Assembly: GCA_021846045.1 (NCBI GenBank)
Contig: JAJZCM010000009.1
Location: 1 to 45,871, forward strand
Length of the DNA stretch: 45,871 nucleotides
Direction: 5' to 3'
From: a bacterium
GTDB lineage: Bacteria; Elusimicrobiota; Elusimicrobia; UBA1565; UBA9628
The notes beneath the pieces were generated by a model. The model worked only from the letters and a program-made list of their open reading frames with translations. It was not told the DNA's origin and ran no database searches. Below, piece by piece: positions 1 to 45,871 of the stretch. The first letter of the stretch is position 1. Every line of letters begins with the position of its first letter. The position numbers and the translations under genes are program-made.

Positions 1-587
1 AAAGCCTGGGTCACGGCTTGGGTCTGCTCCGGCAAAATATGTCCGTCTTTCCCGCCCCAGAAAAAGAGCGTCGGAGCGCTCAGTTTCGGAACACGCTCTA
101 AAAGCCCCGGCCCCATGGGGCTTGGGCCGATGCCGGCGCCGTAGAACGATATCGCCCATTTTAAAGGAAGAATCGAGTTCGCGACAAAGGCGGCGCGCCC
201 CCCCATGCAAAAGCCGACGCAGCCGATTCCATCCGCAACCGCCGCCGAATTTTTCTTTAAGAAATCATAAGCGGCGCCGAGATCCGCTTCGAGGCCTTCA
301 AGCGTCATCGCCTGCATATGGGGCATGACAGCCGGAAAATCCGTATAAGACCCGGTAAAACCGGCGGGAGCGGAACGGTGAAAGACTTCCGGCGCGATGG
401 CCAAATAACCGAGCGCGGCAAAACGGCGCGTCACATCCTTAATGTAATCGTTGACTCCAAAAGCCTCTTGGACAACAATCATCGCGCGATGGTTGGGGTT
501 GTTAGGGTGAGCGACATAGGCCTCCATCGTCGTTTGATCGGACACTTTCAGCGAAACAATTTCTTCTTTTCCTTTTAATTGGGACAT
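1..587 (-). CDS. Dienelactone hydrolase family protein, 3' end cut by window edge
   Basis: An open frame runs from ATG at 587 off the left edge of the window (about 195 codons visible). It reads as a cytoplasmic alpha/beta hydrolase of the dienelactone hydrolase family, which hydrolyses enol-lactones and related esters using a Cys-His-Asp triad. Visible family marks are the early EAFGVNDYIKDVTRRFAALG block, the nucleophile elbow GFCMGG (Cys where most hydrolases have Ser) and the acid region GGKDGHI near the cut. The catalytic His would lie beyond the window. A GGAGG Shine-Dalgarno sits 6 bases before the ATG. It is divergent from hisS. The substrate cannot be told from sequence. Confidence 0.85.
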   Translation of the reverse strand, partial: MSQLKGKEEIVSLKVSDQTTMEAYVAHPNNPNHRAMIVVQEAFGVNDYIKDVTRRFAALGYLAIAPEVFHRSAPAGFTGSYTDFPAVMPHMQAMTLEGLEADLGAAYDFLKKNSAAVADGIGCVGFCMGGRAAFVANSILPLKWAISFYGAGIGPSPMGPGLLERVPKLSAPTLFFWGGKDGHILPEQTQAVTQA

Positions 588-650
588 AAGGCCTCCGCAA
601 ACCTAATCTTCTGATAAAATTTTACCTAAAACTATTTAATAAAATAAAGC

Positions 651-1943
651 ATGCCCATTTCATCCACCCCCCCATCCGGCTTTCGCGATTTTTTACCGAG
701 GAATCTCGAACTCCGCCAAAAAATTTCTCAAACCATTTCCGGCGTCTACCGCTCCTTCGGCTTTGAACCGGTTGAGACCTCGGCTCTTGAAAATCTCGAA
801 GTCTTGACCGGAAAAGGCGGCGGCGAGAACGAAAAGCTGATTTTTAAGGCCCTCAAGCGCGGAGAGAAACTCGTTGAGGCTTTGGAGAAAAACGAAGAGC
901 TCTCGGATATGGGGCTAAGGTTTGATCTCACTCTTCCCTTGGCGCGCTTTTATGCCGCCAATCAAAGCCTTCTTCCCAGGCCTTTCAAGGCCTTTCACAT
1001 CGCTCCGGTTTGGCGGGCGGAAAGAGCCCAAAAAGGCCGCTACCGGGAATTTACCCAATGCGACTTGGACATTGTCGGTTCCGACAGCTGGGCCGCCGAG
1101 GTTGAAATTATCTCCGCCATCCTCGAAGTTTTTGACGCGCTGAAGATCGAAGAGATCACCGTTTTGCTCAACGACCGCTCCTTGGTTGACCAAGCGCTCT
1201 CAATAGCCGGAGTTCCGGAAGAAAAAAGAACCGCCGCCTGCATTCTCATCGACAAACTGGATAAAGTTCCTCGCGAGAAAATTGTGGAAGAACTCTCCCT
1301 TCTAGCGGGCGAACAGGCGTCTAAAGCCGTTCAGGCCCTTTTGCTCGGCGACTCCGAAAACCGTTACGCGGAAGTTTCCGCCTCTTCCTATGCGCGCTTA
1401 AAGGACATTTCATCTGGCATTTCCCGCTTCAATAAAAACGCCCGAATTCAAATCACTCCTTCACTCATGCGCGGCTTTGACTATTACACAGGCCCCGTCT
1501 TTGAATTTCGCCATCCGAAACTATCCGGCTCCCTAGGCGGAGGCGGCAGATACGACAGGCTGCTTGAAAAGTTCGGCATTCCCACGATATCCGCCTGCGG
1601 GGGCTCGATTGGGTTTGAACGCTTGATTCTTTTGCTTGAGGAATTGGGATATCAAAAGGAGGATTCGGGGCCCAAATTTTTTATCGCGGTTTTTTCCGAT
1701 GAAATGCTGCCTCGCTGTCTTCAAATCGCTTTCGAACTTCGCGCCCTCGGGCAAACGGTAGACCTCTACCCGGGGCCGGCCAAACTCAAAAACCAGTTCA
1801 AATACGCCGATCAAAAAAGGGCCCGCTACGCTCTTATCATCGGCCCCGACGAAGCCAAGCAAAATCAAATCCGAATCAAGGACCTCAAGACCGGCATCGA
1901 AAAGCTGGCGGATTTTGATTCGCTCGCAAATTTGCCGGACTAA
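651..1943 (+). CDS. hisS: Histidyl-tRNA synthetase
   Basis: Class II aminoacyl-tRNA synthetase that charges tRNA-His in the cytoplasm; 430 aa, a usual length. Visible are motif 2 around residues 110-140 (FHIAPVWRAERAQKGRYREF), the histidine-binding block RGFDYYTGPVFEF near residue 274, motif 3 GGSIGFERL near 317, and a C-terminal anticodon-binding domain from about residue 345. The motif after residue 85 reads LRFDLTLPLARF, as in eukaryotic, archaeal and some bacterial HisRS, rather than the LRPEGT form of E. coli. There is no clear Shine-Dalgarno; AT-rich sequence with -10-like boxes lies directly before the ATG. The gene is convergent with the M1 peptidase, with 6 bases between the stop codons. 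Confidence 0.97.
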   Translation: MPISSTPPSGFRDFLPRNLELRQKISQTISGVYRSFGFEPVETSALENLEVLTGKGGGENEKLIFKALKRGEKLVEALEKNEELSDMGLRFDLTLPLARFYAANQSLLPRPFKAFHIAPVWRAERAQKGRYREFTQCDLDIVGSDSWAAEVEIISAILEVFDALKIEEITVLLNDRSLVDQALSIAGVPEEKRTAACILIDKLDKVPREKIVEELSLLAGEQASKAVQALLLGDSENRYAEVSASSYARLKDISSGISRFNKNARIQITPSLMRGFDYYTGPVFEFRHPKLSGSLGGGGRYDRLLEKFGIPTISACGGSIGFERLILLLEELGYQKEDSGPKFFIAVFSDEMLPRCLQIAFELRALGQTVDLYPGPAKLKNQFKYADQKRARYALIIGPDEAKQNQIRIKDLKTGIEKLADFDSLANLPD

Positions 1944-1949
1944 AGAGCT

Positions 1950-4900
1950 TTACCGGTCTTTCGCGTGGGACTCAAGCCAAGCCGACAAAGCTTGCGACTG
2001 GGCTTCTTTGAAGTGAACCCCGATCTCAAGGGCTTCCAAGGTCTGACTTGTCTGCTTGTCGGCGCCCTCAAGCCGATGTTCCGGCTGGGCAAAGAAGGCT
2101 TTCACCTCCGCCAGCCATTGGCGAGACCATAGATTGGAAAGCGAGCTAATGATTCTCAAAGCCCCGAGGCCGCCGGCTTTTTTCAAGAAATCAGCCCAAT
2201 GACCTTCAAGAAATTTCCAAGCCGTGCCCTGAACGTCCTTGTTGGCCAAAAGACCGCTGACCGATTTCCAGGAATCTTGGCCGCGGATTTCGTCGGTCAA
2301 GCTCATTTGAAGAAGTTTCTGGGCCAAGGCATCTTGTTTAAAATCCGTCATCGCCATCTGGAAATTGCTTCGCTCTTCAGGCGTTTTAGCCGCATCCATT
2401 CTTTGGCGATACTCCTCAAAGCGCGCCTCATTTCCAGCCTCGGCCCCGAGCCCCAAGACGACGCCGACCAGGGAAGGATCAAGGGTATTGGGATCTTTCA
2501 AATATTGATTAAGGCGATCCTGAATTTGAGCGGAAAGTTCCGGCGTCGGCGCGATTTTTCCCAAGTCCGAAAGAATCGCCGCGCGGGAAGATTTGATCTC
2601 ATCTGAATCGTTCGGGCTTCCCCATCCCAATTTTTGCCAGTGCGGAAGTAAAATTTCTTGCGCCCACTTTTGCATCAAAGGCCGGTCTTGGGGCTCGGTC
2701 AAATCATCGTTCATCGTCAATAAATATCCGGCAATATCCCGCAAAACAACGCGGCTGTCGTCCGTCTTTAGTTTTTCAAGCGCGTCAAGGAAAACAGATA
2801 GAGGAATATCTCCGGCCTTGGCCTCGGCCCACAAATCATTGAGAAAACCCGAGCGTTCAATCGGGGTCAAATCCTGGATGGAATTTTCAAGCGCTCCTTG
2901 AAGCTTTGAATCCAAGGCCGTCCGGTAAAAACCGGTTTGGTCCTGATTGGCGTAAACCCACTGAACCGCGCCACTCGCCGGAAGGCTCACGCTCATATTT
3001 TTTTCTTTCAAATTCACGCGATAGGAATGAATGCCGGATGAATCCTTGTATTTGAGAACGACCGGGATGTTCCAAATAGAATCGCCGCTGTCTAAAAGCC
3101 CGTGCGCGGAAAAACGGCGTGGGGATAACTCAATTGTACGGTTATCGCCGGACAAGGAAGAAGCGCTCACCAAGGGATAACCCGGAATCGTAATCCAGTC
3201 ATTAGCGATGGCCGCGACGTCTTCACCCGAGGCCTTGGACAACTCGTTCCACAAATCCTCTTTATCGGTATTTTGATACTGATACTTCGTCAAATAATTG
3301 TGAAGGCCTTTTCTGAAGTTCGCATCTCCCAAATAATTCTCAAGCATCCGCAAAAAAGCTCCGCCCTTGTTATAAGTCAGCGCGTCAAACATCGCCTGCG
3401 CCTGTTGCGGAGAAGAAACCTTGGAGAATATTGGACGCGTATTTCTCAGGGAATCAACCGATAGGGCCGAACGCGTCTCTTCCATAAAATCATCCCAGAT
3501 ATGCCAGTCAGGATGACGCTCGCTGATTGTCTTATACGACCTAAAATCGGCGAAAGCTTCGTTTAAAAATAATCCGTCCCACCACTTCATCGTGACCAAA
3601 TCGCCGAACCACAAATGCTCCTGTTCATGATCAACGGTGATGCCGACATTCTTTTTGACCCCCAGAGATGAGCGCGGATCGGTAAAAATGGCGGCGTCTC
3701 TAAAGAAAATGGAACCCCAATTTTCCATCGCCCCCGCGTCAAAATCGGGAACCGCAACCAAATCCAATTTAGGAAGCGGATAATTAACGCCGTAATATTC
3801 GTTTAAGTGAAGTAAATTCGCCACGGCTTCATTAAGGGCGAAGTCCACCTGGCCCATATCCTCGGGGCGCGCCCAAACACGAACTAGGGTTTTTCCAGCC
3901 ATTGCGCTCTTGGAATCAAGCCGGGCCACGGCCAAAGCCAATAGATAAGTCGACATTTTGGGGGATTCAACAAAAGACACGGTCTGAAGATTCCCATTTT
4001 CCACATGTGAAAGATCCGGCATATTGGAAACAATCGACAAGTCTTTCGGCGCGGTAACGGTTAGTTTAAACTTGGCCTTGAAAAACGGCTCATCCCACGA
4101 GGGAAACATTCTCCGCGCATCCGCCGGCTCGAACTGACTGAAGGCGTAATTTTCTTCTTTGCCCTCGTGTTTGGCCCGAGACAGATAAAGGCCTCTTAGG
4201 TTTTGATTGAGCTTGGCCGAATAGCGCAACTCAAGAGACACTGGGCCCAAAGGAAGCTCTTGACCGGCATCAATGGTCAATATTTGTTTCTCTTGGTCAA
4301 AATGAATTTGGGCTTGAGGAACCACGGCGCCGTTTAAACGGACTTCGGAAATATCCATGTCCGCAGCGTTAAGAATAATTTTATCCGTTTCCTTTTTAAC
4401 GACAGCTTGAATCGCGGCCTCGCCTGAAAACTGCTGGGTTTCTGGAGTGACGCTCAGCTTAAGGTCGTAGGTTTGGGGCAGGATATCGGTCGGAAGCTGC
4501 CCCGGGTAAGCCTCTTCCAATGCCGGCTGAGAATGCCCTAAATTTAAAGCAGACATTCCTTCTTCATTTTGCGCAAGAAGACGTCCGCTTCCCGTCCAAT
4601 GGTCGAAGAGGCGCCCAAGATTGCCAAAAGCGCTATCCGGAGAAATAAGGCCCTGGATATTATTTTTAAGGATGCGGAATTTCTTCTTAAAAGACCTCGC
4701 CGCCTTGTCAATTTTGGAACCGAGAGAAGATGGAGAACCCTTAACATTTCTCCGGGCATTCAAAGAAAGGCTTTCCTCGGATTGATCTGATTTTATTTTT
4801 TCAACGGATTCTTGCGGCGTCCGCATTTCAATCTGTTGTTGAACGCTCATCTCATCTTGGCTTAAGATTAAATTTTGATCCGGCAAGCCGCTTAAAACTC

Positions 4901-5057
4901 CGTTTTGTCCGGAAACGGATAAATTTTGAGACTGAATCTCAAGGGGAGCGTCTTGAAGGGAAGATTCGATTTTGGCCGGCGCTTCAGCGGCGAAAGACTG
5001 CGCGGAAATAAGAATCCCCGGCAAGACGCTCAAGAAGGCATAAGGTTTTCTAGACAT
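1950..5057 (-). CDS. Secreted M1 family aminopeptidase with N-terminal extension
   Basis: Zinc aminopeptidase of the M1 (aminopeptidase N) family, 1035 aa, that trims N-terminal residues from peptides. A signal peptide ends near residue 24 (AQSFAAEA), so it acts outside the cytoplasm. Residues 25-190 form a low-complexity extension of unknown role with a basic stretch (KAARSFKKKFRILK). The M1 domain starts near 195: exopeptidase motif GAMENWG near 441, zinc site HEQEHLWFGD near 474 with the third ligand in NEAFADF, then an ERAP1-like helical C-terminal domain. AGGAG lies 9 bases before the ATG. A conserved stem-loop lies in its 5' leader (5111-5151). The family assignment is firm; the extension is what sets this protein apart. 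Confidence 0.95.
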   Translation of the reverse strand: MSRKPYAFLSVLPGILISAQSFAAEAPAKIESSLQDAPLEIQSQNLSVSGQNGVLSGLPDQNLILSQDEMSVQQQIEMRTPQESVEKIKSDQSEESLSLNARRNVKGSPSSLGSKIDKAARSFKKKFRILKNNIQGLISPDSAFGNLGRLFDHWTGSGRLLAQNEEGMSALNLGHSQPALEEAYPGQLPTDILPQTYDLKLSVTPETQQFSGEAAIQAVVKKETDKIILNAADMDISEVRLNGAVVPQAQIHFDQEKQILTIDAGQELPLGPVSLELRYSAKLNQNLRGLYLSRAKHEGKEENYAFSQFEPADARRMFPSWDEPFFKAKFKLTVTAPKDLSIVSNMPDLSHVENGNLQTVSFVESPKMSTYLLALAVARLDSKSAMAGKTLVRVWARPEDMGQVDFALNEAVANLLHLNEYYGVNYPLPKLDLVAVPDFDAGAMENWGSIFFRDAAIFTDPRSSLGVKKNVGITVDHEQEHLWFGDLVTMKWWDGLFLNEAFADFRSYKTISERHPDWHIWDDFMEETRSALSVDSLRNTRPIFSKVSSPQQAQAMFDALTYNKGGAFLRMLENYLGDANFRKGLHNYLTKYQYQNTDKEDLWNELSKASGEDVAAIANDWITIPGYPLVSASSLSGDNRTIELSPRRFSAHGLLDSGDSIWNIPVVLKYKDSSGIHSYRVNLKEKNMSVSLPASGAVQWVYANQDQTGFYRTALDSKLQGALENSIQDLTPIERSGFLNDLWAEAKAGDIPLSVFLDALEKLKTDDSRVVLRDIAGYLLTMNDDLTEPQDRPLMQKWAQEILLPHWQKLGWGSPNDSDEIKSSRAAILSDLGKIAPTPELSAQIQDRLNQYLKDPNTLDPSLVGVVLGLGAEAGNEARFEEYRQRMDAAKTPEERSNFQMAMTDFKQDALAQKLLQMSLTDEIRGQDSWKSVSGLLANKDVQGTAWKFLEGHWADFLKKAGGLGALRIISSLSNLWSRQWLAEVKAFFAQPEHRLEGADKQTSQTLEALEIGVHFKEAQSQALSAWLESHAKDR

Positions 5058-5110
5058 AATGGGACTCTCCTTTGCATAGGATTATTTTACAATGAGAGTA
5101 GAGAATTCGC

Positions 5111-5151
5111 CTGGGCCTAAAGGCCTAGAAACATCTCGGCAAAAGGCCCAG
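5111..5151 (-). promoter_or_regulatory. Conserved leader stem-loop, copy 1 (upstream of M1 aminopeptidase)
   Basis: First of three copies of a conserved stem-loop (others at 12408-12446 and 19397-19435). Outer arms 5111-5118 and 5144-5151 pair perfectly (CTGGGCCT with AGGCCCAG) around a 25-base core that starts AAAGGCCTAGA and ends CGGCAAA on the + strand. Read as RNA from the minus strand: a stem of at least 7 pairs, an internal loop of U-rich bases, a 3-pair GCC/GGC inner stem and a 12-base loop. Relative to the other copies two base pairs differ in a compensatory way (C-G for T-A, T-A for C-G). It lies 53 bases before the M1 start. A riboswitch-like leader, an mRNA-stability hairpin or a protein operator are all possible; I do not recognise a known family. 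Confidence 0.7.
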
Positions 5152-5177
5152 TAAAATTCCGCACTCTGGAATTATCT

Positions 5178-5185
5178 GTTATACT
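5178..5185. promoter_or_regulatory. Overlapping divergent -10 boxes for M1 peptidase (-) and nucleotidyltransferase (+)
   Basis: TATAAC on the minus strand (5178-5183) and TATACT on the plus strand (5180-5185) overlap almost completely, so polymerase could start from this site in one direction or the other. No good -35 match is visible for either. Assigned from position and -10 similarity only. Confidence 0.4.
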
Positions 5186-5201
5186 ATTGTTAGGATTTTT
5201 C

Positions 5202-5207
5202 GGAGGA
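5202..5207 (+). promoter_or_regulatory. Shine-Dalgarno that decides the TTG start at 5214
   Basis: GGAGGA lies 6 bases before TTG 5214. The alternative TTG at 5187 has no such site and would put this box inside the coding region, so 5214 is preferred. Confidence 0.65.
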
Positions 5208-5213
5208 GCTTCC

Positions 5214-5777
5214 TTGGATTTTGAATTCGTCATCAAAAAACTTTTGGACGGGTTTAAAAAACATGGCATCCGCTGCGCGGCCATCGGCGGATACGCTCTT
5301 GGATTGTGGGGCGTGGAACGGGCAACCAAGGACCTCGATTTCTTGGTTCATAGCGATGACTCCGAAAAGCTCCATCAACTGATGACGTCCTTGGGATATA
5401 AGAGGATATTCGACAGCGAGAACGTCTCCCAATATCAAGGAGAAGTGTTCGCCCTTTGGGGATATGTCGATTTCCTTAAAGCCCAGCGCCCGACCGCGCG
5501 TAAGATTCTGGCCGATAGCGCGGAAAAAACGGCGGCTTCCGGAGAATGGAAAATGCCGGCGGCGCGCCCCGAGGATATCATCGGGCTCAAGGTCCAGGCC
5601 ATCGCCAATAATCCGGACAGAAGGGAAAAGGACGCCGCCGATATCGCGGCATTGCTCGAGATATCAAGGATGGAAGGCCGCGTTGTCGATTGGAAAAAAA
5701 TCGAGAGCTACTATCGCCTTTTCAGCATGGAGGAACAATTCAAAATCCTCAAGGAGCGCTATGCCGCCGCGCGATGA
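5214..5777 (+). CDS. Nucleotidyltransferase (AbiEii/DUF6036-like)
   Basis: A 187 aa protein with the minimal nucleotidyltransferase fold: a helix, then AAIGGYALGLWG and ERATKDLDFLV. The second block supplies the D-x-D metal site of the pol-beta superfamily (DLDF), and the GG-containing first block is the usual partner. A further acidic/helical region contains RPEDIIGLKVQAI and RREKDAADIAALLE, as in AbiEii-type and DUF6036 proteins. Such proteins transfer nucleotides to proteins or RNA and often act as toxins or housekeeping NTases. A small protein overlaps its 3' end by 17 bases, which suggests co-translation. TTG start chosen from the GGAGGA site. Whether the pair is a toxin-antitoxin unit is an inference. 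Confidence 0.8.
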   Translation: MDFEFVIKKLLDGFKKHGIRCAAIGGYALGLWGVERATKDLDFLVHSDDSEKLHQLMTSLGYKRIFDSENVSQYQGEVFALWGYVDFLKAQRPTARKILADSAEKTAASGEWKMPAARPEDIIGLKVQAIANNPDRREKDAADIAALLEISRMEGRVVDWKKIESYYRLFSMEEQFKILKERYAAAR

Positions 5778-5982
5778 CGACGAGAAGCAGGATTTCCTAG
5801 AGGAAGCCTACTCTAAAAAACGCGGGGAGGATTTCAAGATCATGCGGGAAAATGTTCTCGCCCACCGCCTGAGCCCGGACGACTTTCTGAGATTTCTGAC
5901 CCAATTTCACCGGGCCTTTGGCCGCCGATATCCGAACTCTTCCCACGAGCCGCCCGTTGACAACGGGAAATTCCTGATTTAG
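5761..5982 (+). CDS. Small acidic/basic protein overlapping the nucleotidyltransferase
   Basis: A 73 aa frame starts at ATG 5761 inside the last codons of the nucleotidyltransferase, in another frame. The sequence is charged and mostly helical (DDDEKQDFLEEAYSKKRGED, then LSPDDFLRFLTQFHRAFG) and ends in a short tail with DNGKFLI. Small partners with an L-S/T-P-x-D/E-F/Y-L-x-F-L segment next to nucleotidyltransferases are a recurrent arrangement as I recall it, but I cannot search for homologues. There is no catalytic motif. It could be an antitoxin or a substrate-binding partner. The tight overlap is the main evidence that it is a real gene. Confidence 0.6.
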   Translation: MPPRDDDEKQDFLEEAYSKKRGEDFKIMRENVLAHRLSPDDFLRFLTQFHRAFGRRYPNSSHEPPVDNGKFLI

Positions 5983-5987
5983 TTTCT

Positions 5988-6061
5988 GCTCGCGAATTCG
6001 TGATTGTGGTCCCTTCTCCTTTTCAAGGAGAGGGGAACCGAGGTTTGCCTACTTCGCGAGC
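5988..6061. repeat. Nested inverted repeat between convergent genes
   Basis: GCTCGCGAA at 5988-5996 is the exact inverse of TTCGCGAGC at 6053-6061. Inside it, a second hairpin at about 6011-6035 pairs CCCTTCTCC with GGAGAGGGG around TTTTCAA. It lies between the 3' ends of the nucleotidyltransferase pair (+) and cinA (-). It may be a dispersed palindromic element or a bidirectional terminator; no long T-run follows the stems. Confidence 0.6.
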
Positions 6062-6088
6062 GGGAACTGATTTGGGAATCGAGACCCC

Positions 6089-7369
6089 TTAGAGTTCGTT
6101 AAGAGCTCTCAAAGCGAAATGAAGGGCCCACGCAATGGCGCGCTTACGCACCGTATCACGGTCCCCCGACAAATGCAACTCATGCGCAAAGGGTTTTGGG
6201 GCAAACCCCGCAAGTCCCACATACGCCAGCCCCACGGGTTTTTTGGCGCTTCCCCCGCCCGGGCCGGCAATTCCGGTGACGGAAATCCCCACCGACGAAT
6301 TCATTTTTTGGCGCACGCCTTCCGCCATTTCGATTGCGCATTTAGATGAAACCGCCCCAAATTTAGATAAAGTTTCCGAGCGAACGCCTAACAATCCTTT
6401 TTTTATATCGTTGGAGTAAGAAATAATTCCACCGAGAAAATAGTCGGAGCTTCCGGGAACGGCTGTCAGTCTTGAGGACAAACCTCCGGCCGTGCAAGAT
6501 TCGGCGACGGCCAAGGTTTTTTTCGTCCGCGAAAGCTCTCGCCCCAGCGCGCACTCAAGGGTGTCTTCCCCTTCTCCAAAAACAAACGCGCCGACCTTTT
6601 TAAAAATCGCCGCTTTTAATTTTCGCATCACTTGACTTGCCTCTTCGGCTGTTTTGCCTTTTACGGAAACGTGAAAATCTACCTGCGCCGCAAGCCCCAA
6701 GATGGTAAACTGCGCCTTATCTTTGAATGCGCGCACGAGCGGGGATAATTTTTCATCCGCCGACGATTCCATAATTCCGGACAAATGCAAACTCAGGCTC
6801 TCGGCAAAATTCCGGCCGTAAAGTAAATTCAAGCGCGGCAAAACGACGCCCTCAAACAAGGGCGACATCTCGGCAAAAGGTCCCGGCAAAAGAAAAAGCG
6901 CCTGCGGGATATTATTCTTGCGCGCAATTTCCAGCATTTGACCGGGGGCCGAGCCGCGGGGATTATCGATGATCTCGGCTCCTTTAAGAACATAAGCCTG
7001 CTTTTTATTCTCCTTCGGGATAGGAAGCCGGAAGCGTGAGAAACGCGTCTTAATCTTCTTAAAAATCTCCGGGTGATAAACCAGCGGTCTTTTTAAAGCC
7101 TCGGAAGCCGCTTCACGACTTAGATCGTCGAAGGTCGGCCCCAAGCCCCCGCAAACGATCAGCGCGTCGGAATATAAAGCCCAATCCCTAATCGAAGAGG
7201 CAATCGCCGCTTGATCGTCGGGAACTGTGGTTGCCCGGACAACGGAAAAGCCCGCATTTTTTAGGCGCAAGCATAAATAATTTTGGTGCGTGTTCGGATG
7301 CCCTTCGAGAAGCTCGCTTCCGGTAAACAAAATCTCAATTCGAGGAGTTCGTTTACGAGAATCGTTCAC
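6089..7369 (-). CDS. cinA: CinA-like protein (MoCF domain plus NMN deamidase domain)
   Basis: A 426 aa two-domain protein. The N-terminal domain (about 10-170) is the molybdopterin-binding-like COG1058 domain with GGLGPTFDD; in this family it acts as an ADP-ribose pyrophosphatase. The C-terminal domain (about 270-425) is the CinA nicotinamide mononucleotide deamidase with AESCTAGGLSSRL and GISVTGIAGPGGG. It recycles NMN to nicotinic acid mononucleotide in the pyridine-nucleotide salvage pathway; nadE at the other end of the window completes NAD synthesis. It starts with GTG and overlaps the stop of the DUF3467 gene by 4 bases, so it is the last gene of the M23-bactofilin operon. The family is also named competence/damage-inducible protein A. 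Confidence 0.93.
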   Translation of the reverse strand: MNDSRKRTPRIEILFTGSELLEGHPNTHQNYLCLRLKNAGFSVVRATTVPDDQAAIASSIRDWALYSDALIVCGGLGPTFDDLSREAASEALKRPLVYHPEIFKKIKTRFSRFRLPIPKENKKQAYVLKGAEIIDNPRGSAPGQMLEIARKNNIPQALFLLPGPFAEMSPLFEGVVLPRLNLLYGRNFAESLSLHLSGIMESSADEKLSPLVRAFKDKAQFTILGLAAQVDFHVSVKGKTAEEASQVMRKLKAAIFKKVGAFVFGEGEDTLECALGRELSRTKKTLAVAESCTAGGLSSRLTAVPGSSDYFLGGIISYSNDIKKGLLGVRSETLSKFGAVSSKCAIEMAEGVRQKMNSSVGISVTGIAGPGGGSAKKPVGLAYVGLAGFAPKPFAHELHLSGDRDTVRKRAIAWALHFALRALNEL

Positions 7370-7674
7370 TGGTAAAACGCGGAAGATTTGGAGGAAGCGG
7401 GAGTTTCTCCGGCCTTAATCGGGCCAAAGCGCGCTTCATACTTTTCGATATTGTCTTTAAGCGCCCACAAAAATCTTTTGGCATGAACCGGAGAAGAAAT
7501 AATCCTAGACAAGACCTTGGTCTTGGGCGACTGCGGCTGTAAAAGCAAAAAATCAAAAAAGAACTCCGTTTCGCTATGCGCGACCAGCGCGAGATTGGCA
7601 TAAGCCCCCCGAGCCGTCGCTTCGTCTATTTCAATCTGGATTTGTTGAGCCTGAACTTTATCTCCGTTTTCCAT
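7366..7674 (-). CDS. DUF3467 domain protein
   Basis: A 102 aa soluble protein matching the small DUF3467 family: an N-terminal Q/I-rich strand (QQIQIEIDEATARGAYANL), then AHSETEFFFDFLLLQP and a segment with SRIISSPVHAKRFLWALKDN. The family is widespread and its function is not established. It sits 6 bases after the SurA-N-like gene and overlaps cinA by 4 bases (GTGA). Its position in an envelope operon gives no mechanism. Confidence 0.85.
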   Translation of the reverse strand: MENGDKVQAQQIQIEIDEATARGAYANLALVAHSETEFFFDFLLLQPQSPKTKVLSRIISSPVHAKRFLWALKDNIEKYEARFGPIKAGETPASSKSSAFYQ

Positions 7675-7680
7675 AAAAAT

Positions 7681-8385
7681 TTAAGCCCCAGCTTCCCTTT
7701 GCTTAAGATAGCTGCGAATGGGAATCTCGGTGACCAACTGACGCAAATAGTAGTTCAAAATATCCAAGGCTTGAGCCTGCCGTAATTGCTCAGCGAACTT
7801 TCTCTTGTCTTTAGCGTAACCTTTAAGCAAGCCCTTATGTTCGCGGGCATAAGCCTCGCGAACTTCCCCTGGAACCAGCTTAACGGATTGATAGATCATC
7901 TGTTTAAACAAGGAAGAAAGCAGCTGCCTTTTGCGCATTTTTTCATAAGCCTTCGGCGAAGCATGATAGACGCTCCGGACCGCGTAGAAATAAAGCTGCT
8001 GATTGAAAGCCCCGTCGTGCTGAAAGGCGGGAGTGCTCTCAATATCGTCAGCCAATTGTTGATTGGTCACGCGAAGCCCCATTTTTTCGGCTTTATTCGC
8101 CAAAAGATATTCAACAATCATGTCGCGAAGCATTTCCTGCTTGATTTGCGCCATCACCTGGTCCGTCACATCAGTTCCACGATTTCGTAACGCATCGGCG
8201 TATTGATTGACCCGCGCAATGAAGATGGAATAGGGTATTTTAGTCGAGCCCACCGAAGCGACGGCGCTGGAAGAATCGCTAGAGGTCAAAAGATATCCCC
8301 CCAAGCCGACGAATGTCCCGATCAAAAAAATCGCGACCGTTCCGATGAACAGCGGTTTCTGATAGCGGCTAAACCAAGAAATCAT
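7681..8385 (-). CDS. Membrane-anchored SurA-N/PpiD-like chaperone without PPIase domain
   Basis: A 234 aa protein with one N-terminal membrane span (about 12-34) and a periplasmic part that resembles the SurA_N_3 chaperone region of SurA and PpiD: VASVGSTKIPYSIFIARVNQ, then DMIVEYLLANKAEKMGLRV and the xxxxFxxDGxFNxxLY-type block HDGAFNQQLYFYAV. The parvulin (rotamase) domain present in most PpiD proteins is missing; the chain ends after a basic helix. It probably binds unfolded exported proteins at the membrane. AGGAG lies 7 bases before the ATG. It follows bactofilin by 10 bases in the same operon. Confidence 0.8.
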   Translation of the reverse strand: MISWFSRYQKPLFIGTVAIFLIGTFVGLGGYLLTSSDSSSAVASVGSTKIPYSIFIARVNQYADALRNRGTDVTDQVMAQIKQEMLRDMIVEYLLANKAEKMGLRVTNQQLADDIESTPAFQHDGAFNQQLYFYAVRSVYHASPKAYEKMRKRQLLSSLFKQMIYQSVKLVPGEVREAYAREHKGLLKGYAKDKRKFAEQLRQAQALDILNYYLRQLVTEIPIRSYLKQREAGA

Positions 8386-8395
8386 TTTTACTCCT

Positions 8396-8809
8396 TTATT
8401 CCTTAATGGCCGTCACGGGAGGAATCGGCGGCGCATTTTTATGAACCTTTCTCTGATGTTCCTGTCCCATGACCACGCAACCTTCCAAAATAGCGCCTTC
8501 TTCGACTTTTAATTTCTGAGTCCGAATGTTTCCAACCAACCGCGCCTGAGAAAAAAGCTCTATGGAGTGGGTCGCGGAAACGTCTCCTTCAATGGTCCCG
8601 GCCAAAACCAAACTCTCCGCGGCGACGTTTCCCTTGATGCGCCCCTTGGGACCGACTTCAACTCGAATCGCGTCGGTCACGTCTCCTTCAACGACCCCCT
8701 CGATCCGCAACGAACACTTCGCGGACAAGACTCCGTGAAAATACGCCTCTTCGCTGATTAAAGTCATCGCCCCTGAAGCCGAGTCTAAGCTAATCGTTTT
8801 ACCGAACAT
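8396..8809 (-). CDS. Bactofilin
   Basis: A 137 aa polymer-forming cytoskeletal protein. The core (about 15-115) shows the right-handed beta-helix pattern of the bactofilin/DUF583 family, with repeats such as IEGVVEGDV, PKGRIKGNV, LAGTIEGDV and ARLVGNIRT. Flanks are short and polar, with a proline-rich tail. Bactofilins form membrane-associated filaments that localise cell-wall enzymes, and the gene overlaps the end of an M23 peptidase gene, the usual arrangement for the shape-determining pair. ATG 8809 is preferred over ATG 8818 because AGGGAG stands 9 bases before the former and touches the latter. Confidence 0.93.
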   Translation of the reverse strand: MFGKTISLDSASGAMTLISEEAYFHGVLSAKCSLRIEGVVEGDVTDAIRVEVGPKGRIKGNVAAESLVLAGTIEGDVSATHSIELFSQARLVGNIRTQKLKVEEGAILEGCVVMGQEHQRKVHKNAPPIPPVTAIKE

Positions 8810-9782
8810 CGCTGTCATCTCCCTGTTCTTCTTTTAAGCCCGCATGAATTTTAAGAAATCTCTGAGGGTTCACCGGATGGTCATGGATGCGAACTTCATA
8901 ATGGAGATGCGCGCCGGTCGAACGCCCAGTCGTTCCCATGTAAGCGATCAATTGACCGCGGCGCACATGCTGCCCCACCTTGACTAAAATTTTCGAGGTA
9001 TGTCCGTAAACAGTGCTCACCCCGTAGCCGTGATCGATGAGAATCATCTGGCCGTAGCCGTGAAACCAACCTGCGGCGCGGACGGTTCCGTCGGCGGTCG
9101 CATAAATTAAAGTATCCGGGTGGTTGGCGATATCGATGCCGGGATGAAATTCCGCCTGATCGGCGCCGTCATAACGCCGCATCGGGTTAAAACGGTAGCC
9201 GAAAAGAGACGTAATGCGCCCTTCCGTCGGCCAAATATCGGGAGTCGCCCGGTAGAGACTGCGCTGGTTGCTCATATACCAGCCGATTTCCTGGAAGCTG
9301 GCTAAGCGTTTATAGGACTGTTCCCTGATCGTCGATATCTTGTGGCGCCACTCAGGCAAATTAATCGCCTCGGGACCTTCCAGCATGATTTGGCGAAGCC
9401 TCGCGCTGTCTTCGGCCGTAGGCCCCCCCACTCCGGAATAATCGTCATGAGACGCGCGCGGAGCCAGATTGAGCAATGTCCGCATTTCATGGTCGGTAGT
9501 CTCGGCCATGTTTAAAGCCGTTTCGGATTTATCCATCTCTCGCGATATAATGGCCAGCTTCGTGCGCAGAAGCTCGTTATCCCCCTTGGTAATCCAATAA
9601 TCTACATGCCTTCCGACGATAAAACAAGCCCACAAGGTAAATCCGCTCCAGAGAAAGACGGCGAACAGAAAAAACGCCGTCGTGCATTGCCAGCGGAAAG
9701 TGCGGTTTCCACTGGAAGGAACCGCTAAGAACGTGACTGGCCGATTTAAAAACCGGATCAATTTTTGCCGAAGGGATAACAT
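8799..9782 (-). CDS. M23 family murein endopeptidase, membrane-anchored
   Basis: A 327 aa LytM-type zinc endopeptidase that cleaves peptidoglycan cross-links in the periplasm. The N-terminus is cytoplasmic and basic, a membrane span lies near 28-52, a helical linker follows, and the peptidase covers about 190-300. Zinc and catalytic residues are visible in HPGIDIA near 212, in YGHTSKI, and in the HLHYEV motif near 293. It is the first gene of the operon with bactofilin, which probably positions it at sites of curvature or division. A strong promoter ends only 10 bases before ATG 9782, so the mRNA is probably leaderless or nearly so. GTG 9788 is an alternative start. Confidence 0.93.
   Translation of the reverse strand: MLSLRQKLIRFLNRPVTFLAVPSSGNRTFRWQCTTAFFLFAVFLWSGFTLWACFIVGRHVDYWITKGDNELLRTKLAIISREMDKSETALNMAETTDHEMRTLLNLAPRASHDDYSGVGGPTAEDSARLRQIMLEGPEAINLPEWRHKISTIREQSYKRLASFQEIGWYMSNQRSLYRATPDIWPTEGRITSLFGYRFNPMRRYDGADQAEFHPGIDIANHPDTLIYATADGTVRAAGWFHGYGQMILIDHGYGVSTVYGHTSKILVKVGQHVRRGQLIAYMGTTGRSTGAHLHYEVRIHDHPVNPQRFLKIHAGLKEEQGDDSDVR
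8819..8824 (-). promoter_or_regulatory. Shine-Dalgarno that decides the bactofilin start
   Basis: AGGGAG on the minus strand is 9 bases from ATG 8809 and directly abuts ATG 8818, so translation from 8809 is favoured. It lies inside the last codons of the M23 gene, which fits translational coupling. Confidence 0.55.
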
Positions 9783-9792
9783 AAGCACCTAT

Positions 9793-9821
9793 GTTATAAC
9801 AGAACATAAAAGGACTGTCAA
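9793..9821 (-). promoter_or_regulatory. Sigma-70-type promoter of the M23-bactofilin operon
   Basis: On the minus strand TTGACA (9816-9821) is followed after exactly 17 bases by TATAAC (9793-9798): a consensus -35 and near-consensus -10. The start codon ATG follows 10 bases after the -10, so the expected transcription start leaves only about 4 untranslated bases. An imperfect dyad (ATGTT/AACAT, 9791-9807) overlaps the -10. Confidence 0.8.
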
Positions 9822-9880
9822 TAATCACTTTTCTAAAGACCATCGCGGCCTTGATTTTCGACCGCACCCTTTGAAAAAAA

Positions 9881-12373
9881 TTAAGTCCTTGGCGAACCTA
9901 AAATAATAGGCAGCGTCAAAAAGGCATTGCCTCGGCGGACAATCAAATTCGCCGGATCTCCGGGGCGGAGATGAACCAATGCTTTCTCTAAAGAAGGGAA
10001 ATTTGGGGTGTTAATCACCATCGGCAAGCCGCCAACGGGAATAAGGAGTATTCGCGTGATGATATCGCCTGGCTGAAGCTTAGCCGCAGCCGCGGGAGAA
10101 CCCGGGCGCACGGCGTCAATCTCCACTCCGCTACCCGCGCGCAAAAAGGCGATAATTCCCAGGTGGGCAAAGTCAATGTTGCCGACTTCCTGATATTCCG
10201 AGACTGCGTCCAGAAGCTCGTTGGCGGCAATCGCAAAGCCGATGCCGACCGAACCTCCCTCTTGGCCAGGCGTATAAATCGCGACATCCATGCCGACGAG
10301 TTCACCCTTGGAATTCAAGAGGGGACCGCCGGAATTGCCCGGATTGATGGAGGCGTCGGTCTGAATATAATCATAAAGAAATTCCGGGCCGTGCCCCAGG
10401 CGGCTGACAATGCCCCGGCTCGCAGTTAAACCCACGTCATAAGGGTATCCCAGCGCAACCACTTTTTCCCCCATGGCCGGAGAATTTCTCGAAATCGGAA
10501 TATAAGAATAATTTTGACCCATCGGTAAAGATGGAAGCCGTAAAACCGCGATGTCTTTTTGATGGTCAATAGTCAAGACTTGGGCCTTGCTGGGAATGCC
10601 GTTAATTAAAATATTCAAAACAGTTCCGGGCAGGACATTGCCCGCGACGTGGGCATTGGTCAGCGCGATTCCAGATGGAGAAATAACGTAACCTGTTCCC
10701 AACCCGCGGTTATCCCCTGAATAGACCTTAAGAACGGCGGGTTTGGCTTTTTCGATAATTTGCTTTGGCGATAGATGAGGCAAATCGTTCGGAGCATCAG
10801 GCACGGAAAATTTTTCAATGGCGGGCGCGCTTAAAACCGTGGCGGGAAGGGGTAAAGAAACGGCGGGGAGCGTTGCCGGAGAGTTCCAATTCGCGCGCAG
10901 TTCGCTTCCGGAAATTCCAAGCAAAGCGGCAATTAAAAGAGCCGGCAAAACCAATTTCATGCTTTGGCGTGACTTCGGTAAACTCCATTGTCCATTTTTA
11001 AATTTCTGATACAGGCTTTTGACGATCTCAAAGCCCAAGACGCCCAAAGACGCGGCGGCCAAGGCAATCTTATAATCATTGAAAACCGCCGATGCGCCCG
11101 TATAGGTTAAAAAAATCCAGGCGCCTAGAAGCCAGAGGAAATTATAAACGTAGTGGGCAACGGTTGAGGAAATCAAAGAGCGGCTGCGGTAAACCACGAA
11201 AGCCAGGGCCAGCCCAAAAATGCCCTGTTGGGCGAGAAACTCTGGGTGAACGCCCCAAACCGCAACATGAGCCTTGACAAAGAAAATAGCCGAAGAAGCG
11301 GCCGCGATAAAAAAGGCATTAGAGGTTATTTTTTGTCCCATCCGCTTCAAAGCCGCCGGCAGGCGATTCTTAAGCGGAGAAAAGAAATCCGGCAAGGAAT
11401 TTAAACCTTGAGACAAAAATCTAAAAACGGGGCGGGCAAAAGCCGCCGCCAAATAAAAGCCGCCAAATAAAAGCCCCCGATAATGAATTTCTTCCAAAGC
11501 CGCCTTTGAAAAAAGCCCCCAGGAAAGAAAAGACCCCGCGTGAGCGCTCAGGGCCGCCTGAATTTGTGCCGGACCATCGTGAATCAAAAGCTCGGCCCTT
11601 CCGGATTTTTGAAGCGCATCCGGCGAAAGCCCCAAAAGCCAATTGAGCTTTAAATAGTTCACCCACACGTAAACCATCAAATGGGAAATTCCCTGCATGA
11701 TGAGGCCCCACTTAAGGCCGTAGAGAATCTGGCCGCCGATTCCCATTTTTTGATAGGACGGCCCGCCATAGGGATCCGGATTCTGCGCTTGCGGAGTAGA
11801 AGGTTCAGGCTTAGACGCGTCTAAAGAAGGGCTTTCTTTTTCCAGAAGGTTTTCTCTAGTCTTGGATACGGCTTGCCCCTCAACTGAACCCGCTTCCAGT
11901 TTTCCTGCGCCATCCTTTTCTCCGAAAAAACGATCAAGAAAACTTTTGGAAGAAGAAAAGCGGTTTGCGGCCAAAACATTTCCTACTCCTTTTTTAAATT
12001 TCTGAAAACCTTTTTTAAATGAGCGGAAGGATTTTTCTTTTGAATCTTCTCTTCCCGGCTCCACATTCTTAGAAGGCTCAGCGGCGTTGCGGGCGATTCT
12101 TAACTGCTTTAACTTTTCATCCGCTTTGGGCCAAAAGCCTTCTTTAATCAGTATTGAAGGCTTCGGAGCTTCCATGAGATCGGGGTTTGTTCCCACGGAT
12201 GGGATGTGCATCGGAATTATTGGGGACAGATCCAGATCGTGAATGTCGGCGGCCCCGGCGCTTTCTTCGGCTCCGCCACCCGCCCAAGCCAACGGAGAAA
12301 GACTTCCCCAAACAAGAGTCAAGGACAAGAGAATGGATAAAATGGGGCGGAAACGCATTTTTAGAGAGTTCAT
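9881..12373 (-). CDS. Fusion of a CPBP intramembrane protease and an HtrA-like serine protease with PDZ
   Basis: An 830 aa exported or membrane protein with two different protease modules. After a signal peptide (ending near ...SPLAWAGG) comes a polar stretch to about 205. The CPBP (CAAX-protease-like) domain follows, in several membrane spans: EEIHYRGLLFG near 293 gives the EExxxR motif, FFVKAH near 366 the second, and AHYVYN near 406 the third. A last span near 475-490 leads to a trypsin-like domain with LTNAHV (His near 571), HQKDIAVLRL (Asp near 605), NPGNSGGPLL (Ser near 679), then one PDZ domain to the end. All catalytic residues of both modules are present. A role in envelope protein quality control or signal cleavage is inferred. 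A conserved stem-loop lies 35 bases upstream of the ATG. Confidence 0.9.
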   Translation of the reverse strand: MNSLKMRFRPILSILLSLTLVWGSLSPLAWAGGGAEESAGAADIHDLDLSPIIPMHIPSVGTNPDLMEAPKPSILIKEGFWPKADEKLKQLRIARNAAEPSKNVEPGREDSKEKSFRSFKKGFQKFKKGVGNVLAANRFSSSKSFLDRFFGEKDGAGKLEAGSVEGQAVSKTRENLLEKESPSLDASKPEPSTPQAQNPDPYGGPSYQKMGIGGQILYGLKWGLIMQGISHLMVYVWVNYLKLNWLLGLSPDALQKSGRAELLIHDGPAQIQAALSAHAGSFLSWGLFSKAALEEIHYRGLLFGGFYLAAAFARPVFRFLSQGLNSLPDFFSPLKNRLPAALKRMGQKITSNAFFIAAASSAIFFVKAHVAVWGVHPEFLAQQGIFGLALAFVVYRSRSLISSTVAHYVYNFLWLLGAWIFLTYTGASAVFNDYKIALAAASLGVLGFEIVKSLYQKFKNGQWSLPKSRQSMKLVLPALLIAALLGISGSELRANWNSPATLPAVSLPLPATVLSAPAIEKFSVPDAPNDLPHLSPKQIIEKAKPAVLKVYSGDNRGLGTGYVISPSGIALTNAHVAGNVLPGTVLNILINGIPSKAQVLTIDHQKDIAVLRLPSLPMGQNYSYIPISRNSPAMGEKVVALGYPYDVGLTASRGIVSRLGHGPEFLYDYIQTDASINPGNSGGPLLNSKGELVGMDVAIYTPGQEGGSVGIGFAIAANELLDAVSEYQEVGNIDFAHLGIIAFLRAGSGVEIDAVRPGSPAAAAKLQPGDIITRILLIPVGGLPMVINTPNFPSLEKALVHLRPGDPANLIVRRGNAFLTLPIILGSPRT

Positions 12374-12407
12374 GCCGCTATTGTAAAACTCTTTTTCTAA
12401 AAAAGAA

Positions 12408-12446
12408 TGGGTCCAAAGGCCTAGACGCGCGCCGGCAAAGGACCCA
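12408..12446 (-). promoter_or_regulatory. Conserved leader stem-loop, copy 2 (upstream of CPBP-HtrA gene)
   Basis: Second copy of the element at 5111-5151. Arms TGGGTCC (12408-12414) and GGACCCA (12440-12446) flank a 25-base core beginning AAAGGCCTAGA and ending CGGCAAA. On the sense (minus) strand a TATACC box lies 9 bases before the stem, so the transcript would begin almost at the hairpin. In this copy only, the stem is followed by a T-rich run (TTCTTTTTT), so it could also act as an attenuator or terminate transcription coming from the AAA+ gene. Confidence 0.7.
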
Positions 12447-12455
12447 AGTGATAAC

Positions 12456-12462
12456 GGTATAA
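12456..12462 (-). promoter_or_regulatory. Putative -10 box for the CPBP-HtrA gene
   Basis: TTATACC on the minus strand, identical in spacing to the box upstream of the VWA gene (both are followed by GTTATCACT and then the stem-loop). No clear -35. Support comes from the conservation of the whole promoter-leader segment between the two loci. Confidence 0.5.
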
Positions 12463-12484
12463 AGGGAACATGTTTATAGCGAGG

Positions 12485-15400
12485 CTAAGGCGTTGCGTTG
12501 ACGTCCGCGCCAGCGGCAATGAGGGCCTTGACGATATCTGTCCGGCCATGGAGGAGAGCATACATAAGAGCGGTATCGCCATACTCGTTTTTGGCATTGA
12601 TGTCCGCGCCAGCGGCAATGAGGGCCTTGACGATATCTGTATGGCCATTGATTGAAGCCCACATAAGAGCAGTCCAGGCGCTATTGTCTTTGGCATTGAT
12701 GTCCGCCCCTGCGGCAATGAGGGCCTTGACGATACCTGTATAGCCACTGATTGCAGCATTCAAAAAAGCGGTATCGCCATAATTTTTTTCGGCATTATAA
12801 TTTCTTTTGGCATTGACGTCCACGCCGGCGGCAATGAGGGCCTTGACGATATCTGTATGGCCATTGATTGAAGCATTCATAAGAGCGGTATTGCCAAGCT
12901 CATTTTTGGCATTGACGTCCGCGCCGGCGGCAATGAGGGCATTAACGGTATCTGTATGGCCATTGATTGAAGCATTCATAAGAGCGGTATTGCCAATCTC
13001 ATTTTTGGCATTGACGTCCGCCCCTGCGGCAATGAGGGCCTTGACGGTATCTGTCTTACCATCTTTTGAAGCATTCACAAGAGCGGTATTGCCATGCTTG
13101 TTTTTGGCATTGACGTCCGCGCCGGCGGCAATGAGGGCATTAACGGTATCTGTATGGCCATTGATTGAAGCATTCATAAGAGCGGTATAGCCATATTTGC
13201 TTTCGGCATTGATGTCCGCCCCTGCGGCAATGAGGGCCTTGACGGTATCTGTTTTACCATCTCTTGAAGCCCACATAAGAGCGGTATTGCCAAGCTCATT
13301 TTTGGCATTGACGTCCGCGCCTGCGGCAATGAGGGCCTTGAGGCTCTTGATTGAAGCATTCATAAGAGCGGTATTGCCATACTTGTTTTTGGCATTGACG
13401 TCCGCGCCGGCGGCAATGAGGGCCTTAATGGTATCTGTATGGCCCTTGATTGAAGCATTCATAAGAGCGATATTGCCATATTTGCTTTCGGCATTGATGT
13501 CCGCCCCTGCGGCAATGAGGGCCTTAACGGTATCTGTATGGCCCTTGATTGAAGCATTCACAAGAGCGGTATAGCCATATTTGCTTTCGGCATTGATGTC
13601 CGCGCCGGCGGCAATGAGGGCCTTAACGGTATCTGTATGGCCATTTTCTGAAGCTCTCCCAAGAGCGGTATCGCCATCCATGCCTCTGGCATTGATGTTC
13701 TCCCCTGCGGCAATGAGAGCATTGACAGCAGCTGTATCTCCACGGGATACAGCCTCCATGAGAGGCGTCGCCGCGACTGGAGCCGCGCTTGCCGTGGTCC
13801 CCGCCGGAGCGGTCGTCGGAATCGCTGCCTTGGGATGATCCTGCGGCTCGGCCTTGGCCGTCACCGCCGAAAGCCCCAACGCTTGAGCCACCGGAGCCAT
13901 CGCCGCACGGATGATGTCCTCGTGCGACTTTTCCCATGCGGGGAACGCGCTTAAGAAGGTCTGGACGATGTCGTCTTTGGTGTCCGGAAAGCGGCCCAAA
14001 CGGCTGACCACGCGAAACAGCGACTGGACGCTCGGAGGAACCGGCAAAAGCCCTTGGCGATACGAGTCGCGCAATGAATCCAATGCCTTCTGCAAAGCCT
14101 CCAGAACTGGTCGCTCGATGGACAATCCCTGTTGCCGAGCATAGCTTTCCACAAGCCCCATTTCTTCTTCAGCCGGAAGCGGCTTCAAGATATGTGTGCT
14201 GAATCGGTCCAAGACCTCGCCGGAAAACTCCTGCGCCTCATACTGCGCCCGCGCCGGCGTTCCCATCGCCACCACGCCAAAGCCTGACTTGGCATCGAGG
14301 ACCTTCCCGCTTGGAAGGAGAATTTGTCCAAATTGCAAAACGTTGTTGAGCAGGCTCACCGTGCCGGGATCTTCCGGCTTGGTCACTTCATCCACCAGCC
14401 AGATCGTGTTGCGCTCCACCGCCCGCTCGAGAGGATACGGCGGCCAATACGTCGCGTCGTTTTTAAGCTCGGGCTTGCCGATGATGTCTTGCCCGCGCGT
14501 TTGGCGGGTAAAGGTCTGCTCTTCCGGCTTCATCCTTAATATGGCGTAGAGAAAATGTCCCATCAGTTGCGTCTTGCCTGTGCCCGTCTCGCCCAAGACC
14601 AGGCTGTGGCGGCCCAAGGCGCGGTCTTTCATCATCGCCCACCATAACCGCAGGTTGGATTGTAGATGCGGTATGTCGCGGTAGCTCGCGGGAATCTCGC
14701 TTGATTTTAAATCCCCCAAGGGCAATTCCACAACACCCCACTGATCGTTGCCCAGCCGAACCTTGCCTGCTTTTTCGTCAATTTCAACATCCGGCAACTT
14801 AAAATCAGCCGGTCGCGGCTGGCCCTGTAAATTGTGCTGCTTGAGATACTCATCCACCAGCTCCTTCTCGTTGGCCTCCAAATACTCCGTCGGATAAACC
14901 GTGTCGAATATCTCGCGGAAATAGGGGAAGTCTTTTGGAAATTTCTTGATGTGCCAGGCCATGTTCATCACGCCGCGCGTGGACAAGGGCCGAGGCAGAT
15001 GGCCTTGCCGATAAGAAGAACGCAGATCATTGGCCAACCCTACCATCTGCTCGATCAAGGGCCTCAGCTGCGCTTTCTTCGCCGCGTTCTCGTCCAAGAA
15101 AACGGTGTCCATGACGAAATCGGTTTCATCCTTGGCCTTCATGTAATCCACGTCCAAGACATTAAAGCGCCGAATAAAGTCGGCCGGCATCTCCTGCACC
15201 GTATAGCTGCGGTTGGGAGGATTGACCAAAGCGATGGCCCTAAATTTCGGGTTGCCCACGACCGGATTATCTTCCCCCGGCAAGGTCTCCTGGCGATTTT
15301 GCAAGATGGTGTTCAAGCTGTTTAAGATGCCGATCTGAAGCGGCTTGTTGGGCTCATCTAATATCACCCAATCCCCGGCTTCCGCGCCCTCATAGAGCTC

Positions 15401-16378
15401 GGAATGCTTGCGGCTCGTCTCGCCCGCGCGTTCTTCACCCAGCGTGGTTCGATACCTCAAATCCTTCTCGTTGGTATGGGCATGAAAGCTCATCACCCGA
15501 ACCCCTTGATTGAGCAGACCCGCCAGCGTGTAGACCAATGTGTTTTTTCCAGTTCCCATGTCGCCTCTAAGCATGAGATTGGTCAGGCTCGCATCGGGAT
15601 CAGACAGATATTCCATCATAGTCGCCAAGGAGCGCAAATTATCCTCGGTCAGCTTGACCATGAAGGGCTTTTCACCAACGGCGACCTCCAAAACGTCCGG
15701 ACGAAGAAATTTCACACGCGGCGCCCGCGCCCCGCCAGATCCCATCTCCATAGTCCGCACAACCTTGCCAAACTTAAGCTCCAAAAATTTCTTGCCGTCC
15801 TTTTCGATGTAATGAAAGGGGCTGTCTACTGAACGTGGCTCATACTCCTTAAGCCCGCTCGGCAAGATTTCTAGGCCGGCCTCTGAACCTGAAACGACCG
15901 AATCCTCAAGACCGGCGACCACCTTGCCCGCTCCATCAAAATGTTTTGTGAACTCCTGCAAAGCCGCTACGGAATCGCCGCCGGAGGAAAGCGCTTCGCC
16001 AACGGCGCTGTTGAGCCTCTTGGCCGTCGTCAAAAGCTTACGGAAATTCTCCGGCCCGATGACGGAAGAGATCGCCTCGCGTTGCTCCAAAATGGCGTCC
16101 GGATGCGCCACTAAAGTCCGGGTCTTAAGCGGTTCGGATTGGATAGCGTCTAACTGCTCAGGAGAGAATAGAGGGACTTGGGGCAAAAGCGGTTGAAAAA
16201 GAGGGTTGCTCCCGATCGTGTCGCCGCCGCCAATGGGCATCCCGCCTAAAGAATTTCCGGAGAAGGATTCGGGCGCCGCCTCCATGCCTTCCGCTCCGAC
16301 CGCCCATGCCGGCTGCCCGACAGAAGCGCACAGGAAAGAACAGACTAGAAATATCGCCAGCGCTTTCTTTAAGGTCAT
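12485..16378 (-). CDS. Exported tandem AAA+ (CobS/MoxR/midasin-type) ATPase with C-terminal ankyrin array
   Basis: The start at 16378 overlaps the VWA stop by 4 bases (ATGA) and gives a 1297 aa protein that begins with a typical signal peptide (KKALAIFLVCSFLCASVG, cleavage near AWA). A linker (30-240) contains FDGAG. Two AAA_5-type domains follow: Walker A GDMGTGKNT near 271-279 with Walker B WVILDE; then GETGTGKTQ near 594-602 with IWLVDE, sensor AMGTPA and arginine-finger-like LDRFS. An alanine/proline-rich linker leads to 13 ankyrin repeats (about 870-1297). AAA_5 ATPases normally remodel targets with a VWA partner, here the gene just upstream. Predicted export of an ATPase is odd, since ATP is not expected in the periplasm. 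A longer start at 16462 lacks a proper signal peptide at its N-terminus. Confidence 0.88.
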   Translation of the reverse strand: MTLKKALAIFLVCSFLCASVGQPAWAVGAEGMEAAPESFSGNSLGGMPIGGGDTIGSNPLFQPLLPQVPLFSPEQLDAIQSEPLKTRTLVAHPDAILEQREAISSVIGPENFRKLLTTAKRLNSAVGEALSSGGDSVAALQEFTKHFDGAGKVVAGLEDSVVSGSEAGLEILPSGLKEYEPRSVDSPFHYIEKDGKKFLELKFGKVVRTMEMGSGGARAPRVKFLRPDVLEVAVGEKPFMVKLTEDNLRSLATMMEYLSDPDASLTNLMLRGDMGTGKNTLVYTLAGLLNQGVRVMSFHAHTNEKDLRYRTTLGEERAGETSRKHSELYEGAEAGDWVILDEPNKPLQIGILNSLNTILQNRQETLPGEDNPVVGNPKFRAIALVNPPNRSYTVQEMPADFIRRFNVLDVDYMKAKDETDFVMDTVFLDENAAKKAQLRPLIEQMVGLANDLRSSYRQGHLPRPLSTRGVMNMAWHIKKFPKDFPYFREIFDTVYPTEYLEANEKELVDEYLKQHNLQGQPRPADFKLPDVEIDEKAGKVRLGNDQWGVVELPLGDLKSSEIPASYRDIPHLQSNLRLWWAMMKDRALGRHSLVLGETGTGKTQLMGHFLYAILRMKPEEQTFTRQTRGQDIIGKPELKNDATYWPPYPLERAVERNTIWLVDEVTKPEDPGTVSLLNNVLQFGQILLPSGKVLDAKSGFGVVAMGTPARAQYEAQEFSGEVLDRFSTHILKPLPAEEEMGLVESYARQQGLSIERPVLEALQKALDSLRDSYRQGLLPVPPSVQSLFRVVSRLGRFPDTKDDIVQTFLSAFPAWEKSHEDIIRAAMAPVAQALGLSAVTAKAEPQDHPKAAIPTTAPAGTTASAAPVAATPLMEAVSRGDTAAVNALIAAGENINARGMDGDTALGRASENGHTDTVKALIAAGADINAESKYGYTALVNASIKGHTDTVKALIAAGADINAESKYGNIALMNASIKGHTDTIKALIAAGADVNAKNKYGNTALMNASIKSLKALIAAGADVNAKNELGNTALMWASRDGKTDTVKALIAAGADINAESKYGYTALMNASINGHTDTVNALIAAGADVNAKNKHGNTALVNASKDGKTDTVKALIAAGADVNAKNEIGNTALMNASINGHTDTVNALIAAGADVNAKNELGNTALMNASINGHTDIVKALIAAGVDVNAKRNYNAEKNYGDTAFLNAAISGYTGIVKALIAAGADINAKDNSAWTALMWASINGHTDIVKALIAAGADINAKNEYGDTALMYALLHGRTDIVKALIAAGADVNATP
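12488..13760 (-). repeat. Array of 13 ankyrin repeats, about 99 bp period, highly similar in DNA
   Basis: Thirteen units encode the ankyrin consensus (for example NTALMNASINGHTDTV and KALIAAGADVNAKN). Most units are 99 bp and nearly identical over long stretches of DNA, with changes at a few loop positions. One unit is shortened by four codons (around 13320-13365) and one carries an insert of about six codons (around 12785-12810). The strong DNA similarity points to recent expansion by slippage or unequal crossing over, or ongoing gene conversion. Long open frames on the opposite strand here are by-products of the repeat. Confidence 0.95.
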
Positions 16379-19359
16379 CGCGACCCTCGCCAGGCTTTTT
16401 TGAAAGTCGTCTCGACTATTTCGGCCCATTTCATCCCCAGCTCCGACAATTCTTGGGCCCAAAAACTGTAGGGCTGATATTTGTCATACATGTCCTGCGC
16501 CTCGGGCCCCGCCGCCAGGTTGGCGAAACGAATCTTGGCGTTCGTCGGGTCATCATAAATCGCCCGGATTTTTGACGCGATGTTCGCGCCGGGATCGCCG
16601 TCGCCGATATGAAGGAGCGAGTAGCTCGTATCGGGATGGCCCCGCATATCGTCGCGGATATCATCAACCGCTTTGTTCATCATGCGCACATCGCAGTTGT
16701 CTCCGTTGCATGTGTGCTGTATCTCGTTGATCCTCTCGACAACCTTATAAAGGATGGCGTCGCTTAAATCTTTGACCTGCATATAGTTGCCGATGATGGG
16801 CATCTGCGGATTTTCATTGTAAGCGACGACCCTGACCTCAACGCCGGGCTCATTTTTGAAAGCCAGCTTGAAGGCTTTGAGCGCCATGAGCAGCGCCCGC
16901 GCGGCGTGATCCAAGGAGGCGCCTCTGCCGATCCAGCCCATGCTGCCGCTGAGATCGAGCAAGAAGGTGATGCGGGCTTTGGGCCTCCCCGGCAGAAGCT
17001 CCTCTTTCATGATCCCGATCTTCGACTTATAATAAGGCAGGGCGTCCTCGTCCACGTCGCCATCAAAGAGCCCGTTAAGATCGCGGCCCAAGACGGTGGC
17101 CTTGAGGCGCTTGCGGATTTTGTAAGCCAAGGTATCGATCATGCCGCGGACCGGCTCCAAATACTCATCGAGCCAGCTTCTCTGGCCGGCTTCAAGCCCG
17201 CCGGATTTAATCTTCTCGATCTTGTCCTGGACGCTGCCCATAGAATCGGAAGTTCCTTGACTGCCCGCGGGATTGATTTCGCCGCCGCCGTCTTGGGATT
17301 GACCAGCTTCGCCCTGAGAATCGCCGGATTCTCCGGCCTGGCCTGGCTTGCCGGATGATTGTTGCTGCGACCAAGCCTTGAGCATCTGAGCTAAAGGATC
17401 ATCCTGGCCGGGCTGGTCTCCCGGCGCTGAATCTCCCTGTCCAGGTTTTCCCTGAGCGCCTTGCGAATCTTTTTGGCCGCTCTTAAGCTGATCACTCAAA
17501 TTTTTGGCGAGGGACTCAGCCTCTTGCGCCACTTCCTGAATTTTTCCCGCCTGCTCGGAGATATCCTTGGCCGTCTGTTCGATGCCGGTGGTCTTCTGGC
17601 GTAGCGAGCTTATCTCTTGCTCCTGGCCCTGGCCCAATTGTTTCTTAAGCGCCTCGGTCTGGCTTCGCAATTGATCGGATTGATTTTTCAGTTCGCGGCC
17701 CATCTCGCCCAACTGCTGGGCCTGCTCTTGCGTCTTATCGGCCGCGGGCGAAGAGGCCCCGCGCTTTAACTGCTCCGCCATTTGGCGAAATTCCTGGGCG
17801 GCTTGGTTGAGCCGCTCCGCCTGCTGATGAAGCTGTCCGGCCTGAGCGTCGAGCTCCTCGGCTTCTTTAGAGTTGATATTCCGAGCGCCCGTTTGAGAGC
17901 GCATTTGAGAGGCCTTCTCTTCTAAATCCTGAGCTTGGCTCTTGGCCTGCGCGGCTTCCTTAGCCAAGCGCGAAGCCGCCTGCTCTAATTGCTGAGCGAG
18001 GCCATCCGCCTTCTGATTTTGCTGCGGACTTGACTGGCTTTTGCCCATCGTCTTTCGAAACGCCTGCTCCTGCTTTTGCATCTGCTCCTGAATCTGCCGG
18101 CGCAGGTTCTCCCTCTGTTCGGGAGTCATCTCTTTGAGCGCCTTCTCGATTTCCTTCTGAGCCTGCTCCTTATTGGATCCCAGCTTGCCCTCCTGGCCCA
18201 TTTTCTCGAACATCTTCTGCGACATCGCCGCGTCCTCGGACTCTTCGTGGAGCTTTTGAAGCGTCGGCCAGATTTCGCGGCTGAGCTTATAGGCTTCCTC
18301 GGGGGAGGCCGAGGCGATCTTTTTTCGCAAGGCTCGCGTCTTCTCTAGGACTTCGAGAACACGCGGGTCTTTGATGCGGGAATCCTCTTGCCCCAACCGG
18401 CTTTCGTAAAGAGCCCCTTCCAAAAATTGCAGATAGCTTGGGAGACTCTTTAGGCTTTGCGCCGCGGCCTCACCCTCGGGATACTGCTCACGATTGAACG
18501 CCTCGAAGTTTTCATTGAGCCCCGGACGCTCCTTAAGGCCATTTTTCACCACGCGACCGGTTTCCATCGTGTCATAAAGCGTTTGGAATAAGCCGTTGGA
18601 CTGAAGCTCCGGCGCGATGAGATCGGGGCGGCTGTAGACGGCGCGAAAAACTTCCTGCATGAGATGCGCCATGGCCACGTCCTTGTTCGCGTGGCGCAGG
18701 TCTTCCGGCACGTAATGGATGCGGAGATTCTCGCCTTCTTTGACCAAACGCCAAGTCGGACGGTCGCCTTCCCATAACGGCTCCCAGGGCACGAGCTTGA
18801 GGCTTTCATCCCGCGTTATGCCGCGAGCGATTTTCTCTCCCAGGGACAGTATATCCCGCTCGGCGGCGGGATCAGACGCGCCGGCGCCGTCAAAATCAAT
18901 ACTGCGTTCCTTACTCGCGAAGCGAGAGCGTGCGCGGGCGCCTATGGGAATGATTTTGGGCACGCGCGTGGGCTCGCGCCGCTCTGAGGCCTGAGCGTCC
19001 GTTTTTGGAGCGGCGGATTTTAAAGCGGGCACAACAACTTCTTGCTCCAAGTCTTGGACTTGAGTTTTCTCTGCCGGAGAGGCAATGGGATCGGCCGCTT
19101 TGATTTCTTTCGCACTTTCCTCAATCAAACCCGAGGGCAACGCGAATTGGGGTTGAGAAAAATCTTCCAAAGGCGGCATGGCCGCCTGAAAAGAAACATC
19201 TTGAGGGTCTGGGGAAAGCGGCACGATTTCAATGGAAACCAGGTTTGCATTCTCAGGGGCCGGACGTTCTTCCGCCGAAAAGGCGGGAAAAGAGCAAAAA
19301 GCAATCAATAAGCCCGCAAGAAGGGCTTGTTTTTGGATTTTAATCCCGATCTGTTCCAT
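16375..19359 (-). CDS. Exported VWA (CobT/BchD-like) protein with long coiled-coil linker
   Basis: A 994 aa protein with a signal peptide (ALLAGLLIAFCSFPAFSAEE). Residues 30-170 are low-complexity and include a segment encoded by a palindromic repeat ([10 protein letters not shown]) followed by FDGAG. Residues about 170-420 are a globular region of unknown family; about 420-680 are a Gln/Ala/Glu-rich coiled coil; a Gly/Gln/Asp-rich linker follows. The C-terminal VWA domain has the metal site DLSGS at 802-806 and the later acidic loop GDGDPG near 920; the preceding RKRLKA...GLFDGDVDED region recalls cobaltochelatase CobT. CobT-type VWA proteins work with CobS/MoxR AAA+ ATPases; the tandem AAA+ gene follows with a 4-base overlap. 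Target unknown. The 5' leader has the conserved stem-loop. Confidence 0.88.
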   Translation of the reverse strand: MEQIGIKIQKQALLAGLLIAFCSFPAFSAEERPAPENANLVSIEIVPLSPDPQDVSFQAAMPPLEDFSQPQFALPSGLIEESAKEIKAADPIASPAEKTQVQDLEQEVVVPALKSAAPKTDAQASERREPTRVPKIIPIGARARSRFASKERSIDFDGAGASDPAAERDILSLGEKIARGITRDESLKLVPWEPLWEGDRPTWRLVKEGENLRIHYVPEDLRHANKDVAMAHLMQEVFRAVYSRPDLIAPELQSNGLFQTLYDTMETGRVVKNGLKERPGLNENFEAFNREQYPEGEAAAQSLKSLPSYLQFLEGALYESRLGQEDSRIKDPRVLEVLEKTRALRKKIASASPEEAYKLSREIWPTLQKLHEESEDAAMSQKMFEKMGQEGKLGSNKEQAQKEIEKALKEMTPEQRENLRRQIQEQMQKQEQAFRKTMGKSQSSPQQNQKADGLAQQLEQAASRLAKEAAQAKSQAQDLEEKASQMRSQTGARNINSKEAEELDAQAGQLHQQAERLNQAAQEFRQMAEQLKRGASSPAADKTQEQAQQLGEMGRELKNQSDQLRSQTEALKKQLGQGQEQEISSLRQKTTGIEQTAKDISEQAGKIQEVAQEAESLAKNLSDQLKSGQKDSQGAQGKPGQGDSAPGDQPGQDDPLAQMLKAWSQQQSSGKPGQAGESGDSQGEAGQSQDGGGEINPAGSQGTSDSMGSVQDKIEKIKSGGLEAGQRSWLDEYLEPVRGMIDTLAYKIRKRLKATVLGRDLNGLFDGDVDEDALPYYKSKIGIMKEELLPGRPKARITFLLDLSGSMGWIGRGASLDHAARALLMALKAFKLAFKNEPGVEVRVVAYNENPQMPIIGNYMQVKDLSDAILYKVVERINEIQHTCNGDNCDVRMMNKAVDDIRDDMRGHPDTSYSLLHIGDGDPGANIASKIRAIYDDPTNAKIRFANLAAGPEAQDMYDKYQPYSFWAQELSELGMKWAEIVETTFKKAWRGSR
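18902..18933. repeat. 32-base palindromic repeat, copy inside the VWA gene
   Basis: Matches 24401-24432 in inverse orientation at 31 of 32 positions. Its middle is a hairpin (CTCGC-TTC-GCGAG). Here it lies in frame and encodes [10 protein letters not shown] in the N-terminal linker of the VWA protein. Confidence 0.75.
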
Positions 19360-19396
19360 ATCCCCATAAATATAACATTCCGGAGAACAAAGGGGA

Positions 19397-19435
19397 TGGG
19401 TCCAAAGGCCTAGACGAGATCCGGCAAAGGACCCA
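19397..19435 (-). promoter_or_regulatory. Conserved leader stem-loop, copy 3 (upstream of VWA/AAA+ unit)
   Basis: Third copy. Arms TGGGTCC (19397-19403) and GGACCCA (19429-19435) enclose a 25-base core that matches copy 2 at nearly every position. A TATACC box on the minus strand (19445-19450) is 9 bases before the stem, as in copy 2. The ATG of the VWA gene is 37 bases downstream. Sequence between the stem and the start codon is not conserved among the copies, so selection seems to act on the stem-loop and its promoter. Confidence 0.7.
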
Positions 19436-19444
19436 AGTGATAAC

Positions 19445-19450
19445 GGTATA
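19445..19450 (-). promoter_or_regulatory. Putative -10 box for the VWA/AAA+ unit
   Basis: TATACC on the minus strand, followed by GTTATCACT and the stem-loop exactly as upstream of the CPBP-HtrA gene. No clear -35 was found. Confidence 0.5.
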
Positions 19451-19786
19451 GTAAGAGCGCGCTCAGATTAAGTTCCGAAGACCGAACTATTGCCTGACGG
19501 TTTGCTGGGGCGTGACCGTTTGCCGCTGTGCTACCTAGATTGGAAGAGCTGGCGGCGTCATTTGGCCCGAACAGTCCTCTATCGCTCTTATTTTTATCAC
19601 GGGCGTTGCCAGTATTTTACCCGCCCTCGGCGTTAAACTCTAAATTTATATTCGGTCAGAATTATCGCAGGAATATTGAAGCTGTAGACAATCAATTATA
19701 GAATACGGCGTGGCCCAAGATTATTATTTCGATGTCGCCAGCGAAGTAGGTTCGGAATCCATTCAGGTTGTGATTAAGGAGAGCGC
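19451..19786. other. Intergenic region between the divergent VWA and prolyl oligopeptidase genes
   Basis: About 336 bases between the VWA promoter and the start of the prolyl oligopeptidase gene. Apart from a 27-codon frame at its right end I see no convincing gene, RNA or repeat. Short open stretches on both strands lack a start signal and family features. A TATAGAAT sequence near 19697-19704 could be a -10 for the right-hand gene. Confidence 0.4.
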
Positions 19787-19793
19787 TTGGTGA
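19710..19793 (+). other. 27-codon frame with YajQ-like beginning, overlapping the next start
   Basis: GTG at 19710 opens a 27-codon frame starting MAQDYYFDVASEVGSE, which resembles the N-terminus of the YajQ/DUF520 nucleotide-binding family (MAxDxSFDVVSxVD). It then diverges and stops at 19791-19793, overlapping the GTG of the prolyl oligopeptidase gene by 4 bases. It may be a decayed yajQ remnant, or a leader peptide coupled to the next gene. The resemblance is short and could be chance. Confidence 0.3.
19776..19781 (+). promoter_or_regulatory. Shine-Dalgarno for prolyl oligopeptidase (favours GTG 19790)
   Basis: AAGGAG lies 8 bases before GTG 19790 and 5 before TTG 19787. The first spacing and codon are the better combination. 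Confidence 0.6.
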
Positions 19794-21871
19794 AATTAAG
19801 AACCGGACTTTTAATCGGCCTTTTTCTCTTGGCGCAAGGGCCGCGCGCTTATTGCGACTCATTTTCGTGGCTTGAGCCCACCCATTCGCCCAAAGCCCTT
19901 GAGTGGGTCAAAAAGCAAAACCAAAAAACCTGGTCAGCGCTGGCCCAAGACCCCCGGTTTCCCAAAATCCGCGCGGGGATTCTTAAAATTCTCGAAGCCC
20001 CGGACAAAATTCCCATGCCCTCTTTGCGCGGAAAATGGGTTTTTAACTTTTGGCGGGACAAGAAACACGTCCGGGGGCTTTGGCGCCGGACAACGAAAGC
20101 TGATTACGCAAATTCTCATCCCCACTGGCAAACGCTTCTCGATTTGGATATTCTCGCTAAAAAAGAAAACAAGAACTGGGTTTGGCAAGGGGCTTCTTGC
20201 CTGCCGCCGGCCTATCGCCGTTGCCTGCTCGACCTCTCCGATGGGGGAACAGACGCCAAATTCACCCGGGAATTCGATCTGCCGTCCCGCTCCTTTGTCA
20301 AAGGCGGTTTCAATCTCCCCTCGGCAAAATCGGAAGTCGCATGGATAAATCAAGATGAAATTTTAGTCGCGACTGATTTCGGGAAAGGCGCTCTGACTAC
20401 CTCGGGATACCCCCGCATTGTCAAACTGTGGAAGCGCCATACGCCGCTCACCCAAGCCCAAACCCTTCTCAAGGGGAAGAAATCCGATATGGAAGTTCAT
20501 GGCTCTGTCTATTCAAGGCCCTCCGGAGCTATTCCCGTCATCGTCAGAAGCCCTGCCTTTTTCCGTTCGATCAATTACTGGATGAGCCCAGATCAAAAAC
20601 TTAAGCGCATTCCCCTCCCCGAGGATGCGGATCTACAAGGTTTTTTTAAGGGCTTGACTCTGGCGGTTTTGAGAAGCGATTGGAAAACTCCCGCAGGAAA
20701 ATTCAAAAGAGGAGATCTTATTTCCTGGCCGCTGTCTGAAATCAACCGGAAAAATCCGGAAAAATTCGTTGCCCTAGTTTACCGGCCCAAAGCTGATGAA
20801 GCCATCGAGGATAGTTTCCCCGCTAAAAGCGTCCTTTACCTTAACATCCTCAAAAACGTGCGCGGACGCATTTTCAAAGGGCGTCTCAAGAGTTCAAAAT
20901 GGACCTGGACGCCAATCTCTCTCCCACCCAACGGGACGACGCATCTGGTTTCAGGAAATAGCTTGTCCAATACTCTCTTTGCCAGCTACCAGGATTTTTT
21001 GACGCCGACAACGCTTTATCGCGAGGACAAAAGCGGTCTTAAAGCCGTCAAAAAACTTCCAGCGCGCTTTAACGCCCGCGATCTCACTTTTGAACAATTA
21101 TGGACCACAAGCCCTGACGGAACAAAAATTCCCTATTTTCTCGTCCATCGAAAAGACCTGCCCTTAAACGGGAAAAACCCAACTCTTCTCTATGGATACG
21201 GGGGCTTTGAGATTTCCATGACCCCATTTTATTCCGGGATCATCGGAAAAGTTTGGCTGGAAAAAGGCGGGGTTTATGCCTTGGCCGATATTCGAGGCGG
21301 CGGAGAATTCGGCCCAGCCTGGCATGAGGCCGCGCTCAAAACTCATCGCCAAAAAGCCTATGACGATTTTCTCGCCGTAGCCCGAGATTTAATTCGGCGC
21401 AAAATCACCGATTCAAAACATTTAGGCATCATGGGGGGCTCAAACGGCGGGCTCTTGGTGGGAGTTGCCTTTACCGAAAAACCGGAGCTCTTCCATGCGG
21501 TCGTCTGTCAGGTACCCCTTTTGGACATGCTCAACTACACCCACATCGGGGCCGGGGCTTCTTGGATTGCCGAATACGGAGACCCTCAAAACCCCGCGAT
21601 GGCCAGAATCATCTCCCGTTATTCGCCCTATCAGAACGTGCGCCCGGGAGTTCATTATCCCAAGGTTTTTTTCATCAGCTCAACCGATGATGATCGCGTG
21701 TCTCCCGCGCACGCGCGAAAAATGGCCGCCAAAATGGAGTCCTACGGCGATCCGGTTTTTTATTATGAGACCTTGGACGGCGGGCATTCTTCCGCCGCCA
21801 ATCTCAAAAAAGCGGCCACGGAATATAGTTTGGAGTATACCTACCTCTTTGAGCGTTTATTTCCCCGCTAG
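19790..21871 (+). CDS. Secreted prolyl oligopeptidase family serine peptidase (S9)
   Basis: A 693 aa peptidase that cleaves after proline in short peptides. A signal peptide is present (LLIGLFLLAQGPRAYC), so it is exported; most bacterial prolyl oligopeptidases of this type are periplasmic. The beta-propeller domain covers about 60-410. The alpha/beta-hydrolase domain begins near 440 with LLYGYGGFE and DIRGGGEFGP, and holds the nucleophile GGSNGG (Ser551), the acid DDDRVSP near 635 and the catalytic His in GGHSS near 666. The order and spacing match family S9A. It is convergent with an HExxH peptidase gene. Confidence 0.95.
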   Translation: MKLRTGLLIGLFLLAQGPRAYCDSFSWLEPTHSPKALEWVKKQNQKTWSALAQDPRFPKIRAGILKILEAPDKIPMPSLRGKWVFNFWRDKKHVRGLWRRTTKADYANSHPHWQTLLDLDILAKKENKNWVWQGASCLPPAYRRCLLDLSDGGTDAKFTREFDLPSRSFVKGGFNLPSAKSEVAWINQDEILVATDFGKGALTTSGYPRIVKLWKRHTPLTQAQTLLKGKKSDMEVHGSVYSRPSGAIPVIVRSPAFFRSINYWMSPDQKLKRIPLPEDADLQGFFKGLTLAVLRSDWKTPAGKFKRGDLISWPLSEINRKNPEKFVALVYRPKADEAIEDSFPAKSVLYLNILKNVRGRIFKGRLKSSKWTWTPISLPPNGTTHLVSGNSLSNTLFASYQDFLTPTTLYREDKSGLKAVKKLPARFNARDLTFEQLWTTSPDGTKIPYFLVHRKDLPLNGKNPTLLYGYGGFEISMTPFYSGIIGKVWLEKGGVYALADIRGGGEFGPAWHEAALKTHRQKAYDDFLAVARDLIRRKITDSKHLGIMGGSNGGLLVGVAFTEKPELFHAVVCQVPLLDMLNYTHIGAGASWIAEYGDPQNPAMARIISRYSPYQNVRPGVHYPKVFFISSTDDDRVSPAHARKMAAKMESYGDPVFYYETLDGGHSSAANLKKAATEYSLEYTYLFERLFPR

Positions 21872-21876
21872 ATTAG

Positions 21877-21892
21877 GCTCCTCTCGGGGAGC
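21877..21892. terminator. Hairpin between convergent prolyl oligopeptidase and HExxH peptidase genes
   Basis: GCTCC (21877-21881) pairs with GGAGC (21888-21892) around a 6-base loop, 5 bases after the stop codon of the plus-strand gene. An alternative pairing joins GGCTCC at 21876 with GGAGCC at 21913-21918. No T-run follows, so termination activity is uncertain. Confidence 0.35.
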
Positions 21893-21896
21893 GGCC

Positions 21897-21921
21897 CATA
21901 TTATTCTGTCACGGAGCCTTA
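21897..21921. repeat. 25-base exact repeat at the end of the HExxH peptidase gene
   Basis: Identical over 25 bases to 35810-35834. On the minus strand both copies run from a TAA stop codon to an ATG: stop, GGCTCCGTGACAG, AATAAT, ATG. At this copy the ATG opens only an 8-codon frame; at the other copy it starts a carboxylesterase gene. Confidence 0.7.
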
Positions 21922-23028
21922 GTTGCTTGCGGATAGGGACGGAATTTTTCCCGTCAGGCTCGCGCGCCAGGCGTATTCGAGAGACCGTATTTTGTTAAAC
22001 GGCATGCCGTAAGCCTGATAGAGGCTGGATGAGACGGGATATCCGTCCCGGATATATTTGGAAAACCGGTAGAACATGCTGGGGTAATGCTCGCGGAATA
22101 AATAATGAACGAGGCTGTAGGATTCGGCATACCACAGCTGGATTTGGGAGGTGGGAGCGTTTCCCATCGTGCTTACCGCCATTAAATCTTTCAGGGAGTA
22201 TCCTCCCCCCTCTCCGATGACTTTGAGATTGTCCCTCAGCCATTGGGGTCTGGCAAAACCCCTTTCCACTTGAATCATGGTAGCCATTCCTTCGCTTAGC
22301 CATAAGGGATCAGGATGACCTCCGATATAAAACCCGTCATAATAAATGTGGCAGAGCTCATGGGCCAAGATTCCGGTAAGTTCTCCGCTTTTATAAACGT
22401 AAATTTTTCTTTCGGAGACCGCGCTTGCCCCGCCCGACCATTCCGGGCGGCCGGTGACCAGGTGGTAACTCTTGGCGTCTTGGAATAAAAAAATGCTGAC
22501 GCGCCCCTCTTCCGCCCAGGGTGAAAAGGCCGCTAGATCAATCATGAGATTTTTGTGAAGATCTTCGGCCATGGTGATAAAATTCTTATCAGGAGGGCGG
22601 CCTTCGGAATAGATATTGAAATGCTTGCTTTCGAAAAGAAAGAACCCATTTGGAGCGGACGGCTCGATTGTTCCAAGTGAAGAAGACTCGTCTTGGATTG
22701 GTTGGGATTGGGGGCGCCGAGGCGTTTGTGACTCCCGTTCATAGGCGGGTTGGGCGCCTGGAAGAGGCGTGATTAGCTCAAGCGAAGAAGGAGAATTGAT
22801 TCCGGAGGCTTGTTCGGATTGGGCCAGCGCTTTTCCCGCCGCAGCCCCCGCCGCGGCTAGTTTTTCCGGATCGACATATTCCTCTTTTGATCCAGTTCTT
22901 AAAATGCCTTCCGAGAAAATTTTATTTCCCAAGTGCGAGCTTTGGCCTACATCTTGGTAAAGCATTGTCCCCCATAATGAAATGACGGCAATCCAAATGA
23001 GGATTCTCAGCCGTAGGGATATGTCCAT
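21919..23028 (-). CDS. Membrane-anchored HExxH metallopeptidase (peptidase MA-like, gluzincin)
   Basis: A 369 aa protein with an N-terminal membrane span (about 7-25), a low-complexity linker and an extracytoplasmic domain. The sequence HELCHIYYDGF near 222 with LWLSEGMA near 245 supplies the HExxH zinc site and the downstream glutamate of gluzincins; the domain resembles the peptidase MA-like family (a TPR-free member). The substrate is unknown. It follows a small membrane protein by 12 bases. Its stop codon lies in a 25-base repeat shared with the M13-carboxylesterase junction. Confidence 0.82.
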   Translation of the reverse strand: MDISLRLRILIWIAVISLWGTMLYQDVGQSSHLGNKIFSEGILRTGSKEEYVDPEKLAAAGAAAGKALAQSEQASGINSPSSLELITPLPGAQPAYERESQTPRRPQSQPIQDESSSLGTIEPSAPNGFFLFESKHFNIYSEGRPPDKNFITMAEDLHKNLMIDLAAFSPWAEEGRVSIFLFQDAKSYHLVTGRPEWSGGASAVSERKIYVYKSGELTGILAHELCHIYYDGFYIGGHPDPLWLSEGMATMIQVERGFARPQWLRDNLKVIGEGGGYSLKDLMAVSTMGNAPTSQIQLWYAESYSLVHYLFREHYPSMFYRFSKYIRDGYPVSSSLYQAYGMPFNKIRSLEYAWRASLTGKIPSLSASN

Positions 23029-23040
23029 TTAAAAACAGGG

Positions 23041-23547
23041 TCAGCGGCTAGTATTGGCGTCTCTAAGCCTTAAGGCCGCTTGGGCGAGCCCATGAACAAA
23101 AAGAGAAAAAATAACAATGAAGACAGCCTCGACAAAAACCATGCCCGCGGCAGGCCCCCCGTCAAAAACCCCGCGTTTCCAATAAATGGCGAGCATGGTC
23201 GAAGAGACAAAGGTCGCGGTGGAGAAGGTTTGCCAAAAGGTGAAGTAAAGAGCCGCGGTCACCGGCGCCATGACGAAAAGAAGCCACATCGGCCCCCAAT
23301 AAGGCTGGAGAAGATAAAAGAGCGGAATTGCCCAAATAAAATTAATCCAGACTTGGATTTTGCGGATATGGCGGGCAAGATACGAAATTCGGTAGACATT
23401 TTTTGACAGCCACCAATTGACGAGGAAGGAACTCAGCAAAATAATCAGGGATAATTTATAGTCGCGGGGGTCGGGTTGGCTAAAATAAATGGCCGATAAA
23501 ATTAGAATGAGAGCGAACGGCATAAAGTAGCGGTTGAGCATTTGCAT
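23041..23547 (-). CDS. Small polytopic membrane protein of unknown function
   Basis: A 168 aa hydrophobic protein with about five predicted membrane spans (near 8-24, 30-46, 66-82, 85-107, 135-157), separated by short basic loops such as RISYLARHIRKIQ. I recognise no family motif. It resembles small subunits of the MreD or TatC size class only in topology, so no function is assigned. It is the first gene after rsmG and shares the strand with the HExxH peptidase downstream, 12 bases away. In many bacteria parA/parB would occupy this place after rsmG. Confidence 0.7.
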   Translation of the reverse strand: MQMLNRYFMPFALILILSAIYFSQPDPRDYKLSLIILLSSFLVNWWLSKNVYRISYLARHIRKIQVWINFIWAIPLFYLLQPYWGPMWLLFVMAPVTAALYFTFWQTFSTATFVSSTMLAIYWKRGVFDGGPAAGMVFVEAVFIVIFSLFVHGLAQAALRLRDANTSR

Positions 23548-23569
23548 GACTTAATCCCCTTTCCGACGT

Positions 23570-23661
23570 AACTACTCACGTCACCCCGACGAAAGTCGGG
23601 GTCCAGAACGGCGATCTTCTGGATTCCGGCTTTCGCCGGAATGACGAACCTGAGCAGTTGC
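23570..23661. repeat. Palindromic repeat (three hairpins), copy A, overlapping the 3' end of rsmG
   Basis: About 92 bases, the inverse of copies at 31754-31845 and 32403-32494. Components are a perfect hairpin ATTCCGGC-GAAA-GCCGGAAT, a second CCCCGAC-TTTC-GTCGGGG, and a weaker CCAGA/TCTGG stem between them. It has no coding gene of its own, like REP/BIME or MITE-type elements. Here it supplies the last codons and the stop of rsmG. Confidence 0.88.
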
Positions 23662-24348
23662 TTTCCGACAAAGAATAAGATAGCGGTTTTTATCATCCGA
23701 AGGAAGACGGTAATTGAATTTTTCCTTAACAACCAGCGGTAAAATTGACGGTGGAGCGTCGCTTGCCGTTGGGGCGACTGTTAGGTCTTGGCTTTGATAG
23801 GCGATGAAAAATCCATTCGGCTTTAAAAGAGGATTCGCTATCTTCACCGCTTTATGGAACGGCGCGACCGCTCTTTCAAGGATGACGTCAAAGAAAACGG
23901 AATCTTGTTCGCCGGTCGGTTTTCTAATTAGATGAATTCCCTTAATCCCCAGGGCGATCAGTGTGAGATTTAAAAAGTCAAAACGCTTTTTCAGGGGCTC
24001 AATCAAGGTCATATCTATTTCCGGAAAGGCAATTTTGATAACGACGCCGATGAAACCGGCGCCGGAGCCCAAATCCGCAACGCTTAAAACTTCTTGGAAA
24101 TATGTTTCTTTGATGCTTTTTAGAAATGGAAGGCAGGCCAAGGCGTCGGCTGCATGGCGCAATAGGAGATTTTGCGGCGAGATGTCCGCTGTGAGCCCCG
24201 ATTCCAGATCGTGGCAGGCGACTAGATTGAGATAATTCTCGATTTGATTTTTCTGATCCGGGCTTAAGGAAATATTCCACTCCGTCAGATTGGAGGCGAG
24301 CGGAAGCCAGTCGTAGAGACGCTTGGACGGAGAAGCTGTTTTCGCCAT
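23581..24348 (-). CDS. rsmG: 16S rRNA (guanine-527-N7) methyltransferase, with repeat-derived C-terminus
   Basis: A 255 aa SAM-dependent methyltransferase that modifies G527 of 16S rRNA. The SAM site VADLGSGAGFIGVVI lies near 90-105, with the later IEPLKKRFDFL and DVILERAVAPF blocks typical of RsmG/GidB. The last 20 or so residues ([13 protein letters not shown] and on) are encoded by a palindromic repeat and are not part of the family. The gene follows mnmG by 2 bases, the classical gidA-gidB order. Function is probably intact, as the extension lies after the fold. Confidence 0.93.
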   Translation of the reverse strand: MAKTASPSKRLYDWLPLASNLTEWNISLSPDQKNQIENYLNLVACHDLESGLTADISPQNLLLRHAADALACLPFLKSIKETYFQEVLSVADLGSGAGFIGVVIKIAFPEIDMTLIEPLKKRFDFLNLTLIALGIKGIHLIRKPTGEQDSVFFDVILERAVAPFHKAVKIANPLLKPNGFFIAYQSQDLTVAPTASDAPPSILPLVVKEKFNYRLPSDDKNRYLILCRKATAQVRHSGESRNPEDRRSGPRLSSG

Positions 24349-24350
24349 TT

Positions 24351-26189
24351 TTATCGGCTATTCTCAGCCGAATCATAACGCCTTTCCTCAAGATGCTTCG
24401 GCACGCTCTCGCTTCGCGAGCAAGGAACGCAGGCGGCATTTTGCATTCGGCTTTTTTCCACAAGGACCCATAGAATTTGAACATCCGAGGGCGAGAGCCC
24501 GGGAATGCGGCCGGCTTGCCCGAGAGTCTTAGGTTTAATGCGTTCAAGTTTCTGGCGTGCCTCAAGCCCTAAAGCTGGAATTGAAAGATAGGCGAAAGAT
24601 TCGGGAATGCGGACGTGTTCGAGTTTTTGCAGTTTTTCGGCGATTTGTTTTTCGCGCTCAAGATAACCCGCGTAGCTTCTTTCGATTTCTTTTTCTTCTT
24701 GTGCCCGTCCCATTGACCAGGGATAAAGTTCCGAGTCCGAGTAGCGGCTGTTTTCCCGCACGATATCCCGATAGCGCTGAAAAGAGTCAAATAAGGAATC
24801 TGAAACAAGTCCCAGCCGGCGGCCTTTTTCCATGAGCCTCAAATCCGCGTTATCGGCGCGCAGACTGATGCGGTACTCGGCTCTGGAGGTAAACATCCGG
24901 TACGGTTCGTCGACCCCCTTGGTGACTAGGTCATCGATGAGGACTCCGATATAGGACTCATCCCGGGATAAAATGAGAGGCGGTTTTTCCTTGATTTTTA
25001 AAGCGGCATTGGCGCCCGCGATGAGACCTTGGGCGGCGGCTTCTTCATAACCGGTCGTTCCGTTGATTTGGCCGGCGAAATAAAGTCCGGACACGTTTTT
25101 AGTCTCAAGGGTCGGGTGAAGCTGGGTTGGCGGACAATAATCGTATTCAATGGCGTATCCTGGGCGCATGATGTGCGCGTTCTTGAGTCCGGAAATGGAG
25201 CTTAAGACGCTTCTTTGGACGTCTTCCGGAAGACTGGTCGATAACCCATTGACGTAAATTTCTTTCGTGTGGTAGCCTTCGGGTTCGAGAAAAATAATAT
25301 GCCTTTCCTTGTGCGGAAATTTGACGACCTTATCCTCGATGGACGGGCAATAGCGAGGTCCGATGGATTTGATGACTCCGCTGTAAAGCGGCGAGCGGTC
25401 GAGCGAGCTTTGGATTCTTTGATGAGTCTCTTGGTTGGTGTAGGTGATAAAACAAGATAAAAGCTGATTATCGACTTTTGCGTTTGAATGCGAAAATGGC
25501 TTGGGCGGATTGTCGGATTCTTGAATTTGACATTCCGAGAAATCAATGGAACGGCTTTGAATTCTCATCGGAGTTCCGGTTTTCATTCGCCCCACTTCAA
25601 ATCCGAGAGACTTGATGCTTTGGGTAAGTTCCATAGCCGGCTTTTCCCCAAAACGCCCCGAGGCAAAAGAGTTAAGGCCGATATGCGCCAGACCGTTGAG
25701 AAAGGTTCCGGTCGTAACAACGACTGCTTGGGACCGGTAGAGAGTTTCTCTCAGGCTGATGACGCCTTGGACGCTGGAATTTTCTCCGATCAAAAGACGC
25801 GTCGCTTCATCTTGAATTAAATCCAAGTTCTCCTGGTTTTCCAGAACCTCTTTCATGGAAAACTGATAGAGCTTTTTGTCGCACTGGGCGCGCGGAGACT
25901 GGACGGCGGCTCCTTTGCTGATGTTGAGAATTTTAAAATGAAGTCCGGATCGGTCGGTATTTTTTGCCATTTCCCCGCCCAGAGCGTCTATTTCACGGAC
26001 GATTTGGCCCTTGGCAACGCCGCCAATGGAGGGATTGCAAGACATTGCGGCGATAGTGTCGAGGTTTTGAGTGAGTAAAAGCGTTGTTATTCCCATGCGG
26101 GCGCAAGCCAAGGCGGCTTCGCATCCGGCGTGTCCGCCGCCGATAACGATAACTTGGTATTTTTTAGGAAAAGAAATAAAGTTAGGCAT
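24351..26189 (-). CDS. mnmG: tRNA uridine-5-carboxymethylaminomethyl modification enzyme MnmG
   Basis: A 612 aa FAD-dependent enzyme that with MnmE installs the cmnm5/nm5 group on wobble U34 of several tRNAs. The FAD site [14 protein letters not shown] is at residues 13-26; other family blocks include [15 protein letters not shown] and the C-terminal helical domain ending near [18 protein letters not shown] 26189 is chosen because it gives the family N-terminus; it overlaps the stop of the Yip1-like gene by 8 bases. The last 30 residues are not family-like and include a segment encoded by the 32-base palindrome at 24401-24432. Confidence 0.96.
24401..24432. repeat. 32-base palindromic repeat, copy in the 3' end of mnmG
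   Basis: Inverse of 18902-18933 with one mismatch. Read on the coding (minus) strand of mnmG it encodes [11 protein letters not shown] in the non-conserved C-terminal tail. Confidence 0.75.
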
Positions 26190-26943
26190 AGAGAAGAGCC
26201 TTGAGGATTTCTTTGGGAACCAGACCCATGAAATAAAGCGCGAAAGCAAACGCGATTTGAAACAGCAAGGAAAATAAGACCGCCAGGAATGCTCGGGAGA
26301 GGCGCAGCCCCCGCAGTTCCCTAAGTCCCATCATTCCGGCCCAGAGCATCCACAACCCCCCCACGACTTGAGCGCCGTTAAAGACCGCGCTTGAGTCCAG
26401 AAAGATCGATAAGATCATGGGGAGAAAAAGGGCGATTCCAATGACGTTAAGCCCCAACATGAAGCCGGCAATGGGCAAAGCCTCAGATTTTTTAAGTTTC
26501 AATAGAGGAAAGATAAAGAGGGCAAAACAAATTATTTCTCCAAGATTAAACCATAATTTTGAAATCCCGTTTTTTTGAGCGTAAAGGACGATCAAAATAA
26601 ACGGCATCGCAGTCCAAAAAATGCCGGTAATCAGTTTAAAGAAAAGATTTCCTTTTTCAAGCCAGAGCATGACGCCGAGAAGACAAAGAATCCAGACAAT
26701 TTCTAACGGAGGCTGCCAAAGCATCACTTTCAGCCAAAAATAGAAATTCGGGGACTGGCTGGGAAAGGGCGCGTAGTGATCGGGAAAATTCCAGGGCTTG
26801 AGCCAATAAAACAGAAGCGAGAACAAAAGAAAAACAAAGTAGAGGCTTAAATTGAGAACAATCTCTCCATTTCCCTTATTTTTCGCGGCCCCCCGCGAGG
26901 GAAAAAAGAGATAATCTCCGCAGAGTGCAAGGATTTTTCTCAT
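26182..26943 (-). CDS. Yip1-like polytopic membrane protein
   Basis: A 253 aa membrane protein with about six spans. ATG 26943 overlaps the MFS stop by 4 bases (ATGA) and gives a short cytoplasmic N-terminus ([17 protein letters not shown]) before the first span. The pattern of an N-terminal amphipathic segment, then several spans with a [18 protein letters not shown]-type motif near 208, fits the bacterial YIP1 family. Its function is unknown. It lies between an MFS transporter and mnmG with overlapping ends on both sides, so it is translated with the tRNA-modification genes. Confidence 0.75.
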
Positions 26944-28151
26944 ATTAAATCGTTTTGATAGTGCTTCATTCCCCAAAAACAAAAAATAGAGGCCGGGGCC
27001 AGAAAGAGAGTGGCGCAAATGAGGGCGATTTTAAGGCCCGCCAAGTCCGAAACATATCCTATCAAAGTTGGGGATATCGCGTCTCCCAAGGCGTGGATAA
27101 GAAGCATATTGGCGCCAAAAGCGAGCGAGCGCTGGGTTGTGGGCGTAACCGCGACAATGACGGCGTTTAAGGGCCCCATGTTTAGAAAAAGAAAAATTTC
27201 AGCGATAAAAAGAGCCGCCAGCGCAATTTTGAGGTTTGGGGCTAAAAGAGAAAAAATCGCCAGCGGCATTCCGAGTAAAAGTCCTAGCCCGGAAATCAAA
27301 AAGTAAGACTTAGGGTTGACTCTAGTGAGGCGTTCTGAAAGAAATCCTCCCAAATAAGAGCCGATAATTCCGGAGAACACCGTCAGCGCTCCGAAAATAA
27401 TACCCGATTTTTCTACGCTTAAGCGCCAACGCCGGTGAAAAAAACTGGGCATCCAAACGGCAAAACCGCCCAAGGCAAAAGTCATTGTCGCCCCCGCAAA
27501 AGTCGTCAGAGCGTAACTGGGAATGGAGAAAAGGGCTTGGACGCCCTTGGCAAGGCTTGTTTTTTCTTTTAAGGTTTGTTGGTGGAGGGGCGTTTTTTCC
27601 CGCGGATCTTTAAGCCGGGATGCGAAAACAGCGAGGATCAAACTCGGGATGGATAAAAAGATAAAAGCGTTTCTCCAACCCCATTTTTGCCCCAAGACGC
27701 CGCCGCCGATATACCCAAGCGCGCTTCCCACCGGAATGGCCAGCGAAAAAAGAGCCATAACCATCCCCGCTTTTTCCGGAGGATACATTTCGCAGACAAA
27801 AGACGGAGAGATCGCGCCGTAGCAGGATTCTCCAATTCCCACGGCGGCCCTGGCTGAAAACAAAGAGGCAAAATTTCCGCAGAGAGCGGTCGCCCCAGTA
27901 GAGAGGCTCCATAAGACCGTTCCCACCGTAACCCATAAAACGCGTCCATAACGATCGGCGAGATATCCGATGGGAAGGGCGGCAAACATATAGACCAGCA
28001 TGAAGGCCGATGCAAGCCAACCCGCTTGGGCGTCCGACAACAAGAGATCTTTCTGGATTAACGGCAATACGGCGTAGACGGCTTGCCTATCAATATAGTT
28101 GAAAAGATTGATTAGAAAAAGGATCAAGAAAACGGAACGTGTTTTTTTCAT
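26940..28151 (-). CDS. MFS transporter, Spinster-like
   Basis: A 403 aa major facilitator with 12 predicted spans. The first span contains NYIDRQAVYAVLPLI and the first cytoplasmic loop has the MFS signature GYLADRYGRV; the GIGESCYGAISPSFV block in span 4-5 is typical of Spinster-like members, which move lipids, organic acids or drugs. The substrate is not predictable. ATG 28151 overlaps the mnmE stop by 4 bases (ATGA) and gives a normal MFS N-terminus. The gene is an unusual insertion between mnmE and mnmG. Confidence 0.9.
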   Translation of the reverse strand: MKKTRSVFLILFLINLFNYIDRQAVYAVLPLIQKDLLLSDAQAGWLASAFMLVYMFAALPIGYLADRYGRVLWVTVGTVLWSLSTGATALCGNFASLFSARAAVGIGESCYGAISPSFVCEMYPPEKAGMVMALFSLAIPVGSALGYIGGGVLGQKWGWRNAFIFLSIPSLILAVFASRLKDPREKTPLHQQTLKEKTSLAKGVQALFSIPSYALTTFAGATMTFALGGFAVWMPSFFHRRWRLSVEKSGIIFGALTVFSGIIGSYLGGFLSERLTRVNPKSYFLISGLGLLLGMPLAIFSLLAPNLKIALAALFIAEIFLFLNMGPLNAVIVAVTPTTQRSLAFGANMLLIHALGDAISPTLIGYVSDLAGLKIALICATLFLAPASIFCFWGMKHYQNDLI

Positions 28152-29509
28152 TTTCCAACACAAAACTTGGAGAAGATCGCGTCAAGAACGTCTTTCTCCG
28201 CGTTGTCTCCGGTGATTTCTCCTAAAAACCGCAGGCACTCCCGCAGATGAAAAGCGGCCCTTTCTTCCCATCGCCCGGCATTGTCTTGAATGGCTTTTCC
28301 AACCGAAAAAATTTCCGCAGACGCAGAGGTTAAGGCTTCATGGTGCCGGAGACTCGTGATGAGAACTTCGTGTCCAGCGGATTCTTGGGCGAGGGCGGAC
28401 GCTAGGCTCTTTTTTAGATCCAGGATTCCTTCTTTTAAAAGAGCTGAAACCAGAATTCCTTCCCAATGGTGGTCAATTCGGCGCGGCAGATCGGATTTAT
28501 TGAGGGCGAAAATAACGGGCTTATTTTCTTTTCGGGCCGCTTCGGCAAGAGAGAGAATGGTTTTTTCTTCTTCGCTTGAGATTTCCTTGGAACGATCGAT
28601 GACAATGAGAGTCAGATCGCTGTTTTTTAGGGCGTCATGGGTTCGGCGGATGCCTTCTTTTTCAACGGCGTCTTCCGTCTTATGCCGGACTCCGGCGGTG
28701 TCGATTAAAAGAGGCGTGAGATTTCCCATTGAGACAGACTCTTCAATCGTGTCCCGCGTGGTGCCCGGAATTTCTGAGACAATCGCGCGATCCCGTCCCA
28801 ACAAGGCGTTAAGAAGGCTGGATTTTCCAGAATTGGGAAGGCCGGCGATGCAGATTCGTGGGCCGCTGAAAATTTTTTTCCCCCTTTCATAGGTTGAAGC
28901 GAAATCCAAGATTGAGCCATGAATTTCATGGAGAAGCGTTAAAAATTCACTTTCCGGCGGCGGCGGCAATTCTTCTTCCGGGTGGTCTAGGCAGGCCTCA
29001 ATATGCGCCAGCATTTCAAACAGGGGCGTTTTAATTTTTCGGAGAGTATTGGATATCCCTCCCGAGAGTTGAATTAGAGCGGCGCGGTGGGCGGCTTGGT
29101 TATCCGCGGCGATAAGATCGCAGACGGCTTCCGCTTGGGAGAGATCCATTTTCCCATTGAGAAAAGATCTTCGAGTAAATTCGCCGGGGTCGGCCATTCG
29201 CGCGCCGCTTTGCAAAGCGGTTTTGAGCAAAGAAGAAAGAATGAATGGAGAACCATGGGCGGTAATTTCAATGAGGTCTTCTCCGGTTGGGCTCGTAGGT
29301 TTTGGGAAATAAAGGGCGACGACTTGATCGAGAAAATTTTCACCCCAAGCCGCCCTGGTGAGAAGGGCGGTTCTTGGTTTAAGATTTTGAACGTCAATTT
29401 GAAGGAATGTCGCGGCTTTTTTTAGAGCGTCATGTCCGCTTAAACGTAGGACGCCCAACGCGCTTTTTCCCGGCGGAGTGGCAATGGCGGCGATTGTTTC
29501 TTCGTTCAA
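28148..29509 (-). CDS. mnmE: tRNA modification GTPase MnmE
   Basis: A 453 aa GTPase that acts with MnmG on tRNA wobble uridine. The N-terminal folate-binding domain starts ETIAAIATPPGKSALGVLRL. The G domain, near the middle, has P-loop GLPNSGKSSLLN, switch IPGTTRDTIEE, DTAGVRH and NKSD. The C-terminal catalytic motif is FCVGK at the very end. TTG 29509 overlaps the jag stop by 4 bases (TTGA) and gives exactly the family N-terminus. A longer frame from TTG 29545 would add 12 non-conserved residues and overlap jag by 40 bases, so it is less likely. Confidence 0.95.
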   Translation of the reverse strand: MNEETIAAIATPPGKSALGVLRLSGHDALKKAATFLQIDVQNLKPRTALLTRAAWGENFLDQVVALYFPKPTSPTGEDLIEITAHGSPFILSSLLKTALQSGARMADPGEFTRRSFLNGKMDLSQAEAVCDLIAADNQAAHRAALIQLSGGISNTLRKIKTPLFEMLAHIEACLDHPEEELPPPPESEFLTLLHEIHGSILDFASTYERGKKIFSGPRICIAGLPNSGKSSLLNALLGRDRAIVSEIPGTTRDTIEESVSMGNLTPLLIDTAGVRHKTEDAVEKEGIRRTHDALKNSDLTLIVIDRSKEISSEEEKTILSLAEAARKENKPVIFALNKSDLPRRIDHHWEGILVSALLKEGILDLKKSLASALAQESAGHEVLITSLRHHEALTSASAEIFSVGKAIQDNAGRWEERAAFHLRECLRFLGEITGDNAEKDVLDAIFSKFCVGK

Positions 29510-30003
29510 GAATTTTTGCGAGGACGAAGAATAATTTTTCTCCAAACTCCTTCGCCCTCCGAAACGCTTTCAATTTCCGAGTGATCGGCCAAGGCTTTGT
29601 GGATGATTCGCCTAGTCGCCGCGTTCATCGGCGGCAGCCGATAAGGGGCGTTTGATCGCTTGACCTCGGAAATTCCATATTCGACTTTGGAAAAAATCTC
29701 TTTTTCTTTCTTATCCCAATAACCTAGCGCATCCACTTGGATAGCGGATTCTTGGCCTGTTTTGCGGCTAAGGAGAATGTTGAAAAGAAACTGCAGAGGC
29801 TCAATTGTTTTCCCTTCCAAGCCGATTAGATATTGCGCGTCTTCTCCGCTCAAGGATAACTTGGCGCGCTCTTGTTTCTCTTCCCAAAGGGCGGAGATGA
29901 GGACGTCGTTAAACCCCATCTTGTCCAAGAGTTCTTTCATTAGAATTTCCGCCGTGGGAAGAATCTCTTTTCCTGCTTTGGGCGTGGGAGATGAAGCGTT
30001 CAT
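29506..30003 (-). CDS. jag: Jag/KhpB family RNA-binding protein (KH and R3H)
   Basis: A 165 aa protein without the N-terminal Jag_N domain. A KH-like domain (about 40-110) has LIGLEGKTIEPLQFLFN, the family version of the GxxG loop. The R3H domain at the C-terminus has PMNAATRRIIHKALAD and SEGEGVWRKI. Jag/KhpB proteins bind RNA and influence cell elongation and division in Gram-positive bacteria. It lies directly downstream of yidC, as in many genomes. The start is preceded by AATAATATG with no Shine-Dalgarno, like the carboxylesterase start at 35812. Confidence 0.92.
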   Translation of the reverse strand: MNASSPTPKAGKEILPTAEILMKELLDKMGFNDVLISALWEEKQERAKLSLSGEDAQYLIGLEGKTIEPLQFLFNILLSRKTGQESAIQVDALGYWDKKEKEIFSKVEYGISEVKRSNAPYRLPPMNAATRRIIHKALADHSEIESVSEGEGVWRKIILRPRKNS

Positions 30004-30021
30004 ATTATTTCGTTGCGAGCC

Positions 30022-31533
30022 TCAGTACTTGTAATACTTCTTAAGTCCCAATTGGATGGCGGCGTTAAATAAGCTGTTGGTCATCCAGTAAAGGACCAGC
30101 CCCGCTGGAAAATTCAGGAACATGACCGTAAAAATGACCGGCATCCAGGTCATGATCTGGGCTTGGGCGGGATCTCCGGGCGGAGGATTGAGTTTATTTT
30201 GAGCAAACATCAACGTCCCCATGACGATCGGAAGAATATAGTAAGGATCCTTGGCCGAAAGATCCTTGATCCAGAAAATCCAAGGCGCCGCGTGAAGTTC
30301 CCAAGCGTTTCTTAAAGTCGTGTAAAGGGCGATAAAGACCGGAGCTTGGATCAACATGGGCAAGCATCCGCCCAATGGATTTGCCCCGTTTTTCTTGTAG
30401 AGTTCCATCATCTCGGCGTTCATCTTGGTCGGTTCCGAGGCATATTTTTTCTGGAGTTTTGTAATCTCGGGCTGGAGTTTTCGCATCGCGACTTGAGCCT
30501 TGAGACTTTTGAGGGTCAGCGGAAAAACCAGTATTTGAAGCCCAATTGTGAGAAGAATAATAGACCAGCCCCAATTTCCGGTCAGAAGATAAATCTTTTC
30601 CAGAATTTCAAGGATCAGGTGTCCGATTTGCGCGAAAAACCCGAAGTTAATCGAACGCTCTAGGCCAAGATGGTAATGCGACAGCCAGGTATATCCTTTC
30701 GCCCCAAGATAAAAAGGAACGGTCCAAGTGTGAACGGTCTTGGGATTTAAAATGAGGCTCGGCGCGGTCAAGACGACTTCAGGCGGAGTCAGGCTTGAGA
30801 CGCTAAACTCGTTACTTTTTGGGAGCATGGCGGCCAAGAAGTAGCGATTGTCGATTCCCACCCATTGAAAGGGGCCGGCGTGGTTTCCCGGCTTAAACGT
30901 ATCCACTTTTCCGTTGAGACCATGTCCTCCGAATTCAAGCCCTATCGCCCTCCAAACCTTGGGGTTTTCTTTTTGTTCGGTCGCGATCGTGCCTAGTCCC
31001 GGGCCGATTGAAAGACTCCAAGCTCCGGTCTGAATCATTTTTCCAGAAGTGTTGGTTAGGGTGATTTGCAGTTCAGGAACTTTTTTCCCCTCAATGCCCG
31101 GAATAAATTCCTTGGCGACTTCCAACCCGTCCTGGCGGCGGGCCACGAAGGTCAGATTAGGAGCCTTGGGGTTCTGGGTAAATTTTAAATTTGAAAACGC
31201 GGCAAAAAAGCCCGGAGTGGGATATTGAACCAATTCCACCATTCCCAAGGGCTCGGGATACTGCCAACTGGTGATTCCGGCTCCATCCGGGTTGACTTTG
31301 AGCTTGGCCTTTCCGAAATCGGCGTTCATCGGTGGATAATTCTTAAGGGGCAGGGCCGCCGGCGGGTTTAAATTGGCACCCGGTGCGGGAAGGGTTTGCG
31401 TTTGAGATATTGCCGCTTTTTGAGGAAGCGGCGGCATATATTTTTTTTGGATAAAGACAAACCATAATCCGTAGACCAGAACGGATAATGCGACGGCAAT
31501 GAGTAGATTTCTTTCCGTGTTTATTGATTCCAT
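30022..31533 (-). CDS. yidC: Membrane protein insertase YidC
   Basis: A 503 aa inner-membrane insertase of the Oxa1/YidC family, which inserts and folds membrane proteins alone or with SecYEG. The N-terminal span (about 8-27) is followed by a large periplasmic domain (about 40-310) of Gram-negative type. The conserved insertase core follows (about 320-500) with TGNWGWSIILLTIGLQILVF, KYASEPTKMNAEMMELYKK, NPLGGCLPMLIQAPVFIALY and the last span near LNFPAGLVLYW. It overlaps yidD by 13 bases. Confidence 0.97.
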   Translation of the reverse strand: MESINTERNLLIAVALSVLVYGLWFVFIQKKYMPPLPQKAAISQTQTLPAPGANLNPPAALPLKNYPPMNADFGKAKLKVNPDGAGITSWQYPEPLGMVELVQYPTPGFFAAFSNLKFTQNPKAPNLTFVARRQDGLEVAKEFIPGIEGKKVPELQITLTNTSGKMIQTGAWSLSIGPGLGTIATEQKENPKVWRAIGLEFGGHGLNGKVDTFKPGNHAGPFQWVGIDNRYFLAAMLPKSNEFSVSSLTPPEVVLTAPSLILNPKTVHTWTVPFYLGAKGYTWLSHYHLGLERSINFGFFAQIGHLILEILEKIYLLTGNWGWSIILLTIGLQILVFPLTLKSLKAQVAMRKLQPEITKLQKKYASEPTKMNAEMMELYKKNGANPLGGCLPMLIQAPVFIALYTTLRNAWELHAAPWIFWIKDLSAKDPYYILPIVMGTLMFAQNKLNPPPGDPAQAQIMTWMPVIFTVMFLNFPAGLVLYWMTNSLFNAAIQLGLKKYYKY

Positions 31534-31859
31534 AATTGAAAACCCTCAGGTTTTACGGGGTCATATCCTCCCGGATGGAAGGGGTGGCATTTAATAAGTC
31601 TTCGAATAGAAAAACAGGTTCCACGAAAGGCGCCGTGCGTTCCGATGGCTTCTTTGGCATAGTCGGAGCAACTGGGATAAAAACGGCAAGAGGGGCGCAA
31701 AAACGGCCGAAGGAGTTTCTGGTAGAGGAAAATACAAGATAGGAGGAGCTTTTGTAATTGTTCTGGTTCGTCATTCCGGCGAAAGCCGGAATCCAGAAGA
31801 TCGCTGCTCTGGACCCCGACTTTCGTCGGGGTGACGTGAGTAGTTGGGAGCTTCTTCAT
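31521..31859 (-). CDS. yidD: YidD membrane-insertion factor with an in-frame repeat at its N-terminus
   Basis: A 112 aa protein; YidD is usually 70-90 aa. The family part is residues 38-112 (FLYQKLLRPFLRPSCRFYPS and then SCSDYAKEAI, KCHPFHPGG), with the conserved cysteines. It helps YidC insert membrane proteins. Residues 6-33 (THVTPTKVGVQ and DSGFRRND) are encoded by a palindromic repeat (31754-31845) that lies in frame. The original ATG is still coupled to rnpA by a 4-base overlap (ATGA). No other canonical start lies between the repeat and the conserved part, so the repeat is probably translated as part of YidD. Confidence 0.9.
   Translation of the reverse strand: MKKLPTTHVTPTKVGVQSSDLLDSGFRRNDEPEQLQKLLLSCIFLYQKLLRPFLRPSCRFYPSCSDYAKEAIGTHGAFRGTCFSIRRLIKCHPFHPGGYDPVKPEGFQLWNQ
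31754..31845. repeat. Palindromic repeat (three hairpins), copy B, inside yidD
   Basis: Same element as copies A and C, same orientation as C. Most of it lies within the first codons of yidD and keeps the reading frame open. Confidence 0.9.
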
Positions 31860-32176
31860 GTTAGAATTTCCGCTTTTTCGCAGAGCTTGAGAAAATCTTT
31901 TTCCGCATCGATGAAGTTTTTCCAGGCGCAGTCGGGTTGAATTGAAACGATGATGTCTATTCCGTCCTTGATACGATTTTGATTGAGCCGAAAGGCTTCC
32001 CGCGCTAGGCGCCGAAAACGGTTTCTCTTAACGGCGGTTCCCGTCTTTTTAACGATGGAAACTCCGAAGCGAGCTTTGGCTGGTTTCATGAGCGCTACTT
32101 TGTCCTCGTGCGTTGGGCGAGTTGAAAAACGCAAAATAACCCCCGGGATGGCGACTCTTCTTCCATGAGAAAACAC
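31856..32176 (-). CDS. rnpA: Ribonuclease P protein component (start uncertain)
   Basis: The protein subunit of RNase P, which matures the 5' ends of tRNAs. The RNR core VKKTGTAVKRNRFRRLAREA and the C-terminal IDIIVSIQP are clear. GTG 32176 is the first canonical start and gives 106 aa, but the frame upstream codes for the family N-terminus (RFRLGSSARLKSRKEFGRVF) back to about 32233, with no ATG, GTG or TTG. A full 125 aa protein would need a non-standard start such as GTC at 32233-32231. It is followed by yidD (4-base overlap) and preceded by rpmH. Confidence 0.9.
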   Translation of the reverse strand: MFSHGRRVAIPGVILRFSTRPTHEDKVALMKPAKARFGVSIVKKTGTAVKRNRFRRLAREAFRLNQNRIKDGIDIIVSIQPDCAWKNFIDAEKDFLKLCEKAEILT

Positions 32177-32240
32177 CCGTCCGAATTCTTTGCGGGATTT
32201 AAGCCGCGCTGAAGAACCGAGGCGAAAGCGGACAACGGTC

Positions 32241-32378
32241 TCAGGCTTTGACGAGGACGTGACGGCCCTTTTGCCTTCGGCGGCTCAAAACTCCTTTTCC
32301 GCCGGGAGTCTTCATCCGAGCCCGAAATCCGATGGCCCTTTTTCTTTTTTTATTGTGCGGTCTAAATGTAGGTAGCAT
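32241..32378 (-). CDS. rpmH: 50S ribosomal protein L34
   Basis: A 45 aa basic protein that starts [14 protein letters not shown], continues [20 protein letters not shown] and ends [12 protein letters not shown]: the complete L34 pattern. It is the first gene of the rnpA-yidD-yidC cluster. Its -10 box ends only 9 bases before the ATG, so the mRNA is probably almost leaderless. In most bacteria dnaA would be next to it; here acs is. Confidence 0.97.
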
Positions 32379-32387
32379 AATGGGTTT

Positions 32388-32396
32388 ATTATATCA
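32388..32396 (-). promoter_or_regulatory. Extended -10 promoter of rpmH
   Basis: TGATATAAT on the minus strand is a perfect TGn-TATAAT extended -10. The start codon follows after 9 bases. A -35 is weak, as expected with an extended -10. The upstream side is the palindromic repeat copy C. Confidence 0.65.
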
Positions 32397-32402
32397 AAAA
32401 TC

Positions 32403-32494
32403 GCAACTGTTCAGGTTCGTCATTCCGGCGAAAGCCGGAATCCAGAAGATTGATGCTCTGGACCCCGACTTCCGTCGGGGTGACGCGAGTAATT
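32403..32494. repeat. Palindromic repeat (three hairpins), copy C, between rpmH and acs
   Basis: Same element as 31754-31845, only about 560 bases away in the same orientation, here in the intergenic region of the divergent rpmH and acs genes. A few substitutions, including one in a loop, separate the copies. Confidence 0.9.
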
Positions 32495-32559
32495 ATCAAA
32501 AATCGCTTTGGCCGCGATTGTTTAATTTCTTTTGACGCTCAAAATGTTACCATCGAGAT

Positions 32560-34557
32560 ATGGCGAATAAAAAAATAAAAAGTGACGAAGCGGCGATAGA
32601 TGTTCTCCTCAAGGAAAAGAAAATTTATCCCCCCGCCAAATCTTTCAGCCGCTTAGCCTACGTCAAAAGCTTCGCCGAACTTAAAAATTTAAGAAAGAAG
32701 GCTCTTTCTTCTCCTGAAAAGTTTTGGGAGTCCGCGGCGAAAGAGCTTTTTTGGCATAAACCTTGGCGAAAAACCCTGGCGTGGAAGCCGCCGTTTTCGC
32801 AATGGTTTGTCGGCGGAAAGATCAACGCCTCTTACAACGCTTTGGATCGACATTTAAGCGGGTTTCGCCGGCATAAAGCCGCTTTGATTTGGGAAGGGGA
32901 AAACGGCGAAAAGAGAGTCTTGACCTACCTTGAGCTTTACCGCGAGGTTTGCCGCGCGGCCAACGCCTTGAAAAAATTAGGCATTAAAGCCGGCGACCGC
33001 GTGGCGATCTATATGCCGATGGTTCCAGAAGCCGTGATTGCGATGCTGGCGTGTTCTCGAATTGGCGCGCCTCACAACGTGGTTTTCGCCGGGTTTTCAG
33101 CCTCGGCCTTATCCGAGCGTATTCAAGACGCCCAGGTTAAACTGGTCATTACGGCCGACGGTTTTTTTCGAAAAGGCCTCATCGTCAAGCCCAAGGATGT
33201 CGTTGATGAGGCGCTTAAAAGCGCGCCGAGTGTCGAAAAAGTTTTGGTCTTAAACCGCGGCATCGTGGAAAATTCTTCCTGGGTTGAGGGGCGGGATGTC
33301 GATTGGGTTGATGCGCTATCTGAAGCCTCGGATGATTGTCCCGCGGAGAAGTTGGACAGCGAACATCCGCTGTTTATTCTTTATACCTCGGGATCGACCG
33401 GGAAACCGAAGGGCATTTTACATACGACCGGAGGATATTTAGTTCAGGCCGCATGGACGACGAAATACGTCTTTGATCTGAAAGACGACGATCTTTTTTG
33501 GTGCACGGCCGACATCGGATGGGTGACGGGGCATTCCTATGTGGTTTACGGCCCTCTTTTAAACGGAGCGACGGTTTTTATGTATGAGGGCTCTCCCATG
33601 CATCCGGCGCCGGATCGTTTTTGGTCCATGATTGAGCGGCACAAAATATCCATTCTCTATACCGCGCCGACTGCGATTCGGGCTTTCATGCGCTTGGGAG
33701 AATCTTGGCCCCAAAAACATGATTTATCTTCCCTGCGACTTTTGGGAAGCGTGGGAGAACCGATTAATCCGGAGGCCTGGCGCTGGTATCACAAAAATAT
33801 CGGGCGCGAGAAATGCCCGATTGTGGATACTTGGTGGCAGACAGAAACCGGTTCGATTATGATCTCCCCCCTTCCAGGCGCAACTGGGACCAAGCCCGGT
33901 TCGGCTTCGCTTCCCCTTCCGGGAATCGACGCCGAGGTCGTTGACCGTTCCGGAAACCCGGTTCCTCTGGGAGCGGGCGGATACTTGGTCATTAAAAAGC
34001 CTTGGCCCGGAATGTTGAGGACGATTTACGGGAATCCCGCCCGCTACAAAGAACAGTATTTCAGCCAGGCGCTCGCTTTGGGCAAGAAAAACTATCCCTA
34101 TTATTTCACCGGAGACGGCGCGAGAAAAGACAAGGACGGGTATTTTTGGGTTCTGGGCCGCATTGATGACGTTTTGAATGTTTCCGGACACAGGCTTTCA
34201 ACAATGGAAATCGAATCCGCCTTGGTTTCCCATCCTGCGGTGGCGGAAGCGGCGGTCGTCGGGCGTCCGGATGATTTGACGGGGCAAGCCGTCAGCGCCT
34301 TTGTGACCTTAAAAGAGGGTCAAAATCCCGACGAGTCGCTTAAACGCGAGATTTCGGAATATGTGGGGCGCGCAATTAGCCCTATCGCCAAACCGGCCGA
34401 CATTCGCTTTACGCCTCTACTCCCAAAAACCCGTTCCGGAAAAATTATGCGGAGGCTTCTTCGCGAAATCGCTTCCGGCGGCGCGGTGAAGGGCGATGTC
34501 ACGACCCTTGAAGATTTAGGCGCTCTCGAAAAACTTCAGAGTCAAGAAGAAGAGTAA
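32560..34557 (+). CDS. acs: Acetyl-CoA synthetase (AMP-forming)
   Basis: A 665 aa acyl-adenylate enzyme that makes acetyl-CoA from acetate, CoA and ATP. Family marks: the P-loop-like [25 protein letters not shown], the [12 protein letters not shown] adenylate site, the [13 protein letters not shown] hinge, and [11 protein letters not shown], which holds the catalytic lysine near the C-terminus that is acetylated in related enzymes. Length matches Acs. It stands alone and its 3' end overlaps the phosphatase pseudogene by 16 bases in convergent orientation. There is no clear Shine-Dalgarno at the ATG. Confidence 0.95.
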
Positions 34558-35111
34558 TCGCGGCACAGCCACTGATTTTGGCCGAAGCGGTAGACCCAGG
34601 AACGGATGTCTTTCTTGAGGAAGATGAAGACAGGATGGAAATGATGCCGTTTGAGGCGGATTTCCACCTCGTTCCACAACTCATCCGGGTTGCAAGCTTT
34701 CTCTCGAATTAAAAGAGCCGCCGCTAGAGCCCCGGTCCGGTCGGAGCCTTTTTTGCAGTGGAAATAGACTCGATGGCCAGCCTTGTGTTCGGCCAGCACG
34801 AAGAAAAATACTTTTTAAAACATTAGCCAGTTGAAATTGGCGTCTTCCCCCGGAAAAGACAAGCGGATGGGAAAATTCCGGCAGCTTAAATTCCAAGCAT
34901 GACAGGACTCTTGATTGTCCGGCTTGAGCCGCAAATCCACGATGTCATCAACGCCGAGTTTTTCTTTAAGAAAGCGGTATTGATTGTCTTCCAAAAGAGT
35001 CGCGCCTCTATAGATTCCCGGTTCGACTTGGCCGAAATTGGGAATCGGCGGATGAACCGAAGCCGCGGCGAGAAATTGCGAGAAGAGAACGCCTAAAATA
35101 GAGAGAACCAT
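34542..35111 (-). pseudogene. Dual-specificity/tyrosine phosphatase gene split by an in-frame stop
   Basis: Two open segments in the same frame, 35111-34815 and 34814-34542, are separated only by TAA at 34815-34817. Together they code for about 189 residues of a secreted PTP/DSP-family phosphatase: signal peptide (VLSILGVLFSQFLAAASV), FGQVEPGIYRGA, VDDIVDLR, then after the stop VYFHCKKGSDRTGALAAALL, the CxxGxxRTG active-site loop. The catalytic cysteine lies after the stop, so the gene is inactive unless the stop is read through or translation restarts at GTG 34799. It follows the carboxylesterase gene by 11 bases. A sequencing error is also possible. Confidence 0.8.
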
Positions 35112-35122
35112 TAAAGTGTTTG

Positions 35123-35812
35123 TCAGCGAATTTTATCAATCCAAGAGCCGAAGGCTTCAAGGGCCTCAATCGGGATGGCGTGTCCGCCTTCGAATTTCAA
35201 AAACTCGCCCTCAAGCCCCGAATCCGTCAATAGATCGTACAATTTGCGGGCGCCGGAAAACCCTAGGATTGGGTCGGCGATTCCATGGCTTTGAAAGAAG
35301 GGCATCCCCTTCTTGAGGGGAGCTTCTTTGAGCAATGATTTTTGGTTGATGAGGTTTCCCGAAAAAATCGCCAGACCCTTGGGAGTTTTTTCTTGAGAGA
35401 GAGAAATTTCCGCGGCGAGCATGGAACCTTGGCTAAATCCCCCAAGAATGAGATTCTCTAAAGGAATGTCCAAGGCCTTTAAAAACTCTTCCGCCATTTT
35501 TTTGGCTTCTTCAAAGCCGGACGGCTCGGCGTTTGAAAAATCAACGGCAACCCCTTCTTGCTGGGCTTTTTCAATGGCCTTTTCATCAATCTGAAACCAG
35601 GCCAGGCCGCCGAAACTGGTTCGATTGGGCGCGTCAGGAAAAATCCAATGGGCCGGAAAGTCAAGCGGCGTTTCGGCCGATACGGGAGCGAGATCGGAGC
35701 CTGAGGCGCCGTAGCCATGAAACAAAACGATGGTCGGGCCCTTTTTCGCTTCGCCGACTTCAATGGCTTTAAGCGGTCCGATTCGGCGATTGGTGATTGA
35801 AGTGGCGGGCAT
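35123..35812 (-). CDS. Phospholipase/carboxylesterase family alpha/beta hydrolase
   Basis: A 229 aa cytoplasmic serine hydrolase of the abhydrolase_2 family (acyl-protein thioesterase/carboxylesterase type). The oxyanion region is FHGYGASGSDL near 30; the nucleophile elbow GGFSQGS lies near 125; the acid and His follow in GIADPILG near 178 and GGHAIP near 209. Substrate unknown; family members hydrolyse short-chain esters or thioesters. The gene starts 19 bases after the M13 peptidase stop, and the spacer is one copy of a 25-base repeat. Confidence 0.9.
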   Translation of the reverse strand: MPATSITNRRIGPLKAIEVGEAKKGPTIVLFHGYGASGSDLAPVSAETPLDFPAHWIFPDAPNRTSFGGLAWFQIDEKAIEKAQQEGVAVDFSNAEPSGFEEAKKMAEEFLKALDIPLENLILGGFSQGSMLAAEISLSQEKTPKGLAIFSGNLINQKSLLKEAPLKKGMPFFQSHGIADPILGFSGARKLYDLLTDSGLEGEFLKFEGGHAIPIEALEAFGSWIDKIR

Positions 35813-35834
35813 ATTATTCTGTCACGGAGCCTTA
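35810..35834. repeat. 25-base exact repeat between the M13 peptidase and carboxylesterase genes
   Basis: Identical to 21897-21921. It spans exactly from the TAA of the M13 gene to the ATG of the carboxylesterase gene. The yidC-jag spacer (30003-30024) has the same plan: stop, GGCTC, a variable centre, AATAAT, ATG. Confidence 0.7.
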
Positions 35835-38378
35835 CCAAACCCGGCAGGCGTTTTGCCGGATCATGGGAGATTTTGCCGGGCAAGAGAAGGCTTGCCCAAA
35901 TTCCGGCATATTAGACACGGCGCCGTTGGCTCGATATTTGGGGTCCGAGTGCGGATCGGTCAAGGCTTGGAGTCTTTTTGACTTATCCGTTTGATTGGTG
36001 CACCAGGTTTGGGCCCAAGCAATGAAAAACCTTTGTTCCGGCGTGAATCCGCCGATCTGAGATGCCGGGGATATTTGATTTCTTTCCAAGGCCGCATAGG
36101 CTAAATGAATGCCGCCATTATCGGCCGTATTTTCTCCCAAGGTCAGCTTGCCGTTGATTTTGACGTCCTTTTTTGGATCTTTGGGATTTTTGGACACGAC
36201 ATATTGGGAATATTGATTGACTAGGCATTGCGCGCGGCTTTTGAACGCGGCGGCGTCTTGGGGCGTCCACCAATTGTGAAGATTTCCCTTGGCGTCATAC
36301 ATTCGTCCCTGATCGTCAAAGCCATGGGTCAGTTCGTGGCCTTCAACCGCGCCAATGGCTCCAAGATTGGAAGCCAAATCCGCTTTGGAATCGTAAAAAG
36401 GCGGCTGCAAAATTCCCGCAGGGAAATTCATGTCGTTTTCCGCCGGATCATAATAGGCGTTGACGGTTGGAGGCGTCATCTGCCATTCGCTCCGGTCGGT
36501 CTTTTTCCCGATTTTGTTTATTTCGCGCTTAAATTCAAAGCCCGAGGCGCGCTCAAAATTTCCGATGTTGTCGCCTTTTTTTATCGCGAGCTTGGAATAA
36601 TCGCGCCAATGCTTGGGATAACCCACCTTGTTTTTCATGGCCTTGAGTTTTTCGAGGGCCTGTTCCTTGGTTTTGATGTCCATCCAGGAAATGGAATGGA
36701 TGTCCCTGTTCATGGAGCCTTCAATTTGAACCAGAAGTTCTCGAGCGTCTTTTTTCGCCTTTGGGGGAAAATTTTTGTCGACATAGATTTTTCCCAAGGC
36801 TTCGCCCATTCCATTATTGGCGAAATTAACGCAGCGCTCCCACCGCGGCATCAGCTTTTTGCTTCCACGAAGCCTTTTTCCGAAGAATGAGAAGTCTTCA
36901 TTGACGAAAGCGGAAGATAAGGCCGAAGCCTCGGCATGGACGAGCTGCCATTTAAGATAAGCCTTCCAATTCCCGAGCCGGGTTTGCGAAATGACGGAAC
37001 TCAGATTCTTAATGAAGTCGTAATCGTCGGCATTAAGAACCTTAAACTTCGGCGTTCCGATGGTTTTAAAATAGGCCTGCCAGTTAAATTCTGGGGAGAT
37101 TTTCTTGAGGTCCGAAACGCTGATTTTGTGATTGACCTTGAGCGGATCCCTGCGAGAAACGCGGTCCATGGAAATTCTCGCCAAAGCGGTTTCTACCACC
37201 AATGACCTTCCGGCGTTTTCCTTGGCTTGAAAGGAAGACTCGCCTGCGAGTTCCAGCATCTTTTGAACATGCTTGAGATAAAAGGCGCGGTCCTTAGCGA
37301 AATCCTTCTTAAGGTAATAATCCCGGTCGGGCAAGGCAAATCCGCCTTGGTCGAGAGAAGCGATCATTTTATCCGCATTTTGATAATCCTGTTCGGAACC
37401 AAAATTAAAAAGCGCGCCGACTCCAATCATTTGAAGGCGGGCGATTTCTTGAGCCAGTTCGTTTTTTGATCTCAAGGCGTCGATTCTCTTAATTTCAGGA
37501 AGAAGCGGTTTATCTCCTTCTTGATCAACGGATTTCTCATCCATGCAGGAATTATAAAGATTCGAGAGTTTGGCCTGGTTTTGAGTCAGCTTGGCTTTTT
37601 GCGAATGAAGTTTGTCTAAGAGTTTTCTTAATAGGACTTTGTTTTTGCGGGCCAAGGCGTCGAAGGTTCCCCATCTTGGATATTCAGCGGGAATGGGGTT
37701 TTTCTTAAGCCAGGTTCCGCAGGCGAAGTGATAAAAATCCTGACAGGGATTGACCGAGCGGTCGAGGTAGTCGAGCTGGATTCCCGGCTGGGCTTGAGCG
37801 GGATTGAGATTGTCTTTGGACGGGTCCGTATAGTTCCCATCCACGGATTGATCGTCCTTGTGTTCGTTTGTTCCGGCTTTGCCGTCCTTGCCTCCATCAT
37901 AGGTGGCCGTGTATCGGCCTTCCCGCAAAGGGTTAAGTCGTCCCTCGGCTTTTTGGACTTTTGCGAAATCTTTTTTGGAAATAAGCCGCAAATGACCTTT
38001 TTGAAGGGCCCAAATCCTGTTTCCGGAAATGATCTCGATTCTGGAACCCCATGCGGCGATTAGTTTTCGAATAATTTTTGAACGCACTTTAGGGGAAATT
38101 TTTGGGGACCAGCTGGGCGCTGAAAAAGTGATCACCTGTCGCGGGTTTTTCTTCTCTTTTCTTTCCTGGCGTTCTTTTTCGTAGGCGTTGAGAAGTTGAT
38201 GGATTAATCGTTCCGCTTTTTCAAGCTGTTCGGCCATTTTTGCATCCATTCCCGAGGGAACAAAAAAGTGAATGGTAACGGATTCGGCTAGGGGAGGAGT
38301 TTGGGCGCGAGCGGAGACAAGAGCAAAATTGGGGAGTGTAACCGTTAAAGTTAGAAGAAATAAAATTTTAATTTTCAT
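35832..38378 (-). CDS. Secreted M13 family metalloendopeptidase (PepO/neprilysin-like)
   Basis: An 848 aa zinc endopeptidase. A signal peptide is present (ILFLLTLTVTLPNFALVSA). Residues about 30-220 are an extension of unknown family, rich in charged residues, with a globular-looking part (QVITFSAPSWSP to GHLRLISKKDF). The M13 domain starts near LDYLDRSVNPCQDFYHFACG; the zinc site is GAVEGHELTHGFDD near 679, with the third ligand in GENTADNGG near 752, and the chain ends in the family CRVW. M13 domains are usually about 650-680 aa, so the extension is extra. A -10 box ends 6 bases before the ATG. Confidence 0.95.
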   Translation of the reverse strand: MKIKILFLLTLTVTLPNFALVSARAQTPPLAESVTIHFFVPSGMDAKMAEQLEKAERLIHQLLNAYEKERQERKEKKNPRQVITFSAPSWSPKISPKVRSKIIRKLIAAWGSRIEIISGNRIWALQKGHLRLISKKDFAKVQKAEGRLNPLREGRYTATYDGGKDGKAGTNEHKDDQSVDGNYTDPSKDNLNPAQAQPGIQLDYLDRSVNPCQDFYHFACGTWLKKNPIPAEYPRWGTFDALARKNKVLLRKLLDKLHSQKAKLTQNQAKLSNLYNSCMDEKSVDQEGDKPLLPEIKRIDALRSKNELAQEIARLQMIGVGALFNFGSEQDYQNADKMIASLDQGGFALPDRDYYLKKDFAKDRAFYLKHVQKMLELAGESSFQAKENAGRSLVVETALARISMDRVSRRDPLKVNHKISVSDLKKISPEFNWQAYFKTIGTPKFKVLNADDYDFIKNLSSVISQTRLGNWKAYLKWQLVHAEASALSSAFVNEDFSFFGKRLRGSKKLMPRWERCVNFANNGMGEALGKIYVDKNFPPKAKKDARELLVQIEGSMNRDIHSISWMDIKTKEQALEKLKAMKNKVGYPKHWRDYSKLAIKKGDNIGNFERASGFEFKREINKIGKKTDRSEWQMTPPTVNAYYDPAENDMNFPAGILQPPFYDSKADLASNLGAIGAVEGHELTHGFDDQGRMYDAKGNLHNWWTPQDAAAFKSRAQCLVNQYSQYVVSKNPKDPKKDVKINGKLTLGENTADNGGIHLAYAALERNQISPASQIGGFTPEQRFFIAWAQTWCTNQTDKSKRLQALTDPHSDPKYRANGAVSNMPEFGQAFSCPAKSPMIRQNACRVW

Positions 38379-38384
38379 GAGAAT

Positions 38385-38390
38385 ATTCTA
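38385..38390 (-). promoter_or_regulatory. -10 box of the M13 peptidase gene
   Basis: TAGAAT on the minus strand, preceded by TGA (extended -10 form), is followed by 6 bases and then ATG, so transcription would start at or next to the start codon. The -35 is weak. Confidence 0.5.
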
Positions 38391-38414
38391 TCAAAATGGC
38401 CGGCTTTTAGTTTG

Positions 38415-38420
38415 TATAAT
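38415..38420 (+). promoter_or_regulatory. -10 box of the MgtE-N-like/recO/glyQS operon
   Basis: A perfect TATAAT is followed by 8 bases and the GTG start at 38429, again close to leaderless. It is about 25 bases from the divergent M13 -10. No convincing -35. Confidence 0.55.
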
Positions 38421-38428
38421 GATTCACG

Positions 38429-38761
38429 GTGGAAAAGGCAATTTCTCTTATCGTTGATGGTCGTTATGCGGATTTAAAGCGTCTATTGGACAAAGAGCCG
38501 ATGGATTCTCTCCTTTCCCAATGGAAAAACCTTAAGCCGTTGGAACGCCTGGTTGTTTTTAAGCTTTTATCCGTGGGTAAAGCGCTTGAACTTTACGGAA
38601 AAGTTGATCATGCGGAAAAATATTTTCTCTTTTGCGGTTTGGGGCCTCAAGCGATTGCGCCGGTTCTTGAAAACTTGTCCGATCGCGACCGAGGGCTTTT
38701 TGTCGAGATTCCAAAAAAATTTGCCGACGACATGATAGCGGCGCTTTCAAAGGTCGCCTAA
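38429..38761 (+). CDS. Small helical protein resembling the MgtE N-terminal domain
   Basis: A 110 aa protein made of short helical repeats of the form LKPLERLVVFKLL, AEKYFLFCGLGPQAIAPVL and LSDRDRGLFVEI, similar to the superhelical MgtE_N/FliG-like fold. It has no membrane part, so it is not a transporter by itself. Function unknown; it may be a protein-binding domain. The stop overlaps the ATG of recO by one base (TAATG), so it is the first gene of the recO-glyQ-glyS operon. GTG start with a TATAAT 8 bases upstream. Confidence 0.7.
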   Translation: MEKAISLIVDGRYADLKRLLDKEPMDSLLSQWKNLKPLERLVVFKLLSVGKALELYGKVDHAEKYFLFCGLGPQAIAPVLENLSDRDRGLFVEIPKKFADDMIAALSKVA

Positions 38762-39528
38762 TGCCTTTTATTTTAACATCAGGGATCGTCTTGTCTCGCA
38801 GGGATTTCGGGGAATCGGGACGATTGTCGGTCGTCTATACGAAAGATTTGGGAAAAACCTGGGTTAAGTTTTCCGGAGTTAACGGAGCCGGCCGAAAAAT
38901 GAAGGCGTTTTCGGAACCGTTTGCTCATTGCGAGTATCGTTTTCATGCGACTCCCGGCGCGGGATATGTCAAAGCCACGGGCGGAAGTTTGTTCTCCAGT
39001 TTCCCCGCTATGCGAAAGAACCTGGATTCTCTTTCGGAGGCTTTCCTTTGTTCGGAGCTTGTCGCCGCCTTAACCGTTTTTGGTCTTCCCAGTCCCGAAA
39101 AATACGAGCTTTTGAAAGACGCCCTCTCTTTTCTTGATTCCGGCCAACCTGACTGCTGGATGATGCCTTCTTTTGGCCTTCGCCTTCTGGAATTGGCGGG
39201 CTTAGGGATGCGCGAAAAATTTCCATTTGAACGCGAAATTTCCTTGTCGGCGTGGGAAGCGCTTCATCAATCTCCCTTCACGGACCTCGCAACGCTTTCC
39301 GCCGATATTAATCTTGCTCGCAAAATTCGACGCTTTGTTGAGGAAAAGATCGAACAAGAAACTCACCGTGTTTTGAAAACCCCGATATTTATAGAATCTA
39401 TTGGAATGATTCGTAAGTCTCTTTACAATTCGTCACTCCGGCAATCCGTAAGCCGGAGTCTAGGCCCGCGTGAGAGTCTGGATTCCGGCTTTCGCCGGAA
39501 TGACGGGCAGGAGTTCGCTTCTTTATGA
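38761..39528 (+). CDS. recO: DNA repair protein RecO, with repeat-derived C-terminus
   Basis: A 255 aa recombination mediator that helps RecR load RecA on SSB-covered DNA. The N-terminal OB-fold has [20 protein letters not shown] and [20 protein letters not shown]; the middle helical domain has the [20 protein letters not shown] block. The last 30 residues ([20 protein letters not shown] and RRND) are encoded by a palindromic repeat and lie after the family fold. The stop overlaps the first ATG of glyQ (ATGA). Confidence 0.9.
39428..39510. repeat. Palindromic repeat, related copy D, in the 3' end of recO
   Basis: Two hairpins, CACTCCGGC...GCCGGAGT and ATTCCGGC-TTTC-GCCGGAAT followed by GACG. 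The second matches one arm of copies A-C in inverse orientation; the rest differs, so it is a relative rather than an identical copy. It lies inside the recO reading frame. Confidence 0.75.
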
Positions 39529-40400
39529 TGAATTTTCAAAATATCATTTTGGCTTTGAAAGAATTCTGGTCTCAAAAGGGATGTCTTTTAATCGAGCCTT
39601 ACGACGTTGAAAAAGGAGCGGCGACTTTTAATCCCGCGACTTTTTTCGGCGCGATCAGCTCTTCTCCGGTTCAAATCGCTTATCCCGAGCCGTGTCGCAG
39701 GCCCGCCGACGGCCGATATGGGGATAATCCTAATCGCTTGGGCAAATATTACCAGTTCCAGGTTTTGCTCAAGCCTGTTCCCCGCGATGTGACCGATCTC
39801 TACATGGGTTCCTTGAGAAGTTTGGGTTTGGATGTCAAGAAACACGATTTGCGCTGGATTGAGGATGATTGGGAATCTCCCACCTTGGGAGCCTCGGGTC
39901 TGGGATGGGAAGTGTGGCTGGACGGAATGGAAATCACGCAATTTACCTATTTTCAACAGATGGGGCAAGCGCCGCTTTTTCCCGTTTCCGTTGAAATCAC
40001 CTACGGCCTCGAACGGATCGCGATGTATTTGCAGAAAAAAGATTCGGTTTTCGATCTTCATTTTAACGATGAACGGTCTTACGGGCAAATGTTTAAGGAA
40101 GCCGAGCGGCAGTTTTCCGTTTACAATTTTGAGGAGGCCGACGTTGAAATGCTGGGCCGTCATTTTGAAGATTATGAAAAAGAAGGGGCGCGTCTGGTTT
40201 TGAAGGGACTGCCCCTCCCAGCTTATGACTGCGTTCTCAAACTCTCGCATTGCTTTAATGTTTTGGAAGCGCGCGGATCGGTCTCGGTGACCGAACGGGC
40301 TCAGTATATCGCCCGCGTGCGCGGATTGGCCAAGAAAGTGATTAACTGTTACCTGGAACTGGAAAATGTCGAGAAAAAAGAATTCATCAACCAGCGCTAA
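39525..40400 (+). CDS. glyQ: Glycyl-tRNA synthetase alpha subunit
   Basis: A 291 aa catalytic subunit of the bacterial alpha2beta2 glycyl-tRNA synthetase, which charges tRNA-Gly. Clear class II blocks: [60 protein letters not shown] and [15 protein letters not shown]. The start overlaps recO by 4 bases (two ATGs in a row, 39525 and 39528). It overlaps glyS by 35 bases. Length and content are those of a normal GlyQ. Confidence 0.97.
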
Positions 40401-42492
40401 GGCAGAGCCCAAGGATTATCTTCTGGAAATCGGCATGGAGCCTCTTCCTGCCCGGTTTTTGTCTTCGGCGCTTAAAAGCTTATCGTCAAAAATGGAAGAG
40501 GCTTTAAAGGCCGGACGTTTGTCGTTTAAGTCGGTAAAAACTTTTGGAACTCCAAGAAGACTTGCAATTTTAATAGAAAAAGTTTCGCCGAAGTCCGAAG
40601 CCTCAAGCGAGAAATTTTTTGGCCCCCCCGCTTCCCGCCTTAAAAATCCCGATGGGACCTATTCTTCGGCCGCCGATGGATTCGCCCGAAAATATGAGAC
40701 GACTGCGGATAAACTCTTGATTGAAACGACCGTAAAAGGCGAACAGCTGGCCGTCATGGTCAATCGCCCGGGCCTCTCCGCGCGCGAAATCTTGGCGAAG
40801 GCGGCGGTTGAGGCCGTCTCTTCCTTGGAATTTCCAAAGTCGATGGAGTGGGAGGATTCTCGCTTTAAATTCGCACGCCCCATTCGCTCGTTTGTCTCTC
40901 TTTGGGGAGACGAGCCGGTTTCTTTTTCATTGGCCGGGATCAAAACTTCCAGAGCCTTGCGCGGACTTAACGGCGAAGGCGCAAAAATTGAAGACGCTTC
41001 CGAATACGAGAAAATTTTAAGAAATATGGCCGTTTTGGCTTCCCTTGAGGAACGCCGGCAAGCTTTAATTAAAAAGCTGGATTGGTCAGCGGCCGAAGGC
41101 GGCGGCGATTGGGATAAAGACGAAGATTTAATTTCCGAGATTACCGCCATGACCGAACATCCCGTTCCGGTCTTGGGGCGTTTTGACAAGAAGTTTCTTG
41201 AACTTCCTCAGCCCTTGATCAGTCTGGTTTTGAAAAAACAGCTTAAATTCTTTCCGCTCAAGAATTCCGGACAACTCATCAGCGCCTTTATCGGTGTCAG
41301 GGATGGAATTTCCGAGGGCCAGAATTTGGTGAAGGAAGGCTTCGAGAGAGTTTTGGTCGCGCGTTTAAACGACGCTGTTTTCTTTTTTGGACGCGACCGC
41401 AAGCGCCCTCTTGAATCCTATCTGGAAGAGCTTAAGCGCGTCACCTATCAAAAAGATCTGGGAACAATGGCGGAAAAAGCCGCCCGGGTTGAAAAATTGG
41501 CGGAGAACCTCATTGGGCTTTTGAGCGACTTCCCCATCATTAAAAACTCCTTGGCCGATATCGCGCGGCTTTGCTACGCGGATTTGACGACCGGCTTGGT
41601 CAAAGAATTTCCGGAATTGCAGGGAAGTTTGGGCGGCGTTTACGCTCGCCTTGACGGAAAAGACGAGAGAATCGCCTTGGGCCTTGAAGAATTTTATTTC
41701 CCCCTCGGTCCTAAAACTCCGATTCCGACCACGGTGGAAGGCGGGCTAGCGTCTTTGGCGGGCAAATTAGATTCCTTGGCCGGTTGTTTCGCCGCCGGAC
41801 TCATACCCACGGGAAACGCCGATCCCTATGCGCTAAGACGGCAAGCCTTCGGCGTCATCCGTATCGCTCTTGAACGGCAATTGCCAATGGATTTAGAAGA
41901 AGCGGTTTCCTTTGCTCTGGCAACTCAGCCTATTGTTCTTGCGGAAGAACGCTTCTCTCAGATTCGAGATGAATTGTTGGATTTTCTCTGGGGGCGAGCC
42001 CAATCGCTTTTTGAGGAAAAAGGCTTCGCCATTGATGAGATTCGCGCGGTTAAGGCGGGTGGTCTTAAAAATTTAAGCCGGACCTACCTTCGCTTAAGCG
42101 CCCTTAAGTCGGTGCGGAAAGACGCTGATTTTGAGCCTTTGGCGATTTCCTTTAAACGCGCCTCCAATATTTTAAAACAGGCTCACTACGAAAACGGGAA
42201 TACGATCTTTCATGAGGAGCGCCTGGTTGATCCGTCCGAACTCGGGCTTTTTGAATTCTTAAAGACGACGGAAACAAGCCTCAACGAAAAAAGAGAGGCG
42301 GACGATTTTGATGGAATGTTGAAATCCTTGACCAAGGTTAAGCCGCATTTGGATTTATTTTTTGAAAAAGTGATGGTGATGGCTGAAGATATGGAGCTTC
42401 GGCAGGCAAGGCTAAGCCTCCTTGGAAAAATGGTTCGTCTCTTTAAAGAAGTCGCCGATCTTTCAGAAATTCAGGGCGCGTCGTCTAAATAA
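40366..42492 (+). CDS. glyS: Glycyl-tRNA synthetase beta subunit
   Basis: A 708 aa tRNA-binding subunit of glycyl-tRNA synthetase. Typical blocks include [20 protein letters not shown] at the start, [34 protein letters not shown], the [15 protein letters not shown] segment, an HD-like helical part and a DALR-type anticodon region at the end. The coding region begins inside glyQ (35-base overlap). Its 3' end overlaps nadE by 22 bases in convergent orientation. Confidence 0.96.
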
Positions 42493-44120
42493 CTTCCCCT
42501 GGCAATCGGCATTCGGCGTCCCACGCCAAAGGCCTTCGGCGAAATTTTGATTGAAGGCGGGGCCTGGCGGCGCTTATATTCGGCCAGCTCAATGCGCCTA
42601 AGCACGTCTTTAACCACGCTTCTTGAAAAGCCTTGCTTGCTAATTGCATCCACTCCCAATTTCTTTTCGATATGGGCTTTGAGGATAGGGTCCAAGGCGG
42701 GGTAAGGCGGCAGATCGTCTTCGTCTTTCTGATTGGGTTTGAGTTCCGCAGACGGAGCCTTTTCAATGGAACTTTTAGGAATAATATCGGCGTTTTTGTT
42801 GATTTCATGCGCGAGTTCATAAACCGTTTCCTTGGGAACGTCCGCCAAGGGCGCCAAGCCTCCGCTCATGTCTCCGTAAAGCGTGCAATAGCCGACCGAG
42901 AGTTCCGATTTGTTTCCAGTCGTCAACACCATTCCCCCCTCCCGGTTGGCCAAGGCCATCAGGATATTTCCGCGAATGCGGGCCTGAATGTTTTGTTCCG
43001 AGGCGTCCGCGGGATTTCCACTGAGAAAACTTTTGAGTGATTCCTGGTAGGCGCTGTGAAGAGGTGAAATGGGAATCTTAAGAAAACGGATCCCAAGGTT
43101 TTTGGCGAGAGCCTGGGCATCTATAATTGAGCCTTTAGAGGAGTAGGAAGAGGGCATCGAAACCCCCGTGACGCGTTCTTTGCCGAGGGATTCAACAGCC
43201 AAGGCGCAGACGACCGCGGAATCTATTCCACCGCTTAAGCCCACGAAGACTTTTGAAATTTTGCATTTGGAAAGGTAATCCCGTATTCCTGTAATGAGCG
43301 CGCTTTTGATTTCCGCAATTTCGCTGATTTCTTCGGCGAGGATGGCGGATGGGAGATTGTCTAAATCTACGAGGATTAAATCTTCGATGAAAGCCCTCGC
43401 TTCCTTGACCAGGCGTCCTTGACGATCAAAGACGCAGCTTCGCCCGTCAAAAACAATCTCATCGTTTCCGCCCGTCATGTTGCAGTAGAAAAACGGCAGT
43501 TTATTTTTTTTTGCGTGCGCGGACATGATTTTTCGTCGGTGGATATTTTTTCCGCGAATGAAAGGAGAAGCCGATATATTGATGAGAAGGTCTGCGAAGC
43601 TCTGCGCTTGAAGGGCAACGGGGTCGGTCTGGTAGAGCTTGCGGCTTCCGTTTTTCTCGTCAAACCACGCGTCTTCGCAGATGCTTAGACCTATATTTTT
43701 CCCTTTGAATTTAAAAGGCGGGTTGGATTTTGCCGGTTCGAAATACCTCGCTTCATCAAAAACGTCATAGGTTGGAAGAAGCGTCTTGTGCTTGAGGGCT
43801 TTGATTTTTCCTTGATGAAGAAAGGCCGCCGAGTTGTGAATGGGTTTTCCAAAACGCGCTTTGTTTTCGGATGAGAATCCGATGATGATGCCTATCTCCC
43901 TATTTTTTTCGGCCAGTTTCTTGACCGCCAAAGCGTTTTCACGGACAAAAGACGGGTCTTCCCATAAATCGAGGGCGGGATATCCGGATAAGGCTTGCTC
44001 AGGAAAGACAACTAAATGGGCTCCCAGGCTGCGCGCTCGCGTCGTAAAATCTTCAATTTTTCTAAGATTGCCGTTAAAGTCGGCGATGGTCGGGTTAATT
44101 TGCGCGAGAGCGATTTTCAC
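42471..44120 (-). CDS. nadE: Glutamine-dependent NAD+ synthetase
   Basis: A 549 aa enzyme that amidates nicotinic acid adenine dinucleotide to NAD+. The N-terminal nitrilase-type glutaminase has the Glu-Lys-Cys triad in FPEQALSGYP near 40, KTLLPTYDVFDE near 114 and LSICEDAWF near 146. The C-terminal synthetase has the PP-loop VGLSGGIDSAV near 295 and TTGNKSELSVGYCTLYGD. Glutamine is therefore the likely nitrogen donor. It starts with GTG and overlaps the upstream small gene by 4 bases (GTGA). Confidence 0.95.
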   Translation of the reverse strand: MKIALAQINPTIADFNGNLRKIEDFTTRARSLGAHLVVFPEQALSGYPALDLWEDPSFVRENALAVKKLAEKNREIGIIIGFSSENKARFGKPIHNSAAFLHQGKIKALKHKTLLPTYDVFDEARYFEPAKSNPPFKFKGKNIGLSICEDAWFDEKNGSRKLYQTDPVALQAQSFADLLINISASPFIRGKNIHRRKIMSAHAKKNKLPFFYCNMTGGNDEIVFDGRSCVFDRQGRLVKEARAFIEDLILVDLDNLPSAILAEEISEIAEIKSALITGIRDYLSKCKISKVFVGLSGGIDSAVVCALAVESLGKERVTGVSMPSSYSSKGSIIDAQALAKNLGIRFLKIPISPLHSAYQESLKSFLSGNPADASEQNIQARIRGNILMALANREGGMVLTTGNKSELSVGYCTLYGDMSGGLAPLADVPKETVYELAHEINKNADIIPKSSIEKAPSAELKPNQKDEDDLPPYPALDPILKAHIEKKLGVDAISKQGFSRSVVKDVLRRIELAEYKRRQAPPSIKISPKAFGVGRRMPIARGSYLDDAP

Positions 44121-44581
44121 TGCGGGTTTTTGGGCGTGTTTTGAGCGCAGAGTTTCTCAAAAATTTCTCCCGCCCCCATGAAAGTTTCGTCAATCTTTGC
44201 GCGGATTTTATGGCAGTTGTCCCGGCCCAAGGGGCCTGCGAGGCTTGCAATCCCTTCCATGGCCCAAGTCATGAGAGTGGCAAAATCCAGTTCCAAACGA
44301 TCGGATAAATGCGGAATTTCTTGAAGCAGACGGACGCAGGCTTGAGGCATGTCCTTATTTAAGGCAAAGAGAGCTTGGGTGATGCCGCGAAAAATTTCAT
44401 GGAGCGTGATATGGGGATCTTGCTTGCCCTTCGTATGGGTAATGCCCAAGAAAATAAGTTCTTGTATTATTTCCGACGCTATTTCAGCCGCTTGATAAGA
44501 GGGAGTCTCCTTGGTGATGCGGACTAAGGCCATGTCATGGGCGAGCTTTTCAAATTCAAAGTTGCCCGACGCTTCAGCCAT
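44117..44581 (-). CDS. Small helical protein of unknown function upstream of nadE
   Basis: A 154 aa soluble protein, predicted nearly all helical, with a His/Asp-containing middle (DPHITLHEIFRGITQALFAL) and cysteines in QACVRLLQ and DNCHKI. I recognise no family. It is translationally coupled to nadE by a 4-base overlap. A TATAAT box ends 6 bases before the ATG, so its mRNA is probably leaderless. Confidence 0.75.
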   Translation of the reverse strand: MAEASGNFEFEKLAHDMALVRITKETPSYQAAEIASEIIQELIFLGITHTKGKQDPHITLHEIFRGITQALFALNKDMPQACVRLLQEIPHLSDRLELDFATLMTWAMEGIASLAGPLGRDNCHKIRAKIDETFMGAGEIFEKLCAQNTPKNPQ

Positions 44582-44587
44582 GCCCCA

Positions 44588-44595
44588 ATTATACT
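44588..44595. promoter_or_regulatory. Divergent -10 boxes for the 44117-44581 (-) and 44609-45754 (+) genes
   Basis: Minus strand: TATAAT (44588-44593) is followed by TGGGGC and then ATG 44581. Plus strand: TATACT (44590-44595) lies 13 bases before ATG 44609. The boxes overlap as in the 5178-5185 region. No clear -35 on either strand. Confidence 0.5.
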
Positions 44596-44608
44596 AAACT
44601 CATTTTAA

Positions 44609-45754
44609 ATGGAGCGAGAAGAGAGCCGCGCTTTCCTTTACTTTCCGTTCATTATCTTACTTTCCATTTTTTCTTTTGCGTGTTCGACGCTTCCTTCCTC
44701 CAGACAAGCCGTTTCCCTTCAGAATGGCGCTTTATCAGCCTGTGTTTCCTTTTTGCATACCGATTGGTTTGATTTTTTCGCTCATCCGGCAAACAAGATT
44801 ATTTGGGCCCAAGCCGATAGGTCGGGGCATCTTGATTTGGACCATCCGATCTTTGGGGTTCAAGGAGACAATGGCTGTCTTTTTGCGGTGAACATTCCCC
44901 CCGGGGTTTATCGCCCCATCATGGCTTCTTACCGGCTTTTCGGATTGCGGCTTTATTATCCCTTTAAGCCTGAACTGGAGAAAGAAATGGAGGTCAAGGT
45001 TAAAGAAGATCAGTTCGCTTTCGCCGGCGACCTAACGATTTACACCGCGACCGAAGATCCGGCGCTCATTGCCCGGCATATCGGACTTAGGTTTAGAAGG
45101 CTTTGGTGGCCCTTCCATCTTTATTCCGTTACTCCCCCGGCGGACTATACCCATCTGGACCGAACGTCTTTGTCCGAAGCGGACTCCTTGCGCGTCGCGC
45201 GTCGTGTTTACGCAAACACTCTTTGGTCGGATGCGATCGAGAACCGTTTGACTGAAATTGGGAGTCCCCAATCTCCCGCCATGAAAGGGCCATTCTGGAA
45301 TAGACGCAAGATCCAATCGGTTTCAATCAGTTCTTTTTCCTATATTCCTACAAAATTGCGCTGGCCGAGAAAGTTAATTCTAGGCGGAGCGGAGTGGACT
45401 CAACCCAAAGACCGCGCCCGCATCGCGGTTCAATTCTTGGAACCCGGCATGAAAGGCTACCAACCCAAGGAAATCTTTCTTGAAAAAATGCGCGAGGCCG
45501 GAACCTTAGACGACTCGCACGCTCTTTTTAGCGTTCATGTGTCTACTTATTTCGGCGAAGGCGCTCGCTACAGAAGTTTCGTCTATCCGCAAAATGATCT
45601 GCCGGGCGCGACCGCCAACGTTTTTGTGACCGAAACCTGGCTCATTCCCAAAGTTCCGGGCTATTATTTGATTCACTACCGCGCGCTAAAGAGTTCTTTC
45701 AAGAAATTCTACCTGGATTTTAAAAATTTCGTTGAATACCTTTCTTTAAACTGA
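44609..45754 (+). CDS. Putative exported lipoprotein of unknown family
   Basis: A 381 aa protein with an N-terminal hydrophobic stretch (FPFIILLSIFSFACS) that ends in a cysteine after FA, close to a lipobox, so it may be a lipoprotein. The rest is rich in aromatic residues and beta-type segments (DNGCLFAVNIPPGVYRPIMA looks like a carbohydrate-binding or C2-like strand pattern, but I cannot assign it). It has no catalytic motif that I recognise. It is divergent from the small gene at 44117-44581, with overlapping -10 boxes. Confidence 0.7.
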   Translation: MEREESRAFLYFPFIILLSIFSFACSTLPSSRQAVSLQNGALSACVSFLHTDWFDFFAHPANKIIWAQADRSGHLDLDHPIFGVQGDNGCLFAVNIPPGVYRPIMASYRLFGLRLYYPFKPELEKEMEVKVKEDQFAFAGDLTIYTATEDPALIARHIGLRFRRLWWPFHLYSVTPPADYTHLDRTSLSEADSLRVARRVYANTLWSDAIENRLTEIGSPQSPAMKGPFWNRRKIQSVSISSFSYIPTKLRWPRKLILGGAEWTQPKDRARIAVQFLEPGMKGYQPKEIFLEKMREAGTLDDSHALFSVHVSTYFGEGARYRSFVYPQNDLPGATANVFVTETWLIPKVPGYYLIHYRALKSSFKKFYLDFKNFVEYLSLN

Positions 45755-45804
45755 AGTTCCCCGACGATTCCAAACATATCTGCTGATAATTTCAATAGAT
45801 TTTG

Positions 45805-45824
45805 AAAAAACGGACTGCGCCGTT
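45805..45824 (-). terminator. Rho-independent terminator of the gene entering from the right
   Basis: On the minus strand AACGG-(6 bases)-CCGTT forms a hairpin followed by a T-run of six. It lies just after the TAG of the partial gene at 45829 and before the end of the plus-strand lipoprotein gene. Confidence 0.6.
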
Positions 45825-45828
45825 CTGC

Positions 45829-45871
45829 CTACACCTGGATGTCCTCCAGAAGGGCGAAGGCTTTCTGTTGC
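45829..45871 (-). CDS. C-terminal end of a gene cut by the window edge
   Basis: The last 13 codons and the TAG stop of a minus-strand frame (QQKAFALLEDIQV) enter from the right. The terminator hairpin just after the stop supports a real gene end. Too short for any assignment. Confidence 0.4.
   Translation of the reverse strand, partial: QQKAFALLEDIQV

Follow-up and report, generated by a model that had tools for sequence, protein, structure and literature searches.

A tandem AAA+ protein and a VWA protein with predicted export signals, and their patchy family in Elusimicrobiota

Two overlapping genes of an Elusimicrobiota genome encode an AAA+ protein and a VWA protein, both of which begin like exported proteins. 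What kind of machine would the two proteins form, and on which side of the membrane would it act? Concatenated six-AAA rings are known from eukaryotes, with a VWA domain in midasin and without one in dynein. With one-, two-, and six-domain versions side by side in a single bacterial family, it becomes possible to test how a one-chain ring arose; and if an export signal is conserved across an ATPase family, one would have to ask how remodelling driven by ATP proceeds outside the cytoplasm. In addition, the family described here gives a domain identity to some huge proteins of Elusimicrobiota that a recent survey left without a COG assignment (PMC11573180).

Results

The gene pair and its genomic setting

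The window, which is the whole stretch of 45,871 nucleotides analysed, is one whole contig of a metagenome-assembled genome (G000; 2.0 Mb, 97% complete). The two genes are long open reading frames on the minus strand, and the four-base overlap reported in the earlier note is confirmed as an ATGA:

16375..19359, minus strand: VWA gene, 994 aa; signal peptide, CobT-N-like domain, Gln/Glu/Lys-rich coiled linker, VWA domain
12485..16378, minus strand: AAA gene, 1297 aa from ATG; signal peptide, AAA domains D1 and D2, 13 ankyrin repeats
16375..16378, minus strand: ATGA stop/start overlap that couples the VWA and AAA genes

The AAA gene starts at the ATG at 16378 (the ORF list had 12485-16462, from a TTG), and a Shine-Dalgarno-like GAGG is positioned 6 nt 5' of this ATG. 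Because the four genomes of the same genus (G001-G004) all lack the pair, it appears to be accessory in its genus. In G004, the block downstream of the pair, from the M1 peptidase to HtrA, is syntenic although the pair is missing. The GC content of the pair is 56%, compared with about 50%. The synteny and the raised GC point to an accessory pair that was perhaps acquired from elsewhere.

No operon partner conserved beside the pair is found in relatives, and this includes any conserved substrate gene. The HtrA/CPBP neighbour (9881-12373) is rejected as a partner, because each of the four genomes of the genus has it despite missing the pair; the downstream synteny that persists without the pair also counters it. 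The neighbour itself is a chimera, in which a signal peptide and a CPBP/Rce1-like membrane domain precede an HtrA trypsin-PDZ module.

The tandem AAA domains and the ankyrin tail

The AAA protein carries two AAA_5 domains (Pfam, E 4e-38 for the protein) and a repeat tail:

14816..15658, minus strand: AAA_5 domain D1; Walker A GDMGTGKNT (15539-15565), Walker B LDE
13862..14680, minus strand: AAA_5 domain D2; Walker A GETGTGKTQ (14567-14593), Walker B VDE
12488..13780, minus strand: 13 ankyrin repeats (Pfam and repeat count)

The Walker A motif of D2 is canonical in the window protein; that of D1 has Asn in place of Thr/Ser. In the alignment of 16 tandem units, domain one reads GxxxxGKN, with the Asn invariant in 16/16 D1 rows, and domain two reads GKT/S. 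The arginine-finger positions of D1 and D2 are both invariant. Over deep divergence, the D2 Walker A, sensor, and arginine finger are conserved; the Walker B DE is retained in most members and is degenerate in some (SE in G214, DD in G216). Judged by its motifs, D1 appears to be without a textbook complete nucleotide site. The earlier claim of two complete AAA_5 domains thus stands for the number of domains and for D2, but not for the completeness of D1. The earlier note would have counted it against its own proposal if relatives had lost Walker A/B residues; this is seen in part, as the GKN of D1, and the change is conserved rather than decayed.

A count of repeats of about 33 aa each agrees with the 13 ankyrin repeats reported earlier (Pfam, 3e-87). 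The ankyrin tail is present on the AAA chain of the window member only, and relatives have WD40/NHL-like repeats instead. Tandem AAA domains plus ankyrins had been taken as the defining combination; the tandem is indeed old and conserved, but the ankyrin tail is local to the window member. Ankyrins are rejected as a core feature: in these genomes they form an abundant repeat family of their own, and ankyrin matches dominate naive searches.

The VWA protein

Downstream of its signal peptide, the VWA protein has three parts:

18148..18921, minus strand: CobT-N-like domain; zincin-like fold suspected
17230..18147, minus strand: long Q/E/K/S-rich coiled-coil linker
16381..17229, minus strand: helical finger and VWA domain; DLSGS at 16942-16956, MIDAS Thr replaced by Asn

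A Pfam scan of the VWA protein itself gives no match; its VWA domain aligns with those of relatives that match Pfam VWA. The VWA profile (A3) matches the VWA domain of CobT (E 7e-10) and also midasin. With respect to the MIDAS consensus (DxSxS-T-D), the DLSGS metal site described earlier and the distal D are present, but Asn occupies the Thr position.

The N-domain profile matches CobT at E 0.024, which is weak but motif-specific, and the CobT-N motif DAVEQARVEAIG is aligned between the two. Its match to TIGR01651 (6e-4, in 2/15 members) is weak. The N-domain contains HE.WH in seven relatives and HE[AS]LH in two, and the window protein has lost HExxH. A PDB fold search with the predicted N-domain model (pLDDT 86.8) gives nothing significant, the weak matches including several small zinc peptidases. 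A zincin-like domain is suspected, as a lead.

A tandem as one third of a ring

The tandem AAA profile matches midasin best (1e-51, also the best PDB match), then CobS (3e-11), as well as CbbQ and NorQ. Together with the match of A3 to the CobT VWA domain, this bears out the CobS/CobT likeness proposed in the earlier note. In the AAA tree, the D1 types form one clade (100/99) and the D2 types another (99/97); the two are old domain types. Domains 1, 3, and 5 of the six-AAA chains group with D1, and domains 2, 4, and 6 group with D2. A constraint that places the six domains in one clade is rejected (p 1.8e-40). The six-AAA chain is therefore a D1-D2 tandem in triplicate.

The predicted model of the D1-D2 tandem has a pLDDT of 82.7 and a pTM of 0.82. 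Its top Foldseek matches, across both domains, are neighbours in the dynein ring (TMq up to 0.63). As modelled, the tandem has the geometry of in-ring neighbours and not of two stacked tiers. Because AAA rings are mostly hexamers, the window tandem would be one third of a ring, with three chains making a pseudo-hexamer.

Layouts and distribution of the family

The search covers 235 genomes of the class and 341 of the phylum. The same gene pair, which the earlier note proposed to look for in relatives, belongs to a patchy, Elusimicrobiota-wide family with fused and split layouts; CobT-N is found in 25/341 phylum genomes. A scan of named genomes, limited to exact peptide patterns, gives no match with the window protein alone and four Elusimicrobia records with patterns from the alignment.

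Three layouts are distinguished. In layout A, one giant chain (3,800-6,500 aa) carries CobT-N, VWA, AAA, and AAA in this order and in many cases NHL/WD40 repeats as well; such fusions are present in five class genomes (G048, G049, G062, G214, and G216), plus G326 and G051. In layout B, a signal peptide, a probable beta-propeller, and one AAA domain are followed by CobT-N and VWA, fused or, in G015, split. In layout C, CobT-N, VWA, and six AAA domains form one chain of 5,192-6,090 aa (G290, G292, and G294). The window pair is a split layout A, with ankyrins in place of NHL/WD40. Tandem and six-AAA members alike have their VWA domain ahead of the AAA domains. The midasin plan that had been seen as divided over two proteins is present in spirit, in that relatives join VWA to tandem or six AAA, with the VWA N-terminal and not C-terminal.

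Export signals

Both proteins of the pair begin with a predicted signal peptide:

19273..19359, minus strand: predicted signal peptide of the VWA protein, MEQIGIKIQKQALLAGLLIAFCSFPAFSA, followed by EE
16301..16378, minus strand: predicted signal peptide of the AAA protein, MTLKKALAIFLVCSFLCASVGQPAWA, followed by VG

Signal peptides were called by a simple in-house rule and inspection, not by SignalP. The rule is positive for both proteins of the pair, in agreement with the earlier note, and for 18/23 family chains; in the controls, it flags 0/13 cytoplasmic proteins from the window and 12% of N-termini after shuffling. Almost all chains whose N-terminus is intact look exported. The five rule-negative chains are signal-like by eye, and either have no nearby ATG or fail the charge or cleavage-region condition. 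At both starts of the window pair, positive charges precede and acidic residues follow the hydrophobic stretch, and the sites are of the AxA type. The split pairs of G000 and G042 have a signal-like segment on each half; the VWA half of G015 has none of its own. Other AAA proteins of G000 with intact N-termini have no such signals, with the exception of one M50-Clp chain.

Between the signal and the last AAA domain, no TM segment is found in the pair of G000, in the small chains with a propeller and an AAA domain, or in the G290, G292, and G294 chains. The G049, G214, and G062 giants have internal TM-like segments, and their topology is ambiguous. As signal-like N-termini recur across the family, on both halves of the split pair included, the export suggested in the earlier note holds as a prediction, and export is the better-supported prediction for the location of the pair.

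The M50-Clp chain (L101, G000:C68:2531-8146) is a protein of 1,872 aa with a signal peptide, an M50-type membrane peptidase (HEWAH), a ClpB-like AAA domain, and an FGE-sulfatase-like tail, and is possibly a new membrane AAA protease. L113 is also flagged by the signal-peptide rule and looks like an ordinary membrane protein.

Discussion

A proposed mechanism and its alternatives

With a probability of roughly 0.55, the pair is a ring-forming AAA+/VWA remodeller of the CobS/CobT, NorQ/NorD, and midasin type, Sec-exported or tethered to the envelope. Three AAA chains would form one ring of six alternating D1/D2 modules, in which D2 (GKT) would be the catalytic motor and D1 (GKN) probably regulatory or weakly active. 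The family placement and the tandem geometry favour such a ring of six, as would be expected for AAA domains of the pre-sensor II insert clade with a docking VWA partner. The finger that precedes the VWA domain would dock in the ring pore, as in NorQD (PMC13036017). ATP cycles would twist the VWA domain against the N-domain and, via the long linker, pull on the substrate to which the CobT-N domain and the MIDAS are bound. The ankyrin tail may select targets, as propellers may elsewhere in the family. The least certain part is action outside the cytoplasm and its ATP supply there; we know of no ATP availability in the bacterial periplasm. At somewhat less than even odds, the family comprises exported, ATP-driven, midasin- or dynein-like rings made of six single-AAA chains, three tandem chains, or one six-AAA chain, the last by triplication of D1-D2 in parallel to midasin.

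The same remodeller could instead work on the cytosolic side, whether in the cytoplasm itself or at the inner membrane's inner face, its N-terminus being misread, an inverted anchor, or skipped, and ATP supply would therefore be no problem. All the characterised AAA_5/VWA systems known to us are ATP-dependent and act on the cytosol side, NorQD being one example (PMC13036017). Odd-looking TM segments in a few giants fit this location, as does the M50-Clp chain, which bears a signal peptide and in which several TM-like segments could return the AAA domain to the cytoplasm. However, the flanking charges and AxA-type sites are oriented for export, the signal recurs through the family and on both halves of split pairs, and the stretch from signal to AAA is free of TM segments in the pair of G000, the small chains with a propeller and an AAA domain, and the six-AAA chains. 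We consider a cytoplasm-side remodeller unlikely. If the ring is outside the cell, it could also be a pseudo-ATPase scaffold that assembles without ATP turnover, as periplasmic ATP is not known, D1 has GKN in all members, and the D2 Walker B is degenerate in G214 and G216. A pure scaffold would need none of the D2 GKT/S, sensor, and arginine finger that are kept, nor the Walker B DE that is mostly kept, which makes this reading very unlikely.

Export signals combined with ankyrin or propeller readers would also suit an effector that enters a protist host or prey and remodels or extracts targets with the ATP available inside that cell. In accordance, huge Elusimicrobiota proteins are linked to host-associated life (PMC11573180), and the presence of the family is patchy and lineage-specific. 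We regard an effector as quite unlikely, since neither a secretion system nor an effector signature can be tied to the family and chains of 5-6.5 thousand residues are hard to deliver. The nearest families insert metals, and the earlier note accordingly proposed a new chelatase; a complex that chelates or inserts metals in the manner of CobNST or NorQD is highly improbable. CobN (PF02514) is absent from G000 and 13 other carrier genomes, with control genomes positive, so the pair is not a canonical chelatase; BchH is not found in these 14 genomes either. Among the genes identified in the window, none is for cobalamin, chlorophyll, or nitric oxide reductase.

Comparison with known systems

AAA+/VWA pairs are a known kind. 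CobS/CobT of the aerobic cobaltochelatase (CobNST) likewise combine an AAA_5 protein with a partner that has an N-domain, long linker, finger, and VWA domain. However, CobS has a single AAA domain and no export signal, whereas the window pair has two AAA domains per chain, an ankyrin tail, signal peptides on both proteins, and no CobN. NorQ/NorD similarly pair a MoxR-clade ring with a VWA partner that has an N-domain, a linker, and a C-terminal VWA domain (PMC13036017), but have a single AAA domain, no export signal, and insert FeB into cNOR. Midasin (Rea1/Mdn1) has six concatenated AAA domains, against two in the window protein, and a VWA domain, as do G290, G292, and G294; the family differs in its VWA domain before the AAA block, six AAA domains as three tandem copies, export signal, and CobT-N.

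MoxR-vWA ternary conflict systems share MoxR AAA+ and vWA with the window family, in long chains and sometimes with beta-propellers (PMC7159879). This assignment is rejected: the AAA proteins scanned have no bpMoxR (PF20030) match, and no VMAP/iSTAND/FtsH third component is seen. PF14213, also considered as a Pfam candidate, is uninformative. Human CLPB/SKD3 combines ankyrin repeats and AAA+ in an envelope space, the mitochondrial intermembrane space (PMC9934407), but its AAA is Clp-type, its ankyrins are N-terminal, and it has no VWA partner. Within the reach of our searches, there is no description of the predicted export signals, of the tandem as a putative ring unit, or of bacterial six-AAA chains whose VWA domain is N-terminal.

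Unusual family members

In G015 (L080:5470-5560), the AAA and VWA halves are separated, in the -1 frame, by an A10 run before G TAA, and relatives are fused in frame; the break is either programmed slippage or an assembly error. In G217 (L156, contig C145), a lone in-frame stop at 7584-7586 separates a VWA chain (2,233 aa) from an AAA chain (1,280 aa). Tandem arrays of signal peptide-propeller-AAA paralogues, with a signal peptide on each, are present in G036 (L041) and G041 (L042). In G062 (L076, contig C24), a single chain has three AAA domains together with WD-like repeats, the CobT-N and VWA domains, and an EETLFR motif resembling that of CPBP membrane proteases. The N-terminal ~700 aa of the G049, G214, G290, G292, and G294 chains contain, after the signal, a common domain with INIQDLHCNPEVQRNI / EDIHLNEEAQRNMA, which is perhaps TraB/ChaN-like.
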